A stretch of DNA of 64,000 nucleotides from Pilaira anomala (lineage: Eukaryota; Mucoromycota; Mucoromycetes; Mucorales; Mucoraceae), in the NCBI GenBank assembly GCA_025716855.1, contig JAIXMQ010000002.1:868001-932000 (forward strand), written 5' to 3'. Under the pieces are notes generated by a model. It did no database searches and was not told where the DNA came from. It worked only from the letters and a program-made list of their open reading frames with translations. Positions within the stretch are counted from its first letter, which is position 1, and the number at the start of each line of letters is the position of its first letter. Shown here in pieces: positions 1 to 64,000 of the stretch. Both the position numbers and the translations under genes were made by a program.

Positions 1-348
1 CACCATGATTATGTTCTTGATGGTCCGTCATCATTAGCACAAGAATTACCTGCTGTACCTGAGCATATAAATGCACCATTACCTAATTTACCAGCAGCAG
101 CAGTGAGAGAACCATTAGATACAGATGATTCTCGTAAAGAATTTGATGAGCATTTGAGTACAATTGTATCCATGTTTCCTAATATTGAACCTGGTGTATG
201 TTTTATGATTTTACAAGCGAGTGAAGGTCGTTTACCAGAAACGATTGAAAGGTGAATTTGATTTTTAATTCTAATCTTTTTAAATTTATTAACTTTTCTT
301 CTTCTTCTTTTGTTTAGCTTATTGGATATGTCAAATGAGCAAACATAA
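1..348 (+). CDS. CUE-domain protein, C-terminal part
   Basis: This is the 3' end of a gene that begins before the window. Exons are 1..251 and 318..348, joined across a 66-base GT-AG intron, and the frame stays open to a TAA at 346-348. The last 50 or so residues look like a CUE ubiquitin-binding domain: a helix start with FDEHLSTIVSMFPNIEPG (the MFP motif) and, after the intron, the terminal di-leucine in SLLDMSNEQT. CUE domains bind mono-ubiquitin and sit in adaptors of endocytosis or ER-associated degradation. The preceding segment is proline-rich and uninformative. The parent protein cannot be named from this tail. Confidence 0.7.
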
Positions 349-365
349 TTTTCTTTCTTTTACTG

Positions 366-426
<61 letters not shown>

Positions 427-713
427 TGTATTATAATTCAATATATGTTTTAATAGAAAAAAAAAAACATACCAAGAAATTCTTGTATTATTTTTATTGT
501 AATCGCCGATATTGTAGCACTTTCCATTTTGTGAGACGAGAAGAAATATCTGTCTCGAGCGCCTTGAGAAGAAGAAAAAAACTTTTTTTTTATAGAGTAA
601 TACTTTCAAAGAAACATGTTACTAAACGTTTCTCTTTACTTTATTTGTAAAAAGATACTCAAAAAATATGCATTTGATCCAATCTAACCCTCTTTTTTAA
701 AGTGGTACGGAAT

Positions 714-749
<36 letters not shown>

Positions 750-1132
750 GGTTTGAACTGCATATGCTTTTTTTCAAGATTTGAACCGAGAATTTCGTAG
801 TATAAATAATCTTATTCAATTCATAAAAATTATATACGTACACAGATCATACATACACGTATATGAACAAAACATGATACATATGAGATTCCCAAAAATC
901 ACGATGCTACCAAAAAAAAAAAGTGATTGAAAACACTAGCCAATCGTTGCTAAGATATTACAAATCGGACTTTTTAAACAATTTTTGATTTTTTAAAGCC
1001 GTACCCACTTTTTTTTTTTTTTTTTTTTTTTTTTTCCACTTGTTCTATTTTATTCATTTTTCACCTTTTTTTATTTTATTTTTTTACATAAATATATCTC
1101 TTTATTGTATCTGTTTTATATAATTTTATACA
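349..1132. other. Intergenic, homopolymer-rich
   Basis: There is no coding signal here. It holds an A56 run at 369-424, an A32 run at 715-746, and a T-rich stretch at about 1010-1035 upstream of the next gene. Open frames across these runs encode only poly-Phe or poly-Lys. Confidence 0.7.
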
Positions 1133-2506
1133 ATGATATCTTCATCCCATGCTGAAGAAATGAATAACATTCACAAGATACCAACTGAACAAAAGAGTGC
1201 TTTTTACTCTTTTTTACAATCATTAGCCACCTTTACAGGTGATATATCCGCTTTAACATGCCCAGCTTTCCTTCTTGCACCAGAATCAATTACAGAATAC
1301 TCGTAAGTTTTATTTACATATATATAAAAAAAAAAATAGAAAGAATAAAAAAAAAATAAGGCTCATATTTTATTATTAATACGTCTTTTCCCCTTTTTTA
1401 GTAATTATTGGGCAGCTCAGCCGGAACTGTTCGCAGCAATCCCTGAATCAGATAATGAAGTAGATAGATTATTAGCATTTATAAAATGGTTTATATCTTA
1501 TTTAAATGCAACTTATATTCGACGTGTACCAAAAGGACAATGGGAAAAGAAACCATTAAATCCTGCACTTGGAGAACAATGGTTTATGACTTGGTGTGAT
1601 GTAGATGGTTGTGGTGAAACTGAAGTAATGTGTGAACAAGTCTCACATCATCCTCCAGTTACTGCATTTTATATTGAGAATCAAAAAGCGGGTGTCGTCT
1701 TGAATGGTTATTCAGGTCAAAAGACTCGTATCTTGAATGCCACACTGGTTTGTGATCAAACAGGACATGAAGTTGTTACTTTAAATTCAAGAAATAATGA
1801 AAGTTATCTATTTACTAGTCCTGCACTTACAGTTCGTGGTATATGGTATGCAGGTAGAGTATATATGTATATAATAATAGCATTATAGCTCTTTTTCTAA
1901 CATCATATTTACTCTGTAGCTCCTTATGTTGAATTGATTGGAACTACTTGTATTCAGGCATCTACCGGTTATTATGCTTCAATTGAATACTCTTCACGTG
2001 GTTGGATATCAGGTGAAAAGAACCATTTCCGTTGTTTGATTCGAAAAAACGATGATGCATTAAAAGACATTTTATACAAGATTGAAGGACAATGGAGTGG
2101 AAAATCAACCATTATTGATTATAAAACAAAAGAAAGTCGACAATTTTTAGATACAGGTATATTAGAATCGGCACGAGCAAAATATAAACCATTTCAAGAT
2201 ATGGGAGAAATGGAAACACATCGAATTTGGCAAAAAGTATCTGAAGCGATTCGAAATAATGATTCAGTGCTGGCTGGTACAGAAAAGAAAAATATAGAAA
2301 ATCAAAAGAGAGCAGAAGAAAAAGAACGAAGGGATAAAGGTTTAAAGTGGGAACCTCATTATTTTCAATGGGTTGATAATGAACCTCAAGTTCAAAAGTT
2401 ACGAAATATGTTAAATCAAGTCATAAGGTATAAAGGTGGTTACGATGCAATAAGTCAAAATGGAAATTGGGTTTTTAGACAAGAACGAAAAAAGTCTTTA
2501 AAGTAA
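1133..2506 (+). CDS. Oxysterol-binding protein-related protein (Osh4/Kes1 type)
   Basis: The exons 1133..1302, 1402..1853 and 1920..2506 give a 402-residue protein. The ORP fingerprint EQVSHHPP is encoded at about 1636-1660, preceded by NPALGEQW, matching the sterol/PI4P lipid-transfer fold. Length and the lack of PH or ankyrin domains put it with short yeast Osh4/Kes1-type proteins. These exchange sterol or PI4P between membranes in the cytosol. The C-terminal region has the usual charged helix (ENQKRAEEKERRDKGLKWEP) and ends QERKKSLK. The start is the first ATG after a long T-rich leader. Family assignment is firm; ligand and paralogue identity are not. Confidence 0.93.
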
Positions 2507-2758
2507 AAAGAAACTTCGTTCTATTATATATATTTTTATTTTTTCATACCTTTCATCCCTCTACCTCTACCCAAGCATTTACATTTTATATATAAAATTT
2601 TATTTTTTCCCTTTTTAACTACTTCTTTTGGCTTGTGTTTCACCAAAAAAAAAAAAAACCCACCGATATATTTTCCCTTGCGGAACAAAAATATCATTTT
2701 ATAAAACATTTTTTCTTTGCATTAATCTCTTTTTCTTCCTTATATATATAAAAAAAAA

Positions 2759-4089
2759 ATGATTTCGACAAGCTTATTTGCTGATGATAAAACAAGAGAA
2801 GCAGAACTTCGTTCTTTAGAAAAAAAATTCGAATTACATACGAATCAACTTCGTACAGTTTCTAAGCTTATGCTAGAAGAAATGAAATTCGGCTTAACAA
2901 GATGTGATGAAAAGTGTAATATTCGAATGTTACCTTCTTGGGTACTTCGTCATCCAACCGGTCAAGAAGAAGGTGAATATATTGGTATGGATTTAAGTGG
3001 TTCTACACTTCGTATCTATCTTGTCACTTTACATGGGCATGGTCATATCACCACTCGTCAACTGAAATACTCTGTCAAAGAAAACTTAAAGAAGGGTCCT
3101 ATTAATAACTTGATTAACTTTATGGCAGAATCCATAGACTCATTTTTAACTTTTGTCAATAAATCTGATTCAAGAAAACCTCTTCAATTGGGTCTCTGTA
3201 TCTCTTTCCCATTATTTCAAACTGCTTTGAATAACGCTTGTGTTATCACTTGGACAAAAGATTATGAAATCACTGGTGCTAATAATAAAAACTTGGTCGA
3301 GCTTTTACAAACTGCTCTTCGTAGTCGTGAAATTCCTGTGATTGTAAAAGCTGCAGTCAATGGTGCAGCAGGTTGTTTATTAGCTCATTCTTATCGTAGT
3401 CTGGATACTTTACTCTCTTGTACTGTCAGTACCGGTACAAACGCTGCTTATTGGGAAAAAGCGATCGAATTAAGTAAAATCAAAGATAAATTTTCTGCTG
3501 AACCCAATATGGAAATGATCGTGACAACAGAATGGGGAGGCTTTGGTGATACAAAATCAGAATCCATTCCTCATACATTTTATGATATTCGTGTCAATCG
3601 TCAATCTGTGAATCCCGGTGTCCATGTATTTGAAAAAATGGTGGCTGGTCTTTACTTGGGTGAAATCGTTCGTCTCATCTTGGTCGATTTCACTGACCGT
3701 CGTTTATTGTTTGATGCTCAGTACTCACCTGAAATGAATACACCTTATAATTTTGAATCGGCTTACATGAGTGCTATTGAACGTGATGAAACACCTGAAT
3801 TAGATGATACTAAACACTTGTTAGAAAATGTTATGAACTTGAGCCAAACTACTTTGCTTGATCGTAAAATGGTAAAGAGAATATGTGAAATGGTAGGTAA
3901 ACGTGCTGCTAGATTAATAGCGGCTGCTATCAGTGCTATCATTGCAAAGCGTGAAGCTCTAGAGCAAGGTCTTAGTATTAGTGTTGAAGGCACTGTGTAC
4001 GAATTTTACCCGAATTTCCCTAATCGTGTCAATACGGCTTTACAAGAGCTGTATGGTAATGAGTTTGAGAGAATTAATATTGGTGTAAG

Positions 4090-4164
<75 letters not shown>

Positions 4165-4273
4165 ATGATTATTAAAGAATTTGTCCTTTTTTTTTCTTTA
4201 GATCACACGTGATGGTGGTGGTATTGGTGCTGCTTTGGCTGCTATGATTGCTAGTACACAACCAAAAGTATAA
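2759..4273 (+). CDS. Hexokinase-family protein lacking catalytic residues
   Basis: Exons are 2759..4084 and 4202..4273, 465 residues. The overall fold signatures of hexokinase are present: FEKMVAGLYLGEIVRL, WTKDYEITG, EWGGFGD, and RDGGGIGAALAAMIAS at the C-terminus. Several active-site motifs are altered. The phosphate-1 loop is DLSGSTLR (residues 78-85) instead of D-L-G-G-T-N. The catalytic aspartate of the VND motif is glycine (AAVNGAAG, Gly202). The glucose-binding Asn before E-W-G is Thr257. The protein is therefore probably not a sugar kinase; dead hexokinases act as regulators in other fungi, which is an analogy only. The intron contains a T70 run (4093-4162). The gene is otherwise intact with ordinary codon use, so it is not a pseudogene. 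Confidence 0.9.
4085..4201 (+). repeat. T70 homopolymer inside an intron
   Basis: The 117-base intron of the hexokinase-like gene (GTAAGT...TTTAG) is mostly an uninterrupted run of 70 thymines at 4093-4162. The exact length may be a sequencing artefact. The intron is required because the frame is conserved only across it. Confidence 0.8.
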
Positions 4274-4432
4274 TTTTGTTCTTCATCTAGGGGGTTTTGA
4301 AGTTTTAAAAGTGAAACTCTACAATAATAATAATAATAAAAAAATAAACCCATGAAAGATTTTTTGCCTTAAGAACGAGAAAAGATAGTTTTTGATAAAA
4401 TTATATAATACAATCTATAGTTTTATTATTAG

Positions 4433-5719
4433 TTACTCTTTGATAACAATGGGTGTAGGCTCAAAATAAGAGGACTCGACTAATTCTCCCTTTTTCTCGA
4501 GCGAAACTCGTAAACCATCATATGCAGGTGCTATCTTTAATTTTTCTGTAGTTTCTAATTTTTTTAATTCTTTCTGGAGTTTATAATGATCGGTACGATG
4601 AGCAAATCCAACATAATATGTCTTTGCTGCTTTCACCTCTCTTGCTGCATCGTTGGATTGACTCAGACAAAAATGTGATGTATGAGGCGAAGACACTAGT
4701 AAAAAAATAAAATAAAAAATATAAGCATGAGTTTTGTTTTCTTTTAGTGGTCAAATACTTACATCTTAAACAATCAACAACAAATACTCTGGATTGTTTA
4801 ACTATCTCCATTGTATCTTGAGGAATAAAATTCGTATCAGAAATATAACTCACATTATCAAACTTGAATCCGTAACAGATATAAGGTTCCTTTGTGGTCA
4901 TATAAATTCCATGATGAACTGTTTGATGTTTTAATGTTTTTTTTAAAAAAAATCATCCAATTATCATACAGCATAATACTTACCAGCAAGAGGTGTAAAA
5001 TCTAATCCTTCGATCGTAAAGTTCTTTTTAGGATCAAATACATGATATTTGAAATCAGCTACTTCTCCACCACCTAACATATAGATTCATGGTTAAACAT
5101 TTAATCTCTTTCCCTCTTTCTCTCTATTTTACCAGTAGCTAAGGAAGAATCTACTAAAAAGGGAAATGTTCTTTCAACAACTTCCATTGTCTCGGGTGCT
5201 AAATATACATTAATACGGGGCTGAATAGTTCCACCTAAAGTCCAGCCTCTTAAATCATCCATGCCATAACATGCATCTGCGTGACCATGTGTGATAATTA
5301 CACCGTCTAATTCACGAACACCATAACGAGGAAGAATATTGACTGCACTGGCTGAAAACAAATCAATCAGATATGTCTAAATAATAATAATAATAATAAT
5401 AAAAAAATAGAGTCCCTGAAAACACTTACTATAAAAAGTCTTTCCACAATCGATAAGTACATTTCTAATAAAAACAAAGTGTTAATAGGACATGAGAGAT
5501 TTGATCTAATAAATACCTTAATCGGAAATCAGCAGGATCGTCATGTTTACGAAAACGGACAACAAGAGAGGTATTTCTTCTATTGTTTTTTATTCCTTCA
5601 GGTGTTTGTGAGGATAAACATACAGTACATCCTTTCTTGGGATTCGTAAGACAAGCAATAGTAGGCACTGAGCTAGAAGTACCAGTACCTAAAAAGATAA
5701 TTTCAACTACGGTAGCCAT
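4433..5719 (-). CDS. Metallo-beta-lactamase-fold hydrolase (PhnP-like)
   Basis: Six exons on the minus strand (5719..5517, 5464..5430, 5351..5133, 5073..4984, 4918..4763, 4695..4433) give 321 residues with every junction in frame. The N-terminus EIIFLGTGTSSSVPTI and the metal-binding THGHADACYGMDDLRG are typical of the eukaryotic relatives of bacterial PhnP phosphodiesterases. NVLIDCGKTF, YISDTN and DCLRLSSPHTSH supply further expected metal-ligand regions. The likely role is a cytosolic phosphodiesterase of unknown substrate. I chose the ATG at 5719; an in-frame ATG at 5779 would add 20 residues of poor quality. The left end of the composite repeat element lies only about 130 bases upstream of this start. 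Confidence 0.9.
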
Positions 5720-6185
5720 TTCTTGTTTTTGTACAGAAAAAGAGAAATAGAGAAAAAGTCGAATTGCTTCTCTATCCAAAAAAGTTTAAATTCTGCCCTT
5801 TTAACTTCAGACTGAAAACCTAAAGCTTGCTTCGTAAAATTTGGGATACTGGATTTTAACCAAGACTTCGCCCAGTATTACTCTCCCCGCATATTTTTTT
5901 TATGCTCAATAAATAAACAAATTTGATATATTAACGACTCTCATTAGTTTTTTTTCTTCGCAACGACAAATATATTTTAGTTCAATACCTAAATTATATC
6001 TGCACGTGGAAATCTGACATGAAGATTTTGAAAAACTTTGACAATGATAGATATAATATTCTACATCTAAAATATTATCTACAAGCTAATTACATCATAT
6101 ATAAACCATTAATAATTGGTAAGTCTGTGTTAAATATGTTGTCATCGGGTCATCATAATGATATGGGAAAAAATTTATATAAAAA

Positions 6186-8095
6186 ACAATGTTAAACATG
6201 TATATTATTATGAGGAGATAACAGGTTTTTATTATAATGTTTAAAGTTTTATTATATCCCTGATCTACTTATGTTTCTACAAGTAGAGATGATGCAAATA
6301 CGACACTTTTAGATAGTAGTGGCAAATACCACATCAGGTTTAACTTTATTCTCTTCACTTAAAACATAGATAAGAACATAACTAAAATAAAATAGAAAAC
6401 CCGCATAGTATTTTTATCATAATAAACTCTTGAAAAAGTCTCAGCGAGCTTACCATTGTCCTTTTAAGATTTTTTCATTACTTATTTTACCATTATATTG
6501 CAGTCTCAAATTGAAAGGAAAGTATTAAAAAAACACGACAGTAACGGGAATAGTTTATATAAAGATGATATTTATATAAAGATGATATTTATATATATAA
6601 AAAAGGTATGCCATCATTTGTTTACTTCGTTAAACGTGCTCTTCAACGTTATATGGCTTTTGTATGTGGAGAAATAGCCTTCGTTCAACCCTTTATCATA
6701 GCAGGCTTTCCAGTTCATTCGTTTGTGGTTTTTTAAATACTCTTCTTTAAATTCCCTGGCATATTGTATATCATCCTTTTGTGGGACAATGGTAGTCATT
6801 ACATCGGAATCATCACAGCTTTGCTGTTGGTATTTGTGTAAGCATGCTTCGGTGTACAACACACCTGCCCTTGCTAAACTTCGGATTTTTTTAAGGCTTG
6901 GTTCGCCCTCGTTTGCCGCTTCAATTATTCTTTTGAATTGCTTTTGAGTTTCTGTAGCAACCTCCAACAATGTGTCGACAGTAGCTTCGTGATTTTGGAT
7001 TTGGTGTTCAAGAGCCTCTTTAGCAATTTTATATAATAAAATGACTGTTGGGTCCTCTTTGTATTGTAATCCAAATAACGAGCATTTCTGCTCCATTAGT
7101 ACATATCCTAAAGCAACCAAAGGTGGAAGAAAATGACTGTTGGTACTGGTAGTGTTGGTATTGCTGGTGCTGGTATTGCTGGTGTTGCTATTGCTGGTGT
7201 TGGTATTGCTGGTGTTGGTATTGCTGGTGTTGCTATTGCTGGTGTTGCTATTGTTGACGTTGTCGTTGACGTTGACGCTGTTGTTAGTGCTGTTGGTATT
7301 GCCGTCACTGTCACCATCACTGTCACTGTCATCTTCGTCGTTTTCGTTGCTATGAATGTAGTTTGCGATAGTTGCAGGGGTCATTATCAAATGCTCTTTT
7401 GCCCAAAAACGGCTTGGAAGCTTCTTTAAATACGATGCTTTATGAGTGTCAGAAAACATACTACAAATTTCCTCTCGTATATTTTTGATGCAGATTGTAA
7501 ATGCAATCGGTTCGAAATTATTGTATTTGTCATGTACATGATTGCAGTATTTGTTGAGTCTGTGTATGTATGCATTGTCGACTGTGTTTTGAATTTCAAT
7601 CAATACTGGCGGCATCGACTCTGAGACATTTATAGCAGGGACTAAAAGAACATCGGCACGTTTTCCATCCAGCCATTCACCATCTTGGGAAATATAATTG
7701 TTAATGGCATGATTACCTACATACAAACTAATAGCGTTAGTGAGAAGCTTCAACAATAGTTAATATTTGTAACATACCAACTAAGACTGAAACAATTAAA
7801 TTAATGACTTTCTGATCTTTTAAAATTGTCTTTGACATTAAATCGGTTCCTGGTCGATGCTTCAGGGGAATGATAAAGCTAAGAAGATCTAACTTCTTTT
7901 CCTTTTTGGCCATTAGAGATGAATACTTATATTTAAAACCGACAGAGTTATATTTAGAATCGACAAGAATGCAACTTTTAATTACCAGGATTGTTGATTT
8001 TACCCTGTCGATTTTCTCTACACGATGTAACCGGACAGCAAAGATTTATGAGTTTCGACCCGGCAAAAACCTGTAATTAATATGGCAAATTCGAC
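6186..8095 (-). repeat. Left arm of the large inverted repeat
   Basis: The reverse complement of this segment matches 10590..12510, including the gene, its intron and about 430 bases downstream of the stop. Differences are mostly single bases, plus copy-number changes of a short ATATCATCTTTATATAA repeat beyond the stop codon (6555-6600 against 12080-12140). Confidence 0.85.
6614..7913 (-). CDS. Element-encoded protein, Rpn/PD-(D/E)XK-like, copy 1
   Basis: Exons 7913..7778 and 7716..6614 give 412 residues. The intron begins GTATGT, has a CTAAC branch-site-like motif and ends TAG. Around residues 60-90 the protein reads EWLDGKRADVLLVP followed by PPVLIEIQN. The spacing Asp67, Glu86, Gln88 resembles the D-(15-20)-E-x-Q active site of Rpn-type PD-(D/E)XK nucleases. 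That is pattern recognition, not a proven homology. Residues about 150-215 are acidic and then a Ser-Asn-Thr tandem repeat. The gene is transcribed away from the satellite, which starts about 70 bases upstream of the ATG, so the satellite is its promoter region. Confidence 0.75.
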
Positions 8096-10690
8096 AGGGT
8101 AAAATCGACAACAATCTTGTCGATTGTTTCATGTTGTGATGTCACCGGACAGCAAAGATTTATGGGCATTTAAATCACGTGGGAAAATCGACAAGGTAAA
8201 ATCGACAAGATTGTCGTCGTTTCGACCCTGTCGATTTTTCCACGTGATGTACCGGACAGTAGAGATTTATGAGACATTTACCTCACTTGGAGAAATCGAC
8301 AGGGTCGAAACGGCAACAATCTTGTCGATTATTCCACGTGGAAAAATCGACAGGGTCGAAACGACAGCAATCTTGTCGATTTCTCCAAGTGAAAAAATCG
8401 ACAGGGTCGAAACGACAACAATCTTGTCGATTTTTTCACATGAACAAATCGACAGGGTCGAAACGACAACAATCTTGTCGATTTTTTCACATGAACAAAT
8501 CGACAGGGTCGAAACGGCAACAATCTTGTCGATTTTTTCACGTGGAAAAATCGACAGGGTCGAAACGGCAACAATCTTGTCGATTTCTCCACGTGATGTT
8601 ACCGGACAGTAAAGATTTATGAGACATTTACCTCACGTGGAAAAATCGACAGGGTCGAAACGGCAACAATCTTGTCGATTTTTTCACGTGAGCAAATCGA
8701 CAGGGTCGAAACGGCAACAATCTTGTCGATTTTTTCACGTGAACAAATCGACAGGGTCGAAACGGCAACAATCTTGTCGATTTTTTCACGTGAGCAAATC
8801 GACAGGGTCGAAACGGCAACAATCTTGTCGATTTCTCCACGTGATGTTACCGGACAGTAAAGATTTATGAGACATTTACCTCACGTGGAAAAATCGACAG
8901 GGTCGAAACGGCAACAATCTTGTCGATTTTTTCACGTGAGCAAATCGACAGGGTCGAAACGGCAACAATCTTGTCGATTTTTTCACGTGAACAAATCGAC
9001 AGGGTCGAAACGACAACAATCTTGTCGATTTTTTCACATGAACAAATCGACAGGGTCGAAACGGCAACAATCTTGTCGATTTTTTCACGTGGAAAAATCG
9101 ACAGGGTCGAAACGGCAACAATCTTGTCGATTTCTCCACGTGATGTTACCGGACAGTAAAGATTTATGAGACATTTACCTCACGTGGAAAAATCGACAGG
9201 GTCGAAACGGCAACAATCTTGTCGATTTTTTCACGTGAGCAAATCGACAGGGTCGAAACGGCAACAATCTTGTCGATTATTCCACGTGGAAAAATCGACA
9301 GGGTCGAAACGACAACAATCTTGTCGATTTCTCCAAGTGAAAAAATCGACAGGGTCGAAACGACAACAATCTTGTCGATTTTTTCACATGAACAAATCGA
9401 CAGGGTCGAAACGGCAACAATCTTGTCGATTTTTTCACGTGAACAAATCGACAGGGTCGAAACGGCAACAATCTTGTCGATTTTTTCACGTGAGCAAATC
9501 GACAGGGTCGAAACGGCAACAATCTTGTCGATTTCTCCACGTGATGTTACCGGACAGTAAAGATTTATGAGACATTTACCTCACGTGGAAAAATCGACAG
9601 GGTCGAAACGGCAACAATCTTGTCGATTTTTTCACGTGAGCAAATCGACAGGGTCGAAACGGCAACAATCTTGTCGATTATTCCACGTGGAAAAATCGAC
9701 AGGGTCGAAACGACAACAATCTTGTCGATTTCTCCAAGTGAAAAAATCGACAGGGTCGAAACGACAACAATCTTGTCGATTTTTTCACATGAACAAATCG
9801 ACAGGGTCGAAACGGCAACAATCTTGTCGATTTTTTCACGTGGAAAAATCGACAGGGTCGAAACGGCAACAATCTTGTCGATTTCTCCACGTGATGTTAC
9901 CGGACAGTAAAGATTTATGAGACATTTACCTCACGTGGAAAAATCGACAGGGTCGAAACGGCAACAATCTTGTCGATTTCTCCACGTGAACAAATCGACA
10001 GGGTCGAAACGGCAACAATCTTGTCGATTTTTTCACGTGAGCAAATCGACAGGGTCGAAACGGCAACAATCTTGTCGATTTCTCCACGTGAAAAAATCGA
10101 CAGGGTCGAAACGACAACAATCTTGTCGATTTTTTCACGTGAGCAAATCGACAGGGTCGAAACGGCAACAATCTTGTCGATTTTTTCACGTGAACAAATC
10201 GACAGGGTCGAAACGGCAACAATCTTGTCGATTTCTCCACGTGAAAAAATCGACAGGGTCGAAACGACAACAATCTTGTCGATTTTTTCACGTGAGCAAA
10301 TCGACAAGATTGTTGCCGTTTCGACCCTGTCGATTTTTCCACGTGAGGTAAATGTCTCATAAATCTTTACTGTCCGGTAAAATCACGTGGAATAATCGAC
10401 AAGATTGCTGCCGTTTCGACCCTGTCGATTTGTTCACGTGAGGTAAATGTCTCATAAATCTTTACTGTCCGGTAACATCACGTGGAGAAATCGACAAGAT
10501 TGTTGCCGTTTCGACCCTGTCGAATTTTCCACGTGAAAAAATCGACAAGATTGTTATCGTTTCGACCCTGTCGAAGCGTTCACGTGATGTATTTGCCATA
10601 TTAATTACAGGTTTTTGCCGGGTCGAAACTCATAAATCTTTGCTGTCCGGTTACATCGCGTGGAGAAAATCGACAGGGTAAATCAACAAC
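7985..10690. repeat. Satellite of 51-bp units with higher-order organisation
   Basis: The array consists of roughly 35 tandem units of 51 bp. Each contains AATCGACAGGGTCGAAAC, a CAACAATCTTGTCGATT half that can pair with the start (TCGACA/TGTCGA), and a CACGTG palindrome or a one-base variant at the junction. Blocks of 4 to 7 units are separated by a conserved spacer containing CCGGACAGTAAAGATTTATG, seen near 8249, 8600, 8850, 9149, 9550 and 9900. Orientation flips near 10295, after which the spacer appears inverted (about 10345-10380 and 10440-10475). Because 51 is a multiple of three, frames stay open on both strands; I treat those as by-products. Confidence 0.9.
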
Positions 10691-12510
10691 CCTGGTAATT
10701 AAAAGTTGCATTCTTGTCGATTCTAAATATAACCCTGTCGGTTTTAAATATAAGTATTATCTCTAATGGCCGAAAAGGAAAAAAAGTTAGATCTTCTTAG
10801 CTTTATCATTCCCCTGAAGCATCGACCAGGAACCGATTTAATGTCAAAGACAATTTTAAAAGATAAGAAAGTCATTAATTTAATTGTTTCAGTCTTAGTT
10901 GGTATGTTACAAATATGAACTATTGTTGAAGCTTCTCACTAACGCTATTAGTTTGTATGTAGGTAATCATGCCATTAACAATTATATTTCCCAAGATGGT
11001 GAATGGCTGGATGGAAAACGTGCCGATGTTCTTTTAGTCCCTGCTATAAATGTCTCAGAGTCGATGCCGCCAGTATTGATTGAAATTCAAAACACACTCG
11101 ACAATGCATACATACACAGACTCAACAAATACTGCAATTATGTATATGACAAATACAATAATTTCGAACCGATTGCATTTACAATCTGCATCAAAAATAT
11201 ACGAGAGGAAATTTGTAGTATGTTTTCTGACACTCATAAAGCATCGTATTTAAAGAAGCTTCCAAGCCGTTTTTGGGCAAAAGAGCATTTGATAATGACC
11301 CCTGCAACTATCGCAAACTACATTCATAGCAACGAAAACGACGAAGATGACAGTGACAGTGATGGTGACAGTGACGGCAATACCAACAGCACTAACAACA
11401 GCGTCAACGTCAACGACAACGTCAACAATAGCAACACCAGCAATAGCAACACCAGCAATACCAACACCAGCAGTACCAACACCAGCAATAGCAACACCAG
11501 CAATACCAGCACCAGCAATACCAACACTACCAGTACCAACAGTCATTTTCTTCCACCTTTGGTTGCTTTAGGATATGTACTAATGGAGCAGAAATGCTCG
11601 TTATTTGGATTACAATACAAAGAGGACCCAACAGTCATTTTATTATATAAAATTGCTAAAGAGGCTCTTGAACACCAAATCCAAAATCACGAAGCTACTG
11701 TCGACACATTGTTGGAGGTTGCTACAGAAACTCAAAAGCAATTCAAAAGAATAATTGAAGCGGCAAACGAGGGCGAACCAAGCCTTAAAAAAATCCGAAG
11801 TTTAGCAAGGGCAGGTGTGTTGTACACCGAAGCATGCTTACACAAATACCAACAGCAAAGCTGTGATGATTCCGATGTAATGACTACCATTGTCCCACAA
11901 AAGGATGATATACAATATGCCAGGGAATTTAAAGAAGAGTATTTAAAAAACCACAAACGAATGAACTGGAAAGCCTGCTATGATAAAGGGTTGAACGAAG
12001 GCTATTTCTCCACATACAAAAGCCATATAACGTTGAAGAGCACGTTTAACGAAGTAAACAAATGATGGCATACCTTTTTTATATATATAAATATCATCTT
12101 TATATAAATATCATCTTTATATAAATATCATCTTTATATAAACTATTCCCGTTACTGTCATGTTTTTTTAATACTTTCCTTTCAATTTGAGACTGCAATA
12201 TAATGGTAAAATAAGTAATGAAAAAATCTTAAAAGGACAATGGTAAGCTCGCTGAGACTTTTTCAAGAGTTTATTATGATAAAAATACTATGGGGGTTTT
12301 CTATTTTATTTTAGTTATGTTCTTATCTATGTTTTAAGTGAAGAGAATAAAGTTAAACCTGATTTGGTATTTGCCACTACTATATAAAAGTGTCGTATTT
12401 GCATCATCTCTACTTATAGAAACATAAGTAGATCAGGGATATAATAAAACTTTAAACATTATAATAAAAACCTGTTATCTCCTCATAATAATATACATGT
12501 TTAACATTGT
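10590..12510 (+). repeat. Right arm of the large inverted repeat
   Basis: Mirror image of 6186..8095. The match stops at ACATGTTTAACATTG, just before sequence found only on this side. Confidence 0.85.
10766..12065 (+). CDS. Element-encoded protein, Rpn/PD-(D/E)XK-like, copy 2
   Basis: Exons 10766..10901 and 10963..12065 give 412 residues, with exactly the same exon lengths as copy 1. The protein starts MAEKEKKLDLLSFIIPLKHR and differs from copy 1 at only a handful of positions, for example HH versus YY near the NKYCN motif and one repeat residue. The putative active site (D67, E86, Q88) is intact, as is the intron. It is divergently oriented to copy 1, with the satellite between the two starts, so one bidirectional control region could drive both. 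Confidence 0.75.
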
Positions 12511-13327
12511 ATATCATTATCAATATCTTGAACCTAAAGGAAATCCTCTATATTTAAATGCAGATACAATTGACTTCTTCAAATATGATTGCTGGTAGAA
12601 TGCCATGAGCAATAATAGTAAAAAACATAAAATTGGGATTAAATAAAAATAAAAACCAAAATAGTAGATTCTCAATTTATTATATATTAATAAATAGAAT
12701 AAGAGATATTTACTGTTAATAGTCTCGATACAAGATTAGCTACCTTGTGTTGGGATAAGAACGACTATTACCAGCAAAAATACATTATTCATCTATTAAT
12801 AATAAAGAGATATTATATTACCTGTATAAAAAATAAGAATAAAAAGAATAACGCTGTTGGAATAACAAGTATCCCAACAACTGTCAATTCAATCCCAAAA
12901 ACGGGAAAACAAGTAGAACAATAAGATTGACCGGGTCGTACAATAAAAAATAGTTCTTTGTCAATTAAAGAAGTAAAAGCATTTACTAATGAAATCTGTA
13001 GCAATGGATCCCAGATCGATAATTAACCCTGTAATAATATAATTACAAGGTACAATTGATCAGGGACATAGATTGTTATCCAGTCGGATAGACAGGATCC
13101 AAGATTATTTATGGTCAATTCAAAAGAGTAGAACGTTTATATTCAAAAGCAGAGGAATTGGGTATAGATTCATTTAAACCCATCAAAAGATGGTCCTTTT
13201 CAAACACAATCATCAAGATATTCAGGATATATAAAGATGATTATTATTTTAGTTTAGAAGAGTTCTTTTCAGTTTTATTTTATAATAAAAATTACCTAAG
13301 TTTTTTCTCATTAAGCCGTATTGTCCA
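12511..13327. other. Right-side segment unique to the composite element
   Basis: This stretch, with the tail of the arm from about 12387, is absent from the solo copy, where the flanks are joined. It holds coding-like scraps: on the plus strand a 28-codon frame ending IDFFKYDCW and a stop near 12600; on the minus strand a possible exon at about 12820-13030 with two hydrophobic stretches and a TACAG/GTAATA border; and a plus frame at 13158-13382. I could not join these into a gene. They may be remnants of a captured or lost element gene. Confidence 0.4.
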
Positions 13328-13429
13328 CACAGTTAACTCACAGTATTATTCTTGCTCAAGTTATCGTATGAGATTAATTTAATACAGTTCAATTATAATT
13401 GTGCTGTAGGTTTTTGCACCTATATATAT

Positions 13430-13763
13430 AGCACTGTACTTAGGAAAAGTTTACATAATAATCAAGAGCATGATTTTCTTTCAAAATAGCAGGATATAAA
13501 AGAGAGAGAGAGAGAAAGAAAGAGTTACTGCCAATAAGAAACGATCAGGCAAGTTAGGAAGCACAAAGGTAAACAACCATCAGTTGAATAGACTTTCGTA
13601 CGTCATGGTTACTTTTTTTTTACATGTTACCAAAAGTAAAAGGCGGAGTAGTACGAGGTAGATATCTCGGGTGTTTTTTTACATAAAAAAAAAACACTCC
13701 CCTTTTTCTCTTTCTCTCTTTCTCTCTTTTTCTCTTTACTCCTTTTTTTTTTTTGGTATTGCA
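13430..13763. other. Intergenic and 5' leader of the PQ-loop gene
   Basis: No gene seen. It contains a GA-rich microsatellite near 13500 and a CT-rich leader (13690-13755) directly before the next ATG. Confidence 0.6.
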
Positions 13764-14958
13764 ATGAACAAGGAAACAAATGAGCTAATGGCTCTCGTTT
13801 TTGAAAAAGAGCAAAGACAATGTATACCAGTTGACGACAAAACTAATTTAATGATTAGTATATTTTTATGCGTTGGTTTAGTTATTTCATATTTACCTCA
13901 GGTACCTGACATATTTTTTTTTTTTTTTAAAAAAAGCTCAATACTCACTGTTATAATAGCATTATAGAATTATAGCAAATAAGACAAGTGAAGGATTTAG
14001 TGCTTGGTTTTTATTATTGGGAGTAGTATCATCCACCTCTAGTTTTTTAAATATTATTCTTTTACAATGGGATTCAATCATGTGCTGTAAATCACTGGCA
14101 AGTAAAAAATAACAAACCTGTTTATATCTGATTTTAACACATATTGGTCTTTTTTTTTATAGACTACTGGAGCTTGTTTTGAAGGATTAATGGGTATTGT
14201 TCAAATTGGACTTCAATGGTGTATGTTTTGTTTAGTGTAAGTTTTTATTTGTTATGAAAAAATATATTTTCATGCATTATTTACAGTTTTTTTTTTTTTT
14301 TTCGTATAGTTTTATACTATTCTTACTTTACTTTCCTGAAAACAAGAAAAGACAAATTCATGAACCTACACTCTATTTGGATTTACCAAACAAGATAGAA
14401 GCACCACTTTCTGCTGAATGGAAAGTATCTCTTGTGGTTGCCGCTACTTGTATTGGTCATTTATCCATTTCTTTTTTCATTTCCGTCTTACTTTTAATTT
14501 TTGTGGGTGGACCAGAACATTGGCAAACAAATTATTGGGCTGGTTTCTTGGGTGTTTTGAGTATGGTCCTGGCTTCTTTACAATATTTCCCTCAAATTTA
14601 CAAGACATGGAAGAGCAAGGTAAAATAAGAAATAACTGCTTATATATATAAATACAACTATAGGTTCTGATCCTATTTTTTTTTTTTTAAAAAAAAAAAG
14701 ACAGTGGGAGCATTAAGTATACCAATGATGATGTTACAAACACCAGGTACAGTGTTATTTGTGTACTCTTTGGTTGTACGACCCGGAACAAATTGGACAG
14801 CATGGCTTACGTACATGGTAACGGGTATATTACAAGGTACACTTTTAACTTTATGTATTACTTGGCACTTTAGAAATAAGCGACTCGGTATTCGAGATAT
14901 TGACACCAGTCAAACAGCAGAAGAAGAAGAAGAAGAAGAACCTCTTTTACGTTCATAA
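13764..14958 (+). CDS. PQ-loop repeat membrane protein
   Basis: Five exons (13764..13901, 13960..14097, 14163..14236, 14310..14619, 14701..14958) encode 305 residues with about seven membrane helices. Two PQ-loop motifs are visible: SYLPQ-HYRIIANKTSEGFSAW at the first exon junction and LQYFPQIYKTWKSK-TVGALS at the fourth. The family includes lysosomal/vacuolar transporters of cystine and basic amino acids; substrate cannot be told here. The second intron begins GCAAGT, a GC-AG intron: the nearby GT would bring in a stop, whereas GC preserves the frame (CCKSL then TTGACFEG). The protein ends with an acidic tail and PLLRS, compatible with a vacuolar sorting di-leucine signal. Confidence 0.9.
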
Positions 14959-15018
14959 AATAAAATATATAGATTTTATAAAAATAAATAAATAAAAATA
15001 AATATGTTGGTTTTTTTT

Positions 15019-17151
15019 TTAACCCATTAAACGCTTAAGATCAGTTAATCTTTGACGTAAACCTTCTCTTTCAGATTCACTTTCAGCATATTTCACTTTG
15101 ATTTCAATAATCATATTTTCCATATAAGCCAATTGATCTTCAAGAGCGGAATTTCTTTCGACAAGAGCAGCATTTTTGGTATATAAAATCTCCATTTCTT
15201 CTTTTACTCTTGTTTCTACTTCAGCAGGTAAAGTTTCAAGAGCCTTTTTGAGATCATTTGATTTTTGAAAGAGAGCTTCATTTTCATCATGAATACGAGC
15301 GATATCCATTTTAGCAGCGATTAATTCAGAAGCGACTTGGGTATGTTCCTTATTTAATTCAGTATAATTTGTATCCAATTGTTTAATTGAATCAGCCAAA
15401 GACTTATTTTGACGTTTTAATGCTTCAATTGCTTCGGCTTCATTATTTGCACGAGCAGATTCGACTTGAAAATCTTTTGCTAACCTATCTAACCTTTTAG
15501 AAACAATTTGAATTTGAAAAGCATCTTTTATAAGTTGGTTTGCATTATCCTTTATTTTAAGGGTTAGTATATAAAAATAGTTATATATTATTATTATTAT
15601 TACCTTGTAGGGTTCAATCAAATCACTTTTTAAAAATGAAACTAAATCGTCAAATTCAAGACTTAGAATGATTGCTTGATTCTTTTCAATTAAAGCTAAA
15701 GAGAATCGTAGTAAAGTCTCTAAGCCTTCTGATAAGATTAAATCATAAATTCTAAATACTATATCTGTAGGTATTTTAAAACTGAAAAGAGTACTAAACC
15801 ATTGATATGCATAAGTATTGGATCGAATACGATGTGCTTCAAAATGTCTTTGAATATGTGGTAAATGATCTGCAATTAATCCTTCTAGTTGATATAATCT
15901 TTGTGATATTAATTCTGATTGCGGTAAAAAATGATTTCTAAGATTGTACTTGTTCATTAACTGAACCAATACACAAAACGCTTCTTCTTCGGGCATCTAT
16001 TATTTATTATAGTTTTAAAAAAAAAAATGCTTATATATCTGTATATTCACACTTACATTTAAGAGTAAAGGAGCAGTAATATGTAATATACTTTGATTAT
16101 ATCCAACATCTGTATCATATAATGAATAAGCTTTCACTACATTAAATAATGCTTCTTGATCATGATTTATATTAAAACAAGCTCTTGGTAAATCTCTTGC
16201 AATCGCCTTTTCATAAACTGATTCCTCTTTTAATAATTGCATATATTGTTCCTCTAATTTCAAGTTTTTACTCTTTGCTAATAATTGCCAAACCATACCA
16301 CGAAGAGATGGTGGTATACCTCTTTGTATATGGTGAGACAATATTTTAGGTTCTGATTTTGATACACTATTAAAGTCCGAAATTACTTTTGACCAAAATT
16401 CTAATAATAACAAAAAAAAAGGGGGGAATCCATGAGTTACCCTGCCTAATAATAAACATTACAAGTCTATTTATTATAATTTACCCCAATCGATCTCTTC
16501 TTCTTTTTCGTCATCCTCTTGTTCATTTTCATCCATAACAACTGCTGGTGCTACTATGACTTCTTGATCATAGTCAAGTTCTTCATTCGATTGTTTTGGT
16601 ATGGTTGTTAAACTTGTAGTTGAAGCATCTTTTGAACCTAATCTAGCCAATAATAAATCATAATTTGAAGCACTTGAAACAAAGGAATGAATAGATGACA
16701 TGGTGGAACGATGACTTTCATTTCTCTTGTGAGTTCTTATTTCATCTTCAAGTAAGCTATCTGAGTCTGAATAGTCTTGGTTACCTACTATTAATGAAGT
16801 AGATTGTTGTAACTCTTGAATATGATCATCGTCATGATGATAATTGTTGCTATTCATTTCAACCACTCGAGGATTTTGTGTTACAGTTAAAGCACGACGT
16901 CTTCTACCAACTGTTGTACTTTCAACTTCTTTTTCATTTTCATTTGTTGTAGCGATCGTATCAAACGAATCATGACTACTTTCTGCATCGTCTTCTGTAT
17001 TATACCCTGACTTATCTGCAAGTGAAGATGAACTTTGTGAACGCACTGTTATTGCTGATCCATTTGTAATCACTGTATCTTTATCAAGTAAAAAATCCTC
17101 TGATTTCTTTTCATTTACTGGTGTAATTACTTTTGCTATTTCTGTCATCAT
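15019..17151 (-). CDS. TBC-domain Rab GTPase-activating protein with C-terminal coiled coil
   Basis: Exons 17151..16485, 16400..16057, 15996..15604 and 15549..15019 give 644 residues. The first 222 are Ser/Asn-rich and acidic. The TBC domain starts at EFWSKVISDF (223) with RGIPPSLRGMVWQLLA. It keeps both catalytic fingers: Arg295 in IARDLPR (IxxDxxR) and Gln325 in GYNQ (YxQ), so it should be active on a Rab. Residues about 480-640 are a heptad-rich coiled coil ending DLKRLMG. The order matches the Gyp5/EVI5 group, which regulates Golgi-to-surface and endosomal Rabs. Convergent with the PQ-loop gene, with only about 60 bases between stops. Confidence 0.92.
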
Positions 17152-17416
17152 ACTCTATATGCGTCTCTCTGTCTCTCTCTCTCTCTTTTATTTTAGTGGT
17201 ATATATATATATATATATATAAAAGGTGAAAAAAAAAGAGAGAAAGAGAAAGAGAGAGAGAGAAAAAAAAAAGGGAGATATAATAAAAAGGAGTGTGTAA
17301 CTAGGTTCATCCAAAGTCACTTTTTTTTTTTTGCGGATTCTAAAATTATTGTTATTGTTTTGTTGTCGTTCTAACGCTCTCTCTCTCTCTCTCTCTCATT
17401 CTAATAAAACATAAAT

Positions 17417-18162
17417 ATGGAAGATACAGTGAAAAAAGACTTGAACGTTTTAATAAAAAAATATGACCATTTTATTGCAAATACTTTAAAACCTTCCTTA
17501 AAAAAAGAACTAGACGAACGCGATTTGATCTTTAATAGCATTTCTGAATAGTAAGAATACCCGTTTTTTTTATTTTTTTTATTTCTTTTTGACTGATCGA
17601 AAAACTTTTTTCATATATACAACAATAAAAAAGTCAAAAGTTAAAAGCACAAATTGATACAATAAAAGACAATGACTTGAAAGAGTTGAAAACAATGGTT
17701 GATCTCGGTTCACAATTCTATGTTCAAGGACACATGTAAAAGAGTTTAGAGAAAATACGTTTTGTACTTTAATACTGATTTATATATATATATATATATA
17801 TATATTTTGATAGACCCGATACAAAATATATTTATGTCAATGTAGGGTTTGGATTTCATGTACAATTCACATTAAAGGAGGCATTAGCATTTATCAAAAA
17901 GAAGGAAGCACAATTACAAAAGTAACCTATCAAATCAATTGTTTTTATTCTGAATTTGTTAAAAATAATGCATTATTATTTTTTTTTTTTTTTTTTTTAG
18001 GTTGGCAGATAAACATACATTAGAAGCAGATAAAATTAGAGCACATATTAAAATGGTAATATATATATATAATATCCTTTAAATATTTCCAACTAAAAAA
18101 AAAACACGATTTAATAGGCATTAGAAGCGATGTCAGAAATATTAATGAACCGTTCATCGTAA
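17417..18162 (+). CDS. UXT-like prefoldin alpha-class subunit
   Basis: Five small exons (17417..17550, 17634..17735, 17814..17921, 18001..18055, 18118..18162) encode 147 residues. The central segment MVDLGSQFYVQGHIPDTKYI, followed by VNVGFGFHVQFTLKEALAF, is the beta-hairpin region of the UXT/ART-27 branch of the alpha prefoldins, flanked by two coiled-coil helices. UXT is part of the URI/R2TP-associated prefoldin-like complex that assists assembly of polymerases and PIKK kinases. Small size and intron density are normal for the family. The protein ends MNRSS. Its ATG lies about 265 bases from the divergent RabGAP start, so the two share a promoter region rich in CT/GA repeats. Confidence 0.88.
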
Positions 18163-18227
18163 ATAGAAAAAATAAAATAAAATATAAAACTTGAAAATTT
18201 CTTTTTTCTTTCAAACAAAAAATAAAA

Positions 18228-18922
18228 ATGAATGCGTTTTTGGATAAAGTTGAAGCTGTTATAAACTATAGCAACAAAAAGATAGAACCAGCTGTCAATG
18301 TAATCGAACCTTACTTTGAGTCTTTCAATAACGAAATGCAACCCATCTTACAAAGACCAATTGACTGGATCCTTTTCGTTTATTTCGCTTCTCACATTCC
18401 CATTACCATCTTTTTCGATTTACAAGGTCTTTACCCTCAATGGTTAATTCCTACATTCTTGTCTCAACTTAACGGTTCTTACTTACAACTCACAAACGAT
18501 CCCTTCATGAATGTCAAGAATGATATCTATTGGTTCAAGAGTTTTGCTTATTGTGAAGCCTTTATACAATTACCCTTCTTTTTCTTCGCCTCTTATGGTT
18601 TACTCAAAAACAAAGGTTGGGTTCGATTACCTTTAGCTAGTAAGTACTCTTTATTAAACTATCCCAAATGATTTATAATATACATTAATCATTTCCCAAA
18701 GTTTATAGCGCTCATGTCATGACAACTGTCTTGCCTTGTCTTGCTGAAATCATCTTTAATCAACACATGTATGGTTTGACAGATATTCAACGCAACATCA
18801 TCTGTTTCCTTTATTTCCCTTATTTCCTCATTCCTTTCATTGGTTTGCTTGATGCCAGCAGACGTATCACAAACAGAATATCTTATGTTGATAAACAATT
18901 AGCTTTAAAGAAGGATACATAA
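18228..18922 (+). CDS. EXPERA-domain ER membrane protein (TMEM97/sigma-2 type)
   Basis: Exons 18228..18639 and 18702..18922 give 210 residues with four predicted membrane helices. RPIDWILFVYFASHIPITIF begins the EXPERA domain and FKSFAYCEAFIQLPFFFFAS is the third-helix signature. The family includes the sigma-2 receptor/TMEM97 and EBP-type sterol isomerases and acts in the ER on sterol handling. The acceptor at 18701 was chosen because the alternative eight bases further on runs into a stop. It begins only 65 bases after the UXT stop codon, in the same direction. The C-terminal VDKQLALKKDT has a lysine pattern compatible with ER retention. Confidence 0.88.
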
Positions 18923-20415
18923 TTTTAATAAAATCATGCTAATTTACCCACCTTTTGACTGTAATCTCATGATACGCAACCTTTTGACACTATTTTTGTC
19001 CCATCAATGCTGTTGTAGAATATATATTGTATATGTATATACATACTGGAACGTCACTAACATCTCTAGAAAAGAATTTGAAGAAAATGGGTAAAGTGAT
19101 TCGTTGTATTCTAGTGGTTGTAGTAGCTCATCATGATGATATGGGATCAAGAATTGGCTAGATGGATTACATACTGATGTATGCAAGGTTCACTACGTAT
19201 ACATATTGCTGTTATGGGATCAAATTCCACTTTAGACAGTAAGATTATTCAATTAATAAAGATACTTAGGGTTTAGACAAGACCAAATAATCAAGTTTTA
19301 TTTATTTATTCAATGAAAAATGAAAAAGAAATATTAAAAGAATTAAACAGTGAATACAAATGAGATTTTTATTTTAAATATTTAACGTTATTCTCCGTAA
19401 TTTCAAGAGGCAGAACAAATCATCAGTCTTGCATGCAAAAGATGTGTTCACATCTACAGCCATCTCTTGTCTGCAAGACCACAAACACACCAGATCTAAA
19501 AAGAAAGCACCATAGACTAACAGCAAGAATAGTAATATACCAGAAGATGTTTAGTTACCTACATAAAAAATAAAAAAAAAAAGACCTGTAGCCCGTTTAA
19601 ATTAGTATTAGAAAACTAAGTAAGCGTGCCACCTAAGCTAAAGACTTGCAGAAGAAGACACCACCACACGATCACCAAACCAACCTAAGAGCCGATACCT
19701 ACCTATAATAGCACCAAAATGAAACTAAGCTAAGGGAGAAAAAAGTGTGAAATAAAAAGGAGAGAAAAGGTTCACACATTATATACCTGAAGAAAAAAAA
19801 AAAAAAAAAAGGATGGCGTTTCATGTTTTGTTTACTTTCATAAAAAAATTTTTTCTTGCTATCTTTTCACAGGGGGTAGAGGTAAACAGACTATTCCTAA
19901 AGCAGTAATTTTTTCTCGTTTTTTTTTCTCATGAAGATAAAGAAACAATCATCACAATACATACTTTATTAAAGGTATGTGTATAAAGATGATGATTAAA
20001 GTAATGTAATATGGAAATGAAAAGCGAATTTTTCAAGATGTCCGTGCTTTTTTTTTTTTTTTTTGAAATTCAGCTTCCTTGATTCGCATACCACTTTTTG
20101 TCTACCACTGCAAGTTATAAAGCAATGTTAAACCTAACAAAACAAACGATGGAACTTAATTTTTTAAGATCACTCTTAACATTTTATTCAAGATCCAGAT
20201 CAGGCATCTTATGTAAGTCAGAAGCTCATTGTAGGTACTTTGGAATCGCCTAATGCAACTGCATTGGTACTTGTAGTAGCTTCATTTACAAAGTTTATTT
20301 CGCACCTACTTTGACCTACTGTATCACTAAATCCGTCATGTCTGAAGCCAACTGAGACGAAAAAAAAAGCCTTGATTTCATCAAGTAGAGATATTCGTAT
20401 ATTGTTTATTTGCGT
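18923..20415. other. Non-coding AT-rich stretch
   Basis: I see no gene. There are A- and T-runs near 19790 and 20048. A 41-codon open segment at about 20185-20310 (plus strand, beginning just after a TAA, no ATG) reads like decayed coding sequence (DPDQASYVSQKLIVGTLESP). It may be a relic exon. Confidence 0.5.
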
Positions 20416-20592
20416 TCAACTAAGTTTGAAAGGAGAATGATTGCTGTGTTTAGAAAAATCAAGATAGTGTGATAGATTATCCACATACTCTGAAGTTTCA
20501 TTGTAAGTTATAGGTCCTGATATAGAAAACCCTCTTGCTTCTGATGGTAATAATGGTGTGTTGGTCTGGTCAGGTTGAAGTATTACAGTCAT
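20416..20592 (-). CDS. Small hypothetical ORF, 58 residues
   Basis: An ATG-to-TGA frame on the minus strand begins MTVILQPDQTNTPLLPSEAR and ends HSNHSPFKLS. Its composition is balanced (Pro, Ser, Thr, Asp, Asn) and unlike the poly-Phe/Lys frames that chance gives in this AT-rich DNA, hence the listing. No signal peptide, helix or known motif is visible. It could be an exon or remnant of a larger gene; its function is unknown. Confidence 0.3.
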   Translation of the reverse strand: MTVILQPDQTNTPLLPSEARGFSISGPITYNETSEYVDNLSHYLDFSKHSNHSPFKLS

Positions 20593-21864
20593 CTAGCTAA
20601 TGACTCGTTCTTTTGTTGGACATTGTCAGTTCATGCTGCTAGTAATAACGTTGACTCACATAAACGAAAAAACAGTTATATATTTTTTTATATCAATCAT
20701 TTTGTTTAAATCTGTTCGTATTTCATAAAGAAAAAAAAAATCTGGATCGGTGGTTACATATTCGAGTATCTTGAAACTAAGTCCTTTTAGTCGTTTTCAT
20801 TTTCTTTGAGTCAAATAGAAAGATGCCTTTTCACCTAGTTAATATAAAAATGCTTGTAAAGTTTTCTTACTGTTTATATAAATTACAAGTAAATGGTTTG
20901 AATAAAAAGTTTAGCACATCGAAGAAAAAAAAAAAGCAAACCCCACTTAATGTGAGATTGTTGAGAGACCTTTCAATAACGATCGCTCTCAGTTTTGCTT
21001 CTACATTTTACCGCATCGCCTACTGAGAGGTAACTAAACCACTTGGTGAATTCAATTATCAAATAAACTTTGTTTCAAATATACATACCTCACCAAATTT
21101 TCATTATGGACAAATTGCGGTTTCGATTTAATGAATCCGACTAAATGTGTTGAGGCACTCAGTGTTTATTAGTAAAGAATATAAAGCACAACAAATGGAT
21201 CGTATCAAATAAAAGTTTCTACTTTCACTCCACATCGTCTTCTTGGTGTAACTAAAATATGTATAATATATGTTCCTATAAATAAAAGGATTATATACAC
21301 CATCAAAAAATGTGTAACTTCAACTTTTTCTTTTTTTATCTACTTGATCAAAGCCCTTAACAACACGTATACACTGCTACACTTAAAAACCTTCTTTGAC
21401 TATATACATATACTCAACTCTCATAATAAAAATCTAAATCCATTACTAATAAAGATGACACACAATTAGTTTGTGTCAAATGTGTCAAAAGAGTTTTGTA
21501 CGGCGTTTGAAAGTTTAACTAGGTACACCATCCCAAAAGCGATATATAAGCATGATTTGGTGAGAATTAAAAGAAGGATAATCATCATCATCATCATCCA
21601 TTTTTATGTGACCAGATAAATCAGACAAATTATCTCACCCAGGTGCGTATGTGTAACAGCTAATACTTATTATAATCGCGATACATACATATGTATGTGA
21701 CAGACATCAAAATAAATGAAAAATAAAGTTATAAAATTTATTTAATTTATTACACAAAACAAATAGTTAAACCAAAAAAGATAACCATTTTTTTTTTTTA
21801 GAATATAAGGACCGGGTTAGACCTGAGAAGAGACAAAAACCTGGAAACGGTGAAATAATACTAG
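20593..21864. other. Non-coding stretch before the microgene cluster
   Basis: No gene recognised. It contains short A-runs and, near 21715-21770, an AATTTATTTAATTTATTAC segment that corresponds to the 3' end region of the first minus-strand microgene. Confidence 0.5.
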
Positions 21865-21921
21865 TTAAGTTTGGGTACCGCAAGAAATACCGGGAGTAGA
21901 TTTAGAACAACAGGAGCCCAT
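21865..21921 (-). CDS. MG-x-C-x-S microprotein 1
   Basis: An 18-residue frame, MGSCCSKSTPGISCGTQT. Gly2 with Ser6 fits the N-myristoyltransferase consensus and Cys4/Cys5 would be palmitoylated, so a membrane-anchored peptide is predicted. A TATAAAAGC box lies at 21996-22004, 75 bases upstream. Between it and the ATG is a leader with CTTTATACTTTTCTCTCATT, conserved among copies. Its sequence ends GTQT like the plus-strand copy at 28955, the mirror position in the cluster. Support is the conservation of promoter, N-terminus and 3' region among copies; a single frame of this length would not be credible alone. Confidence 0.6.
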   Translation of the reverse strand: MGSCCSKSTPGISCGTQT

Positions 21922-21995
21922 GATTATTGATTAATATGTATACGATTAAAAATGAGAGAAAAGTATAAAGTTGAGAGTTTATAAAATTATTTGAT

Positions 21996-22004
21996 GCTTT
22001 TATA
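21996..22004 (-). promoter_or_regulatory. TATA box of microgene 1
   Basis: TATAAAAGC on the minus strand, 75 bases before the ATG. The same nonamer or a one-base variant recurs 72-96 bases before the other copies. Confidence 0.6.
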
Positions 22005-22655
22005 GACAGTTTTTTTATGTCGATTGTTGTTACTGGTATATATGGTTAGCATGACAATGAGCGAATGTTATTTCACATTTTAAACTATATACCTATGTAG
22101 CTAAGTTTTCTTTATTGGGACTCATTATTATAACTACGTATATACAGTGTTATGTCTCAGTATATATACAGGTTATTTGTTGTTACGTAGACTCATTATG
22201 ATAAGCGTAAAGAATAACGATACTGACGTATACGTATAAAATTTTTGGAAATGAACTAAATTTGTTAAAATTTTATTACATTTTAGTTATAAATCAGATA
22301 ATAATACATATTTTAGCTTGCTGCCAGATAAAACAAATTTATAACAGCAGGTACATAACTGCCCGTGATAAGAGAAAATTAAATCAGTTCGATGTTAGAT
22401 ATAATCATAATTTGGGTACCTAGACCGCCTTTGTCTCTTTATTAAAAGCAGTAACATATAAAAAATTGAACAAAAAAAAAGCAAATATGTAGTTTACGAT
22501 AGAAATGTGTTTAATTATTAATTTATTATACAACAGAAATAAAATGCTGATATACAACTAGACTTAAAAAAACGGCGATGATTTTTTTTTTTAAAATGAT
22601 AAAGACCAGGAGAGACCACGAGAGAGAAGGATCTGTAAACTTTTAAATAAAGTTA

Positions 22656-22721
22656 TTAACGAGTGGGGTTAAAAGAAAACCCCATACCACCACGACTAGA
22701 TTTAGAAGAACAGGCACCCAT
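22656..22721 (-). CDS. MG-x-C-x-S microprotein 2
   Basis: A 21-residue frame starting MGACSSKSSRGG and ending GFSFNPTR. Gly2, Cys4 and Ser6 are kept while the second cysteine is Ser. The NPTR ending recurs inside the next copy (GFSYNPTR), showing recent common origin and length change. The TATAAAAGC box is at 22803-22811 and the CTTTATACTTTTCTCTCAT leader lies between. A T18 run directly precedes the ATG on the plus strand. Confidence 0.6.
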   Translation of the reverse strand: MGACSSKSSRGGMGFSFNPTR

Positions 22722-22802
22722 TTTTTTTTTTTTTTTTTAGTAAGTTTTGGCTGTTTAAGATGAGAGAAAAGTATAAAGATCAAAATATACATGTCGTTAG
22801 GA

Positions 22803-22811
22803 GCTTTTATA
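22803..22811 (-). promoter_or_regulatory. TATA box of microgene 2
   Basis: TATAAAAGC on the minus strand, 82 bases before the ATG. A CTGGTAACA-like upstream element lies near 22845. Confidence 0.6.
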
Positions 22812-22961
22812 ATTAATTTTTGTTTGGGGTCCATTATTATATACTGGTAACAAACAAGTATTAATGTTTTTACATTGACATATATATCAATGCGAAACAA
22901 GGTTAGATCAAGTTCTTTTATCTAATAGTTTCTAAAACGAGGAACTATTATTCCTTTATTA

Positions 22962-22964
<3 letters not shown>

Positions 22965-23021
<57 letters not shown>
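22965..23021. repeat. A57 homopolymer
   Basis: An uninterrupted run of 57 adenines between microgene units. Confidence 0.85.
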
Positions 23022-23022
<1 letters not shown>

Positions 23023-23099
23023 AAAAAAGAAGTGTTATCAATAGTGTAACTAAATACAATATGGGCATCTATAACTTATCTTCAACTTATTAGTAGAAA

Positions 23100-23255
23100 G
23101 TAGTTGTATGTATAAAAAAATAAGTCTACATTGTGTTGATATGATGAGAGAAAATATAACCTTAAAAGATACTGAAGTAATAATAATGCTCCTTTTATGA
23201 GTAAATTTTGCTGAGGTTGTTAATGGTACCTAACATGAATCAGGTGCTGGCAACA
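23100..23255 (-). pseudogene. Microgene relic with promoter but no reading frame
   Basis: The upstream motif AGGTGCTGGCAACA (23242-23255), a TATA-like CATAAAAGG (23191-23199) and the TTTTCTCTCAT leader are present in order. However, the ATG at 23131 is followed directly by TAG. The promoter has outlived the coding part. Confidence 0.5.
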
Positions 23256-23760
23256 CTCATATTTTTTTATTTAGCTTCACTAAATATATTATTTTATCAT
23301 CACTTGAATACAAATCTGACATACCTATAGGTGTATACGACTAACCATAAAATGTTGAAAATTTATTAGACAAGCAACTATACAATTACTTTTAATAAGT
23401 TTTATAAAACGTAGTCTTCAAGCATATTAAAGCTTAAAGTCAATTAAAAACATTTTAGTGGTTCATTGTCGAGTTATTATAAGACTGTTTTTGACTCAAA
23501 CGAAGAATCGGATATCGATAAACTTAAACAATCAAGGCTTGTATAGATTATTTGTAGACAAATTAGGATATTTATGAAGAGATAATACTATGTAGCTTTA
23601 AAGTTAGAATAAAGAAAATAAATTGATGGCATATTTAAATTTATTATAAAAAAAAAAATAAACTATTAATTATAACTAGACTTAAAGACGACCATGTATC
23701 ATAAAGGATAAGACCAGGGGATAGCAGAAAAAAGTAGGACTTGAAAACTTTTAAATAATA

Positions 23761-23853
23761 CTATCTACTACTTGAAGAAGGTGTAGCAGGACGAGTAGGA
23801 TTATACGAGAAACCAGCACCAAGAGGAGGAGATTTGGAACAGCAGGATCCCAT
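23761..23853 (-). CDS. MG-x-C-x-S microprotein 3
   Basis: The longest cluster member, 30 residues: MGSCCSKSPPLGAGFSYNPT followed by RPATPSSSSR. The lipidation signature is complete. The tail is proline- and serine-rich and extends the NPTR end of copy 2. The TATAAAAGC box is at 23934-23942, 81 bases upstream. A GTACTTACAGCAA element near 23978 takes the place of the GGTGCTGGCAACA motif. Confidence 0.65.
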   Translation of the reverse strand: MGSCCSKSPPLGAGFSYNPTRPATPSSSSR

Positions 23854-23933
23854 AATTTGATAACTGTATACTTTTGTAAAATGAGAGAAAAATATAAAGC
23901 TAAAATTCATATTTATATTCAAGAAAAATTGGT

Positions 23934-23942
23934 GCTTTTATA
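23934..23942 (-). promoter_or_regulatory. TATA box of microgene 3
   Basis: TATAAAAGC on the minus strand, 81 bases before the ATG. Confidence 0.6.
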
Positions 23943-24238
23943 CTGGGGTTGATTGGTATGAATATAATATGGGTCAGGTACTTACAGCAAATAAATAAAG
24001 ATTTACATTTTAATATTTATACAGGTTATTTACACGCTAGATATGATGTGAGTAAAGATCTATGAATATTTGAAAAGCTTTAAATAAACATAAAAAGAAG
24101 GTGAAAATATCAATTTATTATAAAAACAAAATTTTGCTTCATTGCTAATTGTATTTCTTTAGAGATTAAGAACCAGATCAGACCAGAAGGGGGAGACCCA
24201 GGGAACGTTTAGATAATGTTAGGTGGAAGTCAAAGAGA

Positions 24239-24274
24239 TTAACAGACCCATTCTTGAGACCAACAAGTGCCCAT
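24239..24274 (-). CDS. MG-x-C-x-S microprotein 4
   Basis: An 11-residue frame, MGTCWSQEWVC. It is identical in protein sequence to the plus-strand copy at 27552, and the two lie in an inverted duplication covering roughly 24.1-25.0 and 26.8-27.7 kb. Gly2, Cys4 and Ser6 are kept; the second cysteine is Trp, and a Cys ends the peptide. TATAAAAGC is at 24353-24361 and AGGTGCTGGCAACA at 24406-24419. An AATAAATTGATATTTTC motif lies 119 bases past the stop. Confidence 0.55.
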   Translation of the reverse strand: MGTCWSQEWVC

Positions 24275-24352
24275 GTTTTGATTTAAATGTATGCTGTTAA
24301 AAATTAAAGAAGAATATGAAGAATAAAGACAACTATTCGAAGAAATATTGCT

Positions 24353-24419
24353 GCTTTTATATGTATTTTTTTTTTCGAGTATGTTAATGATCTATAGCAT
24401 TACTTAGGTGCTGGCAACA
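24353..24419 (-). promoter_or_regulatory. Core promoter and upstream element of microgene 4
   Basis: TATAAAAGC at 24353-24361 and the complement of AGGTGCTGGCAACA at 24406-24419, 45 bases apart. The pair recurs with 42-54 base spacing at several other copies. Confidence 0.55.
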
Positions 24420-25041
24420 GAAATCCAGTTATTAATGTATACTATACATAGTATCTTGTTTTTCTATTACTTGAATATTATAAAAACCCTTGAAGAACAC
24501 GACTTAAAAAGGGTTTTTTTTCCTGACAAGTCTCAAAATGAAATAGTGCGACTTTTTGAGTTTCGCAACTCTCAGCCTTCGAGCAAATGAAAGATCCCAG
24601 TTAAATCACTATGCCTTATAAAGTGAATACAAATCTTTTTTTTTTTCTTTAACAAATGATAGTTATCAATATATTAAACACAGGCTTATACAGGTTGTTT
24701 TTTGTTTGGATCATTATTATTACTATATATTTATAACATTGAAAACTAGTTTTTAAGTTATATAAATAAATTATAGTGCTGACAACCAGCAAATAATGAT
24801 TTCATTCTAAGGCTTATTCGTGCTTCTCCGAACAAATCATTATTATATTTATAATGTGTAAACAGCATTTATTGGTCATAAAACTTCAAATAAGTGTATG
24901 AAAATAAAGGGAAAATGCTAATTTATTGTAAAAATGAAATTTGGCTATTTTTTTAAAGGACAATTCTTTAGATTTTTCAGAAAGTAAGAACAGAATGAGG
25001 TTAGAAGAGAGAAGGACCTGGAACCGTTTAGATAACACCAT

Positions 25042-25089
25042 TTAGAAGTCAAAGAGACTAGCTTCTTTTTTAGAACAACACGAGCCCAT
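25042..25089 (-). CDS. MG-x-C-x-S microprotein 5
   Basis: A 15-residue frame, MGSCCSKKEASLFDF, with the full MGSCCSK start. The TATA variant TATAAAAGT is at 25172-25180 and a TAGTGCCAGCAAT upstream element is at 25222. The 3' region (25020-24910) matches the 3' region of the plus-strand copy at 26739, so these two are mirror partners whose tails have diverged completely. Confidence 0.6.
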   Translation of the reverse strand: MGSCCSKKEASLFDF

Positions 25090-25479
25090 AATTTGATATA
25101 AATTTACTGCTTATAAGGATGAATGAGAAAAGGAAAAAGGTGAAAAAAAAATTTGAAGCAATAAAATCGTTACTTTTATAGTCAATTTTTTTTAAGATTT
25201 TAATGGTATATAAGTTGGATCTAGTGCCAGCAATCGATAGATATTTGATATTCTTATATTTCAAGGTTTATACAGGTAATTGTTAGACTCATTACGATGT
25301 GTATTATTAAGAACGGGAATTATGTATAATGCTTTGAGTTAATGGAAATACGCTGCAATATAATATTTTTTTTTATAAATATGAAATTTTATTTTATTAA
25401 ATCATTTAACCCAAGGCCCAGCCTTAAGAATTATAATGACAATACATATGAAAGTAAAAAGACTTGAAAACTTTTAAAT

Positions 25480-25526
25480 TATATGATACGGCCATCGGGA
25501 CAACATTTAGACTAACAGGGACCCAT
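25480..25526 (-). pseudogene. MG-x-C-x-S microgene 6 with early stop
   Basis: The start reads M-G-P-C and is followed by TAG in place of the second cysteine codon. The same frame then continues SKCCPDGRII to TAA. The promoter is intact: TATAAAAGC at 25598-25606 and AAGTGCTGGCAACA at 25660-25673. Either a recent knock-out or a stop-readthrough candidate; the former is simpler. Confidence 0.5.
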
Positions 25527-25673
25527 AATACAATTATTATATATTATTAAAACAAGACACAACTAAGGAAAGGTAGAAAGTTTCGAAAAACACTGTTGCT
25601 TTTATAGTTAATTTTTCTTGAGATTGTTGATAGTACATATATGTATTATATGAATCGTAAAGTGCTGGCAACA

Positions 25674-26655
25674 AACTGTTTTTATAAGTATCACATATTA
25701 TTTTCCGATCGTCTGAATAACATAAACTTAAAATTTCTGAATAAAAAAGATAGTTTTAACGTATATAATTTTTCTAAGGACCCAATCCATCAGTAATACG
25801 CACATCATCATAAAAAGATGTAAGCCTAATACTCTTCTAATGTGTTGTTTTCAGAGTAAAGTGCAAAAATAATGCGAAATATAGAGAGTAGTGGATTTAT
25901 ATATAGCGTCTTTTAACTTCTTGTGAGAGAGGAAACTTCATATATATGTTCATTCGGAGAGATGAATCTCTGGTTTATAGGTGCAAATCTTCATATGATG
26001 TAATAATTAGTAGCTCGTACTTAAAAATATCCTTAGATTGTTTCATAATGTCTGTTTATTGGGTTATTTGTATCTTGTAGTGACAATAGCTTGATTAGTT
26101 GTTAAAAATTCTTTGATTGTTAATTATACTTTTAAAAAAAATTGAATTTTCTTTTGTTGTCACAGTTAATTTAGCTCTTATAGACGAATATTATACATAT
26201 AGAAATAAATGTTGAGATATGGCATATTTTTTTATTTAGTAAGGCCTTACATTAATTCATACGTATGCGTTTATTATTCATTTGTTTTAAATTATTAAAG
26301 TAATTGAAAGACTTATACAATATAGAAAATGGACTATATTCACAAGATGTCAGCTTATGATTAAACTATCACAATGAGATCTAAAATAAAAACTAACTAT
26401 GCAAGTAGCAATATTTCTTTAACTAACTATTTACATACATTTTCTACTCAATACTTAGTTGACTTTCGTCTCTAACTATTATTAGTATACGTTAATCAAA
26501 TTATGAGTGTTATGTGGTTGTTCTAAATGTGTTTTATCTGGCTGTGTGTAGCACCATTATCAAAAAGTTTCAAATCCTCTTTTTTTGTCTCAGCTCATTT
26601 CCATTGTTCTCTTTAAAGTAAAAAGGATTGTCTCTTGGGTTTAAGTAAAATCAAC
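25674..26655. other. Centre of the divergent microgene cluster
   Basis: No gene seen. Microgenes to the left run leftwards and those to the right run rightwards, so this kilobase is the symmetry centre. It is AT-rich and without recognisable repeats. Confidence 0.5.
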
Positions 26656-26738
26656 TTTAAAAGCAACAATACTTTTTCGAAACTTTTTTACCTTTTCCTA
26701 AGTTTTCTCTTATTTTGTTAAATACACATTATCATATT

Positions 26739-26786
26739 ATGGGTTCCTGCTGGTCTATGTGTTGTCCTTCCACTAATATATCTTAA
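26739..26786 (+). CDS. MG-x-C-x-S microprotein 7
   Basis: A 15-residue frame, MGSCWSMCCPSTNIS. Gly2, Cys4 and Ser6 are kept, with two further cysteines at 8 and 9. The TATA element is TTTAAAAGC at 26656-26664, 75 bases upstream. AATAAATTGACATTTT at 26909 lies 123 bases past the stop and is a likely polyadenylation region, repeated after copies 8 and 10. Confidence 0.55.
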   Translation: MGSCWSMCCPSTNIS

Positions 26787-27460
26787 TTTTTTTTAAATTC
26801 TATCCTCTTCTAGTGGTATTCTGTTCTTACTTTTTGTTCTTACTTTCTGAAAAATCTAAATGATGGCCCTTTTTTGGGTTAAAAAATTTAGCCCAATTTT
26901 GTATTTTTAATAAATTGACATTTTACCTTTATTTTCATACACTCATTTACATCTTTATGACTAGTTATTAAATTCTGTTTAAATGTTAGATATAATATGT
27001 AGTTAATGCGCTCGGAGAAACAGGAACAAACCTTTAAAAGTAAATCATTATTTGTTGGTTGTCAGCACCTATATTTTATTCATAACCTTAAAACTAGTTT
27101 TCAGTCTTATAAATACAGAACACGTATAAATCCGTGTTTAATATACTGTTAACTGTCAGTTGTTAAATGAAAAAAAAAAAGATTTGTAGTCACTTTATAA
27201 GGCATAGTTATTTGACTGGGATCTTTCATTTGCTCGAAGGCTGAGAGTTGCGAAACTCAAAAAGTCGTACTATTTCATTTTGAGACTTGTTAGGAAAAAA
27301 AAACCCCTTTTTAAGTTGTGTGCTTCAAGGGTTTTCATAATATTCAAGTAATAGAAAAACAGGATACTATGTATAGTATACATTAATAACTGGATTTCTG
27401 TTGCCAGCGCCTAAGTAATGCTATAGAACATTAACATACTCGAAAAAAAAACTAAATACA

Positions 27461-27469
27461 TATAAAAGC
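27461..27469 (+). promoter_or_regulatory. TATA box of microgene 8
   Basis: TATAAAAGC, 83 bases before the ATG and 49 bases after the upstream GTTGCCAGC element. Confidence 0.6.
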
Positions 27470-27551
27470 AGCAATGCTTCTTCGGATAGTTGTTTTTATT
27501 CTTTATAGTTACTCTTCTCTCATTTTTAACAGTATAAATTTAAATCAAAAC

Positions 27552-27587
27552 ATGGGCACTTGCTGGTCTCAAGAATGGGTCTGTTAA
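27552..27587 (+). CDS. MG-x-C-x-S microprotein 8
   Basis: The 11-residue MGTCWSQEWVC, identical to the minus-strand copy at 24239-24274 although the DNA differs (TGC for TGT in codon 4). Promoter: TGTTGCCAGCGCCT at 27399-27412 and TATAAAAGC at 27461-27469. The 3' motif AATAAATTGACATTTT is at 27698. Retention of the exact peptide in both arms suggests selection or recent gene conversion. Confidence 0.6.
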   Translation: MGTCWSQEWVC

Positions 27588-27943
27588 TCTCTTTGACTTC
27601 CGCCTAACATTATATAAACGTTCCTTGGGTCTCCTCTCTTCCGGTCTAATCTGGTTTTTACTCTTAAAGAAAATACTATTGAATATTTTGTTTTAATAAT
27701 AAATTGACATTTTCACCTTATTTTTAAAAGTTTGAACCTTCGTAACTAGTTATTTCATCTTTACTGACATCATAATCAGTCTATGGATAACCCATTTGAC
27801 TTCTAAAATATCAAACTAACTATCAATCATATATATATTTATAAAAGAAAAAAAAAACTATAAAATCTTAATAATATTTTCCAAAACTTTTTTACTATTA
27901 TGTTTACTTTTTTTCATCTCTAAGAGCGTATATTTATTAAATC

Positions 27944-28033
27944 ATGGGAGTGTGTTGTTCTAATGCCGTTGCTCCTTCTCCTGCTTTTGTCACTAGGAAT
28001 ACTGGTGTTGATATGACATATTATTTGTCATAG
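27944..28033 (+). CDS. MG-x-C-x-S microprotein 9
   Basis: A 29-residue frame beginning MGVCCSNAVAPSPAFVTRNT and ending MTYYLS. The lipidation start is complete, while the tail resembles no other copy. A TATAAAAGA element is at 27840-27848, about 96 bases upstream, slightly further than in other copies. Confidence 0.55.
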   Translation: MGVCCSNAVAPSPAFVTRNTGVDMTYYLS

Positions 28034-28480
28034 TCTTTACACAAATTTTATTTCTACAAAGGTGCAAATAATACCAGAAAATAGTGTAAAATTTATCATA
28101 TTAGTTATTAAAAGTAAATATCTTATCTCTCTATCTCTCAAATATCTGATACTATCCTTTTGAAATTTAATAAAGATTTATAAATGGTAGTCTCAAAGTA
28201 TGTAGCTATCGTATTTTAATTTATATACATGCTATTCTTCAAACCTATAAAATATGATACCTATATGGCTGTTTTTCTAGATATTTGCTACAAAATTTTC
28301 GAAACGTGTCTAGCTACATCTCTCTTTTTAATAAATGTAAATATTAAAATAAAAATTATAAAATATATATCGTTTATTAGCACCTGATCTATTCTATATA
28401 TTAGCAATATCCTTCGGATATTTTATTCTTTTACATTTCACTTTTCTCTCGTCCCATGACAATATATTTTTATCAAAATC

Positions 28481-28534
28481 ATCGGCAGATGCTGCTTTAA
28501 AAAAAACGTCTTATCTTCTTCTAACTACTTCTAG
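28481..28534 (+). pseudogene. MG-x-C-x-S microgene 10, start codon lost
   Basis: A CTTTTCTCTC leader and an AATAAATTGACATTTT 3' motif (28668) frame an ATC-GGC-AGA-TGC-TGC-TTT reading segment, i.e. the family start with ATG changed to ATC and Ser6 to Phe. The frame continues to a TAG at 28532. It is a decayed copy. Confidence 0.5.
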
Positions 28535-28954
28535 ATATTATTACCCAATTTTTTAGGCTCTCCTCCCTTCTCTGACCTTATTTTGTCTCTATTCTGTAAA
28601 ATATTTAAATAATTATCTTCAACGTTGAACAATGGTGCCAAATTCCGTATTTATATTTATATAGTTAATAAATTGACATTTTTACTCTATTGTCATGATT
28701 TAAAGCTTCACGGCTAAAAATTGTTCATTATTACATATCATAATGTCTTCAGAAAAAACTTTGTGCGTCTTAGTTAGTTAAAATGTAAAACGTCATTCGT
28801 TTGTTGTCAGTACTTTAAATATACTAAATATCAGTAACTATCAATGACACCCAAAGCGAAAATTGTCTATAAAATCATCAGTTATTTTCCAAACATATAT
28901 ATTTTCAACTTTATACTTTTCTCTCCTCTTTAATCGTATAAATTTAATTAAATA

Positions 28955-29014
28955 ATGGGCTCTTGTTGTTCTAAAAAAGGCGTTCTCGGCATTTCTCGTG
29001 GTACCCAAACGTAG
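28955..29014 (+). CDS. MG-x-C-x-S microprotein 11
   Basis: A 19-residue frame, MGSCCSKKGVLGISRGTQT. It aligns along its length with microprotein 1 (ending ISCGTQT), its mirror-image partner at the far end of the cluster. Promoter: GTTGTCAGTACT near 28804, TATAAAATC at 28868-28876 and a CTTTATACTTTTCTCTCCTC leader. Downstream, TCTGGTCTAGCCTAGTC resembles the region after the other copies' stops. Confidence 0.6.
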   Translation: MGSCCSKKGVLGISRGTQT

Positions 29015-29059
29015 TATTATCTAAACGTTCCTCTCTTCTGGTCTAGCCTAGTCTTTAAT

Positions 29060-29893
29060 CTTTCTAAAAAAAAAGGGGAGGGGGGTATCGTTCAAGTCTG
29101 TCGATAAATAAGATCTTCCTCTTTTTTGTAATAAAATTAAAATCATTTATCACTTTATAACATTTATTCAAAGCCATATAGAGAAGTAATCATTATCAAA
29201 GTATTACTGTTAAATTTCTGATTTGTTGTTTGGTGGTTTATTTTTTATTTTTTATCTTTTAAACAGATGTATCTGTTGATGAATATTATTTTACTAGAAT
29301 CTAAATATAATATATATAGAATGATAAAAATAATGTATCAAATCTTCTATGTCAATGAAATGAATATTCAATCGACAGCATGAAATTGAAACCTGACAAT
29401 CCTCAAAGACTAAGGAAAGTCTGTGTTCATTATATTGGCATTGTTACAGTTTTTTGTTATGTAGCAAATATACGAAACGACGATCTCTGGGGAAACTCGT
29501 ATTATCATATACCATTATTAAAAATACATATAATACTCATTAATACTATCCGTTGTAGTAGTAACAATTACTTCACTTTCCGAATATGTGAACTGTCAAA
29601 TATAACAGCCAAAAAAAAAAAAAAGACAAAATTTAACTTTAAAAGTACACAATGTAAATACTTAGTCTCTTTGGGTTTTACTCTTTCTATAAAAACAGCA
29701 TAATAGCTCTGGATATTACAAAAGGAAGCATGTTAGTGATGCGACTCTACATACTTGTATGTCGTTTTCGGCCTTTGAAAAAACGCACGTCATAAAAACA
29801 CCCTCGTCTTTGAAGAGGCTTCTTTGTCTTTAAAAAAATACTTTTTTTTCTTATTTAATTTTATTTACGCTGGAAGAAGCATGTATATAAGGA
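29060..29893. other. Intergenic, no convincing gene
   Basis: A 107-codon frame at 29380-29703 has composition typical of chance and no recognisable motif. The last 100 bases are a T-rich leader to the PPR gene. Confidence 0.5.
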
Positions 29894-31774
29894 ATGGTAC
29901 TTCGTTCCTGTTTATACTATAAAAAATGTCCAACCTTTTCAACCAAACGAACGATTACACAAGCAAGAAATATGTTTGCTGTCAAACCGAAATACCCTGG
30001 TGTATCGTTTCAACCATGCTTACCTCAACGACTGGCCATGTCAACAGTGACATCTGTAAACCACATAGAAAAAATAGAAATACCCACTGTTACGAAACCT
30101 GTTGTTACTTTACCCGTGGATAAGCTTGATCAAGTCCTTCATAAACAACTTACACCGAAGCAAACAGTAGCCTTTTATCGTGAACTATCGAAACGAGACG
30201 CGACCGAAATTTATAACTTACTTTTACCTAAATTAGAAACAATAGACTATACACAACTACGACATATATTGATAGACGCTGCTAAGTATTGGACTGTCGA
30301 GAAAATACTTACCTTGATGTCATTATGCAACGGAAAGTACGTTCCATGGCGATTAGACTTGTTACAATCTTTACAATCCAGTTACGTGCTAAGTAAAAAT
30401 ATAGACCACTTACTCCGTGCTTTGCCTGAATCAGGTCCCAATTGTGATATCTTGCCCTTTTATAATTCAGTCCTGAACAGGTGTTTGAAACAAAATCAAT
30501 ACGACCACCTACTTCAAGTGATGGAAATGATGAAACAACGTGATATTGATCCCGATACTGCTACAAATAATATTTTAACTCGAATGCAATTAAAGAACTG
30601 TACAACCGCAGAAGAAAGTTTTAAACTGTATAAAGATATTATTTCAAATGGTGTGAAACCAAATCCTGTTACATTTAATACATTCCTCAAGTATGCGTGT
30701 AAACATAAACAATGGGATATGTTATCAACTTGGTTAGATACGATGAAAGAAGATGGAGTGGAACCTAATCATATTACTGTACGTATTTTATTTAAAGCGT
30801 ATGTAGATAATCCCACCGATACGAATGTGGAAGAAGCGTTTGAACGTGTGTCAAAATCAACACCTATTAATGGAAAGGAAAAACTTTTAAATACGGGTAT
30901 TACAAAGCTATTAGAGACGAAGCAAACGAAAGCAGCAATGAATTTACTGGATAAAACCTTCGAATCGAATGAACCACTTTCTTTGTATTCTTACAACTTA
31001 TTATTACAAGCACTATGTTTAGATGGTAAAGTAGAGTTAGCACAACAAGTATTGGACTCTATGGTTACAAGAGACAATAATAACATACCCCAACCTGACA
31101 TTGTAAGCTTTACGACCCTGATTCACGGACTTATTCGTAACTCGACAAATACAGATATTGAACAAGTTAGTATAGTATATAAACAATGTTTAGATCAAGG
31201 ATTACAATCGAACAATGTATTACAATCAGTCATGTTATATGGATTAATTCGATCAAATCAAAATATGGAAGTAACAAAGATTAAAAGTATGTTTGAGTTG
31301 ATTATGAAGAATAAAAATGTACAAAGATTACCGCGACTATCAACAGATAAAGAATTAGATGAGATGATAATTTATAATATGATGATGGATTTTTACTTTT
31401 TACATTATCACCATTCAATTACTTTAAGAGATCAAATACCTAAAGAACCATTTGCTTTATTACAAGATGCTGTAGAACATAAAAAGTTAAAACCGACTGT
31501 TTCTACCTTGAACATTTTAGTACGTGGATTAGCAATATTGAATAAAGATTTAATTGGTGCCGAAAAGATGGTTTCATTATTAAAAGGAAAAGGCGTAAAA
31601 ATAGATGAAAGGACAGTTTGGTATTTAAGTAAATCTGCTTATAATCAAGGTCAAATAACTAAAGCTCGCCAATGGATTGATCTATTTGAATCAGAACACA
31701 AACCGATTGAAGGCTCTGGCTTAATCGATTTAAAATCAATTCTAACGAAATGGGACAAGAAAGAAGAAGAATAG
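29894..31774 (+). CDS. Mitochondrial pentatricopeptide-repeat (PPR) protein
   Basis: A single exon of 626 residues. The N-terminus is basic, with Arg, Lys and Ser but few acids (MVLRSCLYYKKCPTFSTKRT), consistent with a mitochondrial presequence. PPR units are visible at about residues 190-310 (FYNSVLNRCLKQ; GVKPNPVTFNTFLKYACKH; GVEPNHITVRILFKAY), 365-430 (YSYNLLLQALCLDGK; PDIVSFTTLIHGLIR) and 535-605 (TVSTLNILVRGLAILNK). Such proteins bind organelle RNA for processing, stability or translation. The RNA target is not predictable here, and I do not match it to a named yeast factor. It converges on the Twinkle gene with about 140 bases between stops; that gap contains an (AC)n repeat. Confidence 0.9.
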   Translation: MVLRSCLYYKKCPTFSTKRTITQARNMFAVKPKYPGVSFQPCLPQRLAMSTVTSVNHIEKIEIPTVTKPVVTLPVDKLDQVLHKQLTPKQTVAFYRELSKRDATEIYNLLLPKLETIDYTQLRHILIDAAKYWTVEKILTLMSLCNGKYVPWRLDLLQSLQSSYVLSKNIDHLLRALPESGPNCDILPFYNSVLNRCLKQNQYDHLLQVMEMMKQRDIDPDTATNNILTRMQLKNCTTAEESFKLYKDIISNGVKPNPVTFNTFLKYACKHKQWDMLSTWLDTMKEDGVEPNHITVRILFKAYVDNPTDTNVEEAFERVSKSTPINGKEKLLNTGITKLLETKQTKAAMNLLDKTFESNEPLSLYSYNLLLQALCLDGKVELAQQVLDSMVTRDNNNIPQPDIVSFTTLIHGLIRNSTNTDIEQVSIVYKQCLDQGLQSNNVLQSVMLYGLIRSNQNMEVTKIKSMFELIMKNKNVQRLPRLSTDKELDEMIIYNMMMDFYFLHYHHSITLRDQIPKEPFALLQDAVEHKKLKPTVSTLNILVRGLAILNKDLIGAEKMVSLLKGKGVKIDERTVWYLSKSAYNQGQITKARQWIDLFESEHKPIEGSGLIDLKSILTKWDKKEEE

Positions 31775-31916
31775 ATATTTAGAAAAAAAAAACTGTATAT
31801 TCCCGCTTACAATAAAATGTTAATCACCAAAACACACACACACATATTACGCACTCACACTCACAGTCACTCACTTTATAAAACACTTTAACAATTCACC
31901 CCTCACTTGTATTTTA

Positions 31917-34085
31917 TTATTTCTTTCTATATAGTGAAATAGAACTATATGAAGTTCTTGCTTTTTTTCGATCAAGTAATTCTTCTTTTGTACATTCACG
32001 AATCTATTTAAATAAAAACATTAATTATTTTTTTTAAACCCAAAAAAAAGGGGGAGGGGCTTTTACCTTTGTTGTTGTTCTATCAAATTTATAAGGTAAA
32101 GACCCTAATGTACCATCAAATCGATTCTTTTTAATATCCAGTGATCTTAAATCTTCTTTTCCTGGTGATTTTTGAATAATCACTACATTATCTGCTTCTT
32201 GTGTCACTTTAGCACTACCAAAGATTGAATTAATATCCAATTCTTCACCTGTATCTTTTCTAGGATGTACAACAAGTGTAATATGAACATTTTGTTCTGT
32301 TGCAAATTGTCGAATCTCGGCAATGGCGTTATCTTGTAATTCCCATTTATCTAATCCACTTCTACCCTGTTGTGATAACATGAATTGAAGATTATCAAGT
32401 ACAATGTGACGTATATCATAAGCATATACTGCGTGATGACATGCTTTTAATACCTCTTTAATAGCTGTACTACTAAAGAATTTTAAAAAGTATAATGGAA
32501 GCTACAAAAAAAAAAAATGAAAAATAAAAAAAAAAATAAGATACACAGGCGTAAATGAGATGTATAAATATATTTGTATTACCTGTTGAAATTTATCTGC
32601 AACTTCATCGAAACATTCAGGTTCAAGACTGATATCTTTACCAGCAAATTGGTATAACATCTTTTTAGCTAATCGCTTATTCATAATTTCAAAAGAGCCC
32701 CATAAAGTAGGTACACCTGATTGACAGTAATCCAGACTCAATTGACTGATAATAGTAGTTTTACCTGCACCAGTAGGACCGGTCAAAATAGTCAATTCAC
32801 CTGAACGATGACCCTTCAAAATAGAATTTAATCCAGGCAGATCATTACATTGTACACCACGCGTTTGATCTGGATAAAGAATTTCGTTATAAACTTCCTC
32901 ACGCAAATCTTGAAAATCCACAATTTGATCATGCTTGATTCCTTTTGCAGATTTCAACATTTTTGTCAAGTCCTTATTTTGTTTTAATGCCTCATATGCA
33001 TTTAATGGGTTTTCTTTATCAGCTGATCGATTATTTACTATTAAACATTTGGAATCACCAATTTTATGAGCAAATCTTTCTGCAGCCAATTGTCCATCCA
33101 CATCAGAATCTAACCAGATATAAATACGACTAAATCTTTCTAATAAAGGTAATACGAATTCTTGTAATTGGTAATTTGGGGTAGGGATAGAAACAGCCGG
33201 AATACCGGTTGCTTGGTAAGCTGCCATGGCATCCATTTCTCTTCTTGTTAAAATAAGTGTATCTGAACCAGCGGGAGCAGTTTGGTAACCAAAGAGACCA
33301 GCAGTAGATTCTTTACTATGCAAAGGTGGATCCACTTGAAGTAAAACAGAAGGGTCTTCCATATCACATACCTTTAATCTGACCGTATCTAATTTAAATA
33401 ACTTTTCGCCAGTTGTATCTGTAGGATCATATGTTAAAGTTGTTTGAGGAAAAGTTAAGCAGACCTTGTCTTCTAATTGACATAATCCAACTTTATATAA
33501 TTCTAAAGTATTCTTTTCTAATCCATGTTGTTCTTTTAATTGCTCCAAAATTTCTGTATCCTTTGTTAAATCAAGTGAATAATCTTCAATTTCTTCTCTG
33601 GATCGATTAAAATGATGACCCTCAGAATCTCCTGTACCTAAAAAATCAGACGTTGATAAAATACTAAGACCATTTTCTTCGCTTTTGGCTACTTTCTTCA
33701 ACAAAGTACGAGAAAATTCTGGAAAACTGCCCTTGGTTTTACAAGTTTGACAAGAGTAGGTACCCTTTTGTAAGTCAAGGTATGCAGCAAAACTCTTTTT
33801 ACGAATGAGCATACAGTGAGGACAATTCGTCAAGATCACATTCTTTTCGGACGTTGGAACAGGTCTTTGTTTATTCTTGTACAAAAAACTCATAATGTTG
33901 GCTTTTAACTCGGTTGATTCTTTTGACTTGACATGGGAGCTCTGACTAAAAACACGACTACAAGTGGGAATACGTTGAAAGGTAGCTGTGGCTCGGGCAA
34001 AAGGTCTATAGTGGAGGGCGTACTGGGGTTGGTTTAGAGTTTTAGTAAGCTTAGGCAAGTTTCTGCCGATTAACTTAGAGAGCAT
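31917..34085 (-). CDS. Twinkle-type mitochondrial replicative primase-helicase
   Basis: Exons 34085..32583, 32501..32067 and 32003..31917 give 674 residues. The N-terminus is a plausible mitochondrial presequence. A four-cysteine zinc motif (C88, C91, C112, C115) precedes a TOPRIM domain with Glu283 and DSD at 326-328. The helicase domain has Walker A GPTGAGKT (436-443) and Walker B HIVLDN ending at Asp537. This is the T7 gp4-like helicase that unwinds mitochondrial DNA. Yeast lacks it; many early fungi have it. The zinc and TOPRIM residues lost in animal Twinkle look intact, so primase activity is possible. The start at 34085 was preferred over an in-frame ATG at 34106. Confidence 0.93.
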
Positions 34086-34275
34086 GTCGAATAAGAAATA
34101 ATACACGAAAAAGTTAAAAAAGAGAATAAAGAAATATATAAAGGAGAAGTGGGTTTTTTTTTTTTTTTTTTTTTTTTTTACAGTGATATCAAAGTCACAA
34201 TTTTTTTTTTTTAGAAAAATGACAGGGCGCGTGAATAAAATATTACAGTTCGTGTTTTTTTATTGAAGCGTTCAT

Positions 34276-35278
34276 TTAAAAGTCTCTTAAGATCATTGTC
34301 ATTTCATCCAACCTAGTTTTTGAAATTTCAAGTCTTTCAATTATTTTTTCCATCTTTGCTAATTCAGCCTTATCAATTTCACCTAATAATTCCATATTGG
34401 CAATTACATCTTCTCGACTCAATTTATCAATTAATCGTTGACGACGTTGTAATTCCTCTTTTTTACGTTGATGTAAATTGAAAATACCCTTATAAACATC
34501 CACTAATAATCCTTCAAAGCAATCATCCAATGATACATACCATAAATGAAAAGATCTACTTGGTGCTCTGTCGGTTGTACGAGGTACTTCCTACATATGT
34601 ATGCAAATAAGTAAAGCATAACAAAAAAAAACTCCATTTAATCACCTCCTTTTACCTGAATTTCAACAACACCAGAAGTAAGCAAAGTACTTAATTTATG
34701 TCGAACATCTTTTAAGGGTAACATGGAATACTTTTGAACTTGTGATTCATCCAATTTTCCTTTATCGCATAAAATACGTACAATACGACAAGATGCTAAA
34801 CCAAATTTATCTAAAACCAAACCATCCAATAATTCTCGTTTCATGACATGTCTTAATTTGGTAAAGTTTACAGCATATTGATTCGCACCTAATTCGTCTC
34901 GAAGTTTAAGAAATCCACAATTACTAGTACGAAGCAGGTCCACATAACCTTGTACGACTTCATTAATCGATGGTTTCTTTTGTGGATCACTAGGATCTGT
35001 TGGAAGAACAATGTCACCTCGACTAAACACTTCAGGCTCCAACATGTTTGCGATATGAGTTACAGTGGCGGCCGCTAATAAATATATGTGGATTAATTTT
35101 TACGGAAAAATGGGTTTTGCGTTTTTGTGTTACTTTACGAGAAACATCTTCTTTTACTTGTTTCATTTTTTCTTTTCCATTACGAAAAAATGTTTTCATT
35201 ACAATACCAGCTGTACGGTTAATATGGGTTGTAGCTAAATCAGCGACCATCTATTACAAATAGTTAATTAACAAGTAA

Positions 35279-35336
<58 letters not shown>

Positions 35337-36495
35337 GCATGATTGCGGAAATATAAATTATATTTTTCATAATTCAGGGCGAAAAACATATCAGGATCCA
35401 CCTCAAAAGGTAAATCATCATTACGCTATAAACAAAACAATTGAGTTACTCGACCCTTTAAACAATTGCCATCATAACGTCTTACCTTACTTTCTCCATG
35501 TTCTTCTTTACTACGCTATACACACAGAATTATTTTTGAACGGAGTTAGTAACTGTAGATATGCAAGAAGAGGGCGTGTGTATTTACCTTTGCCTCAATC
35601 TCTAATAAATCCTCAGCTTTTCTTTTCTATATAAACAACTAACTTAAGTTCCTTTCCTTGTTTTTTTAAATTATGATACTTTACCATCCCAATTCGTTCA
35701 TGTACTTTAAACTGAGCATCTACAGCTGCTTGTGCAGTTTCGCGAATTGTTCTCTTATCTTGAGCTGAAGAGACAATGGTATATTTCTCAAATTCTTTCT
35801 CTTCAGCATCTATATAACGGTCATACATGGATCGACTATGTTGAGGTAAAACAGCTGTAATAAATTGTTCAATTGCCATTTTTGTAAATGCTCTTGTATA
35901 ATCAGCCTCTAATTTAGAATGTAATTATAAATATTCGTTAAAATATAGATAAAAAAAACATGACATACCATCTTTATGTTTGGTATCATTTTTTACTGCC
36001 CATGCTTGTACCTGACTTAGTTTGACTCTTCCGTATAAAAATAATAATTGACAGATAGCAGAAGCCTATTTAAAACTTGTGTGTGAACATTATTACAAAA
36101 TTGAAATAAAACGCGTTCAAACTTACTGCTTTGCCATAATGTTCTTCCGTTACACGCATTATACGTCCCATGCGCACTCTCATCAAGATTCGATAAGTAT
36201 CGATTTCATAATAAGTTGGCTCTCGATCATCATCTAAACCATCTTTAAAGAAGACAATGCCATGTTGAATCATCACTACTAGAGCTTCTCGCACAAGTTT
36301 AGCACTGTATTTGCTGTGTCGTATCAAGTCCGGAATGGTAAGCCGGCCTTTTACGATAAGTAAGTAACCAACTCTCTATTTGACCGGTTATTAGTTGCGT
36401 TCTGATGACTATAAAAAGGAGGTATGACTTACTGCAGTATATATCCCAAAGTCTTCCAGCAAAAGAACTCGACATAGACGCGCTTCTGTTGACAT
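34276..36495 (-). CDS. RPC82: RNA polymerase III subunit RPC82/RPC3
   Basis: Ten exons (36495..36433, 36375..36127, 36065..35969, 35908..35685, 35626..35588, 35515..35486, 35425..35339, 35250..35139, 35074..34656, 34590..34276) encode 544 residues in frame. The start STEARLCRVLLLEDFG, the winged-helix block LIRHSKYSAKLVREALVVMI, DPDMFFALNYEKY and the C-terminal EVPRTTDRAPSRSFHLWYV match the RPC82/POLR3C family. This subunit forms the initiation-specific RPC82-34-31 module of Pol III with TFIIIB. The seventh intron requires a GC donor (GCAAGT at 35338) and carries a 52-base TAA microsatellite. Exons 5 and 6 are only 39 and 30 bases. Confidence 0.9.
35282..35333. repeat. (TAA)n microsatellite in an RPC82 intron
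   Basis: Seventeen uninterrupted TAA units immediately inside the GC-type donor of intron 7. Confidence 0.9.
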
Positions 36496-36639
36496 TTTTG
36501 GTATATAATAAAGAAAGGTTGTCTGGGGAAAGAAAAGTGAATGAAAACCTGAATAAAAAGGGGAAAAGAAGCTGAGATTGGCCCTGCTTGGTTATTTCAA
36601 TATCAGCTTGCATTTCTCTCACTCTAATGTACAAGTTTT

Positions 36640-36840
36640 TAGCCTTAATTGGTACGCTTGATTTTTTTTTGGTACAGCTTAATATTTTTTTGGTACGACT
36701 CCAAGATAAATTTGGCACATGTTATTATTTTTGTTGACACGCATTTTTTTTATTTTTGGTACGGTTTGAAAAATAGAAGTTGGAACGATTTTTTTATTTT
36801 TTTATTTTTTTGGTACGAAATAGATTTTTATTTTGGGATT
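36640..36840. repeat. Irregular T-run/GGTAC repeat
   Basis: The motif TTTTTGGTAC followed by G or A recurs five times in about 180 bases with unequal spacing, each time after a long T-run. It lies between RPC82 and the transposase relic; origin unknown. Confidence 0.5.
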
Positions 36841-36889
36841 AAATATGTAGGAAAAGATAACATACAGTGATAATATTTACCTTAAGCCT

Positions 36890-37250
36890 AGTTCTTTGTT
36901 AAAACACCTGTCCCAGAAGGTCTCAGCATGTCTGATCCAAACTTGACAGTCTTGAACAGTAACAGATCCGCAAGCTCCAGGAAGATGCGATGTCAAATTA
37001 TCTGCTTTATCAAGTGGGTTTCTCCTGATATTGCTCTTTATTTTGACCAGCATTCTTCGATCGGGTTTAAAAAAGGAGAGTAAGGAGACATGAACAAATA
37101 TTTATACCCTCTCTTATTAATAGTATCAACAACAAATGCAGAGTGGTGAATTATACAATTATCCATTACTATGGAAAATCCCTTAGAGCTCTCACATTTT
37201 ACTCTAATAAACGAGAACAAGAGACTCACTTCTGTTAAATCCGGTATAAG
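36890..37250 (-). pseudogene. Tc1/mariner-type DDE transposase, C-terminal fragment
   Basis: The minus frame shows VMDNCIIHHS (second catalytic Asp) and YSPFLNPIEECWS (third acidic residue), the hallmark of DDE_3 transposases. Just after this a single-base deletion stops the frame; the next frame continues the family C-terminus (GSVTVQDCQVWIRHAETFWD). It is the downstream half of the copy split by the inserted element; the upstream half is at 39490. Confidence 0.85.
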
Positions 37251-37406
37251 TTAAAACGTAAGAGTAAGGCTGTAAAGTTGACAGGCCCGAAAATAAGATG
37301 CTTCTTTATTGAATTTCCAAAAGGGCCGTTCTTTTGAAGCTTTTTTAGAGCTATATAGGCTAAGTAAAAGTGATTCATATGTCTTGATTTGCTTCTTTCC
37401 CGCTAG

Positions 37407-39455
37407 TTACTGGGTTTTAACCAAGACTTCGCCCAATAAATAAACGAATTTGATATATTAACGACTCTAATTTTGCTCATTACATCACATGGAAAAAAAC
37501 GTCGATTTTACCCTGTCGATTTCTCCACGTGATGTACCTGCCTATATTAATTACAGGTTTTTGCCGGGTCGAAACTCATAAATCTTTGCTGTCCGGTTAC
37601 ATCGCGTAGAGAAAATCGACAGGGTAAAATCAACAATCCTGGTAATTAAAAGTTGCATTCTTGTCGATTCTAAATATAACTCTGTCGGTTTTAAATATAA
37701 GTATTCATCTCTAATGGCCGAAAAGGAAAAGAAGTTAGATCTTCTTAGCTTTATCATTCCCCCGAAGCATCGACCAGGAACCGATTTAATGTCAAAGACA
37801 ATTTTAAAAGATAAGAAAGTCATTAATTTAATTGTTTCAGTCTTAGTTGGTATGTTACAAATATGAACTATTGTTGAAGCTTCTCACTAACGCTATTAGT
37901 TTGTATGTAGGTAATTATGCCATTAACAATTATATTCCCCAAGATGGTGAATGGCTGGATGGAAAACGTGCCGATGTTCTTTTAGTCCCTGCTATAAATG
38001 TCTCAGAGTCGATGCCGCCAGTGTTGATTGAAATTCAAAACACAGTCGACAATGCATACATACACAGACTCAACAAATACTGCAATTATGTATATGACAA
38101 ATACAATAATTTCGAACCGATTGCATTTACAATCTGCATAAAAAATATACAAGAGGAAATTTGTAGTATATTTTCTGACACTCATAAAGCATCGTATTTA
38201 AAGGAGCTTCCAAGCCATTTCTGGGCAAAAGAGCATTTGATAATGACCCCTGCAACTATCGCAAACTACATTCATAGCAACGAAAACGACGACGGTGACA
38301 GTGACACTGATGGTGACAGTGATGGCAATACCAACAGCACTAACAACAACGTCAACGATAACGACAACGTCAACGATAGCACCAACACCAACACCAGCAA
38401 TACCAACACCAGCAATACCAACACCAGCAATACCAACACCAGCAATACCAACACCAGCAATACCAACAGTCATTCTCTTCCACCTTTGGTTGCTTTAGGA
38501 TATGTACTAATGGAGCAGAAATGCTCGTTATTTGGATTACAATACAAAGAGGACCCAACAGTCATTTTATTATATAAAATTGCTAAAGAGGCTCTTGAGC
38601 ACCAAATTCAAAATCACGAAGCTACTGTCGACACATTGTTGGAGGTTGCTACAGAAACTCAAAAGCAATTTAAAAGAATAATTGAAGTAGTAAACGGGGG
38701 CGAACCAAACCTTAAAAAAATCAGAAGTTTAGCAAGTTCAGGTGTGTTGTACACCGAAACAGGCTTACACAAATACCAATGGGAAAGCTGTGATGATTCC
38801 GATGCAATGCCAACGCCATTAAACCTCCCGCCAAACGTTCGATCCCAAAAAAGACGAGGCACAAACAGCGATATATTACCATCAATGACAACCATTGTCC
38901 CACAAAAGGATGATATAAAATATGCCAGGGAATTTAAAGAAGAGTATTTAAAAACCCACAAACGAATGAACTGGAAAGCCTGTTATGATAAAGGGTTGAA
39001 CGAAGGCTATTTCTCCAAATACAAAAGCCATATAACGTTGAAGAGCACATTTAACAAAATAAACAAATGATTGCATACCTTTTTCATATGTATACATATC
39101 TTTATATAAATTATTCCCGTTACTGTCATGTTTCTTTAATACTTTCCTTTCAATTTGAGACTGCAATAGAATGGTAAAATAAGTAATGAAAATATCTTAA
39201 AAGGACAATGATAAGCTCGCTGAGACTTTTTCAAGAGTTTATTATGATAAAAATACTATGGGGGTTTTCTATTTTATTTTAGTTATGTTCTTATCTATGT
39301 TTTAAGTGAAGAGAATAAAGTTAAACCTGATGTGGTATTTGCCACTATATAAAGAACAGTTAACTCACAGTATTATTCTTGCTCAAGTTATCGTATGAGA
39401 TTAATTTAATACAGTTCAATTATAATTGTACTGTAGACTTTTGCACCTATATATT
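37407..39455 (+). mobile_element. Solo copy of the palindromic element
   Basis: It shares its left end (TACTGGGTTTTAACCAAGAC) and right end (TTTTGCACCTATATA) with the composite element at 5848-13429 but holds one gene and barely two satellite units (37490-37625). The parts lying between about 5945 and 8000 and between 12387 and 13328 of the composite are missing. It sits inside a Tc1/mariner transposase gene whose halves flank it, which independently supports the stated ends to within a few tens of bases. Confidence 0.75.
37714..39070 (+). CDS. Element-encoded protein, Rpn/PD-(D/E)XK-like, copy 3
   Basis: Exons 37714..37849 and 37911..39070 give 431 residues. The first exon has the same 136-base length and the intron the same borders as in copies 1 and 2. 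ADVLLVP and VLIEIQN are unchanged. It differs by a shorter and purer Ser-Asn-Thr repeat (about residues 170-205) and by a segment of about 28 residues (PLNLPPNVRSQKRRG and flanks) missing from copies 1 and 2. Without the satellite its promoter is reduced to about 220 bases, so it may be silent or differently regulated. Confidence 0.75.
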
Positions 39456-39489
39456 TTGATAGTCACTCCACCATTTTTATTTAAAAGTG

Positions 39490-39790
39490 TAATCCCGGTC
39501 AATTTACAGTGCTTTCACCTCAATTTACCAACTTTTTGAAGCTAATCATCTCTTTCGCGAGTCATATTGATGTCAAATCCTGACTCATCTAAAAATACAC
39601 AATTCTGGAGGTAAAGCATCCCTTTCGCCAACCCAAATAGCGCGCTTTTCGATCACAACAGGGCTATTTCTCGCAGTAGGATGCCTTGAAATTTTTTTGA
39701 TAGAAAGGTTGCATTCATTTTTCATAAATTCTGTGACCCCGCGTATCTTCTTTCGCGCTTTTTACAGGTTGTTTACAAGAGCAACACATT
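39490..39790 (-). pseudogene. Tc1/mariner-type DDE transposase, N-terminal and middle fragment
   Basis: The minus strand encodes GVTEFMKNECNLSIKKISRH, then ARNSPVVIEKRAIWVGERD, then after a one-base frameshift CVFLDESGFDINMTRE, which holds the first catalytic Asp of a DDE_3 transposase. It stops soon after. Together with 36890-37250 it makes one broken gene interrupted by the solo element. Confidence 0.8.
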
Positions 39791-39897
39791 TTTTTTTTAA
39801 AGAGCCGTGTCATTTATTTACACCTATTTTTTTTTTTTTTTTGTACTCATATTTTTTTTACTTTTCTCATTTTAAATATAATTTTGTTAATATTTGA

Positions 39898-42800
39898 ATG
39901 GATGAGATCAAAAAGTTATTGGATACATCAGGTCTTTCGTCCTTAAGGGATTCGGGATTAACAATTATATCTTTATATGGTGTCTCAGAAGAGCAAAGAA
40001 GAACAACACCATCCAATGCAACCATCACTCTTGCTAATCGTATTGCTGGTACCACAGCATTTACTTTAAGAAATGAGGTAAAAAAAGTCCTAAGTTTTTT
40101 TTTTATATATGTTATTAGAACGAATTGTTGAACGCAATATTATTATTTTCTTTTCTCGTAGCCTTTAAATAAAGAAACGGTAGAGGTAAATATATATATA
40201 TATATATATATATCTTATTCTTGTTAACGCGCAAAAAAAAAAATTGATTCATCATGATTATAGTTGGCAGAAGGACTTCAAATGTATGTGGATCGTACCT
40301 CAAAAACTGTTTATATCTTTATGGACTCAAAACAAAATATCACTTCATTCAATTTAGAAAAAGTAAAACTACTCAAAAATACACATCATAACTATTTATT
40401 TATCCCGTTTCTTCCCTCTTTTTCTCTCTCTCTCTCTCTCTCTTTTTTTTTTTTTTCTCGTTTGATAGACAGTTTCTGCTAGCATGATGAACCATCAATC
40501 TTTATGTATGCGAGGTTTACTATTCATGTTGACCGTTTCACATCTTGTGATCGTAAAGTATAAACCCTTATTCAATGATATACAAAACTATTAATCATAA
40601 TTCTTACCTGATAGCCCATCTTACCTCCTACAATCTTACCTGCAAGCTTTATGTCCACGCTCGTCACTCTTAATCAAGTGAAAGCCAACATGTATACACA
40701 TTTAGCTCAATACCAATCCTCTTGTTGGAAGCATTGGGATATCACTGTGCCCAACGCATTATTTGAAAGAAAAGAATTAGAGCGTACAAACCCAAACTTA
40801 TTAGGTTGGTGGGGCCCCGCAAAAGGTGTTCCTATGCTTGTGTTTATTGTAACCAACGTAAGATTTTTTTTTTTTTTTAAAAAAAAAAAGATGATATACT
40901 CTATTAAAACATATCATTTAGATTCAATTCCCTACTATTGTTCCTAATGTCATCAAACGAATGCAAGATACTTTACAATTAAAGACCAAGACTTTATTTC
41001 GTGCATTGCATTTAATACCATTGAAATCTGAAGGAAATTCACCACAACCAGCAGTCGAAGTAAGATCCTTGTTTTTATTACCTTCGAGTGCGCAACCAAT
41101 TATTCATATTGTACCTGCACCGCCTATTGAATTAAAAGAAAAAAAACCAATCTTTTCATTCGATTCACCCCCTTCTCTCAGTACTTACCTGCAAGAGATG
41201 GATTTGCCCGAATCTCCCTCTACCACTTTATATAACGATTATAGCGATAAATTGTTACGTAACTTTGTGAATATTTGGACAAAGGCGGCCTTAACACGAC
41301 ACCCATTACATACTTCTTCTTCTCGAAAGGATACGAACAAATCCTGTCCATTACCTACTGGACTTCAATTTGTCTCCAGTGTAGTCTCTTTACTTTATTT
41401 CTTATTCAACCAACCCATTACAGAAGATGGGGCTGATTTCAAAAAGGTCATTACTTATCATTATCCAAGCACCAAAGGTATGATTCAACAAATCGAAGTG
41501 ATATTAAGAAAGAAAATTAGAGACAATATCGAGATTGAAAAGGTCTTTTCAAAGACGCATTCGAGTCATTTAATGGAAAAGTGTCTTGAATCTTATTTAC
41601 AAGATTCGCCACCCTTTTATACAGAGCAGTATCATGATTGGAAACGGGCTAATGTGATGCGCATGTATCGATCTTTAGCGCGTGGACCTTGTGTGGATGA
41701 ATACGCTATACGTCTTGAACGTGAATGTGATTCAGTCTGGAAAGGCGGAAGACAGAGCTGTGAACAAGTCAGTTTAACTGGACGTTCCTGTCGATTAAAG
41801 ATAGGTCATGAACATGAATCGACAACCCTCAAAACCTCGAGAGACGATCGAAGTATACCTGTAGATAATAAAAAGCATAACAGTGGATTTAGTTTCTTTC
41901 ACGCTTGTGACTGTGGTCGAACTCAAAAGATGCGTGATGATCCATTTGATATTGAAGAAGCCAATTTCAAGTTTTACAATAAATTTAGTTGCTGTTTGGG
42001 TCCAGATCGACTCGCTTTAGATATCGCACATTCCAAATTTGGTGAATCGCAACAATTGGCCTTTCAATATGAACATATACCGCATGCAGATATCTCCTTA
42101 ATTTATTTAGGTCTTGCCAATACTTATAAGAACAAGTCTGGCCTTGATATTGAAGGATTTATGAACAGTACCAATTTTTTGATACCTTGGGCGATCACTA
42201 CTTTGGATGAAGTTAAATTACATCAGCAAGAAGCTGTAGCAGAAATAGGAAAGACCTCAGCTGAAAGTAACATTAAGAATTCATTTTTAAGGTCTGTTCA
42301 ACAATCCAATGAAGATACTTCTGAATGGCCTGTACTTGGAAAGGCAACACCAAGCGCGAGAGCACCTAATCCAACCGTTGCTCCTATTGTGGTGGCTTCT
42401 TTAGCTGCGTTTCCTGCTCTTGGTTCCGAACCAACAAAAGCAACTGCACCTGTCAAGGCACCTGTCACACCATCCCCTTCTTCCAATAATCGACAATTAT
42501 TTGATACGCGTCGTAGACGTAATGATCGTAGACGTGATCGTGTACAAGGTTTGATTCGAGGTTACGTAGGTGTAGAGTATGAATGTCCTCATGGTCATCG
42601 TTTCTTAAGCTGTGGTGAAGGTAGAGTATGTAAATTAGGTCATGCAAGTCATCCAAAGGAACACGGTAACTACTTTGTGCATCAAGATTTACCTATCTTT
42701 GTCGTCTGTCCCTGTACCTATGCCAATAATAATCCAAGTAATCCTAATACTGAAGTAATTGCACAATTATTACGATTATATGTTGTTACACCTGATGAAG

Positions 42801-43141
42801 CTGTTACTATTTCTATTGAACCTAAAATCAAGGTAAAAGTTGACAAAAAAAAAAGTATCTTGTCGTATGTTACTAATTTTATATATATATATATATATGT
42901 AAAGATTAATATACCTGGTGCAGAAGAACCTTTTATATCTGATTTAGGAATCACAGATCAATTATCATTTGGACCTAACGGTATGTACGTTTTACGATTG
43001 CCATTTATCTACCGTGATCAACAAGGTGGACCTGTGCCTGTAGAAAATGATACTCAAAAACGATTGAAGAGTGCAATCTTACTTAAAAATTGTATCAAGT
43101 TTCATTATCATGAAAGTAAGAGATGGGAAATTGACATGTAA
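39898..43141 (+). CDS. SMG8: Nonsense-mediated decay factor SMG8
   Basis: Exons 39898..40077, 40162..40185, 40264..40362, 40469..40552, 40615..40857, 40922..42832 and 42905..43141 encode 925 residues, close to the animal length. The C-terminal zinc-rich block YECPHGHRFLSCGEG with later VCPC, and the internal CDCGRTQKMRDDPFD, are diagnostic of SMG8. With SMG9 it holds the SMG1 kinase inactive until UPF1 is engaged at a premature stop. The last intron (42833-42904) is 72 bases, a multiple of three without stop, so retention would add 24 residues. Exon 2 is 24 bases. Confidence 0.9.
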
Positions 43142-43887
43142 AATCCGCCAAAAAAAAAAAAAAAAAACGTAAGACATGATCTCTCTCTCTCTCTCTCTTT
43201 TTTTCTCGCTTTTTCTCTCTCCTTTCTCCCTTCTTTTTTTAAGAAGGGCAATGACATTTTTTTCCCTAAATTCATGGCACATGAATTTTTTTTTTTTTCT
43301 TGTTTGAAAAAGGGTATTTACTTCAATTTTTTGTGGGGAAAAAAAGAGTCGAATCTAGCATTGAAAGTATAAGAAGTAAAATAAAATTCACATTATCTTC
43401 TATCCAAAAATGGTCTTTTTAATTTACGTACATACTGTAAAAAAAAAAAAAAAATCTTTTCCTTTCTGTCATGCCTGTCATACAAAGAGGGGTTCGCACA
43501 AGTACATCAAATGGTTTTGAAATGTTGCTAACTAAAAAAAGTCAAAAAAAAATTAGTATGTTTGAAATGATCATACATGTATACCTCTATCTTTTATGAG
43601 CTTTAGATTATTCAATAAATGTTGATGAACTATGAAATGAATTAAAGCAAAACGGAAGAGTGATAGCTTTTTTGTTTAGAACGCCATTAAAATAACTTGT
43701 TTTATACTTGAGCATGGCATAATAATTTATAACACGTACACTTTAAGCTTCCTTACTTGATTGAGACATGTTTATGTATAGAAATACATAGTTATAAAAA
43801 TGTTCGTCAGAGACAAATACATAACGATGAACTCTTATTGTATACTCCTCCCTTCAATTCACATTTATTTCTCCTTCAAATAAATAT
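43142..43887. other. Intergenic
   Basis: No gene seen. It contains a (CT)n run near 43180 and A/T runs; the last 60 bases are a pyrimidine-rich leader for the pyrophosphatase gene. Confidence 0.6.
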
Positions 43888-45224
43888 ATGAAAGTTATCA
43901 GTTCTGCTATTTTTGTTTGCGCACTTTTCTTTGGTGCAGTGGTACCAAATGTTATGGCCCATGATACAACTGGTGGTATAACTTTACGTCAAATTGGTGC
44001 TGAGAATACCTTAGACTTCCAAATTTATTATGGTAAAATAAGCATATATATGTATGTACATACATCTCAGACATATTAAATACGATGTTATAAATTTGTA
44101 GAAAGAAATGGTCAAGTTATATCGGCATTTCATGATATTCCATTATTTGCTAACAGAACCCAAGGTTTATTTAACATGATTGTTGAAATGCCTCGCTGGA
44201 CTAATGCAAAGAACGAGGTAAGTAAAAAAAAAAAAATCATTTAAAATGTAAGCCTATAACTGTTCGACTATCTCTTTTAGGTCAATAAAAAAACCCCATT
44301 CAATCCAATCAAACAGGATATTCTTGATGGAAAACCAAGATTTACACCCAACATCTTTCCTAATAAAGGATATATATGGAATTATGGTGCTTTTCCCCAG
44401 GTAAAAAAATATATATACATATCTTTAACCTTCCACTAACTTTGTTTTTAATTATCAGACTTTTGAAGATCCCGGTTTTATCTCACCTTTCACAGGTGCC
44501 AAAGGAGACAATGATCCTATTGATGTTCTTGAAATTGGGGAAATAGTTGCTACAGTGGGAGAAATTAAACAGGTCAAAATTTTAGGAATTATTGGCTTGA
44601 TCGATCAAAACGAAACTGATTGGAAAGTAGTTACACTTGATGTTAATGATCCATTGTTTAACGAGATTAATGGCAAGTACATAAAAGAAGAATGAAAAAT
44701 AACTATCTATACTCATTTTTTGTTTTTAAATAGATATTGGGGATGTAGAAATATATAAACCTGGCTTGTTGAAAAATACCGAGACATTTTTGAAAATTTA
44801 TAAAATCCCCAGAGGCAAACAGGAAAACACAATTGCATTCGAGGGTGAAGCTCAAAACAAGGTACTAAAAAAAAAAGCTATCTATTAAATTCGAGTGGGT
44901 CTAGTTAACATAAAATTAATAGGAATTTGCAACCAGTATTGTTTTAGAAACACATGATCGCTGGAAATTACTTATTAATGGTACCACACCAAGGCAAGAC
45001 ATTCAAACGTAAAATATGCTTTTTAGACCTTTATGTTATCATTTACTTTAACTAATTGCATTCTTTTTAGTGTCAACTTATCAGTTAAAGGATCACCCTA
45101 CCGTATCAGACCTGGTGTATTAAATGTACCTCCAAATAATCCTCTACCTCCTGCACCTATTGATAGTATTTATGATGAATGGCTTTATGTTTCTGTCCCA
45201 GACAATCAAGCAATCATTCAATAA
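43888..45224 (+). CDS. Secreted family I inorganic pyrophosphatase
   Basis: Seven exons (43888..44032, 44102..44217, 44281..44400, 44459..44672, 44734..44861, 44923..45008, 45071..45224) give 320 residues. The core matches eukaryotic soluble PPase: [38 protein letters not shown] (metal-binding aspartates), ETDWKVV and [11 protein letters not shown]. It should hydrolyse pyrophosphate to phosphate with magnesium. Unusually, the protein starts with a clear signal peptide ([20 protein letters not shown] ending VMA, about 24 residues), so it is likely secreted or vacuolar. The fourth intron has a GC donor (GGCAAGT). Confidence 0.9.
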
Positions 45225-45650
45225 AAAAGTATTCATCATTTACACAGTTACTTTAGACTTTTAAAATATGAATACAGCGTTATTGTATAAATATTTGAAT
45301 CGCATCAATATAATTTCGCACGTGCATAATTTTTATTTGATATGTTCATCCAGCTTAGTAGTAATCGATATGTGTAATTGACCAATTAAACTAATTAGTA
45401 CATATATACATCTGTTATATTAAAAAACATCCATAGTAGCTTAATTATAGCACACACAACTTCGATTAGGTTTTTAAAAAAAAAATTCAACGGAAAAATC
45501 TGATCAGACACAAGCATTGTAATATTCGATATAAAATAAATACAACGTTTATTTCTTAGATTTATAAAAACTTAAAATTAACTCATGTAAAAAAAAAAAC
45601 CTGTGTATGTATTAAAAAAGCATAGTCATGCTTGACTGTTTTTTCTAAGA
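45225..45650. other. Intergenic
   Basis: No gene recognised; AT-rich, with short A-runs. Confidence 0.6.
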
Positions 45651-45689
45651 ACCTATTCTTCTTATTTTTATTATACACACCTCCTCTTT

Positions 45690-46270
45690 TTATCTTTATG
45701 CCAGACGCGCGTATACTGAGTAGACCCAGGAGGTGATTCTAGTGGCGTTGTTACTGAAGGTACGTGCCCTCTCCACTTGGGCCTTAGCTTTTATCCGCTT
45801 CGCTAAATTTATATTCACTCCAAGCACAAGAACTTTGAGCCTCTAAGGTGATTCTTAGAGGGAAGGGACTTAGCAGCCTGAACTAGCATTGATCATCCCA
45901 GTGGTTAGCGACGTTCGGGCTAGTACGGTTTCACCGGGTAACATCACTCCATAAGCGGACGTTGTAGAAGGTCAGACTGTGGTGGATCATGTTTAACTTT
46001 CACGTTTGCGGAATCTACGAAAGTAGGTGGTCTTAGCGGTGTAGCGGTGTCCCATTGCACATTATACTTGAGGGATTTCAGTACTTGGGATGCTGTGTAA
46101 CTGTTTAAAGACTGACATTGGGTCCCTCGTCTCTTAGATGGTGGCATAGAGATCGATCTATCTCTCACGTAGGTCCGTTTTCTTGGATGATAATGATTCC
46201 ATCTTTTCCTGAAAAAGAGGAGCTGCATTGAGATGAACCTCCAAGTGACCAGCTCTGGAAACTCTTTCTT
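45690..46270. other. GC-richer island of unknown origin
   Basis: Base composition rises well above the flanks. A minus frame at 46228-45944 encodes 94 residues rich in Arg, Pro and Ser (WNHYHPRKRTYVRDRSISMP) with no motif I can place. The surrounding sequence also reads in other frames (HLEVHLNAAPLFQEKMESLS), as in decayed coding or transposon sequence. No tRNA or rRNA seen. Confidence 0.35.
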
Positions 46271-46759
46271 TAGTAGAAAGTAAGCTAACGCATCTCTACT
46301 CTTGGTTTTACTTGTGTAATCTTAAGTCTATCATTAAATTAAATAAAAACCATCTTTTAAAATATAAATATAATGTCCTGCTTTTTTCTTCTTCTTTACA
46401 TGTATGCTTTAAGAAAATATTCATTATAAGGAAGCTAATATAAGCTGTTGCTGTAGATATTTATCCGTTGAATTAACTACTCGCCTTATTTACTTTTTCT
46501 ATTACAATATTTCCTTTTGTAATTTTTATTACTTGCTCTCAAATATTATAACTTTCAGCATTAGTAATATATATATTTTTTTTTTCAAATGTATTTTAAT
46601 ATGTTTGTATATGAAAACGTAAACAGATATCAGAGTGATACATAGGAAAATACACGTATCAAACTAGATTTTTTTAAAAAAAAATTAGAATTTGTATGTT
46701 TTTGATATTTTTTGTAAAAAAATTTTCATACCTCTTTCTTGAAAAAAAAAACAAGTAAA

Positions 46760-46858
46760 TTACCAAGTAGAAGAACTACTGTATGAACTGAAGCTAGCAC
46801 TATCACTACAGCTAACACTATCACTAGAACCGGATGATGAAGAGCAACAAGAACCCAT
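46760..46858 (-). CDS. MG-x-C-x-S microprotein, serine-rich outlier
   Basis: A 32-residue frame starting MGSCCSSSSGSSDSVSCSDS and ending SSYSSSSTW. It has the same lipidation signature as the 21.8-29.0 kb cluster, with a tail that is over half serine. Upstream, a TATTTAAGAGC element near 46935-46945 stands about 80 bases before the ATG, like the cluster's TATAAAAGC. It shows that the family is not confined to the cluster. Confidence 0.55.
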   Translation of the reverse strand: MGSCCSSSSGSSDSVSCSDSASFSSYSSSSTW

Positions 46859-47195
46859 TATAATTTAAAGTTTATGTATTTAAAGTAGAAAGTATTAATA
46901 CAAGACAAAAGAAAAACTTAGTTCTTGAAAGCTCTTAAATATATATATACATATATTTTTCATTATACTTTTTTGATGAAGGTTGTTACTGAAATGTCCC
47001 TTTGTGTTCATATGTAAGCACATTTATGTTGTTGAGAACTTATTGTCAGAACAATGTGAATTAAGTTTATCAATATAGACTTGTTTTTTCAAGTGAAGAA
47101 CAAGTTTAACCACTAAAAATAACTGACGACAATATCAATATTATACAGTTAGTAAAAGAAATGTTTCTATAAATATAAATTCAAGTTTATTTTAC

Positions 47196-47226
<31 letters not shown>

Positions 47227-47248
47227 AATGAGTATACATATAATGAGT

Positions 47249-49075
47249 CTAGTTACAAACTTCTGCTACAGTATTTTCAGTAGGTAATGGATAAATCGCC
47301 TTTTTTAAACTATAAAAGGTACTGATGACCATGATGGCAGTACCAAACAACATACAAAGCCAATGAGGTATCTTCCCTCTTTCCCATATCGACCCCGTAG
47401 CTAATTTTAGAAAGCACATGGGAGGAAGTACAAAGGCCAAGACGGTAGCAGAGAACCCACCTGTCAATTCTAGAACGATACCCAAGTTACATGTTAGTAA
47501 AGAGATGATGAGCGTGATAAGGATCAAGACAGAGGTGATTACAAAGTGTCTAATTTTATCAAAAGGAGCAGCAGGCCAATAAAATGTTTCAATCACCTCT
47601 CGACAAACAAAGGCTTCTAATGGAATAGTTGTAAACATGTTTAGACCAAATGCTAATCTTGCAACATTAATCAATACATTATCAGAAGGGAAATTATTTA
47701 GGATGTTTCCGACAGTTTTATCAGTAAATACGAGGTAACCAGAGACAGCCAGAGCTAAACAAGTAAAGAAAGCGATACCCATACTCCAATGTGTAACCAT
47801 AGCAAATCGATTCAATGAAGGTTGTTTTAATGAGCCGAAAATCAAGAAACTATTATGATGACAAACAAAAGCTAAAAAGAATATAAGCAAAATATATAAA
47901 AAAAAAATTACTTTTAATGGAATTACCGAAGCTAATGACTGCAATAGCTTGAAACACTTCATCGTTTATAACATTAAACATTTGATCATCGTCACCTCGT
48001 ATCTCTCTCGACTGTTGCGGACCTTCAATGACGACACTAATAATAATGACAATAATAGCCACTAGAGCTAAAGCACTTGTCTTGGCAAGTTTAGATATAT
48101 CTCTATACAATGAAAGTGGGTATGAAACAAATAGTGTAAAGAAAGAAATACACATTCTACGGTCACCAAATATCCAGACTATAGGTACTTGACTAATTTT
48201 GGGAAATAGTGACCTAATGACGTGTGGAATTGTATCACCTATATATCTGTTAATAAATGACAATATAGGATTAAAACATCTTTTTTGAATTTTTTTTTTC
48301 TTCTCTTTTTACTTACCGATAATGACACAATACGCGCACATGCCTAAATAAATAAATCATAATGTTTAGATCAATTAAACTCTATTTTTTGTTGGTTTTT
48401 ACCTCCAAAAGCAAAAGCAAATTGAAATATTGAGATTGCTATTAATCCAGGACGACCAAATGCGAATTCCATTAAATCTTGATAAGTTGATCTACCAGCC
48501 AATTTTCCATTATGCATTAATAGCCTCACTGTCCAATCTTTTATTACATTTTTTTAGTCTCCTAATCTTGTTTCACAAAGATATAATCTCCTTACCTACT
48601 ACGATGGTTATTCCGATTAACAGTAAAATCCCTGTCCAGAATCCCTAAAATTGAATATGTTGGAATAAATTACCTACTAGACCTCATTTTATCTATACTT
48701 ACGGCCTCTTTAAATGCAAACGGTAATCCAATGATCCCAGCTCCGATGATACTGTTCGCCATGTTTAGCTACAGCCAAAAATAGTTATTTAATATGTGTG
48801 TGTGTGAGTGTGTGAGTGTGTGTGTATATACTTACAAAACTAGAGAAGATAGTGCCACCTTCAGAAGGTAATTTGTATTGCTTTTGTTCTAGGCTGTCAT
48901 TCAAAGTTGATTCTTCATCACTTTCTTGGTTATATAATAAAGGTTCTTCATGAGTTGCGTCTTCGAATTCAAACTCTGCGTACTCTCTGTTACTGGCTGA
49001 AATATTTTTTTTTCGTACCTGAGAATCATATTCTTCTTCGGTTATTGTTTCTAGAGACTCTGAACTTGTTGTCAT
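47249..49075 (-). CDS. Vacuolar amino-acid transporter, AVT/SLC38 family
   Basis: Seven exons (49075..48836, 48768..48703, 48644..48596, 48537..48403, 48343..48317, 48238..47927, 47871..47249) encode 483 residues. An acidic cytosolic head of about 80 residues precedes ANSIIGAGIIGLPFAFKEAG, the helix-1 signature of the AAAP superfamily. Later come YQDLMEFAFGRPG, GDTIPHVI and AFVCHHNSFLIFGSL (helix 6 region), with eleven helices expected. Closest in layout to yeast Avt2-type and SLC38A7/11 proteins, which move neutral amino acids across vacuolar or lysosomal membranes. Substrate and direction are not predictable. Exon 5 is only 27 bases. Confidence 0.9.
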
Positions 49076-49564
49076 GTTTGTATATAAAAACTACTTTCTT
49101 CTTTTTAAAAATAAAATAAAAAGAGCAAGATGAGCTTTTCTTAAAATACAAGTACTAAGAAAAAGTAAAAATAGCTTTTTTTTTTTTACCAAGGAGAGAA
49201 ACAAAAGCGACATTTTGAGTAGTCACATGAACATGACGAAAGATTCGTATTCATGTTTTCTGCTACTTCTTAAGTTAATTATACTGATGGGAATAGGCAA
49301 AAATAATTTTCTGCAAAATACATGTCATTTACATTTAATAGAAAGTAGCGTGTCTTTAATTCAGTATTTTGCATGTATGCTCACATGAACATTTTTTTCA
49401 TTAAAGGTTCATATATATACAAATAAAGTAATTTTAAAGTGATGTAAATATGTAAGAGTTTATTATGCGTAAAGATGTAGTTAAAATTAGATTACATAAT
49501 TATGTATAGGGCGAAAGAGAGAAGAAAAAGAAAATATAATAAAAGGGATATTTTGGTTAATTAT
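49076..49564. other. Intergenic
   Basis: No gene seen between the transporter start and the stop of the surface-protein gene. Confidence 0.6.
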
Positions 49565-50372
49565 TTATTGGAAACCAACCATAGCAAGAGCAACAGATAA
49601 TAAGGTGAGACCAAGAGCAGGCATCATCTTTCCACCAGCGTTCTCAGGGTTACCTTCAGCGTTTTGAGCGCTATCTTGAGAGGGTTGTGCACCAGGAGCG
49701 ACACCGGCAGAAGTAGCGGAAGCTGCAACAGAGGAAGAAAGGGCAGCAATTTCAGAAGCAACAGATTGTGCAGCAGAAGAGAAACGAGATAAAACGGCGT
49801 TGTCAGAAGCAGAAGGCAAGACGCTGGCAGAAACAGTAGGTAAGATACTTCCGGTGGAAATAGGAATTAAAGTTTCAAGAGAGCTGGTGGCAGAACCAAG
49901 AGCAGACTCAGCGGAAGAAACGACTGAGGAAGCAGAAGAAGCGATAGAAGAAAGAGTTTCGGTAATATCGGCGGAAGTGGTGGTTGCGGTTTCGGATGCA
50001 GTAGTGGTGGTGGTTGCACGAGTAGTGGTAGATTTGGTAGTAGATTTGGTAGTAGATCTGGTAGTAGATCTGGTAGTAGATTTAGTAGTAGTGGTTTCGC
50101 TATCGCTACCATCTCCACCAGGCCAGTTGTTGTCAATACACTTTTGATAACAGACGGTATCGCTACCACAACTGCTAATACAACCATTTGTTTCAGTTAC
50201 TATATAAAAAGTAACAATTTAATATCTTTTTTTTATATTGCCCCTTAATTACAATTACAAACTTACCACACTTGTTGAAACAAGAAACATCGCCGGCACT
50301 ACAAGTACATTTAGCAATTACAGAGTGAGCAGCAAAGGCAATAGCAGTTAATCCAACAAATGTAAGCTTCAT
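49565..50372 (-). CDS. GPI-type cell-surface protein with Cys-rich head and Ser/Thr stalk
   Basis: Exons 50372..50267 and 50199..49565 give 246 residues. There is a signal peptide (MKLTFVGLTAIAFAAHSVIA). A head of about 50 residues has eight cysteines (CTCSAGDVSCFNKC, then CISSCGSDTVCYQKC). A threonine- and serine-rich stalk with TTRS/TTKS repeats follows, and then a C-terminal hydrophobic helix (ALGLTLLSVALAMVGFQ) typical of a GPI attachment signal. It is likely an O-glycosylated wall or membrane protein. The head, and the intron placed just after its fourth cysteine, match the gene starting at 63734, so the two are paralogues. Confidence 0.85.
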
Positions 50373-50813
50373 TTTTTTTTAAAAAGTAGAGATAAAGTGT
50401 GTAAATAAATAATTTAATAAAGTAGAAAAAAAAAAAAGGGAAATGAACGAATTTATCATGTCGTATTTATATTGTTTTTGCTGAAATCGGAATTGCTTAT
50501 TGATCTAACAATGATGCCTCTCGGAATACATCCATCATATTTACAACACCGAGCAAAAATTTAAAGTGTAACTATAAAAGAATCGACCAATTATAGGGGA
50601 AAGGGAAACTAAACTGAATCGATAAGTTGTGTGCAAGTGAAAAAAAAAAAAAAGGGACAGTGCACAAGTATTACAAAGTGAGCAATACGTCAGTGGAAAA
50701 AAAGAAAAAAGTGGTATGATAGCACATTGAGTACAAAACGACATATTTTTGACGTATTATTTTTATTTTTAGTATTACACTGCACACACATAAGAAGGTT
50801 TAAGACGTTCCTT

Positions 50814-53800
50814 TTAAAGATTTGGTGACGAAGAAGCAGAATTGATCACCTGCTTCATCTTGGCTAATCGCTCTTTCAATGCAGACACTGGTTGTAATCT
50901 ATCCGGTTCAACTGGCGAATCACGATAATCCTTTGGAAAGAAAAAATATGAGTTATTTTTACAAAAATTCTTTCTCTTTGTTTTTTTTAAAAAAAAAAAC
51001 TTACTTGACCAGATTGCCTACGTGGTGTAAATGTTGTATAAGAACTTGGTCCATCTTGTTTTGCAATATGAGGACTTGCTGAATCTAACGAACTAAGTCC
51101 TGCGGGTCCCGTGGAAGCACTTTCTTCAATCTAAAAAAAAAAAAAAACTGTTAGGTAACACAATGTTTTTTTTTTCATCATTGTTACTCACGACGTCTGA
51201 CTTATTGCTATAACCAAATTTTTGTTGTAATCTCAATAAACGTAACTTCATTTCAGCAGTATCATCTATATACATATATTTATAATATATATTTAAAATA
51301 GTTTTTTTTTCATCAGTACATATTTATCTAAATTAAAATATATATATATATAACCAATCATTACCTCCACCATGTACACTTGCACGAGAAAGTTGTGGTG
51401 ACTCAAACGAGGACCTTTGATCTTGATGATGATTATATTGTTCCGGAATAGGTGTAGTATGATAATCCATGTTTGGTGATACAAGCGAATTTGCCGATGC
51501 CGATGTTGTTGCTGCTGCTGCTGCTGCTGCTGCTTGTGCCTGAGCTTGTTGTTGTTGTTGTTGTTGTGCCACTTGTGCTGCTGCTGCTGCCGCATGTAAA
51601 TCACTATCCTCCGACGCCAAATTACTAAGTCCTCTTCGGATATAACTTTGGAAATAGTTTCCTGTCTGACTTAAATACGTATTTACTTTTGCCTCTGCAA
51701 GAGGATAGCTTTTTTGAAATTGATAAAGTTCAATAATACCCTTTTTTTTTTAAAAAAAAAAGAAAAAGAAAAATTAATATCACTTTACATAAATAAATAA
51801 AATCATTTTCTTTTACCTGCTTGGTTTGGTCGCGTGTACCAATCTTTTGAAAGATACGGGTAAGGGTAGTATTGACATCGAAATCTGATAGGCTAAGCGG
51901 ACCTCCACCTTTATTATTATCTTCATCTATTTGCATTGGTTGTATTTGATTATGATTTAAAGAGGGCGATCCCAGTCTTGGACTTTGATTGGAAGGCACA
52001 ATTTCCATCATTGAATTAGGTTGTTCTCCGTCTGCAGAAGGGTATGATGCTATAGAAGGTGATCTCATCATATTATTTGATTTAAATGATGAGACTGAGG
52101 CGGGTCTACTAAGTGAGGAGTTACGTGAATGTGATAAAAATCGATTACTATTAGGTTCTTCAACATGTTGTTGATGTTGTAATTGTATTTGTTGTTGTTG
52201 CTGTTGCTGTTGTTGTTGTAATTGTATTTGTTGTTGTTGTTGTTGTTGTTGTTGATGATGCTGTAATTGTTGATGTTGTAATTGTGGTGAGGGCATCATA
52301 GACCCACGCTGTTGTTGTTGTTGTTGTTGTTGCTGTTGTCTATCTTTCTTTCGACATGCTTCCAACATATGATGAAGATAAGGGTATACACTACTTCTTT
52401 GAGGATCATCAATCAAAGTCAAGTGTTGAAAGATAGAATCACCTAAACCATTCACGAGTTCTAATAATAAAGTCTTTACAGTACGAAGTGGCATTTCACC
52501 AAGTGGAACATTTTCATTTGCTCTCTTTTTCCATTCTGCAGGTGGTGTATTAATAAAGAATCGATTGATTTCATACAAGAGTTCATCTGGATTTAAGAAA
52601 TTGTTTCTCAAGTTTTCTTGAATTGTCTTTGCTAATTTCCATAAACATTTCATAACTAATTCGGTATATTTTGTATCTTTGGCTGTAGCTGAATCTCCTG
52701 GGCGTAAACCTGCAGAACATGTACCCAGAATAGATAAAAGTGCACTAAAGGTTGCATTACGTGAACTATTCTCTAATACTTTTACCATGGCAACGTTTAA
52801 TGCTTTGGATAATTGCGGTCCTGACTCTAGGTTCAACATCTTTTGATCCAATAATCGATGAGCTAATTCTTGTAACAAATGATGTAATGCTTCTTGAGGT
52901 ACTGCACAAGCTAAATCTCTATTGGAAAATAACAAGACAAGTGCATTCACCAAGTGTTTACAAAGTCTTGTCGTTGCTGGTTGACGTGAATCAACAGAAG
53001 AATAGGCAAGTTTAACTTGTAATGTGATTGCATTAATTAATCTTTCAATATCAGGTAATACGGCTTTAGGATTTTGTTGTAAATATTTATCTAAATTCTT
53101 TAAAGCATCTATACTTGGTTGAGGATCACCACTTGTAATTTGTGCAATAAGATAATCCACTACATCCTCTTCACTAGCAAACTGTTGTTGTTGTTGTTGT
53201 TGTTGTTGTATCTGTTGTGGAGGTGGCATCATTTGAGTTGGTTGTTGATGATAACCAAATTGTTGTGTACGTACTTGTGGATTACGATAAGAAACAGGTT
53301 CAGGTAAACGATGTCCATAATCATCCATCACATCTTCCATAGGCTCTGGTTCAGGTACAGAAACAGGCACAACAGGTTGAGCATGATGAATTGAACGTTG
53401 TGGGCTGACAAGATTACTAGTAGCACGAGGCTTTCCAATTTGAGATCTTCCACCTAAACGAGGTAAACTACTGATGGAAGGTAATTCATCAATTTCCATT
53501 TCCTCTGCTTCTTGTTTCGCTCTTTCCTTTTCAGCAGCAGCCAAGACACTTGCAGATGGTTTCGTACGTTTTAATCTTTCTTCCAACATACCCTTTTCTT
53601 TTTCACCTAATCGAGTCATATGTTTCATAACTGGATCACCAATTAAAATATAAGCTTGTGCAATCGCATTTAAAGCTGCATTTCGAACACCAGCATCACG
53701 ATCCCCAATATGAGTTGCAATTAAAGGTAAAGCCTTGGAGGGTAACATGACAGAGATACCATTTCTTTGAACTAAAGCACCAATCTCTTCTAAACATTCT

Positions 53801-55580
53801 GCTCTACCTTTCGCATTTTTAGATGCAGCTGCAGAATCTAACAAGTAATTGAATATTTTACTTGCAGGATAAATACGGCATAATGATTTAAGAATAGCCC
53901 GAATACGTGTACGCATAATTTCCTTGGGATCTCCAACCTTATTAATCAAAAAGGGTAAGAACGAGATCGCTTCATATTCAGATAAACTCGATTCTTCTTC
54001 ATCCATAATCGCCACCAAGTTTTGTGTGATATCCAAACATTTAATCAACATACTTGTATTTGTATCAAAGAAACGAATTGTTAAATACTTGAGAATTAAA
54101 TCTACATTGGCTATAAATCGTGTCTTCATATCAGAATATTCAATATTGTATTTCTCTAAGGATGTATTGGGTGAACTAATACATTCATTCAAGATATTTA
54201 AACCATTCAATCGATCACGTTCAGCGTATTGACTATTACTAAACAATAATGCGTTCAATTCCGAACTCATATTTGCATCAAATAAAGACTTGAGTCCATC
54301 AATCACATCGGAACGAGGTGTATCAAATTGCCATCGGTTTTCTTTTTTGGCTCGCATTAATTTAGCACGAGGATCACTAGTGAGGATAGGCGGCTTGGAT
54401 TCTTCAGTAGCGCCGGCGTTACCACCGGATGACATGGCCTGTGATGATCTGGGTGTAGGAAGACCAATCTTTTTCTTTGTTAAAGTTTTCATACGACTCG
54501 GGGGTTTATCGTCAGGAATGACTTCACGTTTCGTCGCTTCAGCTACCTTTTTCATTGTTGTTGCTGCTGCTGCTGTTGCTGCTGCTGGAGCAGAAGAACT
54601 CGTGCTTGAACCTCTTGCAGCTTCAACCAATGGCATCACCGCTTGACGTTGAGCGGCTTTTAATTCAGATGTCTTTGAAGCAACAGCATCATAACCCGCC
54701 ACAGCAATGATCTGAGGTAAACAAGCTTGAGCGGCTTTACGTACATCTGGATTACGATCTTGTAAACAAGAGAATAAAGGAGAGATGACCGAACTAAAAT
54801 CATATTTAGTGGCCTCGGGTTCATCCTTGAGGGCAGTACCAAGCCAAGTCAAAAGTTCTTTACGTAATGCGGGTGATTCATTAGCAAGACTTGTTCCTAC
54901 TGCAGGTACCATCATCTCCATACTACATGTCTTTCGAATATTCTCTAATGCAGTTACACCCGCTGCTCGTACATTGGCTTTATTATCGGATAAGACAGCC
55001 ATGACAGGTCCTGTAAATGTCTTTACGTATTTCTCAAACGGTTTACCCATTGCTAAAGCCAATGAACCTGTGATCTCAACTGCGTTGGTCTGTAAGTTTT
55101 TGTTACTGTCGTTTAAACGTTGCTTTAATACGCCGGGGAAATCTGCGCCTAAGGAAGGCTTGATACGGTTGTTGGCGCCGGCAATAATACCAATCACTGC
55201 ATCTAGTCCTTGTTTACGGATCTTCCAGTTGGCGTCTCCACATTCTGCCATGGTCTTTGTTAAAGGTCCTGAAATATCTACTCGAGGGAATAAAGCGTCT
55301 AATGCATCTGCGTTTGAACTACTACCGCCTCCTCCGCCTCCTCCACCGCCTACTTCATCATCATCGTCTTCATCCTAATATATCACGATATAAGTCACCT
55401 CTCTCTCTTTTCTTTTTTTAAAAATCATGCATCATGAAAAAAAAAAAAAACTTACCATTGCATTACCCTTTGTTGGTTGAGGTGGATCCATTTTAGATAC
55501 CTTTTCAAATTCAGATTCGATAGTAGCTAATAAAGCAGGACTCACATCTTCCACAAATGATTTGACCTCTGATGATAGAA

Positions 55581-55611
<31 letters not shown>

Positions 55612-58463
55612 TTTTTAAAAGCAAAGAAGAAAAATTATATATATATGTATTACCTGGACCAATGTATTGTCTTAAAGCACCTAATACAGTGACAGCACTT
55701 GTTCTTACAGTAGCATTTGTATTTGTCAAACCAAACTTCAACACCTCAATCAAATCACGAATCTGTAAACCCGAAATACCAAAGTCCATCAAACAACTAT
55801 GAATCCAAAGCAACGAATCAGCCAAGACTTTAGGTGATTTCGCTTTTTTCAAAACCGAATAAGCTTGAGAGAACACAAACTGTAACGAGATCTTTTCTGC
55901 GATCGCGACTAAACATTCACTAGCAGGTTTTTTCAACTTGATATCACCTAATTTCTCTACCATGACCGGAATACAGAGAGCAGCACATGCCTTTGTGAAT
56001 TTAGGACAATTCTCTGCCAAGATCTGAATAGCGTAAAACATCTTGCCCATCACTTGGAAATTCATTTCTTTCCATCCAGGTTTCTTGGAGAAACTACGGA
56101 TCACGATTTCAGGTTCGATACGGCTCGCGTCTTCGGTCTCAAAGTGCTTACAGAGTGATTCCATCGCTGCTAATCGAAGTTTCCATTGTGCTTGTTGTAA
56201 ATCCGTATGGATCGCTTCTGGAATGAATTCAGTGGCTCGTGCTTCAGCATCTTCTGGAGAGAACTTGTATTTGATTTCTTCTGGGCCACTGGCAGGTGGT
56301 AATTTGGCGCTCTTTTTAGGACCTGTAGAAGTTGCAGCAGGTTTAGGCTTTGCAGAAGAAAGTGCGGGTTTCTTGACACTACTTGCACCAGCTAAACGAG
56401 CAGGTGGCTTTCGTTTCGGTGGACTCATTTCAGCAGGTGGTTCATCATCGATTGCCATTGGCGTTGGTTTTGGAGCAGCTGCAGGTTTTGGTTTAGCTGG
56501 TGCTTTCTTTGCAGCGGCAGGAGGAGCTCTTTTGACAGGTGGAGGAGGAGGAGCTGCCTTTTTAGGTGCCTTTGCTTTCACCACCGCCTTTTCAAACGCT
56601 TCTTTAATTTTACCCATCTTGATATCATCCAAACCATCTGTGAAGGCCAACATGGGCTTCTCACCAATTAATTTCATCAAAGTACCTAAACCCTCTGCAC
56701 CTGCTTCACGGGCATTGGCATCCGCATCATCTAATAACTTTTTAAACATATCTGCAAATGTCTTGATCTCTGATTTTCCAGGTATTTCCTTGACTTCTTT
56801 TAATCGACGCGAGAGTAATTTGAAGGTTTCGGAACGTACTTGTGGGTTCTTGTGTTTAGAGGCGGTGGTGAGGTCCTCGATCAGTTCAGACATAGGGACA
56901 GAGGCAAAGACAGCGTTTAGACCGTTGGCGAGTTGTTCAAGAATTGCTGGTTTTCTCTCTTTGAGTTTCTCGGTCATGACGGGTGCGATGGCCGCCTTGT
57001 ATTTACCGAAATCTAATCTTAATCCAGTTGCTATCGTCTCTATACAATTAGCTGTGACTCCTACAAGTAATACGTTGGCATCATTTAAACGCTAAACGAA
57101 AGAAAGAGAAGAAGAAAAATAAGTATACAGTTTATGCGTTTTTTTTTTTTTTTTTTTTTTTGAGATAAATTACGGTACTTTGACGAGAGCGGCCATTAAT
57201 TCAGAATAATCTTTATCCATAATTTTAGGTGTTTTTGCTTTTTCTAATAATGCATCTAAAGCCTCTCTTCTCTCTTGCCATTTTTTAGATGTTAAAAGTT
57301 CATAGAAATTGGTAGGTAATTTTGCGGTAATATCTACAGGGTCAGCAAAATCAAAAGCATCTGTTTCTTCTACATCCATATCATCTTGGCCCTGCTCATC
57401 ATCTCCTGCATTTTTTGTATATATATATATATATGTATATAAGTTATTTAAACACCTAAATTAATTTTTATAGAGCCTTACCAGGATCCTCTGTGACATC
57501 CTCTCCTTCTTCTTCTTCAATAGCCTGTTCAGATCGAATGAGTTTTAAAGGTGTTGGTTTTTCGGCAGGTAATTTAGCAAAAGCTTCTTCTAATTCCTTG
57601 ATCTGTACAGGTTTCAAAGTACTTAGACTAGCCATCATCGGTTGACCTATCCAACGATATAATTCAATCGTCAATGCAGATACTTCGGCTCGTACATTTT
57701 TATCGGCATGTCCAAATAATTTAGGTACGATCTTTAGGATGGGTTTTGGACTGACTTTTTTTATACCAAATGTCTTTACGAGTTCTTTTAAAACGGTGAC
57801 GGTTTGAGTGACAAGTTTTGGTTGTTTTGCTGTTGTGCCTGGTATAACAAATTCCTATGTTTTTTTTTTAAAAAAAAAATGGGTGTAAGTTGTTGGGGAG
57901 GTTTTTTTTTTCTTTCGTCACAAAAAAAAAAAAAAAAATCTTACAAGGACTGGGTCTGGTGTATCGATTTCTGCATAAAGTAAAATGATATCTGTTGCCT
58001 TTTGTTTGGTACCTGCTTTTGTTGCACCGAGACATTTCTCAACAAGAGCTGTAATGACTGTCTCACGAGTACTAAGTAAAAAAAGGTTAGAAAAAGAAAA
58101 AAGAGGTTTATGACTAAATGAAATATACCTTGCGGCGTTTGGTGCATTGGTTACGTATTCTATGATTGCAGATAACCCAGTTTCTTGAGCTACAGCATTA
58201 GGTTCTAATGCCAATTTCTTTAAATAGGGTTCATACATATCAAAGTCAGAATCTTCTACGGTCTTGTGAAGTAGTTTAGTTAGGTCTTCACAAGCTGATA
58301 CACGAGCTTTCCATGACTATTTTGAGAATGAGTTTTTTTTTTTTTTTTTTTTGTTTATTTCAGATTTGTTTATTATTTTATTTTATTTTTTCTTTTTTCT
58401 TACCTTGTGTTGTAATCTATCTATAATTGATAAACTAGAAAAATCTTCCTCTTGTCCATCCAT
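50814..58463 (-). CDS. XMAP215/Stu2/Alp14-family microtubule polymerase
   Basis: Twelve exons (58463..58404, 58316..58129, 58071..57945, 57854..57482, 57405..57179, 57091..55654, 55568..55456, 55374..51817, 51740..51365, 51265..51192, 51130..51005, 50930..50814) join in frame to 2258 residues. HEAT-repeat TOG domains occur at the N-terminus (SWKARVSACEDL), after a short acidic linker (KKWQERREALDALL), at about 590-830 (AQWKLRLAAMESL), about 880-1090 (ANWKIRKQGLDAVIG) and about 1180-1400. A Lys/Pro/Ala-rich basic linker at about 500-580 would bind the lattice. Polyglutamine tracts lie near 1860-1920 and 2070. The protein adds tubulin at plus ends. Five TOG units resemble animal ch-TOG more than two-TOG yeast Stu2. 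Confidence 0.93.
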
Positions 58464-59516
58464 GTTGTAATTATATTTTGTTGTATCAGTGTTGTTGTAC
58501 TTTTTTTATATGCTTTTTTTTTTATACAGAAAAGAAAAAAAAAAGAGTTCTTTGTAGTCAATTAAGAAGAAAAAAAAAAAAAAAGAGAGAGAGAGAGAAA
58601 AAAGGGACCTTTTTTTTTTCTGAACACAAATTTTTTTTTTCTTTCTTTTTGCGGGGCACAAATTAATGCTTTTGCCCATAAAAAAAAAAAAGAAAAAAAA
58701 AACTTGTTTTAAAAAATAAATAAGGCGCGTTAAGTTTCTTTTTTGGCGGTGAGCTCATTGACAACAAAAGATAGACGAAAAATGCATAACAGAATGAAGT
58801 CTATATCTACATTGGTACATGCTGTTTTTCAAAGCACGCGGGAGATTATTATTATTATTATTTTTTTTTTTTTTAAAAAAAAATGGATACACTTTTTAAA
58901 AATAGTTTTAAAAGTAAGGCCACGTTTTTTATTCTTTTTAGTCTTTTACAGTAAACAAGACAATCAAGTATACAAAACAAGTAATTCAGTGGAGTCAAAG
59001 AGAAGAACGCGTGTCATATACATATATTGATCTAAAATTAGGCGGTAAAAAGAGTTTAGTGTAACTCATTCTGAAATGAAATTGTTGCCAATAGCAACAA
59101 CCCGAGTTAAAACCAGTGACAAGCATGTATATATAATAATAATAAATCTCGAGATAAAAAAAAAAAATGTAGTCATGCTCATAATAAAAAAAAAAAAAAA
59201 AAAGAGGGAGAGAATGTTATGAAAAGAAGGTGATGTTTACCCTTATTGTATATATATAATCCCAAGACCAATTTTTTATGCTCAAGAGACATAATGAAAA
59301 GGTTAAATGTACACGATAAATGAGCCGAGAAAGAACAATCAAAATATAAATATACAACAAATTAACAACAACAACAACAACCACAGCAACAACAACAACG
59401 ACAACCACAGTATAAATTACAATTTTAATTTAAATTTTTATTTTTTTATTTCCATCTCTTTTCTTCTTCTTTTTTTTTTCTTTTCTTTTTTTCTTCTTAT
59501 AAGAATTTATGATAAT
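58464..59516. other. Divergent promoter region
   Basis: No gene. It separates the XMAP215 start from the zinc-finger gene. It contains several A/T runs, a CAA-rich segment near 59350-59410 and a T/C-rich leader at 59440-59510. Confidence 0.6.
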
Positions 59517-61013
59517 ATGAATATAACAGAGTTACTTTTACCTCAAACATTACCTGTTCATCATTCACCTATTCATGATGATGATATTATGTCTATATGG
59601 GAAACTACACTCAAGAAAGCAGGATTTAATAGTAGATCATCAAATGATAGAAATAGTTTGACGGATACAATTTTAACACCTATGAATGGATCAGAATTTA
59701 TTAAGGGAAATATACCAGTTCATGTTAAAGTGATTGGAAGACATATGAATGGATCATTTCGATGTCATATTGGTACAAGTAAAGCATCTCGACCTATTCG
59801 TTCCACTGAATTATGTCGTCAAATGAGATTATTAGCTGTCTTTTTTCGTACAGAAAATTCAAAAAGTCCATTGGTATCACCCGAATTCATCTTTTTCCCT
59901 ACTTGGTTGCTCCATTTATTTAGATATACACAACATGGTGGTACTCCAGGTAGAACCGATGTTAGATTTCTTGAAAATGCAAATATGGCAAAAGAAGATC
60001 ATATCTATCGTTTAAATCATGTATTGAATACTTTATTTCGTTTTAATGTACATCAATTTGATCCAAACAAGTTGAAATCTGCTATTGAATTAGCTAATTT
60101 CTTGTTTGATAGTGCTGGTCTCGATTATTTGAATTTACCTCGTCCTTATTTCTCAAATGAAATTCAACCTTATGGTGTCAATCAACCTGCCATGTATTCT
60201 ACTCTACTTTTATTGTTACACTCTCCACGTCCAACTAAATTTAAACCCATGTGCTTTAATTGTAATACAAAACCTGCTTCAAGACGTAGATTATGTGTTG
60301 CTTGTTACCGTTATCAACTTAAACATGGTGAATCAAGACCTTTAAGATTGATTGTTGCTAACCGACCAGGCCCACGCACACATCACAGTCATCATCATCA
60401 GCAACATCAAGTTACGGAAGGTTATATGATGAAACCTAGCAACAACAACAACAACAACAACAACAATACCAATTTACCTGTGGTCTTTTATGCTCCTCCT
60501 CCTCCTCCTCCTCTTACAAAAGAAACAACACTTCGCTCTCAAAAGTTTTGTGCCAACTGTAATGTACGTGAAACACATCAATGGTATCGTAACTTGTGTG
60601 GTCATGGTCACTGGTGTGAAACCTGTAAAAGTTATTACCTTCGTCATACAAAAGTTAGACCACCAGAGTTATTTGTGAAAGCCGCTAAACGTAAAGTAGA
60701 TGTTCGAAACTTGGTGAATTGGTCTACTTGGTCTTGGGACGATATACCGATTGAAACAGTAGAGATTGCATCTGCTGAAATTCAAAATATGAATAACAAG
60801 AAACTTTCTCATTATTATCAACCCACTGATTATTATTTTGGTAATAACAGTAGTTGTGAGTCCTCTTCTTCTGCTACTTCTTCTCTTGTCTCTTCTCCTT
60901 CTACTCCTCCTTTACCTGGTGTCTCTTTTTATAAACCACTTGATCAAAGAAGATCTTCTTATTATTCAACTTGTTCTTCTTCTTCCTCTTCTTCTTCCAA
61001 CGTATGGCCATAA
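59517..61013 (+). CDS. GATA-type zinc-finger protein with one canonical and one shortened finger
   Basis: A single exon of 498 residues from MNITELLLPQ. The frame stays open 70 codons further upstream, but that part is Asn- and Phe-rich leader and I exclude it. Residues about 80-240 form an unrecognised globular domain (FFPTWLLHLFRYTQHGGTPG). Two zinc motifs follow: C246-x2-C249-x10-C260-x2-C263 with YRYQLKHGESRP, and C345-x2-C348-x18-C367-x2-C370 with QWYR and YYLRHTKVRP. The second has exact GATA spacing; the first lacks eight loop residues. Poly-Asn, poly-Pro and Ser-rich segments suggest a transcription factor. Confidence 0.8.
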   Translation: MNITELLLPQTLPVHHSPIHDDDIMSIWETTLKKAGFNSRSSNDRNSLTDTILTPMNGSEFIKGNIPVHVKVIGRHMNGSFRCHIGTSKASRPIRSTELCRQMRLLAVFFRTENSKSPLVSPEFIFFPTWLLHLFRYTQHGGTPGRTDVRFLENANMAKEDHIYRLNHVLNTLFRFNVHQFDPNKLKSAIELANFLFDSAGLDYLNLPRPYFSNEIQPYGVNQPAMYSTLLLLLHSPRPTKFKPMCFNCNTKPASRRRLCVACYRYQLKHGESRPLRLIVANRPGPRTHHSHHHQQHQVTEGYMMKPSNNNNNNNNNTNLPVVFYAPPPPPPLTKETTLRSQKFCANCNVRETHQWYRNLCGHGHWCETCKSYYLRHTKVRPPELFVKAAKRKVDVRNLVNWSTWSWDDIPIETVEIASAEIQNMNNKKLSHYYQPTDYYFGNNSSCESSSSATSSLVSSPSTPPLPGVSFYKPLDQRRSSYYSTCSSSSSSSSNVWP

Positions 61014-61174
61014 AGAAAAAGAAATCTTTTTTTTTTTTTTATGTGACAAGAATTAATCAAGTTATGCTCAGTTATATGATTCCCCCCATCCCCCACCCTC
61101 TTTATGCTTTTATATATATGTATGTATGTTTTATATGCTCTATATATTCTGTTAATTCAATAAAAAATAAATCA

Positions 61175-61219
<45 letters not shown>

Positions 61220-61382
61220 TCATGTTATGGAATACTTCAAACTTTGTGACAAGTTACACATAAAATTCCCCAACAAAGAAATTACTTGTAATTAATTAAA
61301 TAAAAAGTCCTTTAATTATAATAAAATCGGGTATAAACAAATGTACAAAAGAGATAAATAAAGGTTTGGTTTCTGTGGCAGT
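61014..61382. other. Convergent intergenic region
   Basis: Contains an A39 run (61177-61215) after AATAAA-like motifs, consistent with 3' ends of the flanking convergent genes. Confidence 0.6.
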
Positions 61383-62455
61383 TTATGTAGACATACCATT
61401 ATCATTAATCATGGTAATAAAATGCTCTGAGTACAAAGAAAAAAAAAAAAAAAACGTGAGTACAAAGAATAATAAGGGAGGTTAAATTCTTACCCAAAGG
61501 TAAATCACTTGCTAATAAGTCCATGGTTTGTGTTGTTGTTGTTGTCATAGTCTCTTCTTCATGATTCATAGAAGAAAAGAAATCACGATAGATATCATCC
61601 AGATGGACTTGATCTTCAGACTCCATAAAAGCTTTATCTACACACAACTGTTGATGAGCCAAAGTAGTAGGATCAGGAAAATGTTCAGGATATTGATCTC
61701 TTTGAATATACATTTGTTTTCTTTGATTCATGACCTGAATTAATTTTTTACCCAAATTCACTTTAATCTCTAACCTATTATCCAATCCGGACGGTTGTTT
61801 ATGGTTTGGACACAAGAACCAATAATGTTTATAAAATGAGGGTGGCACAAACCATGCGTCTGGGTTGCCAAGTTCGCCACCTAAAAACACTGCATTCTCT
61901 TGAAGGTAACAAAACAGTTGATTGGCATCGTAAAAGTCTTGAAATAATATCATGTGATCTCTTATAGCTGCTCCTGGAACCACGTCAATTCGAGTATCAT
62001 GAGGAGTACTACGTTGTAACTCGGCTAGTTAATAATAATAAAAAAAGTGTGTGTGTGTGAGTAAAAAAAAAAAAAAAAAAAAAAAAAAATATTAATTGCG
62101 TGCTTCTCTTCTTACTGGGGATAAATAATGCCCGTGTACCCGCATCATAGTTTCTAACTGCTCTCATTTGTTGAATAGCATCTAAAGGTGTCATGGGAGG
62201 AAATGACTTTTTATTTGAATCTTCTTTTTCTGAAGGTTGAAATGGAGGAGTAGTTTGACGAGGTAAACCCGTCTTGGGATCTAATAATAATAATGTATCA
62301 TCTGTTGGTGTAGTAGTAGTAGTAGTAGTAGTAGGTGTATCTGTATTCGTTGCACAAAAGGGGTTTGGACCAACCAAATCAGTATTTAATAACTGTTGAA
62401 AAAATGGTGTTTCCAAATGACTTGCTAATTGAGGAGCAATAGAAGAAAGTGAATT

Positions 62456-62486
<31 letters not shown>

Positions 62487-63145
62487 GCAGAAGCAGAAGC
62501 ATCACTATAGTTCATATCAAAATCAATATCTTCTTTTAGATCATCCGAATAGCAAGAAAAAGATTCTGAACTACAACTGCTAATACTATGAGGTGAGGGA
62601 GATAAAATAGAAGAAGGTGGATCGATCTGATCGTCACCACCAAATGAAGAAGGCTGATCTGAAAGATTAATTATATTTAAATGTTTATCCAGAAACAACT
62701 CCAATTGTTGAGGTACACCCTTTGTTTTAGAAAAAGTCAATTTATCAGACCCTATTTCATCAGTAAGACCCGTATCATAAAACTTGGGTACATCTACTTG
62801 ATTAGCAATGCAAGCCATTTTCAAAGTCAATGCATAACCCTTTAAATAATTCGTTTCAAATTTTAATTCTTCGACTCGTTTTTGAAGACGTCGATTATCA
62901 CGTAAAGCACAGTCTCGTGCATAAATACATTTCTTCACCAAACTTTCTGCATCTCGCATCTCGCGTCTCTTTCGTTCTCTGAATGCTCTTTGCGCTGCTC
63001 GGTTTTGTGCTTTACGTTGTGCGGGTGAAGGTGGATTGGGCTTTCGGCCTGGCTTCTTACGGGGACGAATAGGGCGTCCTTGAGTGTCTAAATTACCCAA
63101 TTCAAATTCAGGGTCAAAATGTTCAAAAGCAATTGTATCAGACAT
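61383..63145 (-). CDS. Yap-like bZIP transcription factor with DUF3425-like domain
   Basis: Exons 63145..62116, 62024..61494 and 61426..61383 give 534 residues. The basic region RKAQNRAAQRAFRERKRR (residues 44-61, Asn48, Gln52, Phe55, Arg56) has the fungal AP-1/Yap signature, followed by a leucine-zipper-like helix. Residues about 345-500 contain RIDVVPGAAIRDHMIL, YDANQLFCYL and NPDAWFVPPSF, the pattern of the DUF3425 domain found C-terminal to bZIPs in filamentous fungi. Such factors act in stress responses. The Cys-rich redox domain of yeast Yap1 is not seen. Poly-Ala and poly-Thr tracts lie in the middle. Confidence 0.87.
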
Positions 63146-63733
63146 ATTTCTAATGAGGAATGTTTTTTTTTTTGAAAGGGGAATAGTTAAAATAGACTAT
63201 ATAAAATTTTAAAGAAAAAGGAGTTTTTTTTTTAAAAAAAAAGGAGAAAGGGGGTGGGGGGAGAAAAAAATATTTATACATTTTTTTTTCTGCTTTTCGG
63301 TGTATAAATACACTTTTTTTTGGGGGGGGGAGAGGGGAGAGGAAACACAACAATACTTAAAAGAGACTGACATAAGTCGATCAAGTCTTTTAAAGAGTTG
63401 TGGGAATAAATTCAAGTAAGTCACTTACACCCCCCGCGCGCGCGCGCGCACAAACACACAAACATAAACAAAACATAATACACACGCACACACATAGATT
63501 CACATGTAAACAACTTCTATTAATCCAGTTGTGTTTTTTAAGGGGGTTTCAGAGAGAAAGAGTGAGTGAGTGAGAGTGAGATCTGTGTGTGCATTGATTA
63601 ATTCTAAGGCTTTTTTAAACAATAACCAAGTATATATAAAAACTTAAAAAAAAAGTGAATCTCCCTTTTTTTTTTTTTCTTTTCTTCTTAACTCTTATCT
63701 CTTTTTGTTTATATATATATCTTAATTGTAATA
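63146..63733. other. Divergent promoter region with simple repeats
   Basis: No gene. It holds G-runs near 63250 and 63325, a (CG)n tract near 63435, (CA)n near 63455-63495 and GAGT repeats near 63565. It serves both the bZIP and the secreted-protein gene. Confidence 0.6.
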
Positions 63734-64000
63734 ATGAAATTCAGCACTTGTGTATTCAGTCTTTGTGTTTTAGTAGCATCAGCATCTGCCGCTTGTAGTT
63801 GTAGTTCATCCGATCAAGCTTGTATGGATAAATGTGGTAAGTTAAACATGACAAATTTGTTTTAGATACAAAAAAAGTAATATTTATTGTGTCATGGTAG
63901 TACTCGCTGCAAATTCTTGTATTGTTCAATGTAAAGATGGTGGTGATGCTTGCCAAAAAGCTTGTATTTCTTCTCACTGGTATGTTTTTTGTTTAAACGT
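63734..64000 (+). CDS. Secreted Cys-rich protein, 5' part (paralogue of 49565-50372)
   Basis: Exons 63734..63836 and 63901..63979 are visible; a GTATGT donor at 63980 leads out of the window. It starts with a signal peptide (MKFSTCVFSLCVLVASASAA), then CSCSSSDQACMDKC, the intron, and CIVQCKDGGDACQKACISSH. Cysteine spacing, the phase-1 intron after DKC/NKC and the following Val agree with the gene at 49565-50372. Whether it also has a Ser/Thr stalk and GPI signal cannot be seen. Confidence 0.8.

Follow-up and report, generated by a model that had tools for sequence, protein, structure and literature searches.

Results

Organization of the tiny-frame cluster

The window, a 64,000-nucleotide stretch of the Pilaira anomala genome, carries a cluster of very short reading frames at positions 21865–29014 whose conceptual products begin with MG-x-C-x-S (Table 1). 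The cluster lies in what an earlier note on this DNA had called a gene desert, and the ORF list indeed holds no frame of ≥150 aa between 17151 and 29894. The earlier note had counted eight intact frames and three relics; the three relics stand, and the intact frames, with products of 11–30 aa, number nine. Gly2, Cys4, and Ser6 are retained in nine of nine intact frames, as claimed. Most of the cluster is an inverted duplication centered at ~25.91 kb, and the 24274 and 27552 frames are DNA twins in an inverted repeat of 93–94% (I1–I3).

The proposed consistent unit was recovered, the window units being alignable from the TATA box through the 3' region. The setting is uniform with respect to the TATA box and a pyrimidine-rich leader, which are common to all units; the claimed uniformity fails for the 3' element AATAAATTGACATTTT, which is exact in just three of the 12 window units (one of them a relic) and present with ≤2 mismatches in five. 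The first AATAAA past the start is located at 128–225 in the window units. In 20 of 24 units the first ATG beyond TATA+30 is the MG start. The ATG frequency is 0.0034 per nt in the leaders versus 0.0175 farther upstream, a depletion visible solely against the more distant DNA and not significant (P 0.45) against a Markov null made from the leaders themselves. The motif TGTTGTCAG, which was derived from the window units themselves, occurs with ≤1 mismatch in 13 of 24 units compared with 9% of 600 control stretches. Exact matches to the upstream element number 13 genome-wide versus 5 in the reversal and look like background; nine lie beyond the cluster, and no MG-x-C-x-S frame was found near any of these nine in the ~0.5–1.5 kb read around each. 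The 9-base core of this element is absent, even at one mismatch, from six of the 14 non-window units. A shared regulon defined by the upstream element is therefore only half supported.

Table 1. Tiny frames, relic units, and upstream elements located in the window
Feature	Length (aa)	Position	Strand	Observation
Tiny frame MGSCCSKSTPGISCGTQT	18	21865..21921	-	TATAAAAGC 83 nt upstream
Tiny frame MGACSSKSSRGGMGFSFNPTR	21	22656..22721	-	TATA 90 nt upstream; tail common with 23853
Relic unit, ATG then directly TAG		23114..23131	-	Repeat D7; leader and upstream element (23243-23255) retained
Tiny frame MGSCCSKSPPLGAGFSYNPTRPATPSSSSR	30	23761..23853	-	TATA 89 nt upstream
Tiny frame MGTCWSQEWVC	11	24239..24274	-	TATA 87 nt upstream
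Upstream element TGTTGCCAGCACC of unit 24274		24407..24419 (C112:892407-892419)	-	
Tiny frame MGSCCSKKEASLFDF	15	25042..25089	-	TATA 91 nt upstream
Relic unit MGPC, codon 5 a stop, then S		25509..25526	-	TATAAAAGC 80 nt upstream
Upstream element TGTTGCCAGCACT of relic 25526		25661..25673 (C112:893661-893673)	-	
Tiny frame MGSCWSMCCPSTNIS	15	26739..26786	+	TTTAAAAGC 83 nt upstream; exact 3' element 26909-26924
Tiny frame MGTCWSQEWVC	11	27552..27587	+	TATA 91 nt upstream; exact 3' element 27698-27713
Tiny frame MGVCCSNAVAPSPAFVTRNTGVDMTYYLS	29	27944..28033	+	TATAAAATC at 27859
Relic unit, ATG replaced by ATC		28481..28498	+	Gly2/Cys4 retained, Ser6 gone; exact 3' element 28667-28682
Tiny frame MGSCCSKKGVLGISRGTQT	19	28955..29014	+	TATAAAATC at 28868; element TGTTGTCAGTACT at 28802-28814
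Additional tiny frame MGSCCSSSSGSSDSVSCSDSASFSSYSSSSTW (L033), beyond the cluster	32	46760..46858	-	

Codon-level constraint in start region and tails

Among the nine intact window units, none of the 216 pairwise cells shows a difference at codon positions 1 and 2 of Gly2, Cys4, and Ser6, against 50 of 108 at the wobble positions, with a difference of 0.32 in the leader columns of the same units. For seven paralogue pairs the pN/pS ratio over codons 2–6 is 0.18 (Sd 9, Nd 5), and the in-frame BLOSUM score gives a column-shuffle P of ≤0.019 in all seven; both values were obtained with codons matched via protein alignment and are hence biased toward in-frame similarity. The constraint of a translated microprotein gene was found in the start region and is clear in the tails of some pairs only. 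The tail shared by the 22721 and 23853 frames is retained in spite of synonymous substitutions (8 of 15 changed codons), and the motifs GFS[FY]NPTR and GIS-x-GTQT are each common to a pair of frames. These pairs depart from the earlier claim that the tails diverge freely, which was overstated; some tails hold indels not divisible by three. Shuffled flanks align at ~0.5; 5' flanks exceed the shuffled level by more than 2 sd in five of nine pairs, 3' flanks in eight, and tails in just three, and for the pair 23853/27944 the flanks give no support for paralogy when compared with shuffled DNA. The pooled tail pN/pS of 0.72 is below 1 and near saturation, and is unreliable because most tail alignments are no better than those of shuffled DNA; positive selection on the tails is neither shown nor excluded by these comparisons.

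Family members elsewhere in the genome

The family is dispersed over the genome and not confined to one locus. Fourteen additional intact members were assigned in the genome, which measures 34 Mb; other contigs hold 11 of them and the contig of the window (C112) three, so that the earlier picture of a local cluster understated the spread. These members were picked up via the motif, and their Gly, Cys, and Ser residues are therefore present by construction. Matches exceed the chance level: the pattern ATGGGNNNNTGYTSNTCN has 31 genome matches versus 13 for its reversal, and with TGY swapped for GTY the counts are 10 versus 11. A first TATA-gated pattern gave 23 matches versus 7 in the reversal, 15 of them family places including relic 25526. 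Reversal is an imperfect null, as a second TATA-gated pattern gave 21 versus 4, yet only four of its 21 matches are family places. Reading of the 25 other TATA-gated matches covered eleven and C182:153508.

Eleven of the 31 ATGGGNNNNTGYTSNTCN matches were left out of the family by eye. These comprise first exons and internal portions of longer genes, two frames with just four residues each, and an 18-aa frame that is the same, together with the DNA around it, at C152:85731 and C202:105181. A further pattern search gave 19 matches, of which C24:605358, C26:11597, and C112:184907 were retained as members and 16 excluded; reading of the 16 covered ten and those on C13, C148, and C149 (C149:405972), leaving aside C144, C150, and C197. 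C148:118669 (MGGCISKSICHPGMSH) and C35:56272 (MGTCLSFCMVSFFGSYPLYRYK) are possible further members and were left uncounted.

Protein searches returned no relatives beyond the source genome, one of them with 20-residue queries that could hardly reach significance against 5.8 billion proteins, and neither an NCBIfam search nor literature searching gave a lead. In a Pfam scan, for which 13 of 19 peptides were long enough, the sole match was to a cadherin motif (E 0.26). Structured RNA was rejected, the window giving neither an Rfam nor a tRNA match.

Contigs C26 and C152 are colinear around three genes, blastn giving E 3e-14 next to the first of them, 1e-50 at the middle one, and 2e-5 at the third; the ...NVVWWK tail of the middle gene is retained (E 7e-4). 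Upstream of its frame, the unit at C152:39065 still matches the corresponding stretch of C26_7963 (73% over 275 columns, E 8e-41), but the frame itself encodes a 47-aa peptide, MSKSSSKSSSKDC..., with a hydrophobic stretch and without MG-x-C-x-S. The earlier note had held that relatives with a conserved promoter and drifting start codons would count against the genes; among the nine window paralogues the ATG and the Gly2, Cys4, and Ser6 codons show no such drift; against the genes, C152:39065 is one promoter copy heading a different frame that lacks the motif.

The predicted lipidation signal

The MG-x-C-x-S start fits the logic of dual acylation. As in SH4-type anchors, for which N-myristoyltransferase prefers Met-Gly, a permissive residue 3, and Ser/Thr at 6, all nine intact window units combine Gly2 with Ser6 and have a cysteine (Cys4) beside the predicted myristoylation site. 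Among the 23 members, 22 match a myristoylation pattern, MGPCCS being the single one outside it, and all 23 have one to four cysteines within residues 3–9, with the 14 outside members having been found by motif. The genome contains one N-myristoyltransferase gene region and 19 DHHC matches, 18 of them above the cut-off.

Published accounts describe comparable N termini. The start MGSCCS, identical to that of a tiny frame, is reported to be S-acylated in the plant kinases ZmCPK9/OsCPK2 and required for their membrane location (PMC7152618), and the first 16 aa of AtCPK5 are enough for plasma-membrane targeting (PMC3668125). In these plant proteins the anchor belongs to a kinase, whereas the tiny frames would give a stand-alone product. 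Yeast Vac8 is described as having a myristoylated Gly and palmitoylated Cys4, Cys5, and Cys7 (PMC12734321), sites that resemble the tiny-frame start, but armadillo repeats follow its anchor and the window frames stop at 11–30 codons. The Leishmania HASPs, of the SH4 type, are alike in layout only, with N-terminal myristoylation and palmitoylation and a 12 kb locus of HASP and SHERP genes (PMC3491706, PMC5540225). The first 18 residues of HASPB are reported to be enough for plasma-membrane targeting (PMC3491706); unlike the tiny frames, HASPB is larger, surface-exposed, from another kingdom, and starts with MGSSC, its first Cys at residue 5.

Discussion

The interpretation of the MG-x-C-x-S frames as putative translated microprotein genes is well supported, because codon-level constraint is combined with clusters elsewhere in the genome. 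On this evidence the frames very probably yield peptides, and the motif makes it likely that these are acylated and membrane-bound. The overall explanation that we consider reasonably probable is that of very short protein-coding genes, dispersed and forming a birth-and-death family, each encoding an anchor and a short tail. The genes, clustered or single, would have a TATA-like site ahead of the start, a short leader, and a 3' region. Judging from the motif, Met1 would be cleaved, N-myristoyltransferase would act on Gly2, and DHHC enzymes would S-acylate Cys4/Cys5, placing the peptide, with its Ser/Gly-rich tail, on the cytosolic side of a membrane. A dose effect could arise if the peptides filled or altered a domain of the inner leaflet, or if they kept the acylation machinery and anchor sites occupied. 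Such a generic, dose-dependent effect is favored over tail-specific binding because the anchor is conserved and most tails are not; as tail rates are poorly measurable, we lowered our estimate and regard generic anchor or dosage action as possible but doubtful.

The same peptides could instead act through the tail, with variable cytosolic tails presented at the membrane and serving in self-recognition or in trapping viral or mobile-element proteins. Six of nine paired tails lie within 2 sd of shuffled DNA while 8/9 of the 3' flanks are more alike, and the three relics and the inverted duplication attest to copy turnover; with a pooled tail ratio under 1, though near saturation, and with certain tails conserved, we consider this unlikely. 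The better conservation of 3' flanks than of tails would also suit short non-coding transcription units in which the RNA is functional and the frame incidental, as would products of 11 aa, at the limit of the term protein, and the different frame behind the C152:39065 promoter. This is quite improbable given that the three invariant codons vary at wobble positions only, that codons 2–6 have a low pN/pS, that the 22721/23853 tail is preserved via synonymous change, that the identical start occurs in clusters whose flanks differ, and that the window is without an Rfam match.

A derivation of the units from a longer gene for an acylated protein (Vac8-, G-alpha-, or ubiquitin-domain-like), by duplication and truncation of its first exon, is very unlikely: every family frame has its own stop and lengths vary, the window paralogues share a 3' block, and by eye neither a downstream frame common to the nine units nor a consistent donor/branch arrangement past the frame is found. 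What speaks for such an origin is that C171:719231 and C149:405972, with similar starts, resemble G-alpha first exons by eye, and that C143:332376, also with a similar start, adjoins a ubiquitin-like frame (by eye). A small mobile or satellite-like repeat carrying the frame by chance would account for copies in both orientations and the palindromic layout, but is extremely unlikely, since a DNA search with one unit found three places, all within its own cluster, gene order is kept between C26 and C152, and the constraint on Gly2, Cys4, and Ser6 is coding.

Genome annotation drops frames of this size. If the family of anchor peptides is real, one genome contains at least 23 genes with products mostly below the usual annotation size, in which the unchanging portion is a lipidation signal instead of a folded domain, raising the question of the role of a membrane anchor that anchors nothing. 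Eukaryotic gene families would then exist that are detectable solely by codon-level constraint across paralogues, and the peptides would serve as naturally occurring minimal substrates of N-myristoyltransferase and DHHC enzymes. A wider and tentative conjecture, which we hold to be somewhat improbable, is that Mucor-group fungi keep a genome-wide complement of anchor-only lipopeptides, each a dual-acylated N terminus with a disposable tail, and through their dosage adjust the composition of the inner leaflet or the acylation machinery. If so, the C152 peptide with its hydrophobic, membrane-spanning-like stretch would represent a second route to the membrane, and the shared promoter a class for membrane-bound microproteins.

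Codon constraint in the clustered frames

Searching the window for frames that open with ATGGG gave nine intact MG-x-C-x-S frames of 11–30 amino acids within 21865–29014, and three relic units are recognisable in the cluster; the earlier note had the same number of relics and one intact frame fewer. Aligning the units with their surroundings shows the layout proposed for them: TATA box, then pyrimidine-rich leader, start and 3' block. A TATA-like site lies 80–91 nt upstream of the ATG in all ten window units for which it was measured, among them relic 25526 (units are named by start coordinate). In unit 26739 this site is TTTAAAAGC; for 27944 and 28955 it was taken from a TATA-gated pattern search, the automated leader measurement having picked another site. 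The 3' element that had been assigned to every unit is exact in three of 12 and present with at most two mismatches in five.

The tiny genes form a sequence family with codon constraint at the start. Among the nine intact units, none of 216 pairwise cells differs at positions 1 and 2 of codons 2, 4 and 6, and 50 of 108 differ at the wobble positions of these codons; codons 3 and 5 differ in 58 and 26 of 108 cells, respectively, and the difference rate in ungapped leader columns is 0.32. Since the window units also align by their flanks, the search alone does not account for this invariance. For seven paralogue pairs pN/pS over codons 2–6 is 0.18 (Sd 9, Nd 5). The in-frame BLOSUM score exceeds column shuffles in all seven (P ≤0.019) and amino acid identity does so in six (P <0.05), both tests being biased upward since the protein alignment determined which codons were paired. 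In nine pairs that are not all independent, identity is 86% for codons 1–6, 67–69% for the flanks and 57% for the tails.

A shuffled-sequence control (20 shuffles for each of nine pairs) places the identity floor near 50%, and 5' flanks, 3' flanks and tails lie more than 2 sd above it in five, eight and three of the nine pairs, respectively. Most tails are therefore saturated or replaced, which makes the tail pN/pS of 0.72 (Sd 32.2, Nd 84.8; seven paralogue pairs) a weak number, and 23853/27944 is left without flank support as a paralogue pair. The claim that tails diverge freely does not hold for 22721/23853, which keeps GFS[FY]NPTR with eight synonymous and seven replacement codons, or for 21921/28955, which keeps GIS-x-GTQT.

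The cluster is mostly palindromic, with minus-strand units on the left, plus-strand units on the right and inverted arms around 25.91 kb of up to 94% identity. The arms are embedded in a palindrome that is older and more diverged, which suggests that the two halves recently underwent gene conversion. Unit 26739 appears mosaic, its start region pairing with relic 25526 (repeat I7) and its 3' part with unit 25089 (repeats I4 and I16). A run of 57 A lies beside relic 23131, one of four plus-strand A runs of at least 30 in the window.

Upstream regions and members elsewhere in the genome

The genome searched comprises 34.25 Mb in 225 contigs, the window being C112 868001–932000. The pattern ATGGGNNNNTGYTSNTCN has 31 genome matches, compared with 13 in reversal, and 20 were assigned to the family by judgement on start, length, TATA and context; a second pattern has 19 matches, compared with five, and contributes three. 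The family thus assigned totals 23 intact members, 14 of them outside the cluster. Three members on contig C26 (9432, 10043, 11597) and three on C152 (41233, 40519, 40031) are colinear: one blastn match spans the middle gene (E 1e-50), another covers the part that follows the first (3e-14), and a further one lies at the start of the third (2e-5). The two middle peptides keep NVVWWK, and a search with the C152 one returned, apart from that peptide, only the corresponding C26 peptide (E 7e-4). Used as a DNA query, one window unit matched three places, all within its own cluster. Inspection by eye of frames of 110 codons or more around seven fetched places showed no obvious shared neighbour gene. 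An identical 18-aa frame, MGHCCSRNKSKKVLYWRF, recurs with identical near surroundings on C152 and C202 and was rejected as a family member, being a repeated segment. An apparent relic start, ATAGGTTCGCGTTGTTCT, precedes C24_606053 by about 300 nt.

In 20 of the 24 leaders examined, no ATG falls between TATA+30 and the start, the rate being 0.0034 per nt in leaders versus 0.0175 further upstream; this depletion does not beat a Markov null built from the leaders themselves. The TGTTGYCAGYACY-like upstream element is enriched, occurring with at most two mismatches in 11 of 24 units (six of the 14 outside the cluster) versus 4% of 600 controls. Nine of its 13 exact genome matches lie elsewhere than in the cluster, near background, and the stretches read after these nine hold no MG-x-C-x-S-type frame.

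The upstream region of C26_7963 matches C152:39144–39415 (73%, E 8e-41), behind which lies a 47-aa frame with a Ser/Lys head, MSKSSSKSSSKDC, that runs into a Gly-rich hydrophobic stretch and has no MG-x-C-x-S. This arrangement counts against the motif as the promoter's fixed partner and suggests, by eye, a different small membrane peptide, possibly membrane-spanning, under a related promoter. In six fetched places and the window, two other MSK/MS starts follow a TATA-like site, neither alike.

Possible action of the peptides

The tiny frames are probably translated, and their peptides would be acylated and membrane-bound. The genome has a single gene region for NMT and 19 matches for DHHC. According to the cited papers, MGSCCS is S-acylated in a plant kinase (PMC7152618), N-termini of 16–18 residues suffice for plasma-membrane location (PMC3668125, PMC3491706) and yeast Vac8 uses Gly with Cys4/5/7 (PMC12734321), so on these accounts a product of 11–30 residues could be a whole anchor. 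If acylated, the family would work like the HASP, Vac8 and plant CPK anchors. The likeness to HASP is one of layout only, and Vac8 has repeats that the family lacks, hence these are not Vac8. Because the anchor is conserved whereas the majority of tails are not, we tentatively favour, with low confidence, a generic action that depends on dose, exerted either at the membrane or on the machinery of acylation, tail-specific roles being an alternative. Of 19 peptides, 13 were long enough to scan, and neither Pfam nor NCBIfam assigned any of these to a family, apart from one Pfam match at E 0.26. No description of such a family was found in the open-access literature searched.

Other features of the window

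Two of the three Asn/Thr/Ser-rich frames were scanned, with no Pfam match over cut-off. These near-copies and the recurring MGVFYFILVMFLSMF indicate that whole segments are repeated, and such segments are perhaps mobile. Near the cluster lies a pentatricopeptide protein that shares 67% identity with a Mucor flavus one and 89% with a further record, making the host a Mucor-like representative of the Mucorales.

Locations of family members and other features
Feature	Location	Strand	Remark
Family, ATGGGNNNNTGYTSNTCN matches	nine of cluster; window 46858; three on C26; three on C152; one on C24; two on C204; C112:185279		
Family, second pattern	C24:605358		89 aa, Ser/Gly-rich
Family, second pattern	C26:11597		
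Family, second pattern	C112:184907		
Frame behind related upstream region	C152:39065 (L049)	minus	
MGHCCSRNKSKKVLYWRF frames	C152:85731; C202:105181		
Relic start ATAGGTTCGCGTTGTTCT	C24 (L052)		
Inverted arms	window 24192–24703 / 27112–27634		mostly 93–94% identical, other parts 79–89%
Unit 26739	window 26694–26961	plus	
57-A run	window 22965–23021	plus	
Asn/Thr/Ser-rich repeats, near-copy	window 6614–7756	minus	frames of the three copies 380–407 aa
Asn/Thr/Ser-rich repeats, near-copy	window 10899–12065	plus	
Asn/Thr/Ser-rich repeats, near-copy	window 37847–39070	plus	
Small frame MGVFYFILVMFLSMF	window 12290 and 39258		
Pentatricopeptide protein	window 29894–31774		
Repeat frame	window 8124–8612		162 aa, largely IDRVET-x-x-ILSI repeats
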